Origin: an uncultured Clostridia bacterium
Lineage (GTDB): Bacteria > Bacillota > Clostridia > Oscillospirales > CAG-272
Assembly: GCA_944392615.1 (NCBI GenBank)
Contig: CALXXF010000005.1
Coordinates: 1-64,000, forward strand
DNA length: 64,000 nt
Direction of reading: 5' to 3'
Shown: positions 1 to 64,000 of the stretch, in pieces
Numbering within the stretch: the first letter of the stretch is position 1
Layout: each line of letters begins with the position of its first letter
Made by a program: the position numbers and the translations under genes
Notes under the pieces: generated by a model
Database searches by the model: none
Told to the model about the DNA's origin: nothing
The model's input: only the letters and a program-made list of their open reading frames with translations

Positions 1-1647
1 GCCGGTGTTTGCAAATGCGCCCTGTTCGATCAGGACGGGATGATTCGGCATATCCACCGTCATCAGGTCGGAGCAAAAACGGAACGCATTGTATCCGATC
101 CGCTCTACTTTTTCGGGAATGGAGATGGAACGCAGATTGAAGCAATTATAAAAGGTTTCGTCGTGGATCTCGGTGATGTTTTCGCTCAGCTTGATCGACA
201 CGAGGGAATAGCAATCTCGAAAAGCTCTTTCTCCGATATAAGTGACGGAGTCGCTGACCGTCACGGATTGCACGGAGGTCAGACCGACGGCGCCGCCGGC
301 AACGACATTGCCGACGATCGAAACACTTTCCGGCCGCTTGTCTTCTTCAATATAGGTATCGGTCATCTTAAACAAATAGCCGTTCACCGAAAATGTGAAA
401 AGCGTCTTGGTTTTTGCCGCGCGATCGGCAGCATTGGTATAGACCGGTGTCTCGTTCAAAGGGTTCCCTCCGATCTCCAAAATGCCGTCGGGCAGTTCGA
501 TCTGCTGCATTTCCGTAAGAAGTTTGCAGCCACCAAATGCACCCCCTCCGAGGTATTTCAGACCGGGCGCTATTTTGACATAGGTCAGGTTTTCGCAGTA
601 GGAGAACGCGCCGGCTCCGAGCGTGACGACGTTGCCGGGGATGACTGCGCTTGTCAACCCGCTGTTGGCGAAGGCGCTGCCTCCGATCTCCGTGACTGTC
701 GTGGGAATGGAAACGGAGGAAAGCGAGCGACAGACCCCAAAGGCGCTTGCACCGATGACCTCCAAACCTTCGTGCAACGTCACGCTTGAAAGAGCAATGC
801 ACCGGTAAAAGGCGTGGAACGGGATTTCCTTGAGGGAAGCGGGGATATCGACGGATACGAGATTGTCGCAGTAGTAGAAGGCATAATCACCCATTTCGGT
901 CAGATTGTTCGACAGGGTGATCTTGCTCAGGGAACAGTATTGAAACGCATTGATCCCGATCGTCGTGATGGTGTCGGGAAGAATGACTTCCGTGCAATCG
1001 TACATGCGGAAAGCGGCGGTGGCAACGGAGCTGACGTCACTCCCGTGGTAGATCGCCGGGATCTTCAGTACCGTATCGGTGGCCTGCCCCTTCGATACTT
1101 CATAGGTGCCGTCATACAATAGTTTAAAATGGAGTCCCAGCGTGTAGTCGCTTTCAAGACCGCAGACGCACAGGTGCGAATACTCGTGTTCGTCTTTGTT
1201 AAATTGCTCGCCGCAGACGGAACAGATCTGCCAGTGAAAATAGTCGTCTCGGCACCAGTCGTTCTCCGAAGCGCTATGCCCGGCGGGACGGAGAATGTTG
1301 TAGCCTTCGGTATACCAACAGCGGCTGCACTGCTTGTAGGCAGTGTGTCCTTCCTCGGTGCAGGTGGCGGGCTGTTCGGGGACGCCGACGAGATCGTGCC
1401 CCAAAGCGGCGATCGCTTCGGTTTCCACATGCGACGAGTCGCTCTTGCAGACGCGCTGCCGCTGACCTTCCCGCGTGCAGGTCGGTTCCTGGACCACCGT
1501 CCACTCGCCGAAATCGGTGTTCCCGCCGACATCCGCCCCGCTTTCATCGTCACAGGAGGCAAGGCAGATCAAACAGAAAAGGCTCAATATGACCGCAGCT
1601 GCATAAAGGAGCTTTTTCCATACTTTTGTGTTTTCAGATATTCTCAT
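1..1647 (-). CDS. BspA-like LRR_5 surface lipoprotein, 3' end cut by window edge
   Basis: Reading frame open from ATG at 1647 to base 1 with no stop, so 549 residues of a longer protein are seen. The start has a good ribosome site (GGGAGG, 5-6 bases upstream). Residues 1-32 form a lipoprotein signal with lipobox LASC and Cys32 as the lipidated residue. Next comes a Cys/His-rich part with repeated CxxC pairs (residues about 55-180), of the type often found in front of LRRs in clostridial BspA proteins. From about residue 200 there are many LRR_5 units (pattern xxIgxxAFxxCxxLxxVxIPxxVxxIG). The family consists of cell-surface proteins that bind host or matrix ligands; a role here is inference. 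Isoleucine is mostly ATC, unlike the ATA-rich backbone genes, which suggests later acquisition. Confidence 0.88.
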   Translation of the reverse strand, partial: MRISENTKVWKKLLYAAAVILSLFCLICLASCDDESGADVGGNTDFGEWTVVQEPTCTREGQRQRVCKSDSSHVETEAIAALGHDLVGVPEQPATCTEEGHTAYKQCSRCWYTEGYNILRPAGHSASENDWCRDDYFHWQICSVCGEQFNKDEHEYSHLCVCGLESDYTLGLHFKLLYDGTYEVSKGQATDTVLKIPAIYHGSDVSSVATAAFRMYDCTEVILPDTITTIGINAFQYCSLSKITLSNNLTEMGDYAFYYCDNLVSVDIPASLKEIPFHAFYRCIALSSVTLHEGLEVIGASAFGVCRSLSSVSIPTTVTEIGGSAFANSGLTSAVIPGNVVTLGAGAFSYCENLTYVKIAPGLKYLGGGAFGGCKLLTEMQQIELPDGILEIGGNPLNETPVYTNAADRAAKTKTLFTFSVNGYLFKMTDTYIEEDKRPESVSIVGNVVAGGAVGLTSVQSVTVSDSVTYIGERAFRDCYSLVSIKLSENITEIHDETFYNCFNLRSISIPEKVERIGYNAFRFCSDLMTVDMPNHPVLIEQGAFANTG

Positions 1648-1705
1648 GTTTTCCTCCCGATGTTCGTATATTCTGTCAGTTGAGACCTGACAGTCTGTGT
1701 AGTTA

Positions 1706-2008
1706 TCATTTGACTTCATTTTCAAGCAGTTGCTCCACACGGTCCGCCAGATAGCATAGCGCACGCATTCTGCCCTTTTCCGAAAGCGCTTTGCAGGGGT
1801 CGCTCATTTCTACAGTAAGGACGGTGACCGGCGGCGCTTCCGAGACATACAGCGCAAAGCCGCTTCTGTTTCCGTAAACGGTTACTCTGGCGGCGATACT
1901 TCCGTTTTCCGTTTTATCGTATTCGCTTCCTTCCGAATCAAGGATGTCATACAGTGCATACAGCACGAGCTGTTTTGTGTACGGCAGGAACCGCTGAACC
2001 CATTTCAT
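1706..2008 (-). CDS. small protein of unknown function
   Basis: A 100-residue product that I do not recognise. The start at 2008 (MKWVQRF) is preferred over an in-frame ATG 30 bases upstream because AGGAGG lies 10 bases before it. It has no signal peptide or membrane segment. The N-terminal 25 residues are basic and hydrophobic, the middle is probably beta-rich (ARVTVYGNRSGFALYV), and the C-terminus is probably helical (MRALCYLADRVEQLL). It sits between two LRR surface-protein genes on the same strand. The good ribosome site and coherent composition support a real gene, but there is no functional clue. Confidence 0.55.
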   Translation of the reverse strand: MKWVQRFLPYTKQLVLYALYDILDSEGSEYDKTENGSIAARVTVYGNRSGFALYVSEAPPVTVLTVEMSDPCKALSEKGRMRALCYLADRVEQLLENEVK

Positions 2009-2301
2009 AATCGCCGGCCTCCTTTTTAGAATCAGCACTCTGTTTATCTCGCCTTATAATTTTTCAATTCGTCGATTGCCGCAATAACCCGCCTGTTTCC
2101 CGGTTTTGCCGTGAATTTTCATAACACGGCATGCCTGAATATGTATCCTGAACTCAAAGGCTGAGCGTCGTTCACCGGACAGTCCTCTGCCTTACTGCCC
2201 GGCGATTACTCCGGCAACACGCTTATTCGCCGTTGGCGGTATTTTATTGCAGAAGTCCGCAGAGTCCTGCAGAAGTCTGAGCTATTGTCAATGACAGGCG
2301 C

Positions 2302-3429
2302 TCATTTTTTTCTGCGTCTGACAAGCAAAAATACCGTGACTCCGCCGCATATTACAACGCATGCAGCAACGCCTGCGATTGCGATGCCGGATGCAGAATC
2401 CGGAGAGCTGCTTTCCTCTGCCGGGCTTTCTGTTTTGCCGGTGGTTTCCGGAGCGGTATTGCTCCCCGGGTCCGAAGATGCAACCGTGGCCTCGGTGGTG
2501 TCTTTGCCGGTGGTTTCCGGAGCGGTATTGCTCCCCGGGTCCGAAGATGCAACCGTGGTCTCGGTGGTGTCTTTGCCGGGTGAATCGTTGTATATCAGGG
2601 CACCGTCGGTACACTCAACAGTGATTTTTGCTTTGTATGCACTTTCAAATGCGTAGTTCACTATTGCTTCAAATTCCGCCTTTGTCCCTTCATAGATGAT
2701 TTTTTCAAGCTTTTCAAAGTTAAATGCCCTTGCGCCCAAGCGCTTGATGCTGCCCGGTAAGGTAAGCGTCCTGATTGAGGTATTAAAAAAAGCTTCGTCC
2801 CCGATAGTCTCAAGACCGTCTGATAAAATCACGCTTTCAAGGTTGACGCAGTCTCTGAACGTATAAAGACCAATTGTCTTTATGCCAGAACCTATCTCTA
2901 CCTCTTCAAGAGATGAACAGCCGGAAAATGCATTGTTACCTATTTCCATAACGCTATCGGGAATATTCATACTTCTCAGGGAAGTACACTTGCAGAAGGC
3001 GCGGTCCCCGATAGACAAAAGCCCCTCCGGCAGGGAAATTTCAGAAAGTGCGCCGCATTCATAGAAGCTATAGTCATATATACGCGTCAGGGTCGAAGGA
3101 AGCACTGCTTTTTCCAGGGCGCTGAATCCGGAAAAGGACTCATCAAGATACTCCACTCCATCCGGGATGATGACCTCGGCTGTTGTCTGATTTGGGCCCA
3201 GACTTTCAATACCGTACACCATCGCACCCTGGTAAACTGAAGGAAATTCCCATACCGGATCTTCAAAACTGCACGAATCTATGGATTTGCCGCTCTTGCC
3301 GCCCTCAGTGAAGATATTGATTGTTTTTATCTCGTCCTCAGGCACCGGCGCTGCAATGACAGGCAGTACCGTCGTAAACAAAAGAAATATCAAAAAGGAA
3401 ACCGATACAAATATTTTTGCGTGTTTCAT
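2302..3429 (-). CDS. LRR_5 surface protein with C-terminal membrane anchor
   Basis: A 375-residue protein. Residues 1-27 form a signal peptide (MKHAKIFVSVSFLIFLLF...VIAAP). Residues about 75-255 carry LRR_5 (BspA-like) repeats such as SIGDRAFCKCTSLRSMNIP. A Ser/Thr/Pro-rich stalk follows, holding two copies of a 23-residue unit rich in DTTE, TVASSDPGSN and APETT. The C-terminus is one membrane helix (IAIAGVAACVVICGGVTVFL) followed by RRRKK, so the protein is probably held by a stop-transfer anchor rather than by sortase (no LPxTG). The LRR part would face outward on the stalk; the ligand is unknown. A decayed paralogue lies at 5846-6366. Confidence 0.85.
   Translation of the reverse strand: MKHAKIFVSVSFLIFLLFTTVLPVIAAPVPEDEIKTINIFTEGGKSGKSIDSCSFEDPVWEFPSVYQGAMVYGIESLGPNQTTAEVIIPDGVEYLDESFSGFSALEKAVLPSTLTRIYDYSFYECGALSEISLPEGLLSIGDRAFCKCTSLRSMNIPDSVMEIGNNAFSGCSSLEEVEIGSGIKTIGLYTFRDCVNLESVILSDGLETIGDEAFFNTSIRTLTLPGSIKRLGARAFNFEKLEKIIYEGTKAEFEAIVNYAFESAYKAKITVECTDGALIYNDSPGKDTTETTVASSDPGSNTAPETTGKDTTEATVASSDPGSNTAPETTGKTESPAEESSSPDSASGIAIAGVAACVVICGGVTVFLLVRRRKK
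2435..2572 (-). repeat. 69-bp in-frame direct repeat in LRR stalk
   Basis: Two near-identical 69-base units (23 codons), starting at 2435 and 2504 and differing by a C/T change, encode the Ser/Thr/Pro stalk of the LRR protein. The paralogous fragment at 5846-6366 holds only one unit, so copy number has varied. Confidence 0.9.
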
Positions 3430-3486
3430 AATTCATCCCTTTCTGTCGTCGTATGAGACAAATAGATTTAATTCGGGGTCAGTTAC

Positions 3487-3834
3487 TCCCGACCGAATGA
3501 GGCGGAGCCATTCGAGCCGAAATAAAATTTATTCCCGCTCTGGTAAACCGAATCAAGCCCGGCGACGGACTTGATTATGGAGCTGTCGGCGGCGGTGTAT
3601 TCGCTACGATCGTAAATACAGTCGCTCCAGTCGTCCTCCTATACGGCTAATGCCGTTTACCAATGTGGCAAAATAGGCCTGCGCAGTCCGGCCGAGTACC
3701 GACTGCATCTCGCCCGGCGCCGGGGTTTCGCTTACCGCCGTACCATAAACCCTCCCCCTGTCAGACATATCCTTGTCATCTTCGGTCACCGATACCTGAA
3801 AAGCGAACTGCACACACGTCTGTTTACAATCCAA
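3487..3834 (-). pseudogene. possible frameshifted gene remnant
   Basis: On the minus strand a 76-codon frame (start 3834) runs to 3604. A second frame picks up near 3640 and runs about 50 codons to a TAA at 3490, with protein-like composition (DDWSDCIYDRSEYTAADSS, then SVYQSGNKFYFG). Joining the two requires a one-base shift near 3640. No ribosome site is obvious at 3834 and I do not recognise the product. It may equally be chance open sequence. It lies between an LRR gene and the regulator gene, in a region that also holds another broken gene. Confidence 0.25.
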
Positions 3835-3942
3835 TTATATATGTTTTGCCCATGCTTGTGCAGTTCGCATGTGTGCCATTCTTCCATAAAAAGGGGTTCG
3901 TATGTGCGCCATTTTGTAAAATATACAATAAAATATGCAAAA

Positions 3943-3973
3943 GGGCACCGCTTTCCGTAGAAAAGCGGTGCCC
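3943..3973 (-). terminator. rho-independent terminator of the LuxR-type gene
   Basis: The stem GGGCACCGCTTT with its complement and a 6-7 base loop lies just past the stop of the minus-strand regulator. TTTT follows on that strand (3942-3939). Confidence 0.8.
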
Positions 3974-3986
3974 TGCCTGAGCAAAT

Positions 3987-5387
3987 TCATTTCTTTGTAA
4001 AATTCATATACTTTTGAAATAACCCGAGCCGTGTTTTTGTTTCGGTCTTTTCGTAAATGGAGGAGACATACCGCTGAACCATACGCCTTGAAATATACAG
4101 ACTGTCAGCGATTTCCTGCAAGTCGTCGTCGGTGGTCAGAAGTCTTTCCAGTACCTCTGTTTCGCGGGGAGTGAGAGAATAGTGCCGCGCATACAGCTTC
4201 AGCCGCTCCTGCAAAGACATCTCCTGTTTTTCAGATATTTCTTTGCTCTGCCCTGATGCGGAAACAGCTCGGCCGATATGCGGCAGCAATACCAGCATGG
4301 CTCCGATAGAAAGCAAACAGCTTCCCACGGCAAGTGACGTGCTGCCCACAGTGTCATATATTTTCAGAGCCGGAAGCACAGTCGCAGCTACAGTAAAGCT
4401 GCGCACAATACGCCCCATGCCGCTCCACAGCTCAGGACATCTGCTTTTCGGTGCAAAATCCAGAAACATCACTGTGAAAAAAATCACATAAAAGCCGCTG
4501 TACAGGTACATAAGCGCAGTACCTGCGAAATAGCTGGCTTCATCGGAAAGAAAAAACATACAGACGGAGGAAATCAGTATGGCGCATACCGTGGCAATCG
4601 GAAGATATTTTCTCTCCTTTATGTCCGCAATAAATCCGGCCAAAATCAGTCCCAGCGCATAAAACAACCGGACGCCGCTGTATATATCCCAGGCCTTTTC
4701 GGCATTGAAGGCGGTCAGAACACTGTCGATCATTCCTGAGACAAGGCTCATCAGCACAACGGCCGCTATCAGAGCTGCCTCTGTCTTACTGCCCCTAAGG
4801 CCGTCTGAAGAATAAGGGAGAGGATTTTCCAGAATCCAGTCCTTAGGAGCCCGAATGATAAAATACATGACAAACGCCACGCTCAGGAAAATACTGATCA
4901 TAAAAACGACCGATTGCGGCGTCAGATTCTGCACGACAAACTGCAGAGATATCGCCGCACCCATGCCGATGCCTATCATCCTCCCTGTATACCTGCTCCC
5001 GGAAAAATACATCGCCGTATTGTAGTATACACAGCCGCCGATATGTCCGGTCAGCAACAGAGCCGCGGTAGAGCTTGCCAGGAAAATAACAGGTCGGTCT
5101 GCAATCAACAAAACGGCGGCAGACACAAGACAAAAAACTCCGATTATGAGTAACGCCGCCTTCCTCGATTTCTCCGCTTTGCAGATTTTTCGAAGCAGAG
5201 GAAAAGAGAGAAAGCCCAATCCCGTACAGACAAGCCCGAAAGTATATACGGTATTCACTATGCCGCTTCCGAGAATTACAGCGCAGCGTTCATTGATAAA
5301 CGCTTCAGTCAGCATAAAAGCAAAGAAATACAGCGCAAACCCGAGTCCGCAAAGGAGCTCCGAGGATGTGATCTTCTGTTTTTTCAT
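3987..5387 (-). CDS. LuxR-family regulator with polytopic membrane N-domain
   Basis: A 466-residue protein. Residues 1-390 contain about 12 hydrophobic segments resembling an MFS-type fold. Residues about 400-466 are a LuxR-type helix-turn-helix (YSLTPRETEVLERLL, then EIADSLYISRRMVQRYVSSIYEKT). This membrane-HTH fusion is common in gut Actinobacteria and Clostridia and is assumed to sense a small molecule or membrane state and bind DNA at the membrane. The ligand and targets are unknown. The start at 5387 has AGGGGG about 10 bases upstream. No partner gene is adjacent: the downstream neighbour is a possible remnant and the upstream one a broken LRR gene. Confidence 0.85.
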   Translation of the reverse strand: MKKQKITSSELLCGLGFALYFFAFMLTEAFINERCAVILGSGIVNTVYTFGLVCTGLGFLSFPLLRKICKAEKSRKAALLIIGVFCLVSAAVLLIADRPVIFLASSTAALLLTGHIGGCVYYNTAMYFSGSRYTGRMIGIGMGAAISLQFVVQNLTPQSVVFMISIFLSVAFVMYFIIRAPKDWILENPLPYSSDGLRGSKTEAALIAAVVLMSLVSGMIDSVLTAFNAEKAWDIYSGVRLFYALGLILAGFIADIKERKYLPIATVCAILISSVCMFFLSDEASYFAGTALMYLYSGFYVIFFTVMFLDFAPKSRCPELWSGMGRIVRSFTVAATVLPALKIYDTVGSTSLAVGSCLLSIGAMLVLLPHIGRAVSASGQSKEISEKQEMSLQERLKLYARHYSLTPRETEVLERLLTTDDDLQEIADSLYISRRMVQRYVSSIYEKTETKTRLGLFQKYMNFTKK

Positions 5388-5845
5388 TAGTCTTCTGCCC
5401 CCTAGTCAGCCCCACCGAGTCGCCGATATCACAGTGCAGCGCCCGGCAGCTCCGTTCTGAAATCTCAAGGCTGAAATAGTCGTCATGACTGAGCTTTGCA
5501 ATCGCGGAAGCCCGAAACACGGGCCATCTGGGCTGGGACAGATTTCTTTGTTTTCCCGTCAATCAGAAGCTTCCGCGGTTCATTATATTGCACAGCCATA
5601 GGTCCACCTCGTCGTTGTTTTAGTACAGCATAACACAAAAGCCCCATGAATGCAATGAATATTGCGAAAATTCACATTTTTTCACTGTGAGAACATGTAT
5701 GTATCAGCGCGTAAAAACAACCATGCACTGCACAAATCGTTCTGCATTGCGGCTGGAGATGTTCCAGGATAATGCTGGGACCCATTACATTGATGACACA
5801 CTGAAAAAATTGCAATAGCCCGAAATAATCTGCACCGTCTCAGAG
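5388..5845. other. gene-poor spacer
   Basis: I see no supported gene, tRNA or terminator in these roughly 460 bases. Its left part must hold the promoter of the minus-strand regulator, but no clear -35/-10 pair stands out. Confidence 0.5.
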
Positions 5846-6366
5846 AGCCGGTTTCCTCTGCCGGGCTTTCTGTTTTGCCGGTGGTTTCCGGAGCGGCATT
5901 GCTCCCCGGTTCCGAAGATGCCGCAGCGGTGGCTTCGGTGGTGTCTTTGGCGGGTGAATCGTTGTAAATCAGCACGCCGTCGGTACACTCGACGGTGATC
6001 CTGCTGCTGTATGCGCTTTCAAATGCGTCGTTGACAACGGCTTCGAATTCCCGCCTTTGTCCCTTCATAAGTGATTTTTTCCAGTTTTCAAAGTCAAACG
6101 CCCTGACACCCGGCCGCTTGATGCTGCCCGGCAGTGCAATCGTCCTGATGGAAGTGTTGAAAAAGGCTTCGTCGCCTATCGTCTCAAGACCGTCCGGATA
6201 AAATCACGCTTTCAAGGCTGACGCAGTCTCTGAACGTATAAAGACCAATTGTCTTTACGCCGGAGCCTATCGCCGCCTCTTTAAGAGATGAGCAGCCCGA
6301 AAATGCATTGTGACCTATTTCCGTAACGCTATCGGGAACAGCGATGCTCTGCAGGGAGGCTTTCGG
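5846..6366 (-). pseudogene. frameshifted fragment of an LRR surface-protein gene
   Basis: The minus-strand sequence is a close paralogue of residues about 135-340 of the intact LRR protein at 2302-3429. It shares LRR_5 units (NAFSGCSSLKE, IGLYTFRDCVSLESVILS), the region before the stalk (VECTDGVLIYNDSP) and one copy of the stalk repeat. Two single-base indels break the frame. One is an extra base at about 6195, where CCGG replaces CTG of the intact copy. The other is a missing base at about 6070, which restores phase. The signal peptide, early repeats and C-terminal membrane anchor are absent; past PAEE the frame runs into unrelated residues. It is either decay of a duplicate or a silent donor cassette. 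Confidence 0.85.
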
Positions 6367-6434
6367 GCAGGAAGTTTTCGGACAGGGAGGGTACCTTTGC
6401 CGGTGAGTGTTCATAATGAATTTGAAAAAGAAAA

Positions 6435-6462
6435 AGTGTCCGCAAAATCATTTGCGAACACT
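6435..6462 (-). terminator. hairpin with T-rich tail (minus strand)
   Basis: An 11-12 bp stem (AGTGTtCGCAAA with complement, loop TGATT) is followed on the minus strand by TTTTTCTTTTTC. It would stop transcripts reading leftward out of the tRNA region before the LRR fragment. Confidence 0.65.
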
Positions 6463-6619
6463 CGATATGTCAGTGGGCTATAAAAAAGATATTTTTGCCG
6501 TTTTGCATACGGGATTTGAACTCTCGCGTTCTACTTCTTCTCTATTCACTATTACTTATTACTTCCAAAAATCGACAAGAAAATTTTAGTGAAAAGTGAA
6601 GAGTGAAAAGTGAAAAAGT

Positions 6620-6656
6620 AAAATCGACAAGTCGCTGTCGAGACTTGTCGATTTTT
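6620..6656 (-). terminator. terminator downstream of tRNA-fMet
   Basis: The inverted repeat AAAATCGACAAGTC ... GACTTGTCGATTTT lies directly after the CCA end of tRNA-fMet and is T-rich on the minus strand. Confidence 0.7.
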
Positions 6657-6731
6657 GGTTGCGGGGGGAGGACTTGAACCTCCGGCCTCCGGGTTATGAG
6701 CCCGACGAGCTACCAACTGCTCTACCCCGCG
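6656..6731 (-). tRNA. tRNA-fMet(CAT), initiator
   Basis: A 76-base cloverleaf with encoded CCA. The anticodon loop is CTCATAA, with three G-C pairs (GGG/CCC) closing the anticodon stem. The 5' end CGCGGGG leaves the C1/A72 mismatch typical of bacterial initiator tRNA. It is probably co-transcribed with the tRNA-Leu upstream. Confidence 0.96.
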
Positions 6732-6852
6732 ATATAAAAACAAGACACGGCCAAACAAAGAAAAGCAACAGAATACAAGCGCAACGCCAGTACCTGAAAC
6801 CTCATCACCCCGATAACACAGCACGCCATGCCTGATGTACCACGCCGCACCG

Positions 6853-6930
6853 CTGACACCGCATAGCTGAATGCCGCACTCTGACACCGCATAGCTGAAT
6901 GCCGCACCGCTGACACCGCATAGCTGTTGA
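6853..6930. repeat. 28-29 bp tandem repeat, 3 copies
   Basis: Units beginning CTGACACCGCATAGCTG start at 6853, 6881 and 6910, between the two tRNA genes. The function is unknown. Confidence 0.85.
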
Positions 6931-6967
6931 AGCCGTGCTCAGAACAGCGCCTTGCCATTCACCGAAA

Positions 6968-7055
6968 TGGTGCCGGTGACCGGGCTCGAACCGGTACGGG
7001 ATCTACTCCCACGGGATTTTAAGTCCCGGGCGTCTGCCAGTTCCGCCACACCGGC
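6968..7055 (-). tRNA. tRNA-Leu(TAA)
   Basis: An 88-base tRNA with a long variable arm (class II), acceptor GCCGGTG/CACCGGC, anticodon loop CTTAAAA (anticodon TAA) and encoded CCA. A consensus promoter lies just upstream. Confidence 0.96.
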
Positions 7056-7074
7056 ATCTCCGAACCGCCTGTAT

Positions 7075-7103
7075 AGTATATCATATATCGCGTGAGTTGT
7101 CAA
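7075..7103 (-). promoter_or_regulatory. consensus promoter of tRNA-Leu/tRNA-fMet
   Basis: On the minus strand TTGACA (7103-7098), a 17-base spacer and TATACT (7080-7075) form a near-perfect housekeeping sigma promoter 20 bases before tRNA-Leu. Confidence 0.88.
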
Positions 7104-7268
7104 TACCAATTTTTTATTTTTTTATTTTGCGCCCTGACTGATCTTTTGAGCCTCATTTGGTTCTGACTTTATCTGCTTTATTATACAGCGGCATGAGTCT
7201 TTTTATTCGTGTATTGTGCATTATTTGCAATATTGTGTGAAAATCATGAAAACAATCTGCTGTTAGAG

Positions 7269-7294
7269 CTTATTGATATTGCAATATCAATAAG
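7269..7294. promoter_or_regulatory. perfect 26-bp palindrome, candidate operator
   Basis: The half-site CTTATTGATATTG is followed directly by its exact reverse complement with no loop. It lies about 200 bases upstream of the GH97 gene, in a 437-base gap. With no T-run after it, it suits a dimeric regulator's binding site better than a terminator. Operator function is inference. Confidence 0.5.
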
Positions 7295-7492
7295 AATGTG
7301 CTAATATTACCTGAGAACGTCTTTGCGAAATATTGGTGTGACGTGTGCAGGGGAGCGCGGGACAGATTTAATCTCCTTGTGTCATGGCGTGAAATATTCG
7401 CTGATTTCAGATTGTATTTCCTGCCGATTGTGCTCCTTTTTGAAGTTGATTCCCAAAGATGAAAACAAACTATACAGGGGTAATGAGAAACA

Positions 7493-10429
7493 ATGAAAAA
7501 AATTTTTTTAGTCGGTCTGTTTTTACTCGCCGCAGCATGCATACTGTCTGCCTGCACCAGTAAAACGGAAACGACGGATACGTCTTCCGGCGGAACCGAC
7601 AAGCCCGGAGACCAGACCGAACCTGCAACTACTCCGGCTGTGACTTCGGAGGTTGACGACCAGCCTACATTTGTGGAATCGGAGCATCTCCAAAAGGATG
7701 ATTCCGGAGTCGAGATAACAAGCCTTTCAAAAAAGCTGAAGATGAACATAGGCAAGGACGAAAGCGGCAATATCGTCTACACGCTTACCGACATTGAAAA
7801 TGATGAACTTGTGATAGGAAAGAGCAATATGGACCTTGTCACGAGCTCGCTCGACGGCTTCGCAGGCTCGGCTTTCGATTCCGCAGAGGCTTTCATGGTG
7901 GATGAAACAAGACCGTATCTGGGAAACGTATCTGAATTTACCGACCGCTGTGTGGCAGCAAGCGTGAAAATGACAAAGGGAGACGTTGTCTATTACATAG
8001 AGGTCAAGCTGTATGACAACGGAGTAGCCTTCCGCTACAGACTTCCCGATGTTTCAAGAGACAGGGTGATGGCGGAAAACACCTCCTTCACCATAGCAAA
8101 ACCGGGAAAGATATGGTACGGAAAGGATTCCGACTGCTACGAGCCGGAAATAACCTCCGGAGTTTATGCTTCAATACCTGTCGGAAACAAGCTCAACGGT
8201 CCTATCACGATAGAGCTTGCCAATTCGTCCGGCTACGTTGCCCTGCTTGAAGGCTTCGTAGGCGAGGATTACATAGGCACCTGCTTTGTGAGCGAAGGCT
8301 CCGGAGGCGTGTTCAAGGTTAGCGGCTCCTGGACAGCCGGCAAGGATTTTGACACATTCATCGCGACCGGGGACGTCGTTACCGGCTGGAGAATGGTGAA
8401 CTATTCCAAGGATCTGAAGGGACTTGTGGAGAATTACAATATATACTGCACAGCTCTCGGTCTTGACGGCGAGGAACAGGCGGCGGACGAGGCTGAATGG
8501 GTCGAACCTGGCAAGGTCACGTGGTCGTGGATAAATGACCGCGGCGTTCCTTTTGACCCACAGATAAAATATACCCTCAATGCCGCGCGTCTCGGCTTTG
8601 ATTACAACATAATCGACGAGGGCTACATGAGCTGGGAGGATTACGAGAGCAAGCTGACCGAGCTCGGAACTCTCGGCGAGGAGCTCGGAGTCAAGCAGAT
8701 AATATGGGCTGCGGTCTCGGCAGGTCACAATGGCTACAGGATAAGCGCGCCCGCTCAGGCATCATCAATAATAAGCAAGATAGCAGACCTGCACATGTAC
8801 GGGATAAAGCTCGACTTTTTTGCGGCGGAGAGCAATCCGATGACACATGACATCCAGAAGGCGACTCTTGAGGCGGCGCTCGATTATGAGATAATAGTGA
8901 ACTTCCACGGCGTCCACAAGCCGGTTTCATATGCCGTTCTCTACCGCAACGAGCTCACAAGAGAGGGAATACGCGGTCTTGAAAATATCTCAAGGACCGA
9001 CCTTGTGAATCAGGCAAGATATTTCACCTCGCAGTATTACACAAGACTGCTCTCCGGTCATGCTGATTTCACTCCCGATGTCAACACCGCCATGCAGATA
9101 GCGTCTTTAGTTGTTCTCGATTCGCCTCTCATGGTCATTTCAACCGACCCTGAGGACATACTCGCCAGCGAGGCGCTTGAGATGATAAAAGCCATGCCTA
9201 CGGTATGGGATACCACCGAATTTCTCGACGGAAAGATAGGCTCGTATGTGTCGGTAGCCAAGTGCAAGGACGGCGTGTGGTTTGTCGGCGGCATATCGGC
9301 TTCTGTCAAGCGTGACGTTGAGGTGAAGCTCTCAGACTTCCTTGGCGACGGAAAGTATCTTATGACAATGTGGAAGGACGAATCACTCACTGAAAAGCAG
9401 AAAACCGAGGAGGTTGTCGATTCGTCCGATGTTATAAGCATAGGAGAGCTTCAGGCAGGTACCGGATATGTCATAATGCTCACAAAGCTCGACGTAAGCG
9501 TGCACGGCGGGGAGATACCCGATTCGCCTGTTCTGGTATATACAGCGTCTGAGGACAGCGTGGTCAAGTACACTCTCGACGGCAGCGACCCGTTGACAAG
9601 CGATAGCGCAGTGGTATACAAGGACGGTATAACGATAGATTCCACCTGCACCCTTACGGTGGCTATAGCTTCAGGCGAAGGCCAGGGAAGCGTGCTTTCG
9701 TATGACTTTACAAAGACAGAGTACAACAGTGTGGACAGCTCGATGGAGTACGGGGAAGCAAAGACGATCCTCACTCTCATACCCACCCTTGAGGGAGCAG
9801 AGATATACTACACCACCGACGGAAGCACTCCCAGCGCTTCTTCTTCGCGTTATACCGATCCTCTGGTGATTTCGGAGACTTGCACCGTAAATGCGATCGC
9901 CATATCCGGTGATAATGTGTCGGCTGTGAAGAAAATAGATGTGTGGGTGAGACAGATTATATCCTCCGAGCTTCCCGATGTTTTCATAGGCGGGGATTAC
10001 AAGGAGGCTGTAGCCGGCTGGAACAACCTCATCGGCATTGACATGAGCATGAACAATACAACTATATCGCTGGGCGGTACGAATACGTCAAACGGTACAA
10101 AGTTTGAACACGGTATAAGCACTAACGCCATAGGATACTTCATATACGACATACCCGACGGGGCAGAACGCTTTATAGGCGTGGTCGGCATAGACGACAG
10201 CACCTACGCCAATACGGCGGAGGGACACAAGGCCTCTATGATATGCAGCATATCTGTCGACGGAAAGGTACTCTATACGTCCGCTGTGCTCGGTCAGGGC
10301 AAATATGAAAACGTCGATATAGAAATACCCGACGGAGCCAAAGAAATACGCATAGATTTCTCCGATGCAGGCGACGGCATAACATGCGACAACGCTTCGC
10401 TTGCAAACGCGGGATTTGTCATGTCATAA
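7493..10429 (+). CDS. modular GH97-family glycoside hydrolase lipoprotein
   Basis: A 978-residue exported protein with lipobox LSAC (lipidated Cys21). GH97_N is at about residues 50-310 (YIEVKLYDNGVAFRYRLP) and the GH97 catalytic barrel at about 340-600 (WSWINDRG at 344-351, KLDFF with Asp441, TREGIRGLE with Glu491). Two chitobiase-C-type beta domains follow at about 675-820 (VKYTLDGSDPLTS, IYYTTDGSTPSAS), then an NPCBM-like carbohydrate-binding domain at about 830-978. GH97 enzymes are alpha-glucosidases or alpha-galactosidases. By eye, Asp441 lies in the segment that carries the nucleophile in retaining members, but I cannot assign the stereochemistry. It is a solitary gene with a palindrome upstream and two hairpin terminators downstream. 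It probably trims oligosaccharides at the cell surface. Confidence 0.88.
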   Translation: MKKIFLVGLFLLAAACILSACTSKTETTDTSSGGTDKPGDQTEPATTPAVTSEVDDQPTFVESEHLQKDDSGVEITSLSKKLKMNIGKDESGNIVYTLTDIENDELVIGKSNMDLVTSSLDGFAGSAFDSAEAFMVDETRPYLGNVSEFTDRCVAASVKMTKGDVVYYIEVKLYDNGVAFRYRLPDVSRDRVMAENTSFTIAKPGKIWYGKDSDCYEPEITSGVYASIPVGNKLNGPITIELANSSGYVALLEGFVGEDYIGTCFVSEGSGGVFKVSGSWTAGKDFDTFIATGDVVTGWRMVNYSKDLKGLVENYNIYCTALGLDGEEQAADEAEWVEPGKVTWSWINDRGVPFDPQIKYTLNAARLGFDYNIIDEGYMSWEDYESKLTELGTLGEELGVKQIIWAAVSAGHNGYRISAPAQASSIISKIADLHMYGIKLDFFAAESNPMTHDIQKATLEAALDYEIIVNFHGVHKPVSYAVLYRNELTREGIRGLENISRTDLVNQARYFTSQYYTRLLSGHADFTPDVNTAMQIASLVVLDSPLMVISTDPEDILASEALEMIKAMPTVWDTTEFLDGKIGSYVSVAKCKDGVWFVGGISASVKRDVEVKLSDFLGDGKYLMTMWKDESLTEKQKTEEVVDSSDVISIGELQAGTGYVIMLTKLDVSVHGGEIPDSPVLVYTASEDSVVKYTLDGSDPLTSDSAVVYKDGITIDSTCTLTVAIASGEGQGSVLSYDFTKTEYNSVDSSMEYGEAKTILTLIPTLEGAEIYYTTDGSTPSASSSRYTDPLVISETCTVNAIAISGDNVSAVKKIDVWVRQIISSELPDVFIGGDYKEAVAGWNNLIGIDMSMNNTTISLGGTNTSNGTKFEHGISTNAIGYFIYDIPDGAERFIGVVGIDDSTYANTAEGHKASMICSISVDGKVLYTSAVLGQGKYENVDIEIPDGAKEIRIDFSDAGDGITCDNASLANAGFVMS

Positions 10430-10461
10430 GAACAGCGACCCGATGCATTTCATAAAAGCTG

Positions 10462-10508
10462 CGGCAGGCAGGGCGGTTTTGACCGTTCTGCCTGCCGTTT
10501 GTTTTACT
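10462..10508 (+). terminator. terminator of the GH97 gene
   Basis: A long GC stem (GGCAGGCAGGGCGG with its near complement) is followed by GTTTGTTTT, about 35 bases after the stop. Confidence 0.8.
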
Positions 10509-10528
10509 TTGCTTTTGATGTCGGGCAT

Positions 10529-10570
10529 AACCGCCGCGGCTGATTTCACCGGCGGTTTTTATTTTTGCTG
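10529..10570 (+). terminator. second hairpin terminator
   Basis: AACCGCCG ... CCGGCGGTT with a 12-base loop, followed by TTTTATTTTT. It backs up the preceding terminator. Confidence 0.7.
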
Positions 10571-10692
10571 GTGTATGTTATCCCTGCCCCATGACCTGCT
10601 TGCCCGCCTATGTGCCGGATACAGCTCTTTTTTCTGAAATACTTAATTTTTTGTAAATTTTATATGTTTGTATTTTAATATGTGGCTTGTTG

Positions 10693-10850
10693 TGCTATAA
10701 TCATACAGCGTGGGGTAAAATGCTGTTGTCGGCGTGCAGGCTGTGTCAGGCGGACTCTTTTGGGCGCCGCTTCGTCGTCCGGCATGAAAAAATACATCTG
10801 CCGATGCGCGTGAAAGCGGGCTCTTCAGTACGCGCTTGTTATTTTTTGCC
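10693..10850 (+). ncRNA. possible leader RNA or small RNA
   Basis: An extended -10 element (TGCTATAAT at 10693-10701) is followed by about 120 bases of GC-rich sequence with paired segments. The stretch ends in GCGCGT ... ACGCGC and TTGTTATTTTTT (about 10804-10848), a terminator-like end. The unit sits 225 bases before the CofE-like gene. It matches no RNA family I know. It could be a terminator-controlled leader, an independent small RNA, or chance. Confidence 0.3.
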
Positions 10851-11074
10851 ATGATATGTGTACAGTGGCATGTTTTGGCTTTATTACGATATATCCTGAA
10901 CCTGGCAGCTCCGCTTCTGAAGAGGCTTGCGGCGTTGCGTAAACTTATTAGCCCGGTGCTTGCCGAGGCGTTTCGGATTTTGATTTTTCAGAGTTTTCAG
11001 ATTTTTAAGACATGGATGTGCGCCTCGTCTTGTGCGCGGGGCAGCTACAGACAGCGACGGGAAGGTGTGAACAA

Positions 11075-11776
11075 ATGGATTCGGGTGTGCTTCGTGAGAA
11101 CGAGGGTAAAATCAGGATAAAAGAGGTCAGGGGAAACCGTTATGAAAGGATTCCTCTTAAAACAAAGCTGATAACCGCTCAGGACGATATAGCCGAGGTG
11201 GCGGTGACATATGCGGGCGAGTATTTGCAGAAGTCGGATATTCTTTTTATTTCCGAAAAGGCGGTAGCCTGCTCACAGGGCAGGGCAATCCCCATGAGCG
11301 AAATAAAGCCGCGCAGACTCGCTGTTTTCCTTACAAAATTTGTGTACAAGAGTCCGTACGGAATAGGACTCGGAATACCTGAGACAATGGAAATGGCGCT
11401 CAGGGAATGCGGGACTCTGCGCATACTTTTTGCCGCCTTCTGCTCGGCTGTGGGAAAGCTTTTTAAGCGACGCGGCTGGTTCTACAAGGTGGCGGGCTAC
11501 AAAGCCCGCAGCATTGACGGACCTACGCCCAATACGATACCTCCTTACAATACCTGTGTTGTGCTCGGACCGGACAAGCCCGACGCGGTCGCAAAAAGGG
11601 TGAGCGAAGCGGTGGGAGCACAGTGCCTCATAGTCGATATAAACGACATAGACGGAGTCATTCTCGGCGCGTCGGACAAAAAAGCCGACAGAACTCTTTA
11701 CCGAGAAATACTTGCGGACAATCCGCTTTGTCAGGACGCTCAGCAGACCCCAATGGGAATAATACGCAGGGTGTGA
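11075..11776 (+). CDS. CofE-like (F420-0:gamma-glutamyl ligase domain) protein
   Basis: A 233-residue protein resembling the F420_ligase/CofE domain (GNRYERIPLKTKLI, DILFISEKAVACSQGR, GIGLGIPETMEMAL, IDGPTPNTIPPYNTCVVLGP, CLIVDINDIDG). CofE adds gamma-linked glutamates to coenzyme F420. Clostridia generally do not make F420 and no other cof gene is in the window, so the true substrate is unknown; an amide-ligase reaction is the best guess. The start at 11075 is chosen over an in-frame ATG at 11012 because GGGAAGG precedes it by 9 bases and the homologous region begins just after it. It is followed, 219 bases on, by an Lrp/AsnC regulator on the same strand. Confidence 0.7.
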   Translation: MDSGVLRENEGKIRIKEVRGNRYERIPLKTKLITAQDDIAEVAVTYAGEYLQKSDILFISEKAVACSQGRAIPMSEIKPRRLAVFLTKFVYKSPYGIGLGIPETMEMALRECGTLRILFAAFCSAVGKLFKRRGWFYKVAGYKARSIDGPTPNTIPPYNTCVVLGPDKPDAVAKRVSEAVGAQCLIVDINDIDGVILGASDKKADRTLYREILADNPLCQDAQQTPMGIIRRV

Positions 11777-11995
11777 AAATATAAATGCCGGTGAAAAGGA
11801 CAAAGCCCCGATGCCGGACAGCGCGCCGGGTCGTGCTGCCGGACTGCAAAATGTGAATTTCAGGCTGCGTGATGCAGACTGCATGATGCAATGTGAAGTA
11901 TAAAATACAAAACGTAAAATGTAAGACGAATGAACTCGCTGCCCGGCGCCGTATTTTTGCGGTCCGTACGGCGTTATGAGCGAAAGGAAAAAGCA

Positions 11996-12451
11996 ATGGA
12001 TAATATCGATATCAAAATCCTGGACATCCTTAAAGAAAATTCAAGAGCGAAGGCGTCCGCGATAGCCGAGAAGATATCTCTTTCGGTGTCGGCTGTCACT
12101 GAGAGGATAAAGAAGCTCGAACAAAGCGGCGTGATAGAAAAATACACTCTGTTGGTGGATCAGAAAAAAATCGGAAACGACATATCTGCCGTCATGGAGG
12201 TTGGGATAGAGCATCCGAGGTATATGGAGCCCTTCATAGAGTTTGTGAACAGCATACCGAACATAATATCCTGTTACTGTGTGACAGGCGATTATGACTT
12301 TATACTGAAGATACTTATAGATTCCTCGGAGAGCCTTGAGCAGCTGTACCGCATGGTCAAGGGCTTTGAAGGCGTATCTGCCACAAAGACCTACATAATA
12401 CTCAAAAACATAAAAAGCGGCGTGACGCTTCTTCCCCCTGTTGTTTCCTGA
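11996..12451 (+). CDS. Lrp/AsnC-family transcriptional regulator
   Basis: 151 residues. The N-terminal winged helix-turn-helix (residues 1-60, MDNIDIKILDILKENSRAK then AIAEKISLSVSAVTERIKKLE) is followed by an RAM-type effector-binding domain (residues about 65-145, VMEVGIEH, YCVTGDYDFILKI). Family members sense amino acids and act as octamers; the effector here cannot be told. The start at 11996 follows AAAGGAAA; an upstream in-frame ATG at 11930 has no ribosome site. Its targets may include its neighbours, but the sequence does not prove it. Confidence 0.9.
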   Translation: MDNIDIKILDILKENSRAKASAIAEKISLSVSAVTERIKKLEQSGVIEKYTLLVDQKKIGNDISAVMEVGIEHPRYMEPFIEFVNSIPNIISCYCVTGDYDFILKILIDSSESLEQLYRMVKGFEGVSATKTYIILKNIKSGVTLLPPVVS

Positions 12452-12714
12452 GCGATTTTTTGATAAAACATGCCCGGAGCAGCGTACGGCGCTATTTGAC
12501 GCGCCGCCTTGCGTAAGATCTTAAAGAAAAAGATACCTTCAGCGGCGCCGCCGCTGTCCTTGATAATTTCTTTGCGGTGACGCGGCTGAAGAAAACAGTC
12601 GTAATGACGGCGTTTGTTTTGGAAAAAATCAATGTATTTCAGGTCTTTGTCACAGTCATTTTTGGTTGTCATGCTTAAAGGTATCAATATTTTGGTTTTT
12701 TTGTCGAAAGGTAC

Positions 12715-12743
12715 TTCACAAAAGCTCTCGTTTGTGATAAAAT
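12715..12743 (+). promoter_or_regulatory. promoter of prs
   Basis: TTCACA (12715-12720), 17 bases, TAAAAT (12738-12743). Transcription would begin near 12750, leaving a leader of about 100 bases that contains the hairpin at 12769-12820. Confidence 0.6.
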
Positions 12744-12768
12744 AAGTCCGGGTGACGGCGCATCGCAT

Positions 12769-12820
12769 GATGAGCCGTTTTCGGGCGTGCTCCCGAATAC
12801 GGGGCATCTGGCTACTCATC
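12769..12820 (+). promoter_or_regulatory. stable hairpin in the prs leader
   Basis: An inner stem CCGTTTTCGGG (12775-12785) pairs with CCCGAATACGG (12792-12802) with one mismatch and a 6-base loop. An outer stem GATGAG (12769-12774) pairs with CTCATC (12815-12820). No T-run follows, so it is not a simple terminator. It ends about 11 bases before the likely ribosome site of prs. Confidence 0.45.
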
Positions 12821-12849
12821 GTTAAAATGTGAAAGGGTGCATGGGTTGT

Positions 12850-13971
12850 ATGAGCAGTGAATTGTTTGGAGAATTGAGCGTTATCGGAATGCGCGGCTGT
12901 GAGGATTTTACCAATCAGGTGGACAGGTATCTCATGGAGTGGAGAAGCTCGGTCCACAGTTATACGGTGCAGGCAGACTGTCCGCGGTTCGGAAGCGGAG
13001 AGGCAAAGGGATATCTGCATCAGTCAATGCGCGGTCATGATGTTTTCATTATCTCTGACGTCTTCAACTACGGCGTTACATATAACATGTACGGTCAGAA
13101 GGTGCCCATGAGCCCTGACGACCATTATCAGGATCTCAAAAGAATAATAGCTGCTGTCGCCGGAAAGGCAAGGCGGCTCTCGGTCATAATGCCGATGCTT
13201 TACGAGGGCAGGCAGCACAAGAGAATGGGAAGGGAGTCGCTTGATTGCGCAATAGCTCTTCAGGAGCTTGTCTCCATGGGCGTTGAAAACATAATAACCT
13301 TTGACGCTCACGATTCAAGAGTGCAGAATGCGATACCGCTCAGCGGGTTTGACAATGTGCGCTGTACCTATCAGATGATAAAGGCGCTTGTAAAAAGCGT
13401 CGACGACATCTCGTTCAATCGGGACGATATAGCTATCGTCTCTCCTGATGAGGGCGGCATGAACAGATGCATATATTATTCCTCTGTGCTCAAGGTTGAC
13501 CTGGGCATGTTCTACAAGCGCCGCAACTACTCGGTTATAGTCAACGGAAAGAATCCCATTGAGGCTCACGAGTATCTCGGTCAGAGTGTAGAGGGAAAGG
13601 ACGTTATCGTCGTAGACGATATGATTTCTTCAGGAGAATCGGTAATAGAGGTGGCTCAGCAGCTCAAGGAAAAGGGAGCAAAGCGGATATTTGTTTTTGC
13701 CACCTTCGGATTGTTCTGCAACGGGCTTGACAACATGGACAAGGCTTTTGAGGACGGACATATAAACAAGATATTCACGACAAACCTGATCTACCGCACA
13801 CCGGAGCTTCTTTCAAGACCGTGGTACTGCGAGGTCAACATGTGCAAATACGTTTCTCTCATAATAGACACGCTCAATCACGACGAATCTATAAGCTCGA
13901 TACTCAATCCTGTCAACCGCATACACGCTTTCGTGGACCGCAAGGTCGGCGAGGGAAGACTCAGGATCTGA
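12850..13971 (+). CDS. prs: ribose-phosphate diphosphokinase (PRPP synthetase), long form
   Basis: A 373-residue enzyme making PRPP from ribose 5-phosphate and ATP for nucleotide, His and Trp synthesis. The N-terminal phosphoribosyltransferase-like half contains the flexible loop region (MPMLYEGRQHKRMGRESLD) and the Mg-binding FDAHD motif. The C-terminal half holds the ribose-phosphate loop VIVVDDMISSGES. It is longer than classical bacterial Prs (about 315) and belongs to the divergent clostridial type. GTG 12829, ATG 12841 and ATG 12850 are all possible starts. I prefer 12850 because GAAAGGG then sits about 12 bases upstream, whereas it would be too close to the others. The gene ends with a terminator at 14300. 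Confidence 0.9.
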   Translation: MSSELFGELSVIGMRGCEDFTNQVDRYLMEWRSSVHSYTVQADCPRFGSGEAKGYLHQSMRGHDVFIISDVFNYGVTYNMYGQKVPMSPDDHYQDLKRIIAAVAGKARRLSVIMPMLYEGRQHKRMGRESLDCAIALQELVSMGVENIITFDAHDSRVQNAIPLSGFDNVRCTYQMIKALVKSVDDISFNRDDIAIVSPDEGGMNRCIYYSSVLKVDLGMFYKRRNYSVIVNGKNPIEAHEYLGQSVEGKDVIVVDDMISSGESVIEVAQQLKEKGAKRIFVFATFGLFCNGLDNMDKAFEDGHINKIFTTNLIYRTPELLSRPWYCEVNMCKYVSLIIDTLNHDESISSILNPVNRIHAFVDRKVGEGRLRI

Positions 13972-14096
13972 CGGTACCCTGCATATTATCCGTAGAGCAC
14001 TGCGTGTGGATGGGACGCTTTACGGCGTCCCGTTTGTGCGGATACGGTTTTTTCGCTTGTTCTTGCCATGTGTACGGCTCGATCAAGCCGGGCACG

Positions 14097-14230
14097 AAAA
14101 AATATCCCGAAGACGAAAGCTTACAGGACGAGAATATATCCGGGCGAAAGTGTCCGGGACAGGAAAAATATCCCGAAGACGAAAGCTTACGGGACGAGAA
14201 TGTATCCGGGCGAAAGTGTCCGGGACAGGA
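14097..14230. repeat. 66-bp direct repeat, 2 copies
   Basis: Two copies start at about 14098 and 14164 (AATATCCCGAAGACGAAAGC ... TCCGGGCGAAAGTGTCCGGG) and differ at only two or three positions, in the gap between prs and glmM. Because the period is a multiple of three, all frames look open, but none has a convincing start. Confidence 0.9.
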
Positions 14231-14299
14231 AAAAGCGCCTTATATACGAAAATATCTGATATTTGAGATATTTTAATGTTTTTTGAAATGCTTTTCAGG

Positions 14300-14357
14300 C
14301 GCCGCCGGGACGCTTCTGCTCTTCCCGCTTCTGCGCCGGGACCCGCGGCGATTTTTT
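14300..14357 (+). terminator. terminator after prs
   Basis: CGCCGCcGGG pairs with CCCGCGGCG across a loop of about 30 bases; ATTTTTTC follows. Confidence 0.65.
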
Positions 14358-14399
14358 CAGATTTGGTGATTTTAAGTAAATCTGCGGCGTGTAATCCCG

Positions 14400-14405
14400 T
14401 ATAAT
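14400..14405 (+). promoter_or_regulatory. candidate -10 box of glmM
   Basis: TATAAT lies 121 bases before the glmM start. No good -35 box is seen 17 bases upstream (TAAATC). Confidence 0.4.
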
Positions 14406-14525
14406 ATACATTGATGAACGGAAATATAATTTGTGATGCACAGCGGCGTTTGCCGAGGTAACAGGTTGCCAGCTTTACAAGCAGGCACCTTACGCGTCAG
14501 CTGCCGCGCTGGGGAAAGGAGAAAA

Positions 14526-15917
14526 ATGGGCAAATATTTCGGTACCGATGGCTTCAGGGGCGAGGCTAATGTGACTCTCACTGCGGAACATGCGTTCAAG
14601 ATAGGAAAGTATATCGGACACATCTTTTCAGACGGCGGGAAGCCCGCTCGTGTAGTGATAGGAAAAGATACGAGACGCTCCAGCTATATGCTCGAATACG
14701 CGCTTGCCGCCGGACTTACATCGATGGGGGCACAGGCGTATCTTCTGCATGTAACCACCACTCCGTCCGTAGCCTATGTCGTGAATGCCGACGGCTTTGA
14801 CTGCGGTATAATGATATCGGCAAGCCACAATCCTTATTACGACAACGGTATAAAGCTTATTTCATCCACAGGCGAGAAAATGAGCGAGGAGGTAACCGAC
14901 CGCATAGAGAGGTATATAGACGGGCTGGAAAGTGAGCCTGAGGCGGCGTTGCGGGACAAAATAGGAGCCACTTTCGACTATTCGCTCGGCAGAAACCGCT
15001 ATATAGGCTACCTCATATCGCTTGCCACCCGCTCGTTTAAAAATCTGAGAGTAGGTCTTGACTGCGCCAACGGAAGCGCATGGAATATAGCCAAGTCTGT
15101 ATTTGACGCTCTTGGAGCAAGGACATTTGTGATAAACAACACGCCCGACGGCGTAAATATAAACAAGGATTGTGGATCCACGCACATAGAAGCCCTTGTC
15201 AGATTTGTGCGTGAAAATTCTCTTGACGTCGGCTTTGCTTTCGACGGCGATGCCGACAGATGTCTTGCTGTTGACAACGAGGGCAAAGTGATCACCGGCG
15301 ACCACATACTCTATATCTGCGGAAAATATCTCAAAGAGCGCGGCGAGCTTGAAAAGAACACGGTCGTGACTACCGTAATGAGCAATATAGGACTTTACAA
15401 AGCCTTTGACGAAGCCGGAATAAACTATGTGAAAACAGCGGTTGGCGACAGATTCGTCTACGAGGAAATGAGCAAAAACGGATACAGGCTTGGCGGAGAG
15501 GAATCCGGTCACATAATTTTCTCAAAATACGCTACCACAGGCGACGGAATACTCACCTCGCTCAAAATTGCAGAGGTTATGCTTGAAAGCAAGATGACTC
15601 TTTCAAGACTTACAGACGGTCTTACGATATATCCTCAGCTTCTCAAGAACGTCAGGGTGAACGACAAGCGCGCCGTGCTTGAAAGCGCTGAGCTTGCCGA
15701 GCTTGTGAAAAGATGTGAGGAAGCTCTTGCGGACAGCGGAAGACTGCTCGTGCGTGCGAGCGGGACCGAGCCGCTTATCAGAGTCATGGCAGAGGCAAGG
15801 ACAAAAGAAATCTGTGAAAAATATGTCAGTGCGGTGGCGGAACTTGTTGAAAAGCTTGACCGCGAATATCCGGCATCCGAAGCACAGACGGAAACTGAAG
15901 TCACTCCGCAAAACTGA
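14526..15917 (+). CDS. glmM: phosphoglucosamine mutase
   Basis: 463 residues, normal family length. It converts glucosamine 6-phosphate to glucosamine 1-phosphate on the way to UDP-GlcNAc for peptidoglycan. Visible are the N-terminal signature GKYFGTDGFRG, the phosphoserine loop ISASHNP with Ser100, the metal loop DGDADRC, the sugar-binding GGEESGH and the C-terminal phosphate loop RASGTEPLIRVM. The start at 14526 follows AAAGGAG; the frame is open upstream but has no ribosome site. It is followed 78 bases later by glmS, which makes its substrate, so the two are probably one operon. Confidence 0.96.
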   Translation: MGKYFGTDGFRGEANVTLTAEHAFKIGKYIGHIFSDGGKPARVVIGKDTRRSSYMLEYALAAGLTSMGAQAYLLHVTTTPSVAYVVNADGFDCGIMISASHNPYYDNGIKLISSTGEKMSEEVTDRIERYIDGLESEPEAALRDKIGATFDYSLGRNRYIGYLISLATRSFKNLRVGLDCANGSAWNIAKSVFDALGARTFVINNTPDGVNINKDCGSTHIEALVRFVRENSLDVGFAFDGDADRCLAVDNEGKVITGDHILYICGKYLKERGELEKNTVVTTVMSNIGLYKAFDEAGINYVKTAVGDRFVYEEMSKNGYRLGGEESGHIIFSKYATTGDGILTSLKIAEVMLESKMTLSRLTDGLTIYPQLLKNVRVNDKRAVLESAELAELVKRCEEALADSGRLLVRASGTEPLIRVMAEARTKEICEKYVSAVAELVEKLDREYPASEAQTETEVTPQN

Positions 15918-15995
15918 GCTTTCGGTTTTGCGGGTATGTCAGACCCACGACATGTCAGACCGACTTATTTTTATTTTACATGAGAGGATATTCAC

Positions 15996-17822
15996 ATGTG
16001 CGGAATAGTTGGATATATAGGCGGCGAGCCTGCAGCTCCGCTGCTTCTTGACGGGCTTGAAAAGCTCGAATACCGTGGTTACGATTCGGCAGGCATCGCT
16101 GTTTTTGACGATGGCGCCATAAAAATAGTGAAGGCAAAGGGAAAGCTCTCGGTGCTGAAAAATCTCGTGGCGGGAAGAGAACTCACAGGATGCATCGGCA
16201 TTGGGCATACGCGCTGGGCTACACACGGAGAGCCGAGCGTGCCGAACGCGCATCCGCATTTCAATGCCAGCCGGACAATAGCTGTAGTGCACAACGGGAT
16301 AATAGAAAATTATACCGAAATGAGAAAGTATCTGAGCGAAAAGGGATACAGGTTTATATCAGACACAGACACAGAGGTCGTTGCTCATCTGCTCGACTAC
16401 TACTATTCAAAAACCAACGATCCCAAAGAGGCGATAAGCAGGATGCTCACCCGCATAGAGGGCTCTTATGCGCTCGGTATGCTGTTCGCAGATTTTCCGG
16501 ATACTGTCTTCGCGGCAAGAAAGGACAGTCCTCTTGCAATCGGGCTTGGCACCGGCTGCAACTTCATTGCTTCCGATGCGCCTGCCATAATAAAGCACAC
16601 AAGGGATGTAATTTACATCGGAAACAGGGAAATAGCGGAAATAAAGAAGGATTCCGTCGAGGTCTTCAATCTCGACCTTGAACCGCTGAAAAAAGAGGCG
16701 GTGCGCATAGAATGGGACGTGGAGGCCGCCGAGAAAAACGGATTTGAGCATTTCATGCTAAAGGAAATATACGAGCAGCCCGCCGCAATAAAGAATACCG
16801 TTTATCCGAGAATTTCGGGATCCGAAATAAATCTTGACGAAAGCGGTCTTTCCGACGACGATTTCAGCCGATTCAAAAAAATATACGTGGTTGCCTGCGG
16901 CTCTGCTTACCATGCCGGAGTCGTTGGAAAGTATGTTATTGAAAAGCTGGCGCGAATACCGGTGGAAACAGACCTTGCAAGTGAATTCAGATATCGCGAT
17001 CCGATATACGAGAAGGACGCGCTCTGCGTTGTGATAAGTCAGTCCGGTGAAACAGCCGATACACTGGCTGCGCTCAGGGAGGCAAAGAAGCACGGAGTAT
17101 TCACGCTTGGCATAGTCAACGTCGTTGGAAGCAGTATAGCCAGGGAAGCCGACGGAGTCATATATACGCATGCCGGTCCGGAAATATCGGTGGCTACAAC
17201 AAAAGCGTACAGCGCTCAGCTCGCTGTGACTTATCTTCTCGCCCTCAAGCTCGCAAGACTGCGCGGAACGCTTGATGACAAAGAATACAGAGATTATGTG
17301 GATGAGCTGAAAACGCTTCACGAGAAGGCGGCGCAGCTTCTCGGCGATAACGAAGATATACAGAGATACGCAGCCGGAAAAGCAGGAGAAAGGGATATTT
17401 TCTTCATAGGAAGAGGCATAGATTACGCTGCGGCTCTTGAGGGCTCGCTCAAGCTCAAGGAGATATCGTATATCCACTCCGAGGCATACGCCGCAGGAGA
17501 GCTGAAGCACGGAACCATTTCGCTTATAGAAAAAAACACTCTTGTCATATCCCTTGCAACACAGCCGGATCTCTTTGAAAAAATGAAGAGCAACTCGGAG
17601 GAGGTCGCCTGCCGCGGCGCGGATGTGTTCATGATAACTCAGGCAGAGGCGCAGGCTGACGAAAAGGCGGATTTTTCGGTTTCCATACCCGATGTGCTGC
17701 CCGCTTTCTCTGCGTCGCTCTCGGTCATACCATTGCAGCTCTTCGCTTACTACGTCTGCCTGACAAAGGGGCTTGACGTCGATAAGCCGAGAAATCTGGC
17801 AAAAAGCGTCACTGTGGAATGA
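15996..17822 (+). CDS. glmS: glutamine--fructose-6-phosphate transaminase (isomerizing)
   Basis: 608 residues, full length. The Ntn glutaminase domain (residues 1-220) has Cys2 as nucleophile (MCGIVGYIG) and GHTRWATHG. Two SIS isomerase domains follow (CGSAYHAG, SQSGETADT; GRGIDYAAALEGSLKLKE) and the end is the usual LAKSVTVE. It makes glucosamine 6-phosphate from fructose 6-phosphate and glutamine. The leader between glmM and glmS is only 78 bases, so a glmS ribozyme is not present here. The ribosome site AGAGGA sits 9 bases before the ATG. Confidence 0.97.
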   Translation: MCGIVGYIGGEPAAPLLLDGLEKLEYRGYDSAGIAVFDDGAIKIVKAKGKLSVLKNLVAGRELTGCIGIGHTRWATHGEPSVPNAHPHFNASRTIAVVHNGIIENYTEMRKYLSEKGYRFISDTDTEVVAHLLDYYYSKTNDPKEAISRMLTRIEGSYALGMLFADFPDTVFAARKDSPLAIGLGTGCNFIASDAPAIIKHTRDVIYIGNREIAEIKKDSVEVFNLDLEPLKKEAVRIEWDVEAAEKNGFEHFMLKEIYEQPAAIKNTVYPRISGSEINLDESGLSDDDFSRFKKIYVVACGSAYHAGVVGKYVIEKLARIPVETDLASEFRYRDPIYEKDALCVVISQSGETADTLAALREAKKHGVFTLGIVNVVGSSIAREADGVIYTHAGPEISVATTKAYSAQLAVTYLLALKLARLRGTLDDKEYRDYVDELKTLHEKAAQLLGDNEDIQRYAAGKAGERDIFFIGRGIDYAAALEGSLKLKEISYIHSEAYAAGELKHGTISLIEKNTLVISLATQPDLFEKMKSNSEEVACRGADVFMITQAEAQADEKADFSVSIPDVLPAFSASLSVIPLQLFAYYVCLTKGLDVDKPRNLAKSVTVE

Positions 17823-17847
17823 CCCCGTCGGGAGCAAAGTGGTATTC

Positions 17848-17975
17848 TCACAAAATGGCGCTTTGCAAAAGAGGCTTTTCACAAAATAGTGCTTTCACAG
17901 AAGAGTTTTTCATAAAATGGAGTTTTTGCAGAAGAGCCTTTTCATAAAATGAGGCTTTCGCGAATTTCGCCAAAA
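17848..17975. repeat. 31-bp degenerate tandem repeat, 4 copies
   Basis: Units starting with CACAAAATGG or CATAAAATGG begin at about 17849, 17880, 17911 and 17943, right after glmS. The copies are well diverged. Confidence 0.75.
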
Positions 17976-18052
17976 AGTGTTTTCGACAAAGAACGCTTTG
18001 GGACGTCCCTGAGTGATGCGGAAACAGAAGGAAGTAAAGATAATATAATTAA

Positions 18053-18096
18053 AATGCGCCGGGGTGACATTTTATCGGTCACTCCGACGCATTTTT
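18053..18096. terminator. bidirectional terminator between glmS and kinase gene
   Basis: AATGCGCCGGGGTGAC pairs with GTCACTCCGACGCATT; T-rich tails follow on both strands (TTTTCGTT and TTTTAATTATATT). Confidence 0.85.
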
Positions 18097-18104
18097 CGTT
18101 ATGT

Positions 18105-18183
18105 GTGTAATTTTCCGTTATGCGTGTAATTTGTAGTTTTGCATGTAATTGCCGTTTTGCGTGTGATTTGTAGTTTTGCGTTT
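18105..18183. repeat. 18-19 bp tandem repeat, 4 copies
   Basis: Units GTGTAATTTnnnGTTTTGC start at 18105, 18124, 18143 and 18161, directly after the terminator. The sequence differs from the 31-bp array on its other side. Confidence 0.8.
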
Positions 18184-18322
18184 GCTGCCATACCCAACGG
18201 CAGGGTGCGTTTCAGGGGCACATAAAACGCATACCGACGCCGCCTTCTTATCCAGGTACGCGTCTGCACGCATGCCGAAGTATGAATCAGCCCGTTCTGC
18301 GGCGCCCGGCCGCCCCTTCCTA

Positions 18323-18952
18323 TCACTCCTGTTTTTGCTGTTTTGAAAAGAACGGGATGTCAAGCTCCGAAAACCATCCCGGAATATCGGTGTCAGCATC
18401 CTCGACATGCCCGCCTCTGACAAGAGCCACCTGTCTGAACCTGAAGGTGTTGTCGTAAAAATATATTTCGTCACACTCGGATATAAGCGGTATGAGAAAT
18501 TGCTTCATTTCGGCATATCTCTTTTCCATTACTCTTTCATCAATGCCGTGTCCTCCCGCCTGGACTCTTTTCCGCACCCGCTCTTTGGCAATGTCAAGCT
18601 CCTCGATACCGATATAGTACAGTATAACCCGGAATCCTTCTCCTTTTGCCTTTCTGGCGAATTTGACTATTGCCTGACCCGGAAGAGTCGTTTCCTGATG
18701 AAATGTCTGCCCGCTGTCTATGCACTCTGACAGCTCCTTCATCGCCTGTCTGGCAGCTTTTATCTGAACGAGGTTGTCCTTCCAGTCTCCGAGCTTTGCC
18801 GCTATGTCGTCTATGCTTATGCGGCGTCCGAGTTCGACGGTGTCCTTGAGAATGCCGTAAAGAGCAGTCTTCCCGGAGCCGTTTATTCCGGCAAAAATTA
18901 TATATTTTTTCCCTGATGTGCCGGGACTTACGGCGGCACCTTCCGCTTCCAT
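18323..18952 (-). CDS. zeta-toxin-like P-loop kinase
   Basis: 209 residues. Walker A is GINGSGKT at about residues 23-30. Asp residues follow in ISIDDIAAK, then QETTLPGQ as in zeta-type kinases, and a lid-like segment KRVQAGGHGIDERVMEKRY with the conserved GGH and Arg. Zeta toxins phosphorylate UDP-sugars of the peptidoglycan pathway. Many chromosomal relatives have unknown targets, so toxicity is inference. There is no epsilon-type antitoxin, but a 56-codon gene lies 80 bases upstream on the same strand. The start at 18952 has AGGAAAGGCGGAG 5 bases upstream. Confidence 0.75.
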   Translation of the reverse strand: MEAEGAAVSPGTSGKKYIIFAGINGSGKTALYGILKDTVELGRRISIDDIAAKLGDWKDNLVQIKAARQAMKELSECIDSGQTFHQETTLPGQAIVKFARKAKGEGFRVILYYIGIEELDIAKERVRKRVQAGGHGIDERVMEKRYAEMKQFLIPLISECDEIYFYDNTFRFRQVALVRGGHVEDADTDIPGWFSELDIPFFSKQQKQE

Positions 18953-19032
18953 AAAAACTCCGCCTTTCCTCGTGATGCGCTGTCTGCCGCAGCAGTGTCA
19001 TCCGGTTTGCCGCAGATGCGGTCCGGGATACC

Positions 19033-19203
19033 TCAAAGCAGCTTCTTGCCCACGATTTTTTCCTGGTCTATCTGCAGTTTAAGATTTATGAGAGTTCTGT
19101 AAAATGCCCGTTCTTCGCGCACAGACGACTTTACGAGCATTTTTTCAAGGTCCTTTACGGACAGGCGGCAGAATGTGGGGTACATATCGCCGGGTGAATC
19201 CAT
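19033..19203 (-). CDS. small protein upstream of zeta-like kinase
   Basis: 56 residues, no membrane segment, mostly helical and charged (RLSVKDLEKMLVKSSVREERAFYRTLINLKLQ). Start 19203 is chosen because AAAGGA would touch the alternative ATG at 19215 but lies 12 bases from this one. I do not recognise a family. The same orientation and short gap suggest co-transcription with the zeta-like kinase, and an antitoxin or adaptor role is possible but unproven. Confidence 0.55.
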   Translation of the reverse strand: MDSPGDMYPTFCRLSVKDLEKMLVKSSVREERAFYRTLINLKLQIDQEKIVGKKLL

Positions 19204-19623
19204 TTCCGTGACCATTCCTTTCTTAGAAATACCTTTTTCACAGTCCTGACAGCCCTTTTCGGGAATTCATAACATCTTTTGCCGGCTTGCCTCCGAGCTG
19301 AAACAGCCCGCCTGACGGCATTTCTACATCGGCGCGCTGAAGATGGTTTTCTGATGTTGCCGTTTATCGTCAACTATCCCTGCGGTAACTGCACCTGCGG
19401 TAACTGTTCGTGCGGTTTCCGAATATGCCGCCAACGTGCCCCTGACTCAGACGGGCGCGCTGCGGCACAGATAAAAATGCTGCTTTATGGTTTTACCTCA
19501 CTTTTGTATCTGTTCGCTCATATTTTACCACAAAAGGCGCGTTTTTGCAACCATATTGTGCAATGTTTTGAAAATATGTATTCCATTTCACGTTATATTT
19601 TACAAATAATTCGATAAAACGAC
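19204..19623. other. intergenic spacer
   Basis: It contains the divergent promoter area of the small gene and low-quality open frames only. A short imperfect repeat (TGCGGTAACTG) occurs near 19380-19420. I see no supported gene. Confidence 0.45.
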
Positions 19624-19652
19624 TTTACAAACGCATCAAAAAATGATAAACT
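19624..19652 (+). promoter_or_regulatory. promoter of the PFOR gene
   Basis: TTTACA (19624-19629), 17 bases, TAAACT (19647-19652). It leaves a leader of about 200 bases before the PFOR start in which I see no known riboswitch. Confidence 0.6.
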
Positions 19653-19858
19653 ATAAGTGGTATGCAGAGTCTGCAAATGCCGGGCCTGCGGCGCTTGTGC
19701 CGTATCCCGGAGGACATTCCGGACAAGACCGATGTCATCCGCTCTTTTTCGCTCTTCTTCGGCATGTCTGCGCAGCCGCGCCTTAGGACGGCGCCGGAGT
19801 CTGCTACCCTTTTATGCTGTAAAAACGGACAAAATAAATTTCATACACGGAGGATTTT

Positions 19859-22800
19859 ATGTCAAGAACCAAAGTTTCTATGGACGGTAATACCGCCGCC
19901 GCGCATGTAAGCTATGCGTTTACGGAAGTTGCCGCCATCTATCCCATCACCCCCTCCAGCCCCATGGCGGAGATGACCGACTCGTGGTCAGCCGCAGACA
20001 GGAATATTCTGGGCAAGCCTGCCAGAAACATTTTCGGGGAAAAGGTGAACGTGGTCGAGATGCAGTCTGAAGGAGGAGCTGCCGGCGCCGTGCACGGTGC
20101 TCTTGCAGCCGGAGCTCTTACAACTACATACACCGCGTCACAGGGACTTCTGCTCATGATCCCCAACATGTACAAAATAGCGGGCGAGCTCCTTCCCTGC
20201 GTCATCCATGTTTCCGCCCGTTGCGTAGCCTCGCACGCGCTCAATATCTTCGGCGATCATTCCGACGTGTACGCATGCCGTCAGACCGGCTTTGCAATGC
20301 TCGCCGAAACAAACCCCCAGGAGATAATGGACCTCGGTGCAGTTGCTCACCTTTCTACCATCAAGGGAAGAGTTCCTTTCCTCAACTTCTTTGACGGCTT
20401 CAGGACATCGCACGAGATACAGAAAATTGAGGTCTGGGATACGGAGGACCTTGCCGAAATGGTGGACTGGGACGCTATTGCCGCTTTCCGCAAGCGCTCT
20501 CTCAATCCCGAACATCCGGTGCTCCGCGGCTCGGCTGAGAACGGAGACATCTTCTTCCAGCACAGAGAAGCATGCAACAGCTACTACAACGCTCTTCCTG
20601 CAATCGTGGAAGAGTACATGAACAAGGTAAACGAAAAGATCGGCGCCAACTACGGGCTCTTCAACTACTACGGCGCGCCTGACGCCGACAGAGTCATAGT
20701 CGCGATGGGCTCTATCTGCGACGTCGCCGAGGAAGTCATTGACTATCTCAGCGCCAAGGGCGAAAAGGTCGGACTTGTTAAGGTTCGTCTGTACCGTCCT
20801 TTCTGCGCGGACAAGCTCTCTGCGGTCATCCCCGCAAGCGTCAGAAAAATAGCCGTCCTTGACAGGACGAAGGAACCCGGAGCTCTCGGCGAGCCCCTCT
20901 ATCTCGATGTAGTCGCCGCACTCTCAAAGCAGGGCAGGGGCGATATCAAGGTCGTAGGAGGCAGATACGGCCTCGGCTCCAAGGACACTCCTCCGTCAAG
21001 CATTTTCGCTGTATATGAAAACCTCAGCGTCGCTGAACCCAAGACCAGCTTCACCATAGGAATAGTGGACGATGTGACAGGCTGCTCGCTTGAGGAAAAG
21101 GCTTGCCCCGATACCTCTGCTCCCGGAACCATTTCATGCAAGTTCTGGGGTCTCGGAGGCGACGGAACCGTCGGCGCAAACAAGAACTCAATAAAGATAA
21201 TAGGCGACCACACCGACAAGTATATTCAGGCTTACTTCCAGTATGACTCCAAGAAGACAGGCGGCGTCACCATTTCCCACCTGCGTTTCGGCGACACACC
21301 AATAAAGAGTCCCTACTACGTTACAAAGGCGGACTTTGTCGCCTGCCACAACCCCTCATACATGGTAAAGGGCTTCAAGATAGTGAACGATGTCAAGCCG
21401 AACGGCACCTTCCTTCTCAACTGCCAGTGGAGCGCTGAGGAGCTTGACAAGCATCTCAACAACGAGACGAAGGCGTATATCGCCAACAACAACATAAAGT
21501 TCTATATCATCAACGCCATTGACAAGGCAATTGAGATAGGAATGGGCAAGAGGACGAACACCATTCTTCAGAGCGCGTTCTTCAAGCTCGCCGGAATCCT
21601 TCCGATAGACGAGGCTGTGGGATACATGAAGTACATGGCTAAAAAGAGCTATCAGAAGAAGGGCGACGCCGTTGTCGAGCTCAACTACAAGGCGATAGAC
21701 GCAGGCGTTGACGCCGTTGTGGAGGTCGCGGTTCCCGAAGCATGGAAGACCCTTTCCGAGCAGGCGCCGGAGGCTGCCGCTACAGGCGAGCGCAAGGACC
21801 TTGTCGATTTTGTAAACAAGATCGTTGAGCCGGTGTCCAAGATGGACGGAGATTCGCTCCCCGTTTCGGCGTTTACCAAGTATGCAGACGGCACATTCCC
21901 GCAGGGCTCCGCGGCTTATGAAAAGCGCGGCGTAGCTGTTACTGTGCCCGCATGGCATCCCGAAAACTGCATCCAGTGCAACCAGTGCGCTTATGTTTGC
22001 CCGCATGCTACGATCCGTCCCTTCGCGCTCAACGAAGAGGAGGTTGCCAAGGCGCCCGCTTCCATGCAGTACACCGCCAAGATGATAGGCAAGGGATGCG
22101 AAAATCTCAAATTCACGATGGCTATATCCCCGCTCGACTGCATGGGCTGTGAGCTCTGCGTCAAGGCATGCCCGACAAAGCCTGAAAAGAGAGCTCTTAC
22201 CATGGAGCCTCAGGAGAGTGTGCTCTTCCAGCAGGAAGCATTCGATTACGCCGTTGCCAACGTTTCCAAGAAGCCGCTGCCCTTTGCCGAGACTACCGTA
22301 AAGGGAAGCCAGTTCAATCAGCCTCTCCTTGAGTTCTCCGGTTCATGCGCAGGCTGCGCCGAGACATCATATGCAAGACTTGTCACACAGCTCTTCGGCG
22401 AGAGGATGTATATATCAAATGCTACCGGTTGCTCCTCAATTTGGGGCGGCTCGGCTCCGGCGACCCCGTACACCGTAAACCGCGAAAGCGGACGCGGTCC
22501 CGCGTGGGCGAACTCCCTCTTTGAGGACAATGCCGAGCACGGCTACGGAATATATGTAGGTCAGAAGACGGTGCGCAACAAGCTCATCGGTCTTGTGAAG
22601 GGTCTTGACTACAGCTCCGACCCTGCAAAGCAGGCGATCATCGATACGTATCTTTCCACTCTTGACGACAGTAAGGCAAACTTCGAGGCATCTGCCGCTC
22701 TGGTGAAGATGCTTGAAAAGTCTGTCTGCGACCAGCCGTGTGATTGCTGCAAGGCAGAAAGAGAAATTCTTGCCGAGCGCGACTATCTCTCCAAGAAGAG

Positions 22801-23449
22801 CATATGGATATTCGGAGGAGACGGATGGGCATACGATATCGGCTTCGGAGGTCTTGACCATGTCATTGCGTCGGGCGAGAACGTCAATATCTTTGTATTT
22901 GACACCGAGGTCTATTCCAACACAGGAGGACAGGCTTCCAAGTCCTCACAGATAGGCCAGGTCGCTCAGTTCGCCGCCGCCGGTAAAGCTATAGGCAAGA
23001 AGAATCTCGCCGAGATAGCTATGTCTTACGGCTACGTATATGTCGCACAGATAGCCATGGGCGCCGATATGAATCAGACAATAAAGGCGCTTGTAGAAGC
23101 AGAGGCGTACAACGGTCCTTCAATCGTCATCGGATATGCTCCCTGCGAAATGCACGGAGTCAAGGGCGGTATGACAAACTGCCAGCTTGAAATGAAGCGC
23201 GCTGTAGAGGCCGGTTACTGGCACTTGTTCCGCTTCAACCCCGCCGCCAAGCTTGAGGGCAAGAATCCCTTCACTCTTGACAGCAAGGCTCCCACGGCAG
23301 ACTATACCGACTTTATCAAGAGCGAGACCCGTTATGCAAGACTTGTACAGCAGTTCCCCGAAAGAGCAAATGAGCTCTTTGAGAAGGCTGTCAAGAACGC
23401 TCAGGCAAAGTACGACAGACTCACGAAGTACAGCAAGCTCTACGAATAA
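19859..23449 (+). CDS. nifJ: pyruvate:ferredoxin (flavodoxin) oxidoreductase
   Basis: 1196 residues, the usual single-chain homodimeric form. It oxidises pyruvate plus CoA to acetyl-CoA and CO2 and reduces ferredoxin, the central step of anaerobic energy metabolism. Domain order: pyrimidine-binding domain (YPITPSSPMAE), transketolase C-like domain, gamma domain, then an 8Fe ferredoxin-like insert with Cys704/707/710/714 and Cys761/764/767/771. The TPP domain follows, with Cys830/833 of the proximal cluster (SCAGCAET) and the Mg/TPP motif GDGWAYDIGFGG ... YSNTGGQ. The ribosome site is GGAGG. A strong terminator follows, so it is transcribed alone. Confidence 0.98.
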   Translation: MSRTKVSMDGNTAAAHVSYAFTEVAAIYPITPSSPMAEMTDSWSAADRNILGKPARNIFGEKVNVVEMQSEGGAAGAVHGALAAGALTTTYTASQGLLLMIPNMYKIAGELLPCVIHVSARCVASHALNIFGDHSDVYACRQTGFAMLAETNPQEIMDLGAVAHLSTIKGRVPFLNFFDGFRTSHEIQKIEVWDTEDLAEMVDWDAIAAFRKRSLNPEHPVLRGSAENGDIFFQHREACNSYYNALPAIVEEYMNKVNEKIGANYGLFNYYGAPDADRVIVAMGSICDVAEEVIDYLSAKGEKVGLVKVRLYRPFCADKLSAVIPASVRKIAVLDRTKEPGALGEPLYLDVVAALSKQGRGDIKVVGGRYGLGSKDTPPSSIFAVYENLSVAEPKTSFTIGIVDDVTGCSLEEKACPDTSAPGTISCKFWGLGGDGTVGANKNSIKIIGDHTDKYIQAYFQYDSKKTGGVTISHLRFGDTPIKSPYYVTKADFVACHNPSYMVKGFKIVNDVKPNGTFLLNCQWSAEELDKHLNNETKAYIANNNIKFYIINAIDKAIEIGMGKRTNTILQSAFFKLAGILPIDEAVGYMKYMAKKSYQKKGDAVVELNYKAIDAGVDAVVEVAVPEAWKTLSEQAPEAAATGERKDLVDFVNKIVEPVSKMDGDSLPVSAFTKYADGTFPQGSAAYEKRGVAVTVPAWHPENCIQCNQCAYVCPHATIRPFALNEEEVAKAPASMQYTAKMIGKGCENLKFTMAISPLDCMGCELCVKACPTKPEKRALTMEPQESVLFQQEAFDYAVANVSKKPLPFAETTVKGSQFNQPLLEFSGSCAGCAETSYARLVTQLFGERMYISNATGCSSIWGGSAPATPYTVNRESGRGPAWANSLFEDNAEHGYGIYVGQKTVRNKLIGLVKGLDYSSDPAKQAIIDTYLSTLDDSKANFEASAALVKMLEKSVCDQPCDCCKAEREILAERDYLSKKSIWIFGGDGWAYDIGFGGLDHVIASGENVNIFVFDTEVYSNTGGQASKSSQIGQVAQFAAAGKAIGKKNLAEIAMSYGYVYVAQIAMGADMNQTIKALVEAEAYNGPSIVIGYAPCEMHGVKGGMTNCQLEMKRAVEAGYWHLFRFNPAAKLEGKNPFTLDSKAPTADYTDFIKSETRYARLVQQFPERANELFEKAVKNAQAKYDRLTKYSKLYE

Positions 23450-23474
23450 AAAGAAAACGTCAAGGCATAAAAAG

Positions 23475-23508
23475 AAAAGCCCTCCATTTTGTGCGGAGGG
23501 CTTTTCTT
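23475..23508 (+). terminator. terminator of the PFOR gene
   Basis: AAAAGCCCTCC pairs with GGAGGGCTTTT across a 9-base loop, 26 bases after the stop. Confidence 0.92.
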
Positions 23509-23851
23509 ATGCTGTTTATGAAATGCAGGTGTCTTGTGAATCTCTGGTGCTTTTCTCACGTGGATGTGGGTGCGAAAATATCGGGACAGAGCCGTGTACA
23601 GGACTCTACAGCGCGGCATGCTTCCTGTGTATAACGAGCCCTCCTGGAGAAAAAAGTCATCGCCGGGCTCTTTCGCTTGCGTATCAGGAGAGCGGAGTGT
23701 TTCACGGTTATTCCTGGCGTTTGGCGGTTGCGTTTTAGATCCTACGATATTTACACCTTTGGGTGCGTGCTTAAGCGACAGGTGTACTACGCACTCTTCT
23801 GAAGCGCACCCTTCAGGGTCTCACCGCTTCGGACACTGTTTGGAGATACTG
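23509..23851. other. spacer between PFOR and yitT-like genes
   Basis: The two genes converge here. I see no gene, tandem repeat or clear terminator for the minus-strand gene in these 343 bases. Confidence 0.45.
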
Positions 23852-24685
23852 TCAGGGTGTGTTGTCGGACGGAATTGAGGAAAAAAACGCATCCGGGTCT
23901 GTGTCGAGGATCAGGCTGCTCATTTTCCGAAAATCCGAGCGCGCAGATGTGAAAAGCAGCGCTGTGAAATCCCTTCCTTCCATGCTTCCGTCTATTACAA
24001 AGGGACGTATGTGAAATTCTCCGGCGAGTTTTTTTTCTATAACAGAGCAACGCCCGCTCAATACAAGCACGCTTATCCTTCTTCTGCCCATTCGCAGAAC
24101 CCTGTCGAAAGCAACACTGAATACAAGAACCGTTACCATGGAATAAAGAGCCTTTTCGATACTGCGTGTAAACAGAGCGTTAAGAGCCACGACCGCCCCG
24201 TCACCTATTAAGAATATCGCTCCGGGCTTGAGGGCAGGGCGCTTTTTATTTATTATTTTTACTAAAATATCTACTCCCCCTGTGCTGGCGCCGCCTCTGA
24301 AAATCATGCCCACCCCGGCGCCGAGCAATGCGCCGCCGAAGAGCGCGCATAAAAGTATGTCTGACGAAGGAGGGCCCAAAAGAGCCACTATGCCGTCTAT
24401 CCCCAATGTAAGCAGCGATGACAGCACGGTTGCTGTCACTGTGGATAGCATGAATACAGGACCAAAGAATATAAGCCCTGCCACCAGCACCGGAATGTTG
24501 AGAAAGAGAAAAAGAAGTCCTGAGGAGATCCCCGAAATGCCTGAAAGTATTATTGCAATCCCGGAAACTCCTCCGCCTACTATTTCAACGGGCGAAAGAA
24601 AAAATCCGACCGCCGCTGAGAACAAAACACTTCCCGAGATGATTTGCAAAACGGCAAGTGTACGTGAAGCGGCGGTCTTTTTCAT
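23852..24685 (-). CDS. YitT-family membrane protein (DUF161/DUF2179)
   Basis: 277 residues. Five to six membrane segments fill residues 10-190 with the YitT signature (PVEIVGGGVSGIAIIL, FRGGASTGGVDILVKII). A cytosolic DUF2179 domain follows (VLVLSGRCSVIEKKL). The family is widespread in Firmicutes and its function is unsettled; a transporter or sensor role has been proposed. AGAGGA precedes the ATG by 5 bases. It is divergent in function from its neighbours and shows no operon partner. Confidence 0.9.
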   Translation of the reverse strand: MKKTAASRTLAVLQIISGSVLFSAAVGFFLSPVEIVGGGVSGIAIILSGISGISSGLLFLFLNIPVLVAGLIFFGPVFMLSTVTATVLSSLLTLGIDGIVALLGPPSSDILLCALFGGALLGAGVGMIFRGGASTGGVDILVKIINKKRPALKPGAIFLIGDGAVVALNALFTRSIEKALYSMVTVLVFSVAFDRVLRMGRRRISVLVLSGRCSVIEKKLAGEFHIRPFVIDGSMEGRDFTALLFTSARSDFRKMSSLILDTDPDAFFSSIPSDNTP

Positions 24686-24862
24686 GGCGATCCTCTTTCT
24701 GTGCGTCCTCTGTCCCGAGCCTGCTGAAAATCTTCCTCACTCCCGCCCGCTTTTCGGTCCTGACGGCGGAAGAAGCGAATTTTTTGATTTTCGCGTCGTC
24801 TACCGCCGTGTTATACATAAGAGGTATACAGGATAAGCCGGATGCAGAAGGAAGGAAACGCG

Positions 24863-26056
24863 CTACACGTTGTCCGGAGAAGGGACGACAAGCGGCAGCG
24901 GGAACCATGAGGCGGTAAATCCGGGCAGGTTATACGAGCTTCTCCTGTAAAATCCGAAGAGCAGCGCCTGCGCCTCGTTCTGGGACAGCTTTACGCAAGG
25001 AATGCCTTCTGCTGACTTTTCCTGTGACGTTTTGTCGAGGCTTTCTATCAGACAGGCTTTGTCTTTTACCTTTATTTTTAGTATTTCCCGTGATTTTATA
25101 CCGTCTATATCGAGTATAAGCTCTCCGTCGCAAATAGTGGAATATGACGCCTTCAGACGAAACAGCGCGCGTATCAGCTTTTCCCAGTTCAGAATGAGAA
25201 AGCACTCGTTTGAGACGCACACAACATTTTCAGACAGTGGCTCAAGCGCGTCGGAGATACCTGTTTCATACGGAGGCACCGCTATCGACGCCGAATGAAA
25301 TTTTTGTGCTATGCAGGCTGCAAATAATGCGGTGTCCTCTGTTTCGTAGGGATAAAATTCGCTTATTCCGTCGCCGTCGTTTTCCCGGATACACCAGCCG
25401 GCGGGTCTTGAATTTTTGTAGAAGACATATGGCACTGCCTGCCATGTTGTCAGTATATCGTACAGGTCGTCTCTGTTTCTGCGCACGAAAAAGCTGCGGT
25501 TGTTCATGTGGTCGCAAAGCTCGTCAAGGAGCGCCTGGTCACTGCATCCGAGTCGCTCAATGCTCAGTTCGCCTGCCGGCTCAGGCATTACTGCAAAAAC
25601 AGTTCTGGCTGAGAGATTGAAATACCTCATTCCGCTGCACTTTTCGTAGCCGAAATGGTTGTATCTGTGCCTCTTTCCGCTGAGTACGGAAAGGTCGATA
25701 CCGTCCTTTATCATGTCTGAAACCGCCGCGTTCATAAGCGCTTTCATCGTGCCCTGCCCTCTTTTCTCAGGGTGCGACGCTACATTTCCTATTCCGGTGC
25801 AGCTGAATCTTTCCCCGGCAATCACATATTCAAGCGGAAATGCGCCTACTGCCCCGGTTATCTTGTCGTTTTCAAGCGAAAAATATGTAAAATCCTCCGG
25901 ACGGCGTCCGTGCTTGTATAATTTTGGCAGCAGCTTTCTGAATGATGACGAGTGTCCGTTCATTCCGAACACGTAGTTTATAAAATCAATGTAATCCTCA
26001 TTGTCGGGTCTGTTTCTGAAGTCCTGTTTTTCAGGAAGGCCTTTTCTTATTATCAT
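24863..26056 (-). CDS. Eis-like GNAT acetyltransferase
   Basis: 397 residues. The N-terminal GNAT fold (residues 1-150) has the acetyl-CoA motif GNVASHPEKRGQGTMKALM and the second-fold signature HRYNHFGYEKC. A second degenerate GNAT-like part and a C-terminal sterol-carrier-like domain follow (RLKASYSTICDGELILDIDG ... CVKLSQNEAQALLFGFYR). Eis-type enzymes acetylate amines of aminoglycosides, polyamines or peptides; the substrate here is unknown. No strong ribosome site is seen before 26056. Confidence 0.85.
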   Translation of the reverse strand: MIIRKGLPEKQDFRNRPDNEDYIDFINYVFGMNGHSSSFRKLLPKLYKHGRRPEDFTYFSLENDKITGAVGAFPLEYVIAGERFSCTGIGNVASHPEKRGQGTMKALMNAAVSDMIKDGIDLSVLSGKRHRYNHFGYEKCSGMRYFNLSARTVFAVMPEPAGELSIERLGCSDQALLDELCDHMNNRSFFVRRNRDDLYDILTTWQAVPYVFYKNSRPAGWCIRENDGDGISEFYPYETEDTALFAACIAQKFHSASIAVPPYETGISDALEPLSENVVCVSNECFLILNWEKLIRALFRLKASYSTICDGELILDIDGIKSREILKIKVKDKACLIESLDKTSQEKSAEGIPCVKLSQNEAQALLFGFYRRSSYNLPGFTASWFPLPLVVPSPDNV

Positions 26057-26228
26057 ATTCTTATCAAAGCGCGGGCAAGGCGTTATTTACAGCCATGCCC
26101 GCATACATTTCCTTTCATTTTTTCGGAAATACTTGTCTGGACATTCATCTGAGTGACCTGCAACGGCAGGTATCGGGCAGAAAAAGCCGCGGCGCAGTTG
26201 AACCGTGCCGCGGCTTTACACCTCTTTG

Positions 26229-26534
26229 TCATGAGTCCTTCTTTTCGCATCTGCGGCATATCCTGCGTTCGACGGAGGAGCAGACCATGCCGACGACGAT
26301 GGCCGATGCCAAAACAACAGCGGCAAGTTTTACAACAGAAACCGAAAAATCGCCTTTTACAGTGCTTTCCATGAGCGGCTTTGAGAGGCCTTTGTCCTTG
26401 TAAAATCCGCTTGTCATATCGAAGCGGCAGGAATAAAAGGGCCCGGTCTTGTCAGCTTTTGCCATTTTGTCGCCTATATTGCGCATCATTTCCTTTTCCT
26501 TTTCCATCATTGCAGCTATTCTGGAATTTTTCAT
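26229..26534 (-). CDS. small single-pass membrane protein, unknown
   Basis: 101 residues. The start at 26534 is set by AAAGGAAGG about 7-13 bases upstream; the longer frame to 26582 has no such site. A charged N-terminus (EKEKEMMRNIGDKM) precedes one hydrophobic helix at about residues 66-85 (VVKLAAVVLASAIVVGMV) and a short Cys/Arg/Lys-rich tail (CRRCEKK). I know no family. The CRRC pair could bind a metal or be a disulfide. Confidence 0.65.
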   Translation of the reverse strand: MKNSRIAAMMEKEKEMMRNIGDKMAKADKTGPFYSCRFDMTSGFYKDKGLSKPLMESTVKGDFSVSVVKLAAVVLASAIVVGMVCSSVERRICRRCEKKDS

Positions 26535-26812
26535 TGTTTTTCCTTCCTTTCTGTGAAGCTCGTATATTATGTTTTGCGTCATTACACGACGTTATTCCGA
26601 ATTCCGATTCTTTTATTCGGCGGAAGCAAATGACCATATTATTTTCTTTTACAGTGTAATTATATCAGACAAAGATTGCCATTTCAAGTGATTAATGCAA
26701 AAAAACAAAAAACAGGCGCAAAATACCGAAAAAATCGATAAAGAAACATAAGTAAAACAATAAAGACTCCGGCATCTATTAGACGCGTGAAAGACACGGG
26801 GAAAAGGGGCGC

Positions 26813-26946
26813 GGGACATGCGTGTGCGGGAAAAGAAGTGCAGGGACGTGCGCGCGTGGGTGAAGAGGCGCGCAGGGACGTGCGTGTACGGATGAAGGGG
26901 CGAGGGGACGTGTGTGAGTGGGCTGAGGGGCGAGGGGACGTGCGAT
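26813..26946. repeat. 30-32 bp tandem repeat, 5 starts
   Basis: Units beginning GGGACGTGCG or GGGACATGCG start at 26813, 26843, 26875, 26905 and 26935. They are GC-rich and diverged, and lie between the small membrane protein and recG. Open frames across them are by-products of the repeat. Confidence 0.8.
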
Positions 26947-27024
26947 GGAGAAAACGGCGGTCTTAAGCGCTGATCACAGGAGGAACGTTTTGATGACGTG
27001 AGACAGATGCGGGTCAAACTGTCA

Positions 27025-27053
27025 TTGACAAACGCTCCTGCATGTGATATTCT
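27025..27053 (+). promoter_or_regulatory. consensus promoter of recG
   Basis: TTGACA (27025-27030), 17 bases, TATTCT (27048-27053), 72 bases before the ATG. A GTGGGGTG/CACCCCGC inverted repeat lies in the short leader. Confidence 0.8.
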
Positions 27054-27124
27054 TATCGTGGGGTGGTTTCAATATTCAATGATTAAATACACCCCGCGAT
27101 TATCGATAATTTTAAGGAGATGCC

Positions 27125-29266
27125 ATGCAGAAGCTCACTCTCGACAGTCCGGTCCTGAACGTGCAGGGAATAGGCGACAAGAAAGCAGCCGCTTTTTCAG
27201 CGCTTGGCGTGAGCACTGTAGGCGATCTTCTTTACAGATTCCCGAAGGCCTATCAGAACAGGGGAGACGCTGTCTCTCTTTTGCAGGCTGCTTCTCTTGA
27301 CGGCGAGTGCTGCTCTATGATTCTGACCGTCGCCGGTGCACCCTCAACGGTGACACTCAAGGGGAGGATAACGATAACAAAATTTCCCGTCTTTGACGAA
27401 AGCGGGAGATGTACCGCGGTGTTTTTTAATCAGCCCTATATAAAGAACGCCGTGTCGCTCGGAGCGACATACAGGTTCTGGGGAAAGCTCGTGTACAAGA
27501 AGGGAAAGTGGGAGCTTGTAAATCCTCAGTTTGAAGCATACAGTGAAAAGGCGGCTCTTCCGGACTTTGTGGCGGTCTATCACGTGGGCCGTTCGGTGAG
27601 TCAGAAGCTGATGCGCAGTACCGTCGTCTCGGCGCTCTCTTCTCTTGAACCGCCGCCGGGCGTGCTTCCCCATGCTGTTGAAGAAAGGCGCGGACTCATC
27701 CCGCTCTGCCGTGCGCTTTGTGAAATACACATCCCGTCCGATATGCAGGCGCTTACAGCAGCCAAGCGGCGTCTTGCCTTTGAAGAGCTGTTCATATTCG
27801 CCGTGGCTGTAAAAAGAAACAAGGAAGCGTCGAAGCGCTCCTGTAGCGGTACCGCGATCTCTGTGGACCGCAGCGCAACAGAACGTTTTATAAGCTCGCT
27901 TCCTTTTGAGCTCACCGGTGCGCAGGACAGGGTGGTATGCGAGATACTGACCGACCTTGAAAAAAACTCCGCAATGCACCGCATAATCAGCGGCGATGTC
28001 GGAAGCGGTAAAACGGTATGCGCCGCCGCCGCGGTTTTTGCCGTTGTTTCGGACGGCAGACAGGCGGCGCTTATGGCGCCGACCGAAATACTTGCAAGGC
28101 AGCATTATGAGGATCTTGACCGGATGTTTGCGCCGTTCGGGATAAAGACCGCTCTGCTGTCCGGCTCACTTTCCGCAAAGGAAAAAAAAGAAATAAGGGA
28201 AAAACTGAAAAACGGAGCAATTGACTTTGTAGTCGGCACGCATGCCCTTATATCGGAAAGCACATCCTTTTACAATCTTGCTCTTGTAATAACAGACGAA
28301 CAGCACCGGTTCGGGGTAAAGCAGAAGAGCGCCCTTGAATCAAAGGGACCGAGTCCGCATGTTCTTGTCATGAGCGCGACGCCGATACCCCGCACGCTGG
28401 CGCTCGTGCTTTACGGCGATCTTGACATTTCTGTCATAGATACCATGCCTCCACGTAGGAAGAAGGTTTCCACATTTCTTGTTGACGAAAGCTACCGATC
28501 GAGGCTTGACGGCTTTATAGCCAAATGCGCAGGTGAAGGCAGGCAGGTTTACATTGTCTGTCCCGCTATAGATGATACGTCTGATGATGAGACGGAAGAA
28601 GAGTATCAGGAAAAATCACCAGAAAGGGGTAATGACGCCGGCTTTGGCTCCGGAACGTCCGGCAGCCGGGTCAAGCGCGCGGTGGAGTATGCTCCGGAGC
28701 TTGCGAAGAAGCTGCCCGGCATAAGCGTAGGGTGCCTTCACGGGCGCATGAACCCGCGCGACAAGGAAAAAGTGATGGAAGAGTTCGTCTCCGGCAGACT
28801 CTCTGTCCTTGTTTCCACAACCGTTATAGAAGTGGGCGTCAACGTGCCGAACGCCGTTCTTATGGTTGTCGAAAATGCCGAAAGGTTCGGGCTTTCACAG
28901 CTTCATCAGCTCCGCGGAAGGGTGGGGCGTTCCGAGTACAAATCATGGTGCATACTGGTCAGCAATACCGGAAATGAGGAGTCGCTTGCGCGTCTTGATG
29001 TGCTTTGCAGGACATACGACGGCTACAAAATTGCGCAGGCGGATTTGGAGCAAAGAGGTCCCGGAGACTTCATAGCCCCGTCTGTGGGAGCCGTCAGACA
29101 GCACGGCTCTGCGGGATTTCACGCCGCCTCTCTCTGCAACGATATCTCAATGCTCAACGACGCGTTTTCAGATGCCGAAGAGCTTCTGAAAAACGACCCG
29201 GAGCTTTTGAAAAAGGAAAACAGCGCCATAGCAGCCGCTACGGACGCTCTTGTGCAGCTATCGTGA
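27125..29266 (+). CDS. recG: ATP-dependent DNA helicase RecG
   Basis: 713 residues, close to the normal 680-700. It reverses stalled replication forks and migrates Holliday junctions. The N-terminal wedge/OB domain (residues 1-230) starts with NVQGIGDKKAAAFSALGV. Walker A is GDVGSGKT at 290-297 and DEQH at 391-394. The C-terminal helicase domain carries TTVIEVGVNVPNA and QLRGRVGRSEYKS. A 20-residue acidic insert (DDTSDDETEEEYQE) lies in the second helicase domain. AAGGAG is placed 8 bases before the ATG. An imperfect 11-12 bp repeat (AGCTATCGTGC) spans the stop and the bases after it. Confidence 0.97.
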   Translation: MQKLTLDSPVLNVQGIGDKKAAAFSALGVSTVGDLLYRFPKAYQNRGDAVSLLQAASLDGECCSMILTVAGAPSTVTLKGRITITKFPVFDESGRCTAVFFNQPYIKNAVSLGATYRFWGKLVYKKGKWELVNPQFEAYSEKAALPDFVAVYHVGRSVSQKLMRSTVVSALSSLEPPPGVLPHAVEERRGLIPLCRALCEIHIPSDMQALTAAKRRLAFEELFIFAVAVKRNKEASKRSCSGTAISVDRSATERFISSLPFELTGAQDRVVCEILTDLEKNSAMHRIISGDVGSGKTVCAAAAVFAVVSDGRQAALMAPTEILARQHYEDLDRMFAPFGIKTALLSGSLSAKEKKEIREKLKNGAIDFVVGTHALISESTSFYNLALVITDEQHRFGVKQKSALESKGPSPHVLVMSATPIPRTLALVLYGDLDISVIDTMPPRRKKVSTFLVDESYRSRLDGFIAKCAGEGRQVYIVCPAIDDTSDDETEEEYQEKSPERGNDAGFGSGTSGSRVKRAVEYAPELAKKLPGISVGCLHGRMNPRDKEKVMEEFVSGRLSVLVSTTVIEVGVNVPNAVLMVVENAERFGLSQLHQLRGRVGRSEYKSWCILVSNTGNEESLARLDVLCRTYDGYKIAQADLEQRGPGDFIAPSVGAVRQHGSAGFHAASLCNDISMLNDAFSDAEELLKNDPELLKKENSAIAAATDALVQLS

Positions 29267-29300
29267 CAGCTATCGTGCAGTTATCGTGCAGCTCTTGTGA
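29255..29300. repeat. 11-12 bp tandem repeat at the end of recG
   Basis: Four to five units of AGCTATCGTGC or a variant; the first encodes the last residues of RecG and the rest lie past the stop. The following bases to 29600 hold a weak hairpin (GCAGGGC/GCCCTGC, 29489-29518) and no gene. Confidence 0.7.
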
Positions 29301-29600
29301 TACAGCTTTGCCGCGGCGCCGTGCGTCATTTTCCCTATGCCGACGTGTGCGCTGAGTGCTACTGCCGGCGGTAGGCTGCCGACTATGCAGACAGTATGTT
29401 AGATGCATGCCCTCAGCACGCCGTGACAGTTTCATGGACACATTCATGCGGAGCAACCCCGCCCGTTGTTTTTCCCGACGCAGAGCTTGCAGGGCTTTTC
29501 AGAAATTTCTTGCCCTGCCTGTTTATCTGACATTATGTTTTAACCGCTTTCCGCGGTACGGGGCGATATGCTCTGTCCACGGAAAACTATCGGAGATATC

Positions 29601-30113
29601 ATGAAAAAAGATTTTTCTAAAGACAGCACATGCTGCTTTACCGGACACAGAGATATACCGCGCGATGAATACATGACGACGGCGGAGCTGCTCTCACGTT
29701 GTGCAGAGCGTCTCATCCTCGCAGGCTTCAACAGGTTTATCTGCGGCGGCGCTCTCGGATTTGACACCGTTGCCGCTGTTTCTGTTATAAATCTCAGGGA
29801 AAAATATCCTGATATATGTCTTTTCATGGCGCTGCCCTGTCCGGACCAGGATATAAAGTGGATGCAGAAGGACAGGATATTCTACCGCAAGATTCTCGAA
29901 AGAGCGGATGAGACAGTAGTGCTCTCCGACAGTTATACGAAGGGTTGTATGATGCGGCGGAACCGCTACATGGTCGACAACAGCTCTGTTTGTATCTGCT
30001 ATGTGAATAAAAATTCAGGGGGCTCTTTTTACACAATGAATTACGCTGTAAATTCAGGGCTCAGGGTAATCAACATTGCAGATATGACCAAAGGGGGCGC
30101 CAGGAATGCTTGA
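29601..30113 (+). CDS. SLOG-family (YpsA/DUF1273-like) protein
   Basis: 170 residues. Rossmann-like SLOG fold: CCFTGHRDIPRDEY near the N-terminus, FICGGALGFDTVAA as nucleotide-binding turn, then MALPCPDQDIKW and MMRRNRYMVDNSS. SLOG proteins bind or process nucleotide-derived ligands; YpsA relatives influence cell division or stress in Bacilli, but no role can be fixed here. The start at 29601 follows GGAGA. The 3' end overlaps prmC by 8 bases, so the two are translationally coupled. Confidence 0.85.
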   Translation: MKKDFSKDSTCCFTGHRDIPRDEYMTTAELLSRCAERLILAGFNRFICGGALGFDTVAAVSVINLREKYPDICLFMALPCPDQDIKWMQKDRIFYRKILERADETVVLSDSYTKGCMMRRNRYMVDNSSVCICYVNKNSGGSFYTMNYAVNSGLRVINIADMTKGGARNA

Positions 30114-30873
30114 AGGGTATGAGGAAAGAGAGCTCATCTCCTCTTTCAGGCGAAAGGGCATTTCCAAAAATGAATATGCCGCTCTCCTTGAGGCGGCGGA
30201 AAAGGAGCTTGAAAGAGGACGTCCGCTGGCATATATTACCGGCGAACAGCCCTTTTACAACCTTGCTTTTTATGTGGACGAAAGAGTGCTCGTACCGCGT
30301 CCGGACACAGAACGCGTGGTTGAAAAGGCTCTCGCACTTGCCCCGCCCGGCTCGTTTTTTGCAGATCTGTGCACGGGAAGCGGGTGCATAGCCCTCACAC
30401 TCCTTTACAACAGGCGCGACCTCACCGCAGCCGCGTTCGACATATCCGCAGACTCCCTTGAAGTGGCGCGCCGGAATACGGAGCGGCTTGGGCTTTCCGA
30501 CAGGATCGAATACCATGTTGAAGACGTTTTAAAACCCGCGAGCTTCAGGCGCAGTTTTGATTTTATTATTTCAAATCCGCCTTATATAAAAACTGGCAGC
30601 ATATCCGATTATCCCTCCCTTTCGTTTGAGCCCCACAGCGCACTGGACGGCGGGAGAGACGGGCTTGACTTTTACAGGGCAATAGTTGAAAACTGGAGCT
30701 GCCTTCTTTCCCCAGACGGTTTTTTTCTCTTTGAGATAGGCTACGATCAGGCTGCCGATATCATAAAAATAGCCGGAAACGCCGGGTTTTCATGCGGCAT
30801 TTTCAGAGATTACGGCGGAAACGACAGAGTTGCGCTTCTTAAGAAAAAGCAGGTACAGTTCGGCGCTCTCTGA
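30106..30873 (+). CDS. prmC: peptide chain release factor N5-glutamine methyltransferase
   Basis: 255 residues. It methylates the GGQ glutamine of release factors RF1/RF2. The N-terminal helical part is slightly short. PLAYITGEQPFYNL is the family signature, followed by VPRPDTE, the SAM-binding motif FADLCTGSGCIAL and the catalytic NPPY (FIISNPPYIKTG). GGGGG lies 9 bases before the ATG, and the gene overlaps the SLOG gene upstream. prfA, its usual neighbour, is not in the window. Confidence 0.94.
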   Translation: MLEGYEERELISSFRRKGISKNEYAALLEAAEKELERGRPLAYITGEQPFYNLAFYVDERVLVPRPDTERVVEKALALAPPGSFFADLCTGSGCIALTLLYNRRDLTAAAFDISADSLEVARRNTERLGLSDRIEYHVEDVLKPASFRRSFDFIISNPPYIKTGSISDYPSLSFEPHSALDGGRDGLDFYRAIVENWSCLLSPDGFFLFEIGYDQAADIIKIAGNAGFSCGIFRDYGGNDRVALLKKKQVQFGAL

Positions 30874-31261
30874 CAGGCTCAGCTGTTTCGCTCTTTTTTT
30901 GCTGTTTTCAGAAGTTATTATTCAAAAAGCGCTCGCTCTGCAAGCGCATGTATTTTCGGTTGCCGGCGTTTGCCCGGACAAGCATCTCATGGTGATAGCG
31001 AGAATACAAAATGCAGGCTGAAACGCACAGGCTTTCGTAAAAGCCGCAATGCGCCGGGCTCATGCACCACGGGATTATTCCTGCAGCGGGCGCGATACTG
31101 TCTTTTCGCCGTAGAGCGGACGCAATAATGCCTTCTGTTTTGAAGCGGACGCGATACCGCCTCATGCTGCGGCGCAGGCTCCTGATGCCTGCAACAGCGA
31201 CAGATATCAGATATATGTTTGAAATAAAGAAAAGATAATCCTGCTGAAAGGGGTTGCCGAT
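30874..31261. other. spacer with degenerate repeats before citramalate synthase
   Basis: Diverged units resembling GCGGACGCGATA occur near 31086, 31117 and 31147 (period about 30). A hairpin GCAGGC ... GCCTGC lies near 31168-31190 without a T-run. I see no gene. Confidence 0.4.
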
Positions 31262-32863
31262 TTGAAGATACAGGTCTATGACACAACACTGCGCGACGGA
31301 GCTCAGGGCTTCGGAATTTCCTTTACGCGCAACGACAAACTTAACATCATATCCGCTCTTGACAAGCTTGGCGTAGATTATATTGAAGCCGGCAATTTTG
31401 CTATAGACGAGGATATGAAGATATTTGAGGCGTGCGACGGTATAAAGCTGAAGAACGCAAGGCTCGTCGCCTTCGGCAGTACCTGCCGTCCGGGCACGAA
31501 AGCGGCGGACGACCCGCTTCTGCGCCGGATAACCGAAACGGCTGTTGAAGATATCTGCGTTTTCGGCAAGAGCAGGCTTCTCCATGTAGAGGAGATTCTT
31601 CGCACCACGCCCGACGAAAATCTGAGGATAATATACGATACGATAAGTTTTCTTAAGTCACGCGGGAAGAGGGTTATTTTTGATGCCGAGCAGTTTTTTG
31701 ACGGCTATTCCGACGACCCGCCATACGCTGTAAACGTCCTGAGAACTGCAAGGGAGGCGGGTGCGGACTCAATCGTCCTCTGCGATACCAACGGCGCCAT
31801 GCTTCCGGATGTGATCGGTATGGTCTGCTCGCACATTCACAGAATGATGCCGGATGTAAACCTCGGTATACACTGTCACAACGACCTCGGAATGGCTGTT
31901 GCATGCACGCTTGAGGCGGTTATATCAGGAGTCTCACAGATACATGTAACTGTTTCTGGTATAGGCGAAAGATGCGGCAATACAAATCTCAACACTATAG
32001 TCCCGCTGCTTCAGCTCAAAATGGGATACAACGTCATACCTCCCGAAAATCTCAGAAATCTGACTCAGACAGCCAGGTATGTAAATGAAATTGCAAACAA
32101 CGCCTTTGATGAAAGCGAACCGTTTGTGGGAGGAAGCGCGTTTACACACAAAGCTGGCATGCATGTAGACGCCGTTAACAAAAATCCCGCGTCGTTTGAA
32201 CACACAGAGCCGGAATCGGTTGGTAATGAAAGAAACATCCTCATATCCGCTCTGTCGGGCAAGAGCGCCGTTCATTCCAAAATGCTCGGTATTCTTCCCG
32301 GTATAACGAAGGATTCTCCGCTCGTTGCGGCAGGCACACAAAGAATAAAGCAGCTTGAGGCGCAGGGCTACCGCTTTGAGGACGCCGAAGCGTCCCTGTC
32401 TTTAAGACTGCGCGAGATTATCTGCCCCGAACAGGGGGACGACCTCGGCGGTTTTTTCAAGCTTATGAGCTTCAACGTCATGATAAGCGAGTCTAAAAGT
32501 GAGATAAAGCCGGTTTGCTCCGCTGTAGTCAAAATAAAGGTGGGAGACAGCGAGGAAATAACCGCCGCAGAGGGGCAGGGACCTGTAAACGCCCTCGACC
32601 TTGCCTTGAGAAAGGCCCTTTCCCGCTTCTATCCGAAAATATCCCAGATACGTCTCTGTGATTACAAGGTGCGGGTACTTGATTCCGGAAGCGAAAATAC
32701 CGCTTCAAAGGTGCTCGTTAGAGTCAGTACCACAGACAACAAGAGCGTGTGGAGGACAGTCGGGGTGTCTCCGGACATAATAGACGCAAGCTGGCAGGCG
32801 CTTTCCGATTCCATGATATATTTTCTTGAAAAAGAAAAGGCAAGTGCCGGCGCAGGGAAGTAA
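31262..32863 (+). CDS. cimA: citramalate synthase
   Basis: 533 residues. It condenses pyruvate and acetyl-CoA to (R)-citramalate, giving a threonine-independent route to isoleucine. The HMGL-like barrel starts with YDTTLRDGAQG, and CDTNGAMLPD, HCHNDLGMAVA (metal ligands) and GIGERCGNTNL follow. From about residue 385 the C-terminal LeuA-type allosteric domain is present. Length and motifs fit the CimA type rather than LeuA or homocitrate synthase. The start codon is TTG at 31262, supported by AAAGGGG 8 bases upstream. No leucine or isoleucine genes adjoin it. A large hairpin (about 32843-32880) spans its stop codon. Confidence 0.92.
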   Translation: MKIQVYDTTLRDGAQGFGISFTRNDKLNIISALDKLGVDYIEAGNFAIDEDMKIFEACDGIKLKNARLVAFGSTCRPGTKAADDPLLRRITETAVEDICVFGKSRLLHVEEILRTTPDENLRIIYDTISFLKSRGKRVIFDAEQFFDGYSDDPPYAVNVLRTAREAGADSIVLCDTNGAMLPDVIGMVCSHIHRMMPDVNLGIHCHNDLGMAVACTLEAVISGVSQIHVTVSGIGERCGNTNLNTIVPLLQLKMGYNVIPPENLRNLTQTARYVNEIANNAFDESEPFVGGSAFTHKAGMHVDAVNKNPASFEHTEPESVGNERNILISALSGKSAVHSKMLGILPGITKDSPLVAAGTQRIKQLEAQGYRFEDAEASLSLRLREIICPEQGDDLGGFFKLMSFNVMISESKSEIKPVCSAVVKIKVGDSEEITAAEGQGPVNALDLALRKALSRFYPKISQIRLCDYKVRVLDSGSENTASKVLVRVSTTDNKSVWRTVGVSPDIIDASWQALSDSMIYFLEKEKASAGAGK

Positions 32864-32886
32864 TCCCTGCACTCCGGCACCTGCCC

Positions 32887-32995
32887 TTGCGCAAGCCGCG
32901 AGTGTGTCTTTTGATTTGCGCAAGCCGTGAGCGTGTCTATTGATTTGCGCAAGCCGTGAGCGTGTCTTTTGATTTACGCAAGCCGCGAGCAAACG
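32887..32995. repeat. 29-bp tandem repeat, 4 copies
   Basis: Units TTGCGCAAGCCGtGAGCGTGT begin at 32887, 32916, 32945 and 32974 with an exact 29-base period, between the convergent cimA and phosphoesterase genes. The first unit overlaps the 3' side of the hairpin at the cimA stop. Confidence 0.9.
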
Positions 32996-32999
32996 GCGG

Positions 33000-33683
33000 T
33001 CATACGTAGAATTCTTTTCCGTTATCAAGGCAAAGGCAGCCGAGCGTGCCGCCCTCGGCGAGTCCGCAGTCAATGCCTATCTGACCGTTTCGCCGGTATA
33101 TCATGTTCCGGCTGTTTTCATCTATTTTAAACGTCGGTGTGTGCCCGGTTATCAGTATTTTGTCGCTGAAATACTCCCTTGAAAAGTCTGCCGGACAGCT
33201 TATTATATCCTTTACACTGTAGTCGTCGGGGTTCATGCCTTCGGCAAAGCCAGGCAGTCCGGCGTGTACCAGCAAATAGTCCCCTTCTGATGTGGTTATT
33301 TCATCGTATGCTACAAATTCTTCCCTTATATAGTCGAGTATATCGCTCTTCTCTTCGTCTGAAAGTCCTCTGAATTCTGTTACTGTAGGCATTCCCCCAT
33401 CTTTCAGCCATGCCGCAAAGCTTTTCATGTACGCTGAATCCTTGCGCGCCTTCTCACCCTCCATGGACGACAGCATCCGGAGAGCGCGGTAGTCGCAGTC
33501 GCCTATTATAGGAAAAACATTGCAGCGCATAAGCGCGTCTTTCATGATCTTCATGGGCTCAGGACCCCTGTCGCAGATGTCTCCGTTTATAAAAAGGCTG
33601 TCTGAGTCCTTAAGAGCGATTTTATCTATCATCTCGGTGTATTTATCGTAGCGGCCGTGCAGGTCGCTCATGACATAAAACAT
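33000..33683 (-). CDS. calcineurin-like metallophosphoesterase
   Basis: 227 residues, PrpA/ApaH-like protein phosphatase type. Metal motifs are SDLHG (6-10), GDICDRG (35-41), VHAGLPG and TGHTPTFK. The usual GNHD/E motif is replaced by GDCD, so the active site differs from the standard. Substrate could be a phosphoprotein or a dinucleoside polyphosphate. A perfect AGGAGG lies 7 bases before the ATG. Confidence 0.88.
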   Translation of the reverse strand: MFYVMSDLHGRYDKYTEMIDKIALKDSDSLFINGDICDRGPEPMKIMKDALMRCNVFPIIGDCDYRALRMLSSMEGEKARKDSAYMKSFAAWLKDGGMPTVTEFRGLSDEEKSDILDYIREEFVAYDEITTSEGDYLLVHAGLPGFAEGMNPDDYSVKDIISCPADFSREYFSDKILITGHTPTFKIDENSRNMIYRRNGQIGIDCGLAEGGTLGCLCLDNGKEFYV

Positions 33684-33876
33684 CTGAAAACCTCCTGTAT
33701 ATTTCTGTCTTGTCCACGGATATCATTTTAACACAAAAACATCACTCTCACAATAGAGCACTCAAATCTGCCGTATTGGGTACATGACTTTTCGGCAAAG
33801 GCTGTCGGAAAATGTCGCGCCCGGTTTTTCCGGAGCTCGTACTCACTTGCATATATGAATGTCGGAGAACCTGTAA

Positions 33877-35058
33877 ATGAAAAAAAACAGAGCAACGGAA
33901 TTTATAATAATATTTTTTTTGGCACTTCTTACGGTCATTGTGACAGCCCTTTCCGGCTGCTCATCTCCGGCTCTGCCGGGTACTGAAGAAACATATGCAA
34001 ATGGATTGCGCCCGCAGGGCACGGATACATCAGGCGCCGCCGCAGAAAATGAAGATACGGAAGATTCATATACAGACAGCCATGATACTGAAAAGCAGGA
34101 CGCAGTGACGACGTCGCAGGGTCAGGAAGAGCCCGAATATCCGGATATTGTCTTTGACACAGAGGTCATTGCCGGCGAGCCCGGCGAACCTATGCGCATA
34201 AACTGGAATCCTTATAAGCTCCCGGCGCTTTTTTCTGAGGCGGGGGAGGAATATGGCGAAGGCGCACTTGATTTTATAAAGGCTCTTATAAATCACAGAA
34301 ATACCGTGTCTTTTTCATCACTTGAGGTAATGAAGGCTGTCGAAGACAACATTTTTGCCGGATTTCCGCTGTCTGCCCTCGCGTCTGTCACCTTTGATGC
34401 GGAATCGCTCAGCGCCGTATTCGACTACAGATACCAGCGGGATGAGCACCTGAGAAAGGTGACGGAATTCAAAGAACGCGTTGAGAGCATCATAGCCGAA
34501 ACGCTTCTTTTCGGAGACGATGAGTGCATCGCTGCTCTTTTGCTTTATCACTGGATCTCGTCCGAAGTCGATTATTTCACGCACGCATATGAGCAGTGGC
34601 AGACAAATGCGTACTATGCTCTTATGAACGGGGAATCGATATGCTACGGATTTGCTGAGGCATACAGCTATCTGCTGCTCCAGGTCGGCATAAGAGCAGA
34701 GGTGCTTTTCCTTGAAAGCCGTTCCGACGGCGCGGAGCATGCCTGGTGCGTCATAACAGTAGACGGAAAGAGCTATCACTGCGACCCTACGTGGGAAAGC
34801 TCCGTATGCTCCGGGGCGGGCTTCTCATACTTCGGACTTACAGATCAGGACAGGAATGATGTCTTTGCCCTTGAAAGCGCTCATTATGGCAACGGCGCGC
34901 TGTCGAGTCTGTATTCTTATATCTGCGGCGACGACAGATTCGCTGCGCTCAATTTTCCTATATTTTCAGACGACAGATGGACTTTGGACAGAGAGAATTA
35001 TATTGTGACATACAGCGGCAAGCGGTACGCTTTTCCGCCTTCGCGTTCAAAAACATGA
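33877..35058 (+). CDS. lipoprotein with transglutaminase-like domain
   Basis: 393 residues. Lipobox LSGC with Cys28, then an acidic, Thr/Gln/Glu-rich linker (residues 30-95). The C-terminal half is a transglutaminase-core/cysteine-protease fold with the triad Cys256 (ESICYGFAEAYSYLL), His288 (GAEHAWCVI) and Asp303 (YHCDPTWES). Such extracellular domains cut or cross-link peptides; the substrate is unknown. It stands alone, with the phosphoesterase divergent upstream and an AT-rich stretch downstream. Confidence 0.88.
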   Translation: MKKNRATEFIIIFFLALLTVIVTALSGCSSPALPGTEETYANGLRPQGTDTSGAAAENEDTEDSYTDSHDTEKQDAVTTSQGQEEPEYPDIVFDTEVIAGEPGEPMRINWNPYKLPALFSEAGEEYGEGALDFIKALINHRNTVSFSSLEVMKAVEDNIFAGFPLSALASVTFDAESLSAVFDYRYQRDEHLRKVTEFKERVESIIAETLLFGDDECIAALLLYHWISSEVDYFTHAYEQWQTNAYYALMNGESICYGFAEAYSYLLLQVGIRAEVLFLESRSDGAEHAWCVITVDGKSYHCDPTWESSVCSGAGFSYFGLTDQDRNDVFALESAHYGNGALSSLYSYICGDDRFAALNFPIFSDDRWTLDRENYIVTYSGKRYAFPPSRSKT

Positions 35059-35074
35059 GCCGGGGCAGCGCGCT

Positions 35075-35440
35075 CTACTTCAGCGCCTTCAAAAATTTTT
35101 TGAGAGAATTTTTAAAAAGGATTTTTAACAATGGTTTTTAAAAATCTTTAAGGAAATTTTTTTCAAAAAGTTTTTGGATTTTTTAAAAAATTGAAAGTTT
35201 ATTTAAAGATTTTTGAAAGATTTTTTAAGAATTATAAAGGAATTTTGGAAAGAATTTTATTAAAATACAAATGTCAAAAACCTGAAAAACTTTTTTGTAA
35301 AATCGGACGAAAAAAAACGGTGGCTTGTATTCCTTATTGCAGGCATTATTTTCAATCGGTAAAAATCATTAAAAATATTAAAAATCATTATAAACAAATT
35401 TATAAACAAATTTAAAAAGTTTTCAGCCGCCTGATGCGGC
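35075..35440. repeat. AT-rich, low-complexity intergenic stretch
   Basis: About 370 bases made mainly of A- and T-runs joined by GGATTTTT, GGAAATTTT and TTTTGAAAG. It looks like heavily diverged short repeats. No gene is credible in it. It probably contains the promoter of thiI. Confidence 0.55.
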
Positions 35441-35453
35441 ACGGGAGATCGCA

Positions 35454-36629
35454 ATGAGAGAAGTAATTTTGTGCAAATACGGTGAGATAGTACTGAAGGG
35501 ACTTAACAAGTCATATTTTGAGAGCCTTCTCACCGCGCAGATAAAAAGAAGACTCAAGGAACTGGGAACATGCGATATAAGCACGTGTCAGTCTGTTCTT
35601 TACATAGAGCCGCGTTCAGACGATTTTGATTTTGAAGAAGCGCTGAGAAGAGTTAATACGGTTTTCGGTATATCCGCAGTCATACGCGCCGCCGCCTGTG
35701 AAAAGGATATGGAAGAAATAAAGAAGACGGCAGCAGAATATCTGCCCCGTTACATAAAAGGCACAGAGACCTTCAAGGTTACGGGAAAGCGCTCGGACAA
35801 GCGGTTCCCGTTTACATCTCCCGAAATATCGGCTGAGGTAGGAGGCGCCGTGCTTGAAAAAGTTCCTGGGCTTAAAGTCGATCTCTATTCTCCACAGCGG
35901 ATTTTTCACGTAGAAGTGCGTGAGAATGCGGCATACCTGCACGCCGAAGGTACAAGAGGTGCCGGCGGCATTCCGTGCGGAAGCGCCGGAAGGGCTCTTT
36001 TACTCCTGTCGGGCGGGATAGATTCTCCGGTAGCAGGATATATGATGGCGAAAAGAGGGGCTGTGATTGATGCCCTCCACTTCGAGAGCTTTCCGTATAC
36101 AAGCGAGAGGGCAAAAGAAAAGGTCGTGTCGCTTGCACATATTCTTGCCGAGTATACCGGAAAGCTGAACATGCATGTCATATCCCTCACCAGGATTCAG
36201 GAGCAGATGCGCCGGTCAGTGGAGGAAGAATATTTTACACTTCTCTTGAGGAGAAGCATGATGCGCCTTGCGGAACGCTGTGCCCGCAAATATTACTGCG
36301 AAGCTATCGTTACAGGTGAGAGTCTGGGGCAGGTGGCAAGCCAGACAATGCAGGCGCTCGGAGTTACCGACAGGGTGGTTGATATGCCCGTATTCAGGCC
36401 GTGCATAGGCATGGACAAGGAAGAGATAATAGCTATAGCCAGAAAAATAAATACATTCGAGACATCGATACTTCCGTATGAGGACTGCTGTACGGTATTT
36501 ACGCCTAAGCACCCCAAGACAAGGCCGTCCCTGGACAGGGTCGAGGAGCAGGAAAAACGCATGGATTTTTCATCGCTTGAAGACGAGGCTTTTGCAAATA
36601 CAGAGGAGATAACCGTCAAGCGCTATTGA
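35454..36629 (+). CDS. thiI: tRNA 4-thiouridine sulfurtransferase ThiI
   Basis: 391 residues, the short Firmicute form without a rhodanese domain. N-terminal ferredoxin-like and THUMP domains (residues 1-165) are followed by the PP-loop LLLSGGIDSPVAGYMM with Ser186-Ser191, SLGQVASQTMQ and the C-terminal DCCTVFTPKHPKTRP. It adenylates U8 of tRNA and transfers sulfur from a cysteine desulfurase. No desulfurase gene is adjacent. GGGAGA sits 5 bases before the ATG. Confidence 0.95.
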   Translation: MREVILCKYGEIVLKGLNKSYFESLLTAQIKRRLKELGTCDISTCQSVLYIEPRSDDFDFEEALRRVNTVFGISAVIRAAACEKDMEEIKKTAAEYLPRYIKGTETFKVTGKRSDKRFPFTSPEISAEVGGAVLEKVPGLKVDLYSPQRIFHVEVRENAAYLHAEGTRGAGGIPCGSAGRALLLLSGGIDSPVAGYMMAKRGAVIDALHFESFPYTSERAKEKVVSLAHILAEYTGKLNMHVISLTRIQEQMRRSVEEEYFTLLLRRSMMRLAERCARKYYCEAIVTGESLGQVASQTMQALGVTDRVVDMPVFRPCIGMDKEEIIAIARKINTFETSILPYEDCCTVFTPKHPKTRPSLDRVEEQEKRMDFSSLEDEAFANTEEITVKRY

Positions 36630-36673
36630 CAAAAAGCTGTCGCCTTTGCGATTCCGTCAGACCGGTCGCGCCC

Positions 36674-36770
36674 CGGTTGCGCCGTCAGGCCGATGCAGGG
36701 GGCGGCAGATAAGTATACCCCCGGTCGCGCCGTCAGGCCGATGCAGTGGGCAGCGGATAAGGATACCCCC
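36674..36770. repeat. 48-bp direct repeat, 2 copies
   Basis: CGGTTGCGCCGTCAGGCCG (36674) and CGGTCGCGCCGTCAGGCCG (36722) begin two 48-base units that differ at a handful of positions. The second runs into the terminator. Confidence 0.85.
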
Positions 36771-36801
36771 GGTCTTATGAAGGGCAAAAGACCGGGGGTA
36801 T
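36763..36801 (+). terminator. terminator after thiI
   Basis: ATACCCCCGGTCTT pairs perfectly with AAGACCGGGGGTAT around an 11-base loop; TTGCTTGC follows. It also lies at the end of the convergent gene. Confidence 0.75.
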
Positions 36802-36848
36802 TTGCTTGCATACAGGGCGGACTTATTCCTATACAGCGCGGTATGATT

Positions 36849-38123
36849 CTATTTCGGTAATATCTTGATGAACTTCAATATCAGAAGTGCGGATATGCCT
36901 ATGTTCCTGTATGGCGCAGGGGCTGTAAGTCCGACCCCTGTACAGAAGGCGTGTTTTTGATTTTCCTCGTAGATCCCGTTTATCTTTTCGCAGCAATCAT
37001 ACTGAAAGGGCGGGGAAGACAACGTCCGGTCAACTCCGTGGGCGTGGATAGGATCTTCGCTCTGCGTGTGCTGTCGGTAGTCTGTTGAGATATCGGCAGG
37101 TTCTTCCGTATGCTCTTGATTTGAAATAGCCTCATCCTGCGAATCTTGTGAAAGATCCGCGTCATTTCCGCCGTCCGGTGAAATCTGGCTTTCGGAGCCT
37201 TCTTCGGTAACTCCGTTTTCCTGCGTCGTCTCCTCGCTTTTCCCTTCGTCAGGTACGGCCGATTCTCCGGGCTGAGGCTGCAGCGTGTCGCTTGTGGAAA
37301 CGTCCGCTTGTTCAGAAGTTACATCTGTGACAGGAAGAGGTTCTTGCGTCTCTTCTTGCTGAGATGTGGTTACGGCAGTCTCCGGAGCTTCCACAGTCTC
37401 CGGGGTTTCCACAGTCTCCGGAGCTTCCACAGTTTCCGGAGCTTTTGTAGTGTCCACATACTCTTCTTTTACAGCATTGAGACTTTTCCAGGTCTTTGCC
37501 CTGTATGCGGTGTAAAAATCATTCCATGTGAACGCCCGTGAGTAAACCTTGCAAGCGCTTGCGGCAGTGGTGCCGTTGCATTCATAGCTTACGAATCCGT
37601 CGTCATATATTTTCCATACTATCAACGAATGCGTGCCTATCCGTATATGGGCTCCAGCACCCGCCTCTTTTATGTAACGTTCTATATCTCCGGCGTCATA
37701 GCTCCATGCGCTGAGCGAAGAGCCGAGAATGTTTTCAAACATGTATGCCGTGTCTCCGTAATCTATGGCGCCGTACATGCGGTACTGACAGAACCGCGCG
37801 AAGCCGATGCACTGTACTCCGAGAAGGTCGATTTCACATGTGCGGGGATCTCCTGTTTTCCAGTAGCGCATGCAGTTACAGTTGCTCCCGGAAGCAATGC
37901 AGTCGACCCCCGTGTTATGGCAGGTGCATGCCTTTGAATCTTTGGTGAAAAAAGAGCCGAGCGGGTATTCGTCAACAGGCACATCCGCTACCGAAAGCGG
38001 TTCCTTTACGCCTGCTCCCATCAGGGCGGCGCAGGGCAGGGAGCCTGTAATAAGCGCCGCCGTCGCTGCCGTGACGAGCAAAAAAACAAGCGCGCGCTTT
38101 GATACGTGATAATCTGATTGCAT
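36849..38123 (-). CDS. secreted Cys-rich CHAP-like protein with PET-repeat linker
   Basis: 424 residues. A signal peptide or membrane anchor (residues about 10-35) precedes a Cys-rich stretch (CTCHN at 66-70, CNCMRYW at 82-88). A CHAP/NlpC-like core has candidate catalytic Cys105 (VQCIGFARF), His165 (GTHSLIVW) and a third residue in SYECNG (181-183). From residue 215 a long low-complexity linker holds tandem APETVE/TPETVE units, then Ser/Gln/Glu-rich sequence, and the last 15 residues are hydrophobic. CHAP enzymes are peptidoglycan amidases or endopeptidases. The fit is by motif order only, so wall hydrolysis is inference. The N-terminal cysteines are unusual. Confidence 0.65.
   Translation of the reverse strand: MQSDYHVSKRALVFLLVTAATAALITGSLPCAALMGAGVKEPLSVADVPVDEYPLGSFFTKDSKACTCHNTGVDCIASGSNCNCMRYWKTGDPRTCEIDLLGVQCIGFARFCQYRMYGAIDYGDTAYMFENILGSSLSAWSYDAGDIERYIKEAGAGAHIRIGTHSLIVWKIYDDGFVSYECNGTTAASACKVYSRAFTWNDFYTAYRAKTWKSLNAVKEEYVDTTKAPETVEAPETVETPETVEAPETAVTTSQQEETQEPLPVTDVTSEQADVSTSDTLQPQPGESAVPDEGKSEETTQENGVTEEGSESQISPDGGNDADLSQDSQDEAISNQEHTEEPADISTDYRQHTQSEDPIHAHGVDRTLSSPPFQYDCCEKINGIYEENQKHAFCTGVGLTAPAPYRNIGISALLILKFIKILPK
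37388..37445 (-). repeat. 18-bp in-frame repeat in the PET linker
   Basis: Three to four units of CCGGAGcTTCCACAGTcT (18 bases, six codons) encode the repeated PETVEA/PETVET of the secreted protein. Confidence 0.85.
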
Positions 38124-38181
38124 ATGACCATTCCTTTTTTATATCCTGACGGAATCGCGCTCAGGCGCTCCGACAGGATAT

Positions 38182-38210
38182 ATTATACTATTTATATACA
38201 CAAATATCAA
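38182..38210 (-). promoter_or_regulatory. promoter of the CHAP-like gene
   Basis: On the minus strand TTGATA (38210-38205), 17 bases, TATAAT (38187-38182), about 60 bases before the ATG. Confidence 0.8.
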
Positions 38211-38377
38211 CAATTATAGCATAATATGCAAATAGTAAATACAGGAATTAGAGTAAAATTTTTACTTTTGTCATAAGCCGTCCTGGTCCGGATATGCGGC
38301 GGGAAAAAACGAACTTAAGATCAGTCCCAAAACAAAAGCTCATTTCCGATAAAACAGAAGCTCAGCTGCGATAAAAC

Positions 38378-38430
38378 AAAAGACCGGGTACAAGCGCACA
38401 GCTACTCAGGTGCGCCTGCCCGGTCTTTTT
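38378..38430. terminator. bidirectional terminator before the mannosidase end
   Basis: AAAAGACCGGG pairs with CCCGGTCTTTT around a loop of about 30 bases that has its own small stem (GCGCAC/GTGCGC). It serves the minus-strand mannosidase. The rest of 38211-38490 holds no gene. Confidence 0.8.
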
Positions 38431-38490
38431 GCAGGTTTTTTTTGAAAACCTATTTTGAGTATATCTTCTTTTTACAGTTTGCCGTTTACA

Positions 38491-41355
38491 TCACTTTGTT
38501 TTTACCGTGACATTCAGAAGGCTGTACGGGGCTATACTGAATTCAAATGTGTTCTTTGAGACACTCGCATTCCTGTCAACGGCTCTTTCGCTGTTGTCGG
38601 AAAACGACACATTGTCTATATCGCTGTCGAACACAAAGCCGCACGTGTCCTCGGTGCCTCCGGTGTTGTAAAGCCTTATGAGAAGTCCGTTCTGCTCAGC
38701 CTCTATAGCCGATATCACAGACGAAGCGGAGGAAAAGCCGAAGAGATTTCCGGAAGTGGGCAGGGTGCCGTCATGCTTCAGAGCAGGCTGATATGAAAGC
38801 TTGTTGTTTATTGAGGTCGCATTGTCTTCAAGAATTTTTCTGTCGGCGTCAAAAACTCCGACTGCGAACTCTATACGGTGCCTTCCTCTCTCAGGATACG
38901 GGTCGGGAGAGGTTGCGCTGTTTATAAACGTCGAGACAAGCGTGCCGTCCGGGCAGCCTCTGTACCCGTATTTTCCTTCGTTCACAACGGCAACGCATTT
39001 TGCAAGCGTCTCGTTTACTGCCGCTCCGTACTGGAGGCCGGGAACGTCGTGATTTATCGCGGTGCGTGAGACAGCGCCTGCAGGCACGTCGTAAAGGAAG
39101 CTGTCGGCGGATGCCGCGGGAAGCTCATAGGTGAGCACGGGTATTGTATCTCCCCCGGCTTCATGCCAGTCGATATCAAGCGAGACGTTAAATGCCTTTG
39201 CTCCGCGGTCTAAATATATCGTCTGTTTTATTACAGAGCCGCGTATCCTGTATTCGGTATAAAATCCGTTTCTCAGAGCACCCGAAACGCTGCGGCATAT
39301 ACGGACTGCCTTGTCTACCGGAGTTACCTTCAGATAATTGCCTATGCACCATGCATTGGATGTGGCGCATTCGGTATCCACGAGCCTGAGGCCCGCCTTT
39401 GCTCCGGCTTTCAGAAATTCGCGTCCGTTTCCGGTGTCCTTCAGTGATACCAGCTGACCGTTCATGCAGTCAAATTCGGCGCGCAGATACTCGTTTTCAA
39501 GAACAAAATTTCGCACATCGTTCCCGTTTGTCCTGTGCTGGCCCTGAAAATATATCGGATAATCGCCTTCAAGCTCTTTTTCACGCAGTACAACTGTGGT
39601 ATATCCATAAGGCGCCACCTTTGCCATTACAAGCACTTTGAAGTATTTGTGATCCCAGTATGTCTCAAGATGAGACGAAAGGAGCTGGAAGGGAAGGTCG
39701 TTTCCTGCGGCGTCGGTCACGCTGACTCTGCGCAGGTCAGCCGTCCAGTCCCACACTGTTATCTCGACCGGCTCGTCTTTCATGACCGGGGTGGGATTGA
39801 AAACGCAGAATATTCGTGTCTTGCCGTTTCCGCGTTCGCTTCTCGGCATTGAACTGGTAAAACCGTCAACTCCGTATCCTGCGCCGGCGCCTTCCGCCTG
39901 CGAGTCCGGGTCCTGAGGGTCGGTTTCTATTCCGGAGGTGTTTATCTTGTCGGTCAGCTTCTTCATACTTCCGGAAAACATCGTCTGGGCTGCGGCGAGC
40001 GATTCGGAAAACAGACCCATTGCGTGCTCGCGGCTGTCCTGCACGCAGGAGCCTGTGAGTATATCATGGAAATGCGTGAACAACACGTTGTGCCATGCCT
40101 TTTCGAGATATCTGTCTGAAAACGGCACACCTGCCTTGACGTTTGCCATGGCAGCCATTGCTTCCGCATTCACGAGCGCTCTCTCGCATGCGCGGTTTGC
40201 CTTCTTGAGTCTTGACTGTGTCGTATAGCATCCGGGGGCAAAGTAGTTGAGCTCATGGTCCACGACCGGAAGGCTGTCTCTTACCGACTCCGCCTCGGCA
40301 AAAAACTCGGAGAGTGTTCCGAATTTTATCTGCGGAAATATCGGCCACGATGCCATTTCGACTGCTCTCTCTATGTCGCGCCTTGTTGGTCCTCCTCCGT
40401 GGTCACCGACGCCGTATACTATCAGCCCCGTCTTGAAGCCGGAGCAGCGCCTTGATATGTCTATTATACCTGCGCCTATCTTCGGCGTTATGCCGCTGTT
40501 GTACCAATACTGTTCGCGGTAACAGAGAAGCTCTTTTCCCGACGGGCTCTTCCAGCGGTACAGCGCCTGGTCTCCGTCGAGCGCGCGGCAGTGATAGTAG
40601 TATTTCACTCCTGAGAACATGTCTATCTCCGGTATGTGCGCCGAGTGTCCGAACGTGTCGGGAGAGAAGTCTACTTCGAGCTTGTCGGCGTCAACTCCCC
40701 AGTGCTCTTTCATGTATCTCTTGGTGTATTTTATATGACGCAGAAGGCTTTCGGTGTTCGGCATGTTTTTGTCGGTTTCCACCCATGCGGAGGCGGTTAC
40801 CTCCCACCTTCCTTCATGTATGCGCTTCTTTATCTCTTCGGCAAGCTCAGGGTCAAATTCCTCGGCTATTTTATATACAGCCGCCTGAGACTGGGAAAAA
40901 CAGAAATCCGGGTATTCGTTCATTATGTCGAGCATGGTGCGGAAGGTGGCGAGAGTTGCAGCAACTGTTTCGTGCCAGCTCCACATCCAGTTCATGTCTA
41001 TGTGTGCATGACCTGCAAGTATGAGTTTGTACTGTTTCGCCGTTTCTTTTAGAGGGAGCATCAGCTTTTCGGCGTTCTTGCAGTCGGCTTTTGTTATGAC
41101 TCCCTGATCCCTGACTTTTTCAAGCAGAAGGTCCAGGGCGCTTTCTATTTCCTTTTCGAAAGCCGCACCTGAGGAATCGGAAAGTCTTATGGCAAAATCA
41201 AGCTCGCCGAGTATCCTCCGTATGTATTTGTTTGGGGGAGTAATATGCATGTACTCCTCGCGCGGCATTCCGAAGGTCTCTTCATAGTGCGTTATCTCGC
41301 GGTTGCCTCCGATCTTCTGCTTGAGATCGGAATATTTCTGAGACAGCTTTGACAT
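38491..41355 (-). CDS. GH38 alpha-mannosidase
   Basis: 954 residues, cytoplasmic (no signal peptide). GH38 catalytic domain: zinc ligands in AGHAHIDMNWMWSW, the nucleophile Asp in FSPDTFGHS, and HFHDILTGSC. A linker helical bundle and the C-terminal beta-sandwich domains follow. It removes alpha-mannose from imported glycans or N-glycan fragments. I chose the ATG at 41355 because GAGAGG lies about 8 bases upstream; a GTG 9 bases earlier overlaps that site. It has its own promoter and terminator and no transporter gene beside it. Together with the GH97 lipoprotein it points to glycan foraging. Confidence 0.95.
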   Translation of the reverse strand: MSKLSQKYSDLKQKIGGNREITHYEETFGMPREEYMHITPPNKYIRRILGELDFAIRLSDSSGAAFEKEIESALDLLLEKVRDQGVITKADCKNAEKLMLPLKETAKQYKLILAGHAHIDMNWMWSWHETVAATLATFRTMLDIMNEYPDFCFSQSQAAVYKIAEEFDPELAEEIKKRIHEGRWEVTASAWVETDKNMPNTESLLRHIKYTKRYMKEHWGVDADKLEVDFSPDTFGHSAHIPEIDMFSGVKYYYHCRALDGDQALYRWKSPSGKELLCYREQYWYNSGITPKIGAGIIDISRRCSGFKTGLIVYGVGDHGGGPTRRDIERAVEMASWPIFPQIKFGTLSEFFAEAESVRDSLPVVDHELNYFAPGCYTTQSRLKKANRACERALVNAEAMAAMANVKAGVPFSDRYLEKAWHNVLFTHFHDILTGSCVQDSREHAMGLFSESLAAAQTMFSGSMKKLTDKINTSGIETDPQDPDSQAEGAGAGYGVDGFTSSMPRSERGNGKTRIFCVFNPTPVMKDEPVEITVWDWTADLRRVSVTDAAGNDLPFQLLSSHLETYWDHKYFKVLVMAKVAPYGYTTVVLREKELEGDYPIYFQGQHRTNGNDVRNFVLENEYLRAEFDCMNGQLVSLKDTGNGREFLKAGAKAGLRLVDTECATSNAWCIGNYLKVTPVDKAVRICRSVSGALRNGFYTEYRIRGSVIKQTIYLDRGAKAFNVSLDIDWHEAGGDTIPVLTYELPAASADSFLYDVPAGAVSRTAINHDVPGLQYGAAVNETLAKCVAVVNEGKYGYRGCPDGTLVSTFINSATSPDPYPERGRHRIEFAVGVFDADRKILEDNATSINNKLSYQPALKHDGTLPTSGNLFGFSSASSVISAIEAEQNGLLIRLYNTGGTEDTCGFVFDSDIDNVSFSDNSERAVDRNASVSKNTFEFSIAPYSLLNVTVKTK

Positions 41356-41465
41356 GGCACACACCTCTCTTTGTCATAGTAGTTTTTATGCGGACCTGTG
41401 TACAAATATGTATGGTCCGTTGTTTCAACAGCCCCCGCTCACTGCGGCTGAACTGCACCACCTCA

Positions 41466-41494
41466 ATTATAATATCAATGCGGAATAAAAACAA
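41466..41494 (-). promoter_or_regulatory. promoter of the GH38 gene
   Basis: On the minus strand TTGTTT (41494-41489), 17 bases, TATAAT (41471-41466), 111 bases before the start. Confidence 0.7.
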
Positions 41495-41694
41495 GTCTTT
41501 TTTGAAACTATGTGATCTTTCAGAAACGGCGGAACAGCTCGCCGGCTGTGCCGTCGCTCTTACAAGCAAAACCGTAGGGTGCACAGGCGCGTGAACGGCT
41601 CGCATTGCTGTAGTCCGCGCAGACATGCGTCTTCATCAGGAGAGCGAATATATCCTTTGAAGGTTCAAGCCGGCTTTAACAGACCGCCTTGCAC

Positions 41695-41755
41695 GTTCCT
41701 GAAAGCCCGTTGCAAATGAAGCTTTGCGGATATTCTGAAAGCCCGTTGCAAAACA
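41695..41755. repeat. 38-bp spaced duplicate
   Basis: CTGAAAGCCCGTTGCAAA occurs at about 41698 and 41736, right after the secG terminator. The rest of 41495-41755 shows no gene. Confidence 0.7.
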
Positions 41756-41758
41756 AAA

Positions 41759-41788
41759 AATACCGCACACATCTTTGTGTGCGGTATT
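41759..41788 (-). terminator. terminator of secG
   Basis: AATACCGCACACA pairs with TGTGTGCGGTATT around TCTT; T-rich sequence follows on the minus strand (TTTTTTGTTTTG). Confidence 0.9.
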
Positions 41789-41840
41789 TATATCAAATGA
41801 ACGAAAGTATGGTGGCACCTACTGTGCCGACAGGCCCATT

Positions 41841-42275
41841 TTACTCAGCGTCGTCAGACGGCGCCTCTGTAGCGGGCGAAGCCTCCGTAGTAGTCGGGGC
41901 GGCGCTTGTATCGTCCGCTCCGCTTGTTGTCTGCTCGGGTTCTTCTTCCTCTTCCTCTTCCTCGGTCGTAGCCGAAGTCTCAGGGAGACCGTAATAGTCA
42001 TCGGGATTGCCGTAGTCGACCTTTGCCTTGGAAAGCTGGGTGACGTAAAAGGTGATAACAATGGCAACAAATATTATAGAAAGTACCAAAACGAGCTTGT
42101 TGCGTCTTTTATCCTTGGTCTTTACCTTGCCCTGCCCGAAAAAGTTTTCCGAGGCACTTCCCGTTATGGTAGCTGAAAGACCGGTGTCCTTGCTCGAAAT
42201 AAGAAGGATCGTAACGGTAAGGATGACCGCCATGACGCATATGGCGATGCCCAGTACGATTTCAAGAATTTCCAA
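41841..42275 (-). CDS. secG: preprotein translocase subunit SecG with acidic tail
   Basis: Two membrane helices (residues about 4-27 and 61-80) flank the SecG loop ISSKDTGLSATITGSASENFFGQGK. SecG aids the SecYEG channel. The start is uncertain. An ATG at 42290 has no ribosome site in front of it, but GGAGG inside its first codons lies 8 bases before an in-frame TTG at 42275. That gives MEILEIVLGIA, the usual SecG beginning. The product is 144 residues instead of about 75-80. The extra C-terminal 60 residues are Glu/Thr/Ala/Pro-rich (an unbroken run of eight Glu, then SATEAP-like sequence). No similar extension is familiar to me. Confidence 0.88.
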   Translation of the reverse strand: MEILEIVLGIAICVMAVILTVTILLISSKDTGLSATITGSASENFFGQGKVKTKDKRRNKLVLVLSIIFVAIVITFYVTQLSKAKVDYGNPDDYYGLPETSATTEEEEEEEEPEQTTSGADDTSAAPTTTEASPATEAPSDDAE

Positions 42276-42452
42276 TTTCAATTCCTCCATGTAAGAGAAC
42301 TATGCACACGCAGGAGGCTGTGCAAAAAGAAACCCGGGGCAAGCATGAACGTCTCCCCCGAGCACGAAAAATCGGGATCTGTCTTAAATTGAACCGCTTG
42401 TCCACGGAGTGCGCCGAATTGCGGTCGCGGCGGAGAAAACTCCGCCGCAGTG

Positions 42453-42529
42453 TGGTGGGCCATCAGGGACTCGAACCCCGGACCAACCGGTTATGAGCCG
42501 GTAGCTCTGACCAACTGAGCTAATGGCCC
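42453..42529 (-). tRNA. tRNA with CAT anticodon (elongator Met or Ile2)
   Basis: A 77-base cloverleaf, acceptor GGGCCAT/ATGGCCC, anticodon loop CTCATAA, encoded CCA. It lacks the initiator features. The body could be elongator Met or the lysidine-modified tRNA-Ile2 that reads ATA, which the genes here use heavily. Sequence by eye does not settle it. Confidence 0.93.
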
Positions 42530-42561
42530 GCAAACAAACGCCCTTCACAAAGGCAGAAGTA

Positions 42562-42590
42562 AGTATATCACACAAAAACATGTTTGTCAA
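42562..42590 (-). promoter_or_regulatory. consensus promoter of the CAT tRNA
   Basis: On the minus strand TTGACA (42590-42585), 17 bases, TATACT (42567-42562), 33 bases before the tRNA. The rest of 42591-42765 holds no gene. Confidence 0.88.
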
Positions 42591-42765
42591 TACCATATTT
42601 CAAAAAAAATTGAAATATGGAAAAAAATAAATCCGGCATAAATCCGGCACCGCATTTATCACCGGCAGAGGCGGCTATATAGCCGTTAATGCCTTTTACG
42701 CAGAGCTTCCGCAACATGGCATTGCAGAAGCTCTGCATAAAACAAGGACCGGCTTTGCGGGAAGA

Positions 42766-43938
42766 TCAAGCCTGCACGCCAGACGGCTGTTCTTCGGTAT
42801 TATCGTCTGTTTTGCGGCTCTGTCTGAGCAGCTCTTCAACGCAGTCACATATATCGCTTGCCGCATGCCTGTTTATATACTTTGCCTGCGCGTTTTTCAT
42901 CTCTTTAGCATAGTTTTCATCAAATATGCGTATGAGCGCGCTTTTTATTTCGCGGCGCGGCTTTCTGACGTAAAGGCTCATTCCGAGCCCTGCGAAAAAG
43001 GCGGCGTTTATAGTTTCACAGCCAGGGATCGGAGCAAGATGTATGAGCGGTGTTCCGGTAACCGCCGCTTCGGTGGAGGAAAGACCTCCGGGCTTTCCTA
43101 TGAAGCAGTCGCACGCCTTCATGTAGACAGCCATTTTATCGGTGCTCTTCAATATCACGAGTTTGTTATTGCCCGAATATTTTACGGACAGTCTGCGGAA
43201 AAGCTTTTCGTTGTTTCCGCACACTACCGTGAGGCGTATATCTTCTCTTTTGCTCACATATGACACCAGTGTGCGCAGGGCGGTCGTGAGCTTCCCGGCC
43301 CCGATGCTGCCGCCTGACAGCAACAGGTACTTTATTTCCGGTTCATAGCCAAGCGTTTTCCTCGCCTCTTCTCTCGTCATGCCGTCTGTGAACGCCGCCC
43401 TCACGGGTATGCCGCAGGACCTCAGCTTTTCCCTCGGTATGCCATAACCGACGTATTGCGGTTCGAGCAGGTCGCAAGCCGTTACAGTAAGGTCGCAGTT
43501 AGACTCCTCCATGAAGGGTATGCAGGCATAGTCGGTGGATATAAGTACAGTGGGAGGTACCTCAAAGCCTGTGTTTCTCAGATTTGCAAGTATAAGCGTC
43601 GGATAAAGATGAGGCATGAGTATGAAGTCAAAATGATTTTCCGAAAGGTATCTGCGCATGTGCGGTACCATTCTGCGGTTCAGCCTGTATACCGGGGATT
43701 TTATCGGGAGATGACGGTATTTTTCAGCCAGAAAATAAGCGAATCCGAAAATGCGGGGGGATTTCTGTACCAGTTTTACGTAAGAGTTGCTTATCACGAG
43801 GCTGACTTTTTCGCCCGCAAGTGTGTATGGGTCGAGAAAGGTAACGTTGTGTCCTCTTTTTTTCAGCTCATCGGCAAGAGCCATCCCGGCGCTGTTGTGA
43901 CCTCCGCCGGTCGAGCAAGACATTATAAGCGCTTCCAT
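42766..43938 (-). CDS. MGDG-synthase/UgtP-like glycosyltransferase (GT28)
   Basis: 390 residues. The N-terminal lipid-acceptor domain begins MEALIMSCSTGGGHNSAG, with MPHLYPTLIL and STDYACIPFME. The C-terminal UDP-sugar domain has LLLSGGSIGAGK and CFIGKPGGLSSTEA followed by GTPLIHLAPIPGCE. The family glycosylates diacylglycerol to make glycolipids, the anchor of lipoteichoic acid. The ATG at 43938 follows AGGA by 10 bases and is preferred to a GTG at 43956. It overlaps plsY upstream by 16 bases, so the two are coupled. This supports a role in membrane lipid synthesis. Confidence 0.88.
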   Translation of the reverse strand: MEALIMSCSTGGGHNSAGMALADELKKRGHNVTFLDPYTLAGEKVSLVISNSYVKLVQKSPRIFGFAYFLAEKYRHLPIKSPVYRLNRRMVPHMRRYLSENHFDFILMPHLYPTLILANLRNTGFEVPPTVLISTDYACIPFMEESNCDLTVTACDLLEPQYVGYGIPREKLRSCGIPVRAAFTDGMTREEARKTLGYEPEIKYLLLSGGSIGAGKLTTALRTLVSYVSKREDIRLTVVCGNNEKLFRRLSVKYSGNNKLVILKSTDKMAVYMKACDCFIGKPGGLSSTEAAVTGTPLIHLAPIPGCETINAAFFAGLGMSLYVRKPRREIKSALIRIFDENYAKEMKNAQAKYINRHAASDICDCVEELLRQSRKTDDNTEEQPSGVQA

Positions 43939-44546
43939 ATAGGTCTTATCCTGCACTTTCCTTTTTCTTCATTGCTTTTTACAAGTCTGAACATTATTAT
44001 GGCAGTTATAAGCAGGTATCCGTGCATTACCCTCACTCCTCCCGGCACGAGAAACAACAGCGGTATCGCGCACAGATATGTGAATACCGTGCGGTAATAG
44101 TGAGGGGATATCACTATGAAAAGGGAGAAGAATATGAATACGGCGGCAAGGGTGGCTGCCGGAAGTATATTTGGAAACAGACCGAGCAGGCTCCCGAAGC
44201 TCACGGCAATGCCTTTTCCGCCCCTGAATCCGTGAAATACAGGAAAGGCGTGCCCGGCTACAGGCGCAGCCATTACCAGGCAGAGAAGAATATCAAATCC
44301 GGTTTTCTCCTGCCTTGTGTTCGTGTTGTAAATGAATACCGGCAGAAAGCCCTTGGCAAGGTCGCAGAAGAGCGTAAGCGCGCCGCATGCAAATCCGCCG
44401 TATCTGAATGCATTGAAGGTTCCCGGATTGTTGTCCGGGCTCTGACATGCTATGTCTCTTTTGGTGAGTATCCTGCCCCAGTATTGCGCGAACAGCAGAC
44501 TTCCGAGAAAATACCCGGCGACGGAGCATATGAGAGCTACGAGCAT
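43923..44546 (-). CDS. plsY: PlsY-like glycerol-3-phosphate acyltransferase, variant motif
   Basis: 207 residues, five membrane segments. FHGFRGGKGIAVSFG is the PlsY motif 2. Motif 1, usually S-x-N-x-G-A-x-N, is here SPDNNPGTFNAFRYGG with extra residues, a recognisable variant. PlsY transfers acyl from acyl-phosphate to glycerol 3-phosphate, the first step of phospholipid synthesis. The variant and its overlap with a glycolipid glycosyltransferase suggest a specialised lipid role. AAAGGA lies about 13 bases before the ATG, a little far. Confidence 0.85.
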   Translation of the reverse strand: MLVALICSVAGYFLGSLLFAQYWGRILTKRDIACQSPDNNPGTFNAFRYGGFACGALTLFCDLAKGFLPVFIYNTNTRQEKTGFDILLCLVMAAPVAGHAFPVFHGFRGGKGIAVSFGSLLGLFPNILPAATLAAVFIFFSLFIVISPHYYRTVFTYLCAIPLLFLVPGGVRVMHGYLLITAIIMFRLVKSNEEKGKCRIRPIWKRL

Positions 44547-44749
44547 ATGATATGGTTCAGTCCTTTCTCTGAAATGTCTTTTAACGAATGTCTTCCGGAT
44601 AATTGAATACTCTGCGTCTTGTGCTGTAATTCTAAAGAAATATTCAACGGGAATGCGATGCGTTTTTGTGCGCGTGATGCGGGGCTGAATAATGAGCTTT
44701 TAGGAGTTTTCCCGTTCACAGACGTCTCTTTTGGATTTCTGCTTCCTCA

Positions 44750-45000
44750 AATTTGTATGTCACTGTCTTTTCGGAAAAATTTCAGAAAATCCCTCCGGAC
44801 AGTTTTTCAGAAAGCGTTCTGAAAGCGTTTCCGAAGAGTCTTCCGAAAAAAACATAAAATATTTCCCGGAGTCTTTTAAAAATTCAAGAAAATTTTTCAG
44901 AGGTGTTTTTTCAGGAATTTTCAAAGAATATTTCTGCAGAATATTTCTGCAGAGCTTTTTGAAAAATCCTTTTCTGAAAATTCCGTTTTTCAGATCAGTA
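44750..45000. repeat. low-complexity A/T- and TTTCAGAAA-rich stretch
   Basis: Many overlapping variants of TTTTCAGAAA and TTTCCGAA fill this stretch, and GAATATTTCTGCA is directly duplicated near 44930. Sense-like frames in it have no ribosome site and a biased composition. I see no gene between 44547 and 45342. Confidence 0.55.
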
Positions 45001-45095
45001 CATTACAGACCTTTTGATCAGATAACCATGGCAAAGCCGGCGCGAATTGACGGCTGACAGCAAAAGACGCTATGAACCGAAAAGTTTCAGGGAAC

Positions 45096-45124
45096 TTGAA
45101 AAAGCTGAAAAAATGTGATATAAT
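45096..45124 (+). promoter_or_regulatory. promoter of the thioredoxin-reductase-like gene
   Basis: TTGAAA (45096-45101), 17 bases, TATAAT (45119-45124). It leaves a leader of about 215 bases. Confidence 0.8.
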
Positions 45125-45342
45125 CCAAAATTGAATAACGCGCAAGGACAGCAGCGTATACAGTAGCCCATGCATCAGAATATAGCATAACTCAAAATCG
45201 GTCGAAATACCATAGACAAAAAGTAAACATTGTCAACAAAACGCGAAATTTATCGGGGGAAATGGAGCTTTTTGCCTGTACGTAGCAATAAACGCCGCTT
45301 TTCTGGGAAAGTTTTGTAGTGAGACGACGGAGGAAATATTAT

Positions 45343-46260
45343 ATGGCTGACAATAGCGAAATCTGTGATGTCATCGTTGTGGGAACCGGTCCTGCCGGTA
45401 TATCCGCGGCTGTGAATCTCAAGATACTCGGAGCGGATTTTATTCTGTTCGGACATTCTTCATTGAGTGAAAAGGTTGAAAGGTCTGAGCTTATAAGAAA
45501 TTATCCCGGTTTGCCCGAAGTGACAGGTCCTGAACTTAACAGACTGTTTGCAGAGCACCTGTCGGCGGCGGGCGTTGAAATCCGGAATGAAAATGTTGTC
45601 GGAATATACGATATGGGGGACTACCTGTCTGTTTTGACGGATAAAAGAAGCGTTAACGCGTTTTCGGTAATAATCGCTTCCGGAGTACAGTCGCTCAAAC
45701 CGGCAAAGGGCGAGCTTGAATTTCTCGGCAGGGGCGTCTCGTACTGCGCCACCTGCGACGGAGAGCTGTACCGCGGAAAGAAAATAGCGGTGGTGTGCGA
45801 TTCGCCGGCCCTTGAGCACGAGGCGGTATATCTTTCCTCACTTGCAGGCTATATGTATTACTTTCCGGTCATGAAGGAGACGTCGGTCAAAGAGAGCGAC
45901 ACTCTAAGAATTGCCGGAGGAACGGTAAAAGAAGTTTCCGGGGGTATGAAGGTACAAAGCGTGATCACATCCTCCGGAGAGTCCATAGATGTGGACGGAG
46001 TTTTCTTCCTGAAGCGCTCGGTCTCTCCGTCTGCGCTGATGTTCGGTCTTGCCACTGACGAAGACGGTCACATAGTTGTCAGCAGGGATATGTCGGCTTC
46101 TGTCAGGGGATGCTTCGCCGCCGGCGACGTAACCGGAAGACCGTATCAGCTTGCCAAGGCGGCGGGAGAGGGCAACACGGCTGCTCACAGCGCTCTGGCA
46201 CTTGCAAAGCAGCGCCGTGAAGAACAAAAGCTTCAGAAAATAGAGCGTCAAAATACGTAA
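45343..46260 (+). CDS. thioredoxin-reductase-like flavoprotein lacking NADPH motifs
   Basis: 305 residues. FAD domain with GTGPAGISAA near the N-terminus and the C-terminal FAD motif GCFAAGDVTGRPYQLAKAAGEG. The redox pair is Cys135/Cys138 (YCATCDG). In the insert domain the usual GGGDSAxEEA is VCDSPALEHEA, and the HRR motif for the NADPH phosphate is missing (MYYFPVMKE). This matches the idea of ferredoxin-linked flavin thioredoxin reductases (FFTR) of Clostridia, which do not use NADPH. Electrons would then come from ferredoxin, such as that reduced by the PFOR of this window. It could also be another disulfide reductase. The start at 45343 follows GGAGGA. No thioredoxin gene is adjacent. 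Confidence 0.85.
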   Translation: MADNSEICDVIVVGTGPAGISAAVNLKILGADFILFGHSSLSEKVERSELIRNYPGLPEVTGPELNRLFAEHLSAAGVEIRNENVVGIYDMGDYLSVLTDKRSVNAFSVIIASGVQSLKPAKGELEFLGRGVSYCATCDGELYRGKKIAVVCDSPALEHEAVYLSSLAGYMYYFPVMKETSVKESDTLRIAGGTVKEVSGGMKVQSVITSSGESIDVDGVFFLKRSVSPSALMFGLATDEDGHIVVSRDMSASVRGCFAAGDVTGRPYQLAKAAGEGNTAAHSALALAKQRREEQKLQKIERQNT

Positions 46261-46339
46261 GAGCACAAAAGCGGCGTTTAAAGCGGCAGAGCGGGAGCCG
46301 GAAAAACTGCGGAGTGCCGGCGCGGCAGACCTTGCGTGG

Positions 46340-46385
46340 AAGAGCAGATACAGCGGAGCAGGAAGAGCAGATACAGCGGAGCTGA
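46340..46385. repeat. 23-bp direct repeat, 2 copies
   Basis: AGAGCAGATACAGCGGAGC occurs at 46341 and 46364. Further right, AATAGTGCxAGAGCC is duplicated near 46695 and 46714. The gap 46261-46771 otherwise shows no gene. Confidence 0.75.
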
Positions 46386-46771
46386 CAAAAACGCTTCTGC
46401 CTGTACTGCGCTCTGCATCCCATGCGGAGGAAACCGCGCATAAAACCGCGGCGGCGTGAGACATACCACACAGGCGAGTCATCAGCTTTTCACACAGACA
46501 TTGCCCCTCCGGAAAGACAGATCTGTAATTTCCGGCTTTAATACGGCATAGTATATCAGGACAGCTGCGCTGATGCGGCGGCGTGTGCAAACCGCGCCCC
46601 CGCTCACAAATGCACCACAATGCCCGTCGCCATACAAACTGCCAGCCGGCGACTGCCATGAGGCGACGGTCTGATTATCACAGGCGCTTGTGTGAATAGT
46701 GCAAGAGCCATAAATAGTGCGAGAGCCGTGAATAACGCGGGAATACAAGAGAATACAGAAGAGATGATCAG

Positions 46772-47950
46772 ATGATACTGAAACCTTATCAGAAAAGATG
46801 CTGGGCACAGATCGACCTCGACGCCGCAGCAGAAAATTTTGCAACTGTGAAAAAGGCGGCGGGTGAAAGCCAGGTTTGCTGCGTGGTGAAGGCAAACGCC
46901 TACGGTCATGGCGCAATCAGGCTGTCAAAGCTGTATGAGAGCCTCGGAGCGGGGTTTCTTGCCGTATCAAATATTGAGGAGGCGCTTCAGCTCCGGGATG
47001 CCGGAACGTCACTTCCGATACTCATTCTTGGCTATACCGACCCCGAATGTGCCGCCGTTCTTTGCGGCTCTGACATAACGCAGTGCGTGTTTTCTATCGA
47101 CTATGCACGCAGGCTTTCATCCTGCGCCGCGGCCGCCGGCGCGGTAGTAAAGGTCCACATAAAGCTCGATACGGGGATGGGACGTATAGGGTTTGAGTGC
47201 AGAGACGGCAGATTCGCCTCAGAGGAGGTGCTCTCTGTCTTTTGCCTTCCCGCCATTCAGGTTACCGGGATATTTACGCATTTCGCATCGGCAGATGAAG
47301 GAAATGGCGGAAAGGATTATACCATGTGCCAATTCTATTCTTTTACACATGCCGTAGACACTCTTGTCCGGCACGGCGCAGATCCCGGAATAAGACACTG
47401 TGCCAACAGCGCGGCAATATTTGATTATCCTCAGACGAGACTCGACATGGTACGCGCAGGAATAGTCTTATACGGGCTTGCTCCGTCGGATAAAATGAAT
47501 AATCTGCCGCATATCAAGCCGTGTCTTGAGCTGTTCAGCATAATAGACCACGTGAAGACGGTAAGAAAAAACGAGCCGGTAAGCTACGGAAGGGATTTTG
47601 TTGCCCTCCAGGACATGAAGGTGGCTACGATCCCGGTGGGCTATGCAGACGGGCTCTGGCGTTCAAATTACAGAAACGGGCTTTCAGTTTCTGTGGGTGA
47701 CGGAAGAGCGCCGGTGATAGGCCGGATATGCATGGATCAGTGTATGATAGATATAAGCGGAATAGACGGCGCGGGAGTCGGGTCTGTGGTTAAGCTTTAT
47801 GCTGCACACGGACCGAACTCGCTCGATTCGCTTGCAAAGGCAAATTCCACCATAAATTACGAGATAGCCTGTGCCGTCGGGCACAGGGTCCCGCGTGTCT
47901 ACATGCATGCCGGACGCGAGGAATCCGTTTCTGGTCTTCTTGAAATATAG
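46772..47950 (+). CDS. alr: alanine racemase
   Basis: 392 residues, normal length. It makes D-alanine for peptidoglycan. The PLP lysine is Lys40 in VVKANAYGHG. IKLDTGMGRIGF and the substrate-binding EPVSYGRDF with its catalytic Tyr follow, then PVGYADG and GRICMDQCMIDI in the C-terminal beta domain. The ribosome site before the ATG is weak (AGAAGAG). A long repeat array begins just after its stop. Confidence 0.96.
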   Translation: MILKPYQKRCWAQIDLDAAAENFATVKKAAGESQVCCVVKANAYGHGAIRLSKLYESLGAGFLAVSNIEEALQLRDAGTSLPILILGYTDPECAAVLCGSDITQCVFSIDYARRLSSCAAAAGAVVKVHIKLDTGMGRIGFECRDGRFASEEVLSVFCLPAIQVTGIFTHFASADEGNGGKDYTMCQFYSFTHAVDTLVRHGADPGIRHCANSAAIFDYPQTRLDMVRAGIVLYGLAPSDKMNNLPHIKPCLELFSIIDHVKTVRKNEPVSYGRDFVALQDMKVATIPVGYADGLWRSNYRNGLSVSVGDGRAPVIGRICMDQCMIDISGIDGAGVGSVVKLYAAHGPNSLDSLAKANSTINYEIACAVGHRVPRVYMHAGREESVSGLLEI

Positions 47951-47972
47951 AGCTGTATCGCCCGCCGCGCGC

Positions 47973-48513
47973 TATTTTTAAATAAAGAAAGACGTATATT
48001 CGCACATGCGGCATTTTTAAAAAAGGACGTATCTTCACACACGCCGGAAATTTTTAAAAAAGGACGTATCTTCAAACGCACTGAAATTTTTAAAAAAGGA
48101 CGTATCTTCACACACGCCGGAAATTTTTAAAAAAGGACGTATCTTCACACACGCCGGAAATTTTTAAAAAAGGACGTATCTTCACACACGCCGGAAATTT
48201 TTAAAAAAGGACGTATCTTCAAACGCACTGAAATTTTTAAAAAAGGACGTATCTTCAAACGCACTGAAATTTTTAAAAAAGGACGTATCTTCAAACGCAC
48301 TGAAAATTTTTAAAAAGACGTATCTTCAAACGTGCTGAAAATTTTTAAAAAGACGTATCTTCAAACGCACTGAAATTTTTTAAAAAGACGTATCTTCAAA
48401 CGCACTGAAATTTTTTAAAAAGACGTATTTTCAAACACGACGGAATTTTTTAAAAAGGACGTATCTTCAAACGTGCTGAAAGTTTTTTAAAAAGGACGTA
48501 TCTTTACACAACA
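47973..48513. repeat. 35-37 bp tandem repeat array, 15 units
   Basis: The core word GACGTAT occurs 15 times, at 47991, 48026, 48063, 48099, 48136, 48173, 48210, 48246, 48282, 48317, 48352, 48387, 48422, 48458 and 48495. Each unit has a nearly constant part of about 26 bases (AATTTTTAAAAAAGGACG followed by TATCTTCA) and a variable part of 9-10 bases, mostly CACACGCCGG or AACGCACTG. The types are clustered, as expected of expansion by slippage or unequal exchange. The array fills the whole gap between alr and the epimerase gene and ends about 10 bases before its ribosome site. Confidence 0.97.
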
Positions 48514-48533
48514 ATGTCCGGGAGGACTCAGCG

Positions 48534-49625
48534 ATGAAAAAGATAATGCTCCTTTTCGGCACGCGGCCCGAGGCCGTGAAAATGTGCCCTCTTGTCACAG
48601 AACTTAAAACCCGCAGCGGTATTGAGACCGTCGTGTGTGTAAGCGGTCAGCACAGACAAATGCTGACGGGTGTGCTTTCATCCTTCGGCGTTACAGCCGA
48701 CAGGAACATGCGCGTGATGAAAAATTCCCAGACCCTTTCCTCCCTTTTTGCAGCGGTACTTACCGGTACCCAAAAAGCCCTTGCCGATTTTCACCCTGAT
48801 GTCGTGGCGGTCCACGGAGACACGATCACCGCATTTGCAGGCGCGCTCGCATGCTTCTTTTCAGGAGTGCCGGTAGCTCATGTCGAAGCCGGTCTGCGTA
48901 CCGGCGACATGCGTTCTCCTTTTCCTGAAGAGCTTGACCGACGTGCAATAGCGCTCATGGCAAGCTATAATTTTTCCCCGACAGGGCAGGCCGCCGGCAA
49001 TCTCATAAGAGAAGGGGCCGCACCGGAGCGCGTGTGGGTGACGGGCAATACGGTCATAGACGCGCTCAGATATACGGTAAATGAAAATTATACCCACCCG
49101 GAACTCGAATGGGCATCGGGTGCTCCTCTCGTTCTCGTGACAGCGCACAGAAGGGAAAGTCTTGGCGACACTATGAGAGGAATGCTCAGAGCGGTGCGCC
49201 GCGTCGCCCTTGAAAGACCATTTGTAAGGATATTGTTTCCCGTACATATGAATCCACTTGTAAGAAAAGCGGCTGAGGAAATTCTCGGAGACCTGCCTTC
49301 CGTGCACCTCACCGGTCCCCTTGAGGTCAGGGATTTTCACAACATTCTGGCGCGCGCAAGAATTGTGCTTACAGATTCGGGAGGGGTACAGGAGGAAGCC
49401 GCCGCTCTCGGAAAACCCACGCTGGTGATGAGGGATGAAACCGAACGTCCGGAGGGGGTTGACGCCGGAGTACTGCGTGCGGTCGGAACAGACGAAAACC
49501 GGATATACCTGAATTTTATGAAGCTTCTCGATGACCCTCAGGAATATTCCTCTATGGCGCGCCCCTGCGATTCCTACGGGGACGGTTTTGCTTGCAGAAG
49601 AATAGCGGATATACTCGCGATCTGA
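48534..49625 (+). CDS. wecB: UDP-N-acetylglucosamine 2-epimerase (non-hydrolysing)
   Basis: 363 residues. It interconverts UDP-GlcNAc and UDP-ManNAc, a precursor of wall teichoic acid linkage units or capsule. Signature GTRPEAVKMCPLV at the start, VHGDTITAFAGALA, HVEAGLRTGDMRSPFPEE and DSGGVQEEAAALGKPTLVMRDETERPEG are all present. The substrate-binding residues Asp, Glu and His of the family lie in these segments. GGGAGGA precedes the ATG. It is followed 232 bases later by a UDP-sugar dehydrogenase, which would fit a ManNAc-uronate or other uronate pathway. Confidence 0.95.
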   Translation: MKKIMLLFGTRPEAVKMCPLVTELKTRSGIETVVCVSGQHRQMLTGVLSSFGVTADRNMRVMKNSQTLSSLFAAVLTGTQKALADFHPDVVAVHGDTITAFAGALACFFSGVPVAHVEAGLRTGDMRSPFPEELDRRAIALMASYNFSPTGQAAGNLIREGAAPERVWVTGNTVIDALRYTVNENYTHPELEWASGAPLVLVTAHRRESLGDTMRGMLRAVRRVALERPFVRILFPVHMNPLVRKAAEEILGDLPSVHLTGPLEVRDFHNILARARIVLTDSGGVQEEAAALGKPTLVMRDETERPEGVDAGVLRAVGTDENRIYLNFMKLLDDPQEYSSMARPCDSYGDGFACRRIADILAI

Positions 49626-49642
49626 ATCCGCACAGAGGGTCA

Positions 49643-49712
49643 GGGTACACGCACCGTTACAAAAGGGGTACACGTACCGTTACAAAGGGGGGGTACACGT
49701 ACCGGTACAGAG
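49643..49712. repeat. 22-24 bp tandem repeat, 3 copies
   Basis: GGGTACACGcACCGTTACAAA and variants start at about 49642, 49664 and 49688, between the epimerase and the dehydrogenase genes. The units include the short palindrome GGTACACGTACC-like words. Confidence 0.8.
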
Positions 49713-49857
49713 GGGCATGGTATGCGCACCCATACCATGTATACACCGAGCAAAGCCGTGCTGAGTGGGCGGCAGCCGACAGTGCGCCGAACATATTCAG
49801 CATATTAGTAAAACGTATGTACAGAAAGAATAAAGTTGCAGACAAAGGAGTGTTTGA

Positions 49858-51042
49858 ATGAAGATTGCGATTGCAGGGACAGGATATGTCGGGCTTTCTG
49901 TTGCAGTGCTTCTGGCACAGTATAACGACGTCACTGCAGTGGACATCCTTCCGGAAAAGGTTGAGCTGATAAACAAAGGGAAATCACCGATAAAAGACAG
50001 GGAAATAGAGGAATTTCTTGCTTCCGGGCGGCTTTCGCTCACTGCCACTTCCGACGACGGCGAGGCTTACACAGGCGCTGATTTTGTCGTCATATCCACA
50101 CCGACAGATTACGACACGGAGCTGAACTGCTTTGACACGTCCTCTGTAGAGTCGGTTATAGACAGGGTGATGCTGTTCAATCCCGACGCGGTTATGGTGG
50201 TGAAATCGACCGTCCCCGTAGGATTCACCGAGAGCATCCGCAGAAAAAAAGGATGTAAGAAAATATTGTTCAGTCCTGAGTTTCTGCGCGAGGGCAGAGC
50301 GCTTTACGACAACCTCCATCCAAGTCGCATAATAGTCGGATATCCGGATAAAGACGCCGCTCTTTCCGGTCCTGCTGAGATTTTTGCCGGACTTCTTGCG
50401 CAGGGGGCGGCGGACGAAAATCCTGAGATACGCATAATGAACGCGACAGAGGCGGAAGCTGTAAAGCTGTTTGCAAATACCTATCTTGCTCTCAGAGTGT
50501 CCTTCTTCAACGAGCTGGATACTTACGCCGCGGTGAGGGGGCTCGATTCCGGGGCAATAATAGAAGGAGTGGGGCTTGACCCCCGCATCGGTATGCATTA
50601 CAACAATCCTTCTTTCGGCTACGGCGGTTATTGTCTTCCCAAGGATACAAAGCAGCTTCTTGCAAACTACAGAGACGTTCCGCAGAATATAATATCTGCC
50701 ATAGTTTCGGCAAACAGCACCCGCAAGGACTTCATAGCAGAGCAGGTGCTCGCGCGTCATCCGCGCGTGGTAGGGGTTTACCGGCTGACAATGAAGGAGG
50801 GCAGCGACAACTTCCGTCAGAGCTCTGTACAGGGAGTCATGAAGAGGATAAAGGAAAAAGGCGCGGAGGTAATAATATATGAGCCGGTGCTCAGGCAGGA
50901 TGCCTTTATGGGCAGCCGGGTCGTGCGCGATCTTTCGGAATTCAAAAGGCTCTCCGACGTCATAATAGCGAACAGATACAACGAGGAAATAAAGGACTGC
51001 ATGGACAAGGTGTACACAAGGGATATTTATTACAGAGACTGA
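49858..51042 (+). CDS. UDP-glucose/UDP-ManNAc-type sugar dehydrogenase
   Basis: 394 residues, short-form UDP-sugar dehydrogenase that oxidises a UDP-hexose to the uronate with two NAD. The Rossmann motif [10 protein letters not shown] is at residues 7-16. [18 protein letters not shown], the catalytic-loop [14 protein letters not shown] and the nucleophile Cys259 in [12 protein letters not shown] are seen. The C-terminal UDP-binding domain is present. The FGYGGYC context and length are like UDP-glucose dehydrogenases from clostridial and Klebsiella lineages. Its position after the UDP-GlcNAc epimerase also allows UDP-ManNAc as substrate. AAAGGAG precedes the ATG by 7 bases. Confidence 0.93.
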
Positions 51043-51280
51043 AAGCGGGAACTGAAACCGAGTCTGAAAGCCGGGACTGAAGGCTGAGCGGCGCGTATCG
51101 TCTGCCCGGCACCGTCTTCTGTTCTTCTTTTTGAAAGTTTTGCTCCTGAAAACGTATACCCCGGATAGATCAATAAAATCTGGATAAGCAGAGAAGAGGG
51201 CAAGACCAAAGCTGACACGAAAACAAAAAACACATACAAAAGGACGAAAAACAAAAAAACCGGAAAAACCAAAAAACGAA

Positions 51281-51320
51281 AAAACCGGAAGACCGCAAAA
51301 AGCGGACCTCCGGTTTTTTT
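51281..51320 (-). terminator. terminator of tRNA-Ala
   Basis: On the minus strand AAACCGGA, inner GTCCGC and a TTTTT loop with GCGGTC, then TCCGGTTTTTTCG. The bases 51180-51280 before it are A-rich with repeated AAAACCGGAAAAAC-like words. Confidence 0.85.
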
Positions 51321-51338
51321 CAGCGTTTTCAGCTTTTT

Positions 51339-51414
<76 letters not shown>

Positions 51415-51443
51415 GTAAAACTGTACGCGGCGCTGACTTACAG

Positions 51444-51472
51444 AGTATAACACAGAATGCGCTGTTTGTCAA
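51444..51472 (-). promoter_or_regulatory. consensus promoter of tRNA-Ala
   Basis: On the minus strand TTGACA (51472-51467), 17 bases, TATACT (51449-51444), 30 bases before the tRNA. The rest of 51473-51729 holds no gene. Confidence 0.88.
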
Positions 51473-51729
51473 GTGCCTTTTTTCTGTTTGTCAGGTGCTT
51501 TTTTTGATATGAGCGGAACGGGCGGATAAATATGCCTCTGAAAGCCAAGTGCTTTACACGGCGGCGCGCCCGGCTAAAACAGCGTTTTTTATCTTGACTC
51601 CGGTACCCTGCAATATCGCAAAACTCCTTGACGAGGCGCGCGATTTATGGTACAATACGCTGATGTAATATTTTTTCCTGACGTTGATGTGCGGCTATAT
51701 GCGGCAACGCTCTCTGCCGCATTCTGGAG

Positions 51730-52239
51730 GTGAGCGATACGGTAATAATCGGAATAGATCCGGGAATAGCGATAGTCGGATACGGCGTTATAGAATATTC
51801 GCGCAACAAATTCCGCACGCTTGCCTACGGTGCGCTTACCACTCCTGCACACACGCCCGTCGAATACCGCCTGTCCCTGATATACAACGACATGAATCTG
51901 CTTCTCGACAAGTACAAGCCCGACGAGATGGCTATAGAGGAGCTCTTTTTCAACAGCAATACCACTACCGCTATATCGGTTGCCGAAGCAAGAGGCGTCA
52001 TCCTGCTTTCGGCTGCAAGAAAATCGGTGGCAGTGAGCGAATATACTCCGCTCCAGGTCAAACAGTCGGTGGTCGGATACGGCAAGGCGGATAAAAAGCA
52101 GGTCATACTTATGGTCAAGACGATACTGGGACTCGACAAGGTGCCGAAACTCGACGACACAGCTGACGCCCTTGCTATAGCCATATGCCATGCCCACAGC
52201 GGCGCCTCCAGGCTGAAGGGATTTTACAATATAGTCTGA
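51730..52239 (+). CDS. ruvC: Holliday junction resolvase RuvC
   Basis: About 166-169 residues, RNase H-like fold. Catalytic acids: Asp in IGIDPGIAIVGYG, Glu in MAIEELFFNSNTT, and two Asp in KLDDTADALAIAICH. It cuts the junctions moved by RuvAB. The start is odd. A GTG at 51730 overlaps the only strong ribosome site (GGAGGTGA, 51726-51733), whereas an in-frame ACG at 51739 lies 8 bases past GGAGG and would give the normal N-terminus MVIIGIDPG. I give the GTG as the outer limit. It is followed by ruvA and ruvB in the same direction. Confidence 0.93.
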   Translation: MSDTVIIGIDPGIAIVGYGVIEYSRNKFRTLAYGALTTPAHTPVEYRLSLIYNDMNLLLDKYKPDEMAIEELFFNSNTTTAISVAEARGVILLSAARKSVAVSEYTPLQVKQSVVGYGKADKKQVILMVKTILGLDKVPKLDDTADALAIAICHAHSGASRLKGFYNIV

Positions 52240-52563
52240 GCCGTCCTTGCAACACGGTTTTGGCAAGCATTGTTTTTGCAAGACGGTTTTGGTAAGGACT
52301 GTCCGGGTAAATATGATCTCATGCAAAAATTTTCAGCTGCGGCCGACCGTGCCCAGGATACCGCGTGTCGGAAGGCAAAAGCCTTCGGTGCGGTTGGGGC
52401 TTTTTCGGTACAGTACCGAATGTGCGCGCGGCAGGTTCAGGCAGGGCTCTGCCATGAATCGCCGGACAGGCTGCGATGCCCGCGCGGCAGGGACTTGTAC
52501 CGCCGCCGGTCATTTTTACTGCTCACTTGTTTTATGACTTGTTTATGAAAGGTATATTTTCGT
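52240..52563. other. ruvC-ruvA spacer with a short duplicate
   Basis: TTGCAAxACGGTTTTGGxAAG occurs twice (about 52248 and 52278). A hairpin-forming GC-rich stretch follows. I see no gene in the 324 bases, and readthrough from ruvC to ruvA is possible. Confidence 0.45.
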
Positions 52564-53175
52564 ATGTTTTACTATCTGAACGGAATTCTGTCCATGTGCT
52601 CACTCAACACTGCCGTGATAGATTGCGGGGGAGTGGGGTACAAGCTGACGGTGAGCGCAATGACGCTTGCGTCGGTCGCCGGAAAAGAAGGCTCTGTGGT
52701 TAAGCTGTTTACGCACCTCTCGGTAAGAGAGGACGCCGTGGAGCTTTTCGGATTTGCGGACGAGGACGAGCTCGATGCCTTTCGTCTGCTGATAGGCGTG
52801 TCCGGCATAGGTCCGAAGGCAGCCCTCGCCGTGCTTTCTGTCTTTACTCCTGTAAAGCTCGCAGCGGCGATATCCTCTCAGGACACCCGCGCCATATCGC
52901 GAGCACAGGGAATAGGCGCCAAGACTGCGGCGCGCATCGTTCTTGAACTAAAGGACAAGTTTGCGGTGTTTGGCATGAATCCGGAAAACAGCGGACCGCA
53001 GGACAGCCCATCCGCAGGGGTGCCCGGTCATACGGCGCTTGACGAGGCAGCCGAGGTCCTTTCGGTCCTGGGATACACGCGCTCCCAGATAGCGGGAGCG
53101 CTCTCCGGGGTGGACGCATCGGCGGACAGCGAAGAAGCGGTAAAGCAGGCGCTGAAAAAGCTCGCAAGGTCATGA
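52564..53175 (+). CDS. ruvA: Holliday junction branch-migration protein RuvA
   Basis: 203 residues, full length. OB-fold N-domain (MFYYLNGILS, VIDCGGVGYKL, EDAVELFGFADEDE). Two helix-hairpin-helix motifs follow (LLIGVSGIGPKAALAVLS and RAQGIGAKTAARIVLELKDK). The flexible linker leads to the C-terminal RuvB-binding domain (DEAAEVLSVLGYTRSQI). RuvA grips the four-way junction and loads RuvB. AAAGG lies about 11 bases before the ATG. Confidence 0.96.
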   Translation: MFYYLNGILSMCSLNTAVIDCGGVGYKLTVSAMTLASVAGKEGSVVKLFTHLSVREDAVELFGFADEDELDAFRLLIGVSGIGPKAALAVLSVFTPVKLAAAISSQDTRAISRAQGIGAKTAARIVLELKDKFAVFGMNPENSGPQDSPSAGVPGHTALDEAAEVLSVLGYTRSQIAGALSGVDASADSEEAVKQALKKLARS

Positions 53176-53191
53176 TTCTGCTCATAAAAGG

Positions 53192-53242
53192 ATGATATAT
53201 GCTGATATAGGCAGATATAGACAGATATGGGCTGATATTGAC
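53192..53242. repeat. 10-11 bp tandem repeat, about 5 copies
   Basis: Units of GCTGATATAG/GCAGATATAG/ACAGATATGG fill this stretch in the ruvA-ruvB gap. The period is close to one helical turn. Confidence 0.8.
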
Positions 53243-53433
53243 GGCACTGCCGCATGCCGTTTTCCTGTGCCGCCGGGCAGCAGCGCCGAATCAAACGGCG
53301 TCCATGTCGTCGGAGCCGGTTTCGGGTGCTCAGGAGTGGATGCCATGCGCTCCGGGAGGAGACCTTTCAGGACTCTTCCTGAGGCACGCCGGCGCCCGGT
53401 TTTGCTATATGTTTTTGATTGGAGGTATTCCGG

Positions 53434-54510
53434 ATGAGTGCTTTTGAAGAATTTGAGCTTGACAGCCGTATGCTTGATCCAGAGCATACGGAGTCCGATT
53501 CGGACACAGAGCTCTCGCTGCGTCCTAAAACGCTTGATGAATATATTGGCCAGAAGGCTGCAAAGGAAAATCTTGCGGTCTACATCGAAGCCGCAAAGCA
53601 GCGCTCAGACGTTCTCGACCACGTTCTTTTATACGGACCTCCCGGTCTCGGAAAAACTACGCTTGCGGGAATCATCGCCAATGAAATGAATGTCAACATA
53701 CGTATAACATCCGGACCTGCCATTGAGAAGCCGGGGGATCTCGTGGCGCTTCTGACCAATATGGGCGAGAATGACATACTCTTCATAGATGAGATACACC
53801 GTCTTGCAAGAACGGTCGAAGAGGTGCTGTATCCCGCAATGGAGGATTATGAAATAGATATAATCATAGGAAAGGGTCCCGCAGCGCGGTCGTTCAGGAT
53901 GAAGCTCCCCAAATTTACTCTCATAGGGGCAACCACACGCTCAGGGCAGCTGTCAACTCCTCTCAGGGATCGTTTCGGCGTTCTGCTCAGGCTTGAGCTT
54001 TACAGTCCGGACGAGCTCTATGAAATAGTGAAGAGAAGCGCGGGAATAATGGATTATGAAATAACCGAAAGCGGCGCGCGCAGGATAGCCGAGTGCTCCC
54101 GCGGAACGCCGAGAATAGCCAACAGACTGCTTAAGCGCGTGAGGGATTTCGCACAGGTAAAGGGAAGCGGGGTCATAGACGGAGCTATAGCCGAATATGC
54201 TCTTGAAAAGCTGGATATAGACAGGCTCGGACTTGACGCAACCGACAGGCGCATGCTTGAGGCAATGATAAAGTATTACGGCGGCGGACCGGTAGGGCTT
54301 GAAACGCTTGCCGTCACGATAGGAGAGGAAGCCGTCACGATAGAGGATATGTACGAGCCATATCTCATAAGACTGGGCTTTATATCAAGAACGCCTCGCG
54401 GAAGATGCGTCACCCACTTAGCTTATGAGCATCTGGGCATACCCTTCAGTCCGCGTCCTGCTGAATCCGAACAGATAAACATGTTTATGCCGCAGGACGG
54501 CGACGATTGA
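53434..54510 (+). CDS. ruvB: Holliday junction branch-migration ATPase RuvB
   Basis: 358 residues. The ATP-driven motor of the RuvAB complex. Walker [13 protein letters not shown], Walker [10 protein letters not shown], sensor 1 [17 protein letters not shown] and the C-terminal winged helix ([21 protein letters not shown]) are seen. The start at 53434 is set by GGAGG 8 bases upstream; an ATG 15 bases earlier touches that site. Confidence 0.97.
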
Positions 54511-54658
54511 GCGCTTTGAGCCTGAAATACCGAGGCACAGGGCAGCCGCAGTGCCGACAGGTCGGGATGCGCCTGAGTCCCGCGCAAGAGCGGATGAGAA
54601 GGATGCCGGGAAGGCAGGGCGTTGACGAAAAACAGGCGGGAACAGAGAGGAACGACGC

Positions 54659-55555
54659 ATGTATACAGCCGACAAATGGACACAATATACACTTATAGAC
54701 ACACAGAACGGACAGAGACTTGAAGACTGGGCGGGGCATATACTCATAAGACCCGACCCGCAGGTGATTTGGTCAGACACAGGTACAAGCGGGCTGTGGA
54801 AAAGGTACGACGCGCTCTACGAGCGCTCCCGCTCCGGAGGGGGCGGCTGGAAGGTACGCGGCGCTCTGCCTGAGCAGTGGACGCTCGGTTATGAGTCTCT
54901 CGGACTCAGATTCATCGTCCGACCTATGGGGTTCAAGCACACCGGCGTTTTCCCGGAGCAGGCGGCAAACTGGGAATGGTTTTACCCGCTCATAAAAAGC
55001 GAGGCAGAAAAACGCCGTGTCCAGGGCAGTCCGGTAAAGGTGCTCAATCTGTTCGCATATACAGGAGGAGCCACTGTAGCCGCCGCCTGCGCCGGAGCGT
55101 CGGTATGCCATGTTGATTCATCAAGCGGAATTGTGAAGCAGGCAAAGGAAAACGCCGCGCTGTGCGGTCTTTCCGGCGCTCCTGTGAGATATATAACAGA
55201 CGACTGCGTCAAGTTTGTTCAGCGCGAGATAAGGCGAGGCAACAAATATGATGCAATAATAATGGACCCGCCGTCATACGGCAGAGGACCTTCGGGAGAG
55301 ATCTGGAAGCTTGAAGAGAGCATCTGCTCCCTTGTAACCATGTGCGCTGAGCTTCTGAGCGACAAGCCGCTTTTTTTCCTTATAAATTCCTATACCGCCG
55401 GGCTTTCGGCGGGGACGATGGGCACGCTTCTTCATCTCACGGTCGAGGGCAGGCACCCCGGAAGGATAGACTGCTCGGAAATAGGTATTCCGATAAAAGA
55501 AAGCGGAGGCGTTCTGCCCTGCGGAGCGGCGGCGCGCATGATTTTTTCACACTGA
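54659..55555 (+). CDS. class I SAM-dependent rRNA-type methyltransferase
   Basis: 298 residues, COG1092/RlmI-like without an N-terminal PUA domain. SAM-binding motif VLNLFAYTGGATVAAA, acidic end of strand 2 VCHVDSSSGIVKQAKEN, and the catalytic-type MDPPSYGRG followed by a WKLEE segment. Members methylate cytosines of 23S rRNA; the exact target is unknown. AGAGGA precedes the ATG by 7 bases. It lies between ruvB and the ECF genes with no clear operon link. Confidence 0.85.
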   Translation: MYTADKWTQYTLIDTQNGQRLEDWAGHILIRPDPQVIWSDTGTSGLWKRYDALYERSRSGGGGWKVRGALPEQWTLGYESLGLRFIVRPMGFKHTGVFPEQAANWEWFYPLIKSEAEKRRVQGSPVKVLNLFAYTGGATVAAACAGASVCHVDSSSGIVKQAKENAALCGLSGAPVRYITDDCVKFVQREIRRGNKYDAIIMDPPSYGRGPSGEIWKLEESICSLVTMCAELLSDKPLFFLINSYTAGLSAGTMGTLLHLTVEGRHPGRIDCSEIGIPIKESGGVLPCGAAARMIFSH

Positions 55556-55624
55556 GGACAGGACGCGGACACGCTTTGCCTTTAGCGTCTCTGTCATTAA
55601 CTGTAACTTACGAGAGGAAAAAAG

Positions 55625-56470
55625 ATGTCTTTCATAGAAATAAAGAATCTTTCTCACGCTTACAACGAGGATGATCACAGGGAAGAGACGATACACGATC
55701 TTTCGCTCAGCATAGAGCGCGGGGAATTCGTCGCTCTTCTCGGTCACAATGGTTCGGGAAAATCAACTCTTGCAAAGCTCATAACCGGGATACTTGACAT
55801 ACAGTCCGGACAGATAATAGCAGACGGGACAGATGTGTCAAAGATATCAGGCGAAGAGGAGCTGTTTGCGCTCCGCCGCAAAATAGGCATGGTATTTCAG
55901 AATCCGGACGACCAGCTTGTTGCAACCGTCGTGGAAGAGGATATAGCCTTCGGTCCGGAAAATCTCGGCGTTGAGCCGCAGGAGATACGAAGGCGGGTGA
56001 GAAACTCGCTTCGCGCGGTAGGAATGCTGAAGTATGCCAGGCACGCCCCTCACAAGCTTTCTGGTGGTCAGAAACAGCGCATAGCGATCGCCGGTGTGCT
56101 CGCTATGATGCCGGAGTGCATAATATTCGACGAGGCTACGGCTATGCTTGATCCAAAGGGCAGAGCTGATGTTATGAGTCTGATAAGCCGAATACACAAG
56201 GCGGGCATAACGGTCGTGCACATAACGCACAACATGAATGAGGCGCTTGCCGCTGACAGGGTTGTAGTTATCAACGAGGGCAGGATATTTCTTGAGGGCA
56301 CGCCTTCTTACGTGTTCTCGCATGTGGACGAGCTGCATTCGGTAGGGCTTGAGGCGCCTCCGCTCACGGAGCTATTACACGCGCTTGCTGCCGCGGGCTA
56401 CAGTGTTCCTGCGTTCTCGTCAGGAGTTTCTGACACAGTCGATGTCGTGGAATCGCTGTTCGGCAAATAA
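55625..56470 (+). CDS. ecfA1: ECF transporter ATPase EcfA1
   Basis: 281 residues. ABC ATPase with Walker A GHNGSGKST, Q-loop MVFQNPDDQL (the PDDQ form typical of EcfA), signature LSGGQKQRIA, Walker B CIIFDEATAMLD and switch His in HITHNMNEA. It pairs with EcfA2 and EcfT to energise substrate-binding S proteins for vitamins or metals. No S component is in the window. AGAGGA is placed 7 bases before the ATG. Confidence 0.95.
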   Translation: MSFIEIKNLSHAYNEDDHREETIHDLSLSIERGEFVALLGHNGSGKSTLAKLITGILDIQSGQIIADGTDVSKISGEEELFALRRKIGMVFQNPDDQLVATVVEEDIAFGPENLGVEPQEIRRRVRNSLRAVGMLKYARHAPHKLSGGQKQRIAIAGVLAMMPECIIFDEATAMLDPKGRADVMSLISRIHKAGITVVHITHNMNEALAADRVVVINEGRIFLEGTPSYVFSHVDELHSVGLEAPPLTELLHALAAAGYSVPAFSSGVSDTVDVVESLFGK

Positions 56471-56691
56471 CGGCAGGTAACGAAGACAGGTAACGAAGGT
56501 CATGTCTTGCTGTTCTGCATAAACTCTTAAGCACCTCGGCATGTCGGATGAATGACGGCGATGCAGTGAACAAAAGGCGGGACATTTGCCTGCACAACAG
56601 CGATGATGGCAATTTGTCTAAGACGAGTCACCATATGCAACAGGCGTTTGTTTTCTGCACTGCGGTTCCAACTATATATTAAAAGACAGAG

Positions 56692-57729
56692 ATGAACATG
56701 AAAAAGTATAAGAACAAAGGCGTTTCAGATAAGCCGTCCGTGGCTAAGGAGACGGCTCTGGAAAGTGACGCGAAGCCGTCCGTGGCTAAGGAGACGGCGC
56801 TGGAAAGTGACGCGAAGCCGTCCGTGGCTAAGGAGACGGCGCTGGAAAGTGACGAATGCATAATAAGGGCACAAAGTCTTTATTATGAATATTCAGCCGG
56901 CACGCCGTTTTCAAAGAAAGCGGTGGACGGGGTCAGCTTTTCAATAAAGCGCAACCGCATAACCGGAATAATAGGGCACACCGGGTCAGGAAAATCCACG
57001 CTTTTGCAGATGCTCAACGGACTTCTTGTTCCGATGAGCGGAGACGTACTTCTTGACTCTGAAAGCATTTTCAGGGACAAGAAGACCTTGAGGCAGGCGC
57101 GCTTCAGGGTGGGGCTTGTTTTTCAGTACCCGGAATACCAGCTTTTTGAAGAGACGGTGCGCAAGGATATTTCATTCGGTCCTGCAAATCTCGGACTCAG
57201 CGAAGAAGAAACAGAAAAAAGAGTCAGCTTTGCATGCGGATTTACCGGTCTTGACGAGCAGCTTCTCGATAAGTCCCCCTTTGACCTTTCGGGCGGACAG
57301 AAGAGGAGAGTTGCCATAGCCGGAATAATCGCCATGAAACCTGACGTACTGATACTCGACGAGCCTGCATCCGGACTCGATTCGGCAGGAAGGCGCGTGG
57401 TGTTTGACGGTCTGGTAAATTACAAGAACAGCACCGGGGCTGCTGTAGTGGTGGTCAGTCACAGCATGGAGGATATGGCAAAATATGCCGATGAGGTAAT
57501 AGTGATGGCGCAGGGCAGGATGATTGCCTCCGGAAGCGTGAACGAAGTGTTTTCTGACAGGAAAATGCTTACTGAAAACTCACTTGAGGCTCCGGTAATA
57601 AGCATTTTTGCAGATGAGCTCAGAGACAGGCTTGCGGCGCGGGGAATAGATTTCCCGAAAGGAATATATACAGTAGAAGCCGCTCTGTCAGCCATAACCG
57701 CGCTTCTCGGTAAGGAGGGCATGCATTGA
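56692..57729 (+). CDS. ecfA2: ECF transporter ATPase EcfA2 with repetitive N-terminal extension
   Basis: 345 residues against about 285 normally. Residues about 55-340 are a normal EcfA2: Walker A GHTGSGKST, Q-loop VFQYPEYQLFE, signature LSGGQKRRVA, Walker B LILDEPASGLD, switch VVSHSMED. Residues 1-54 are an added charged segment with three 14-residue copies of KPSVAKETALESDA. No in-frame ATG, GTG or TTG lies between the repeats and the ABC domain, so the extension appears to be translated. The ribosome site is weak. ecfT overlaps its stop by four bases. Confidence 0.93.
   Translation: MNMKKYKNKGVSDKPSVAKETALESDAKPSVAKETALESDAKPSVAKETALESDECIIRAQSLYYEYSAGTPFSKKAVDGVSFSIKRNRITGIIGHTGSGKSTLLQMLNGLLVPMSGDVLLDSESIFRDKKTLRQARFRVGLVFQYPEYQLFEETVRKDISFGPANLGLSEEETEKRVSFACGFTGLDEQLLDKSPFDLSGGQKRRVAIAGIIAMKPDVLILDEPASGLDSAGRRVVFDGLVNYKNSTGAAVVVVSHSMEDMAKYADEVIVMAQGRMIASGSVNEVFSDRKMLTENSLEAPVISIFADELRDRLAARGIDFPKGIYTVEAALSAITALLGKEGMH
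56731..56854 (+). repeat. 42-bp in-frame tandem repeat, 3 copies
   Basis: Units starting AAGCCGTCCGTGGCTAAGG begin at 56731, 56773 and 56815. They are almost identical (one silent T/G change) and encode the 14-residue repeat at the N-terminus of EcfA2. Confidence 0.97.
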
Positions 57730-58568
57730 TAAAGGATATAACGCTCGGTCAGTATTTTCCCGGTGGGTCTTTACTTCACAGGATCGACCCGCGAATGAAG
57801 ATACTTGTTGCAATGCTGTTCATTATCATGGTCTTCTCGGCAACGACTGTTTATACTCTCGCCGCGGTGACCGTTCTCACCTTTTTACTTCCTCTTATAG
57901 GCAGGATACCGTTCAAAACGGTGATGAAGTCGATATTGCCCCTTAAATGGATAATACTCATAATGCTCATCCTCTATCTGTTTGCAGGAGCGAAGGAAGG
58001 CGACAGGATACTCTGGCAGTGGCAGTGGCATTTCATACACATTGCCTTTTCTGTAGAGGGAATAGCGAAGGCTGTGTGCCTCAGCGTCAGGATAGTAGTC
58101 CTTGTGCTTTCAACCTCGGTCATATTGTCATATACGACCTCGCCCATTGCCCTGGCGGACGCAATCGAGAGGCTTCTGGCTCCGCTAAACCGCATAAAGG
58201 TGCCGGTGCACGATTTTGCGATGATGATAACGATAGCGCTCCGCTTCATTCCTATACTCATTGAAGAAACAGACAAGATAATGTCGGCACAGGCATCAAG
58301 AGGAGCGGATTTTTACACAGGTAATCTGGTGAAGCGCTCCAAAGCGCTTATACCGGTGTTCATCCCTCTTTTCGTCTCATCGGTAAGACACGCCGACGAG
58401 CTTGCCACGGCAATGGAATGCCGGTGCTACCGCGGAGGCAGGGGAAGGACCCGTATGAAAAAACTGACCTACACAGCCGTTGATTACGCTGTCTTTGCAC
58501 TTACCGCTCTTCTTTTGTTCGCGGTCATAATAGCAGCTGATCATGCAGGCGGATTTGCATACCTGTGA
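57726..58568 (+). CDS. ecfT: ECF transporter transmembrane protein EcfT
   Basis: 280 residues with about six membrane helices and the coupling helices of the family (IALRFIPILIEETDKIMSAQASRG, then AMECRCYRGGRGRTR). It holds the EcfA1/A2 pair and the S component. The start codon is TTG at 57726 inside the stop region of ecfA2, supported by a perfect AAGGAGG 7 bases upstream. This shows translational coupling. Confidence 0.95.
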   Translation: MIKDITLGQYFPGGSLLHRIDPRMKILVAMLFIIMVFSATTVYTLAAVTVLTFLLPLIGRIPFKTVMKSILPLKWIILIMLILYLFAGAKEGDRILWQWQWHFIHIAFSVEGIAKAVCLSVRIVVLVLSTSVILSYTTSPIALADAIERLLAPLNRIKVPVHDFAMMITIALRFIPILIEETDKIMSAQASRGADFYTGNLVKRSKALIPVFIPLFVSSVRHADELATAMECRCYRGGRGRTRMKKLTYTAVDYAVFALTALLLFAVIIAADHAGGFAYL

Positions 58569-58722
58569 AGCCGCTTTCCTGAAAAAACGGTGCGCCCGCG
58601 CGCCGGGTATCGCCGGTGGAAGAAGGCGTTCTGCGCATATACGCTACGCGCGAAAAAAATATTTACAGACGGGCGGGCAGGATAAGCCGTGAAGAAATCC
58701 GGTGAAAGGAGAGGGCCAAAGG

Positions 58723-59475
58723 TTGAAGATACTGATAGAACTTGCATACGACGGAAGCGCTTATCACGGCTTTCAGGTCCAGGGAGACAAGCCGACCGTG
58801 CAGAAGGCTGTCGGGGACGCTCTCTTCTCGCTTTTCGGTCAGAGACTGTCTGTAAGCGGGTGCAGCCGTACCGACAGCGGAGTCCATGCAAGGCAGTTCT
58901 TCTGCACTGCCGAGGGTGCTCTGCCGGAGAGCTTTCCTGCAGAAAGGCTTCCGTTTGCGGTCCGCAGATACCTGCCTGAAGATATAGTCGTGCTGAGCTC
59001 TCACTGGGTGCCCGATTCCTTTCATGTCCGGTACGACGTGCTGTACAAGGAGTATGAATATCTCATACTTAACAGAAGTATTTCCGATCCGTTCCTTGTG
59101 AAAAGGGCGTATCTGTTCCCCTATCCTGTAGACGAGGGCATTATGAATGAGGCGGCGGCATGCTTCGTCGGAACACATGACTTTTCGGCATTCAGGGCAA
59201 GCGGCTCCGGTACCGAAGGAAGCGTAAGGACGATAAAATATTTTTCGGCTCAGAGACGCGGCGATACAGTGGCGATAAAAGTGGCTGCCGACGGCTTTCT
59301 TTACAACATGGTGAGAATACTCTGCGGCACACTGCTTGATGTGAATTCAGGCGTTATCAGGATGGACGACATACCCGGCGTGATAGCTTCGTGCGACCGT
59401 TCCCGCGCAGGGGCGACGCTGCCTGCTCACGGGCTGTATCTCAATCGCGTCGTATACCGCCAGCCCGTTTTCTGA
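58723..59475 (+). CDS. truA: tRNA pseudouridine(38-40) synthase TruA
   Basis: 250 residues. The catalytic Asp51 lies in SGCSRTDSGVHA, and YKEYEYLILNR, FVGTHDFSAFRASG and AADGFLYNMVRILCGTLL are family motifs. The start is TTG at 58723: AAAGGAGAGG lies 8 bases before it and translation gives MKILIELAYDGSAYHGFQ, the normal N-terminus. A GTG at 58702 overlaps that ribosome site. truA after ecfA1-ecfA2-ecfT is the common Firmicute gene order. Confidence 0.95.
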   Translation: MKILIELAYDGSAYHGFQVQGDKPTVQKAVGDALFSLFGQRLSVSGCSRTDSGVHARQFFCTAEGALPESFPAERLPFAVRRYLPEDIVVLSSHWVPDSFHVRYDVLYKEYEYLILNRSISDPFLVKRAYLFPYPVDEGIMNEAAACFVGTHDFSAFRASGSGTEGSVRTIKYFSAQRRGDTVAIKVAADGFLYNMVRILCGTLLDVNSGVIRMDDIPGVIASCDRSRAGATLPAHGLYLNRVVYRQPVF

Positions 59476-59697
59476 CAGATCGTCAAAGGCGCACAGGGCG
59501 CAGAGAAGGGCAGGCGCCACAAGCCGACACCGGGATATCTGTCACATATATCATAAGATTTATCCCGAAGGCGTCCGCGCAAGACGCCGCGCATCCGCAG
59601 CGTACGGTGAGCGGAAATTTTTTGCAGGAAGCAAGCTGCGCCGAAAAACGGCAAAGCGTTTTGAAAAAGTCTGTCTGTATTTGCAGACGACCGAGGG

Positions 59698-60921
59698 GTG
59701 GTAAAAATAACAAAAGAGGATCATGTTATATACAACGGGGATAATTACAGGCTTGCTGAGAGGCTGAGGCTTGCGCGCTATGTCGTCCTGCTGCTGTTGG
59801 TTTTGTTCATACCCGCTGTGTTTCTTCTGTCGGGCGAGGATATGACGGAAGAGCATTTCAGATATCTTATAAGAAATATAGACTTCAACCCGGATTCTGC
59901 GCTCTCATCGGGGAATAATATATCGTACGAGGCGGATACCGACAGCAGATATGCGCTTTACAGGGGAAGTCCTGTGATACTTGACGACCTGCGCGTACGC
60001 GTCATGGACAATGCGTCGGGAGTTACTCTTTCCGATTATCACGGATTTTCTTCAGCGCGCATGGTGTGCTCCGACAGATATATATTTGTCTATGACACGT
60101 CATTTGATTATGTGAAGGTGTATAACGCCTTTACTTCTGTGAAGACGCTCGAATTTCCGGGAAACGTGATGAGCGTGTGTGCGTCTGATTCGGGTAATTT
60201 TGCGGTATCCTTCATACCAGACGACGGATATTACACCGCCGTGTCGGTCTTCGATGACAGCTTTTCCGAAATACGCCGCGTTTCAAAATACAAAAACGTG
60301 ACCGGTATCGACATGAGCCCGGACGGCAAGCTGCTTGCCAGCACTTCCGCCTATATTTCGGAAGACGGATCTATGTATACCGAGGTGTCGGTCCTCGATG
60401 TCGCGACAGCCGAGTCGTCGTCCTTCGACGTGAGGGGCAGCGCCGGCACACGGGCTGGTTTTACTGATGACAGCCTGGCAGTCATACTCGACGACGGCGT
60501 GAGGTTCTATTCCTCAGACCTGTCGGTAAAACTCACGCATTCGTATCTTTTCCGGGACATTTCCGGAACCGGACGGGCTGATTTTTATGCAGTGACAGGC
60601 AACTCTCTTTTACTGTTTTCCGATGACGGAGCAGGGAACGGTTCAATAACCGTGATATCGTCAGACGGGGAAATTTTCTCAGACTTTTCCCTTGAAGACG
60701 AAAAGGGAATTTATTCTGTGAGCTTCGGGAAATATGCATGTGTGATGACGGAGAAAAGACTGCTGCTCGTGTCGGCGGCAGAGGGAATTTCCGACTCTGC
60801 CGTTATTCCCGACGGGGATTTCAAAAGTCTTGTTTCTGACGGAGAAACCGCCTATCTTGCCGGGGATTCCGGCGCCATGCGTGTTGACGAGTCGCTGTTT
60901 GACAGCCGGCAGCAGAAATGA
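59698..60921 (+). CDS. DUF5711-family membrane-anchored beta-propeller protein
   Basis: 407 residues. A short cytosolic N-terminus, one membrane helix at about 28-45 (VVLLLLVLFIPAVFLL) and an extracellular domain of repeated beta strands (YIFVYDTSFDYVKVYNA, VTGIDMSPDGKLLASTSAYISEDG) that resembles a beta-propeller. DUF5711 is common in gut Clostridia and its function is unknown. The start codon is GTG at 59698 with only a weak ribosome site. It shares orientation with truA, cvpA and clpE. Confidence 0.8.
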   Translation: MVKITKEDHVIYNGDNYRLAERLRLARYVVLLLLVLFIPAVFLLSGEDMTEEHFRYLIRNIDFNPDSALSSGNNISYEADTDSRYALYRGSPVILDDLRVRVMDNASGVTLSDYHGFSSARMVCSDRYIFVYDTSFDYVKVYNAFTSVKTLEFPGNVMSVCASDSGNFAVSFIPDDGYYTAVSVFDDSFSEIRRVSKYKNVTGIDMSPDGKLLASTSAYISEDGSMYTEVSVLDVATAESSSFDVRGSAGTRAGFTDDSLAVILDDGVRFYSSDLSVKLTHSYLFRDISGTGRADFYAVTGNSLLLFSDDGAGNGSITVISSDGEIFSDFSLEDEKGIYSVSFGKYACVMTEKRLLLVSAAEGISDSAVIPDGDFKSLVSDGETAYLAGDSGAMRVDESLFDSRQQK

Positions 60922-61248
60922 CCTTGCTGAGGCGAAAGTGAAAAAAACGAATGTCCTGACTTGAGCCAGTACAAACTGTCGGTATAAACAGTCAGTATAA
61001 ACCGATAGATTGTCATGAAAAAAGAAAACAAAAACGAAAACGGCAGTATATGTTTGGAGAATCGTCCGGCTTCAAGCGTTCTCAGCCAATTTTTGAATAT
61101 TGTGCAAAAAAACTTTACAATAGACACATTTCGTTAACATAAAAACCAAATTTATCAATTATAATGGAAACACGGAAAGAAATGGAGCGCCGGCGGCGAC
61201 GGCAGGTCCTGTCGGCTTTCCGCAAACAAAGAAAGGTGTGACTGCAAA
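60922..61248 (+). promoter_or_regulatory. promoter region of cvpA-clpE
   Basis: TATAAT at 61160-61165 is a clear -10 box. The best -35 match, TTAACA at 61134-61139, is 20 bases upstream of it, a longer spacer than usual. Short repeats of CAGTATAAAC occur near 60980. No gene lies here. Confidence 0.5.
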
Positions 61249-61809
61249 ATGAGTGTTATAATAGATCTCATACTTGTCGCTGTATTTGTTTTCTGCGCCG
61301 TATTTTATTACAAAAAGGGCCTGCTTGCTTCAATAATAGGCTTTGCTCGTTTCTGGATCGCGCTTGGTCTGGCACTTCTTTTTTCCAAAGGGCTTGCCGG
61401 AAAGATCCAGCCTGTTATGGAGTCGAAATTCGGCGTCGAAGAGGGCGGCTCATTCGTCTCTGAGCTCGTCGGGATGGCGCTCTCGTCAGGATTTGTCGCC
61501 CGCGTTCTGGCATTTGCAATAATATTCATAGTGTCTTTCATCGCTGTGAAGATACTTGAACTGGTACTGAATATATTCGTAAAGCTTCCAGTTATAAATT
61601 TTATGAACAATATCCTCGGTCTTGTAGTCGGGATCGTAGCGGGCTTTTTCTGGATACAGCTCTTAAGCGTTCTCTTCATGACGTTTGCCGAGTACCTTGC
61701 TTCGAGCGTTTCCTGGCTGAGCGTCGAGGATTTCGACAACACCCTGCTTGCCAGATTCCTCTATGAGAACAACCTGTTCAGGATAATATTTGAGAGCCTG
61801 TCTGACTGA
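61249..61809 (+). CDS. cvpA: CvpA-family membrane protein
   Basis: 186 residues with four membrane helices, beginning IDLILVAVFVFCAVFYYKKG, then GFARFWIALGLALLFSKGLA and a late pair around FAIIFIVSFIAVKILELVL and GLVVGIVAGFFWIQLL. CvpA proteins act in envelope homeostasis in some bacteria; the role in Clostridia is not settled. AAAGG precedes the ATG. The next gene follows after 63 bases. Confidence 0.88.
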   Translation: MSVIIDLILVAVFVFCAVFYYKKGLLASIIGFARFWIALGLALLFSKGLAGKIQPVMESKFGVEEGGSFVSELVGMALSSGFVARVLAFAIIFIVSFIAVKILELVLNIFVKLPVINFMNNILGLVVGIVAGFFWIQLLSVLFMTFAEYLASSVSWLSVEDFDNTLLARFLYENNLFRIIFESLSD

Positions 61810-61872
61810 CGGGTGCTATTTTGCCGGATATACCGGAAAGACATTATAACCGAAAGGAAACAGCAACGGTTT

Positions 61873-64000
61873 ATGGAACTTTGCACAAGATGTAAGAAGC
61901 GCGTTGCGGTAGTCTTTATAACGCGCATTGAAGGGGACAAAACCTTCAACGAGGGCATCTGCATGAAGTGCGCCAAGGAGCTCGGAATAAAGCCCGTGAG
62001 CGACATTCTCGACAAGATGGGGCTTTCCGACGACGATATAGACAAAATGGAAATGGAGATGGACGGCATTGTCAACGCCGCGGAGCAGGGCGACGCCGAT
62101 TCATCCGGTCTTCCGTCAGAGAATCAGGAGTCAGGACTCGGAAAAACCCCGCCCGTCGATTTCAGGCGCCTGTTCGGGCAGTTCGCCCAGTCTATGGGTT
62201 CTCCCGACCAGAAGCAGACCCCGCAGGGCAAAAAAGGTGAAAAGAATGCCCAGAACAAAAAATTTCTGTCGATGTACTGCTCCGATATAACCGAGAAGGC
62301 AAGGCAGGGCAGACTGGACCGCATAATCGGAAGAGACAGAGAGCTTGAAAGGCTCATGCAGATACTCTGCAGAAGGCAAAAGAACAATCCCTGCCTAATA
62401 GGCGAGCCCGGAGTCGGCAAAACGGCTATCGCCGAAGCGCTTGCACAGCGCATCGTTGACGGAAACGTGCCATACAAGCTGAAAAACAAGGAGGTCCATC
62501 TTGTTGACCTCACAGCCCTGGTGGCGGGCACCCAGTTCCGCGGGCAGTTTGAAACGAGAATGAAGGGCCTCATAGAGGAAGTCAAGAGGCTCGGCAACAT
62601 AATACTCGTTATAGACGAGGTGCACAGCATAGTTGGCGCCGGCGACTCCGAAGGGAGCATGAACGCCGCCAACATACTGAAGCCCGCGCTCTCGCGCGGC
62701 GAGATACAGGTGATAGGCGCCACGACTCTTGCCGAATACAGAAAGTACATTGAAAAGGATTCGGCTCTTGAGAGAAGATTTCAGCCGATAGTGGTCGAGG
62801 AGTCGTCCGTTGCCGATACGATCGAGATACTGCGCGGCATAAAGGGCTATTATGAGGATTTTCACGGCATAAAGATACCCGATGAGACAATAGAACGTGC
62901 CGTTGTTCTCTCTGAAAGATATATAACTGACAGATTCCTGCCGGACAAGGCGATAGACCTGCTCGATGAGGCTTCGGCAAATCTTGCTCTTAATTCAGAC
63001 ATAATCAACCGCGCCCAGGAGCATATGGCGGAGCTTGAGGCGCTCAGAGCGCAAAAGGAAAAGCTGGAGGGCGAGACGGCAAACGGGGAAAAGGAGCTCA
63101 ACGAAAAGTATCAGGAGCTGGCAGAGCTTAAGACACGTGAAATAACGCTTGCCAATGAACAGAAAGAGCTTGACGAACAGAGAGAAAAGCTTTGTCTTAC
63201 GACGGCGGACCTCGCCAAGGTCATAGAAATATGGACGGGAATACCCGCAAGCAACATAAACGAGAGCGAATTCAAAAAGATAGACAAGCTGAGGGACAGG
63301 CTTTGTTCGCGTATAATCGGACAGGACGAGGCTGTCGACGCGGTGGTGCGCGCGATAAAAAGAAACCGCGCCGGGGTTTCGGTAAAGAGAAAGCCGGTGT
63401 CATTCATATTTGCCGGTCCCACAGGAGTCGGGAAGACCGAGCTTGTAAAGACTCTTGCCTCCGATCTGTTTGACAGCCCGGAGACGCTGATACGTCTCGA
63501 TATGTCCGAGTATATGGAAAAATTCGCGGTTTCGAGAATAATAGGCGCGCCTCCCGGATATGTCGGATATGACGACGCGGGACAGCTCACCGAAAAGATA
63601 CGCAGAAAACCGTATTCGGTAATACTTTTCGACGAGATAGAAAAAGCGCACCCGGACGTAATGAACATCCTTCTGCAGATACTCGACGACGGCCAGATAA
63701 CCGACGCACGTGGTAAAAAGGTGAATTTTGAGAACACCATAATAGTGATGACCACCAACGCCGGCGCTGTTGGCGTTTCTTCCGCCGCGGGATTCATGAA
63801 CCCCGCATCGTCGGGAGCCCCCGACCGCGAAAAGACAGACAAGGCGCTGTCACAATTTCTCCGCCCTGAATTTCTCAACCGTGTCGATGAGATAATAACG
63901 TTCCGTTCGCTCAGCAGGGAGGATTTCGAGGCAATAGCCCGCATAATGCTCGGAGATCTTGTGAAGGCTCTGGCTGAAAAGGGCATATCCTTCACGTATA
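61873..64000 (+). CDS. clpE: ClpE-like AAA+ unfoldase with N-terminal zinc finger, cut by window edge
   Basis: The frame is open from ATG 61873 to the right edge, giving 709 codons of a longer gene. The N-terminus is a four-Cys zinc finger (Cys4, Cys7, Cys30, Cys33) instead of the double Clp_N repeat, as in ClpE. The first AAA+ module has Walker A GEPGVGKT (177-184) and LVIDEVHSI. A coiled-coil middle region (AQEHMAELEALRAQKEKL) is about 100 residues long. The second module has GPTGVGKT (515-522), LFDEIEKAHPDV and FLNRVDEII. It would feed unfolded proteins to ClpP. The ribosome site GAAAGGAAA lies about 13 bases upstream. Confidence 0.92.
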   Translation, partial: MELCTRCKKRVAVVFITRIEGDKTFNEGICMKCAKELGIKPVSDILDKMGLSDDDIDKMEMEMDGIVNAAEQGDADSSGLPSENQESGLGKTPPVDFRRLFGQFAQSMGSPDQKQTPQGKKGEKNAQNKKFLSMYCSDITEKARQGRLDRIIGRDRELERLMQILCRRQKNNPCLIGEPGVGKTAIAEALAQRIVDGNVPYKLKNKEVHLVDLTALVAGTQFRGQFETRMKGLIEEVKRLGNIILVIDEVHSIVGAGDSEGSMNAANILKPALSRGEIQVIGATTLAEYRKYIEKDSALERRFQPIVVEESSVADTIEILRGIKGYYEDFHGIKIPDETIERAVVLSERYITDRFLPDKAIDLLDEASANLALNSDIINRAQEHMAELEALRAQKEKLEGETANGEKELNEKYQELAELKTREITLANEQKELDEQREKLCLTTADLAKVIEIWTGIPASNINESEFKKIDKLRDRLCSRIIGQDEAVDAVVRAIKRNRAGVSVKRKPVSFIFAGPTGVGKTELVKTLASDLFDSPETLIRLDMSEYMEKFAVSRIIGAPPGYVGYDDAGQLTEKIRRKPYSVILFDEIEKAHPDVMNILLQILDDGQITDARGKKVNFENTIIVMTTNAGAVGVSSAAGFMNPASSGAPDREKTDKALSQFLRPEFLNRVDEIITFRSLSREDFEAIARIMLGDLVKALAEKGISFTY

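Follow-up and report, generated by a model that had tools for sequence, protein, structure and literature searches.

A tandem array of 35- to 37-base units in the leader of wecB, most likely an ordinary species-specific minisatellite in a repeat-rich Clostridia genome

The stretch analysed here (the window; 64,000 nucleotides of contig CALXXF010000005.1 from an uncultured Clostridia bacterium) carries on its forward strand a gene for alanine racemase (alr, 46772..47950; Pfam PF01168, E 2e-63, and PF00842, E 4e-38). Downstream of it lie wecB, encoding UDP-N-acetylglucosamine 2-epimerase (48534..49625, with its ATG at 48534; PF02350, E 8e-104), and, as the next gene on the same strand, a UDP-sugar dehydrogenase gene of the UDPG/MGDP family (49858..51042; PF03721, PF00984 and PF03720). 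The gap of 583 bases between the alr stop at 47950 and the wecB start at 48534 is mostly taken up by a tandem array, which lies outside coding sequence and extends up to the wecB ribosome site, the likely site being GGGAGG at 48519..48524 on the + strand, as judged from its sequence and position. The first-pass annotation had the array occupy the entire gap and end next to the ribosome site. The motif GACGTAT, described there as recurring 15 times at steps of 35-37 bases, was indeed found in 15 copies across 47991-48495 (starting at 47991, 48026, 48063, 48099, 48136, 48173, 48210, 48246, 48282, 48317, 48352, 48387, 48422, 48458 and 48495, i.e. with steps of 35, 37, 36, 37, 37, 37, 36, 36, 35, 35, 35, 35, 36 and 37 bases). 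TRF placed the array at 48013-48504 on the + strand, with a period of about 36, 13.6 copies and 92% matches; its score of 698 was the top one among the 39 TRF rows of the window, and it was the strongest non-coding array in the sampled DNA. The longest exact repeat inside the array is 102 bases, so that the copy number is assembly-dependent.

Each unit consists of a T/A tract (TTTTTAAAAAA), the block GGACGTATCTTCA and a variable part of 9-10 bases. When aligned over 48013..48504, the units read T5-6 A5-6 (G)GACGTATCTTCA followed by the 9-10 variable bases, which come in the types CACACGCCGG, AACGCACTG, AACGTGCTG and AACACGACGG. The most divergent units are the first one and the partial last one: the left edge (47973..48012, + strand) holds a degenerate first unit (GACGTATATTCGCACATGCGGC) containing the GACGTAT at 47991, and at the right edge (48495..48513, + strand) a truncated last unit (GACGTATCTTTACACAACA) runs into the wecB translation start region. 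A coding repeat was excluded because no reading frame persists through steps of 35, 36 and 37. Constant and variable parts that alternate at a regular spacing are also a feature of CRISPR; however, CRISPR repeats are exact and separated by unique spacers of about 25-40 bases, whereas the variable parts found here measure 9-10 bases and belong to a few recurring types, which, together with the steps of 35-37, ruled out this identification.

The clustering of like unit types had been read as a sign of local expansion, and this was borne out by a permutation test. The mean edit distance between neighbouring units was 3.0, compared to 4.8 when the unit order was permuted (P about 0.001), and a similar difference was found with the interior units alone (2.75 versus 4.18, P 0.008). 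As neighbours are more alike than expected by chance, local duplication of units in the wecB-leader array is supported.

We looked for the array elsewhere in the genome, in relatives and in mobile elements. The search for other arrays with the same 26-base core, proposed by the first-pass annotation, returned the core at the wecB leader only: no other copy turned up in the genome when as many as 2 mismatches were allowed over 18 bases, and BLAST gave the same result. Among 395 genomes of the family, more than 2 near-matches per strand to the core were found in the own genome only, the others having at most 2 scattered ones and no array. A search with WecB gave matches in 28 of 39 genomes (own genome included), some of them distant paralogues. 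At the WecB loci inspected in relatives, no comparable array was present within 1.5 kb upstream, where there were just a few short or unrelated repeats, and alr was not adjacent; the downstream side of alr in 19 relatives also showed no comparable array. The absence of conservation at orthologous loci, which the first-pass annotation had itself named as an argument against its reading, was therefore what we observed at the loci inspected. A mobile or viral origin was dismissed, since there was no exact match to the 24-base core in viral contigs and no plasmid match. In one relative of the same genus (G002; L060 and L145), WecB and Alr each contained one in-frame TAG within conserved sequence, and of 77 long open frames in a 100-kb sample just 2 ended in TAG. 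This may reflect read-through or recoding, or else sequence errors.

The wecB-leader array is one of many in its genome. In about 907 kb of sampled stretches, which represent under half of the 2 Mb genome, TRF detected 181 arrays, i.e. about 20 tandem arrays per 100 kb. Of these, 116 were intergenic (a second large array on C7, described below, being counted as such), covering 5% of the non-coding bases. Their periods ranged from 14 to 84 and their sequences were mostly unrelated. About 30% of the gaps of at least 200 bases contained an array. When 107 arrays were assigned to 435 gaps, co-directional, divergent and convergent gaps held 68, 18 and 21 of them, respectively, compared to 66, 22 and 19 expected by length, these counts being approximate as the gene calls came from a simple ORF method; there was no sign of a preference for promoter-bearing gaps. 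The density of arrays varied within the family (7 and 16 per 100 kb in same-genus samples, almost none in G013 and 18 per 100 kb in G014), and assembly quality may account for part of the difference, the relatives often being fragmented MAGs in which repeats may be lost. Loss of mismatch repair as the cause of the repeat surplus was rejected, on the MutS side, since the genome encodes a MutS1 over the cut-off and a second MutS-like protein.

The second large array (C7:34181-34633, corresponding to L082:14181-14633) lies between dtd and a radical-SAM gene, and comprises 12.7 copies of a 36-base unit, TTTTTTCAAAAAGGCTTCGCCGTCATACAGCTTGCG. It and the wecB-leader array are the two largest, and the only sequence common to both is the T/A tract TTTTTTNAAAAAGG. 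No neighbour effect was detected among the units of the C7 array (P 0.46 at lag 1 and 0.17 at lag 3). Its antisense strand is open over 140 codons with a 12-residue repeat (DGEAFLKKRKLY), which probably follows from 36 being a multiple of 3. Two other T/A-tract arrays with a 36-base unit, each of about 3 copies and unrelated in sequence, were found on C11 (L163:2735-2871), between two minus-strand genes, and on C13 (L164:2859-2964), immediately after the pckA stop; the latter gap is convergent and would not be expected to contain a promoter. When three TTTTNAAAA motifs were used as a pattern, there were 57 matches in the own genome versus 0 for a reversed control; of the 117 genomes searched, 16 had any match, with at most 4 in genomes other than the own one. 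Besides the wecB-leader array, the matches fell in C7:34181-34633, C11, C13, C14 and a leader at C5:35109. A period of 36-37 was shared by 9 of the 29 arrays with periods of 25-50, again with different sequences (scan P 0.08), and the control genome G014, with few arrays, had no such peak at 36-37. A preferred period of 36-37 bases is thus suggestive only.

Minisatellites are tandem repeats with a unit of more than 10 bases, thought to change through slippage or recombination (PMC3899988). The array has the structure of one, with head-to-tail units of more than 10 bases, an intergenic position and like units next to each other. It also shares unit variants, degenerate ends, local expansion and its occurrence as one of many such loci in its genome with bacterial intergenic minisatellites and VNTRs, such as the mycobacterial MIRU-VNTR, with the difference that a VNTR is defined by copy-number variation between strains, whereas this array is known here from one genome. 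MIRUs are one dispersed family, while the arrays of the present genome mostly differ in sequence. We consider it likely that the wecB-leader array is a species-specific intergenic minisatellite with, probably, no dedicated function. An AT-rich stretch of the alr-wecB gap flanked by TTTTTAAAAA tracts would have been duplicated in tandem, after which slippage during replication, or unequal recombination among the near-identical units, would have expanded the array and made its units alike. The edges would have remained degenerate while interior unit types spread locally, and the array would be part of the genome-wide surplus of this species. We infer both this mechanism and the absence of function from the array itself, the clustering of its units, the fact that it is unique and missing from the relatives inspected, and the presence of more than 100 mostly unrelated arrays without orientation preference. 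The fact that these arrays are placed regardless of promoters indicates that the most likely explanation is the ordinary expansion of a repeat and not a dedicated switch. The points against a neutral reading are that this is the strongest non-coding array sampled, that it fills a gene leader, that it ends at the ribosome site and that a 36-37 base unit recurs in several arrays of unlike sequence. The array is thus real and striking, but most likely an ordinary minisatellite in a repeat-rich genome. Taken alone it matters little, except as a possible strain marker for the species and as a warning that a leader may be striking without being functional.

The first-pass annotation had proposed a length-variable expression switch, in which slippage would alter the copy number and thereby promoter strength, leader length or spacing, making wecB, an envelope-sugar gene, phase-variable. 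The position of the array directly before wecB and the near-identity of its units, with signs of local duplication, are in favor of such a modulator, as is a precedent in M. tuberculosis, in which promoter repeats of 54-58 bp preceding cysG and lpdA, as well as a repeat in the dop promoter, vary within populations and have been proposed to change expression (PMC12817950). Those repeats resemble the array in having a unit of tens of bases repeated just upstream of a gene, but they are promoter elements with an observed change in copy number, whereas a consensus scan of 47900-48600 for sigma-70 sites identified no promoter-like sequence within the array or behind it. Over 45000-51500, the + strand matched best at TTGAAA-17-TATAAT with a TG (45096-45124), upstream of a trxB-like gene; this comes from the consensus scan only and is not evidence of function. 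The array may therefore be internal to an operon. With a + strand terminator-like site at 51459, found in the scan of the same region, this would fit a single trxB-alr-wecB-dehydrogenase transcript, consensus matches being weak evidence. Of the claim that copy number must set promoter or leader length, what is supported is that copy number, by geometry, sets the alr-wecB distance; an effect of array length on wecB expression is possible. The uniqueness of the core, the lack of such an array at the wecB loci inspected in relatives and the indifference of more than 100 mostly unrelated arrays to gaps able to hold promoters also weigh against a switch, which we regard as rather unlikely.

The recurrence of a 36-37 base unit in several arrays, and the TTTTTTNAAAAAGG common to the two largest, hint at a common constraint or generating mechanism. 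In its strong form, a process shared across this species would build intergenic arrays that differ in sequence and favor a unit of 36-37 bases (about 3.5 helical turns), seeded by T/A tracts, of which the wecB and post-dtd arrays would be the largest products and would serve as adjustable spacers or leaders. We think this improbable. The possible 36-37 base preference is the loose end worth keeping: a genome of 2 Mb in which every 100 kb holds about 20 tandem arrays, some of which have a 36-37 base unit, could help in asking how unit size is determined in bacterial minisatellites.

It had also been suggested that the array binds protein; in that case a dedicated or nucleoid protein would recognise the constant core, with the variable part acting as a spacer. 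By eye the core of about 26 bases varies less than the spacer of 9-10 bases, and the C7 array, though otherwise unrelated, is laid out similarly, with a T/A tract followed by a constant and a variable block. The split is visible, but an unbiased run test gave it no significance (P 0.61 for the wecB-leader array and 0.07 for the C7 array), the T/A tract is the only part that the two have in common, and the core is confined to one locus. Nor did the observation that A-tracts recur about every 3.4 helical turns translate into phasing: the T5A5 centres were out of helical phase (R 0.03-0.11 for helical repeats of 10.3-10.7, compared to about 0.24 for random positions), which means that no coherent, summed bend is formed and speaks against a platform of bent DNA. 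A protein-binding array is accordingly very improbable.

A structured RNA was not supported by the folding of the + strand, which was no better than that of shuffles (z +1.1; the C7 array did worse than its own shuffles, z +2.4), or by the weak structure of the minus strand (z -1.8), and Rfam had no match to the array. That the array is a transcribed element on either strand, for instance a series of weak minus-strand terminators, scarcely deserves credence: four units of the CACACGCCGG type match a terminator pattern on that strand (4 versus 0.9 expected), which counts in its favor together with the fold score of that strand, but the stems are short and absent from the other unit types, and there is no evident minus-strand gene that would read into the array.

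Two other repeat-rich sites were noted. In the window, a very AT-rich leader with repeated TTTTTAAAAA tracts (35060-35420) precedes a thiI-like gene; the GC content of the genome is about 47-50%. On C6 (L081:7808-9097), an 18-base repeat is present in about 72 copies, and one minus-strand frame through it reads as a long collagen-like GPTGAT repeat protein.
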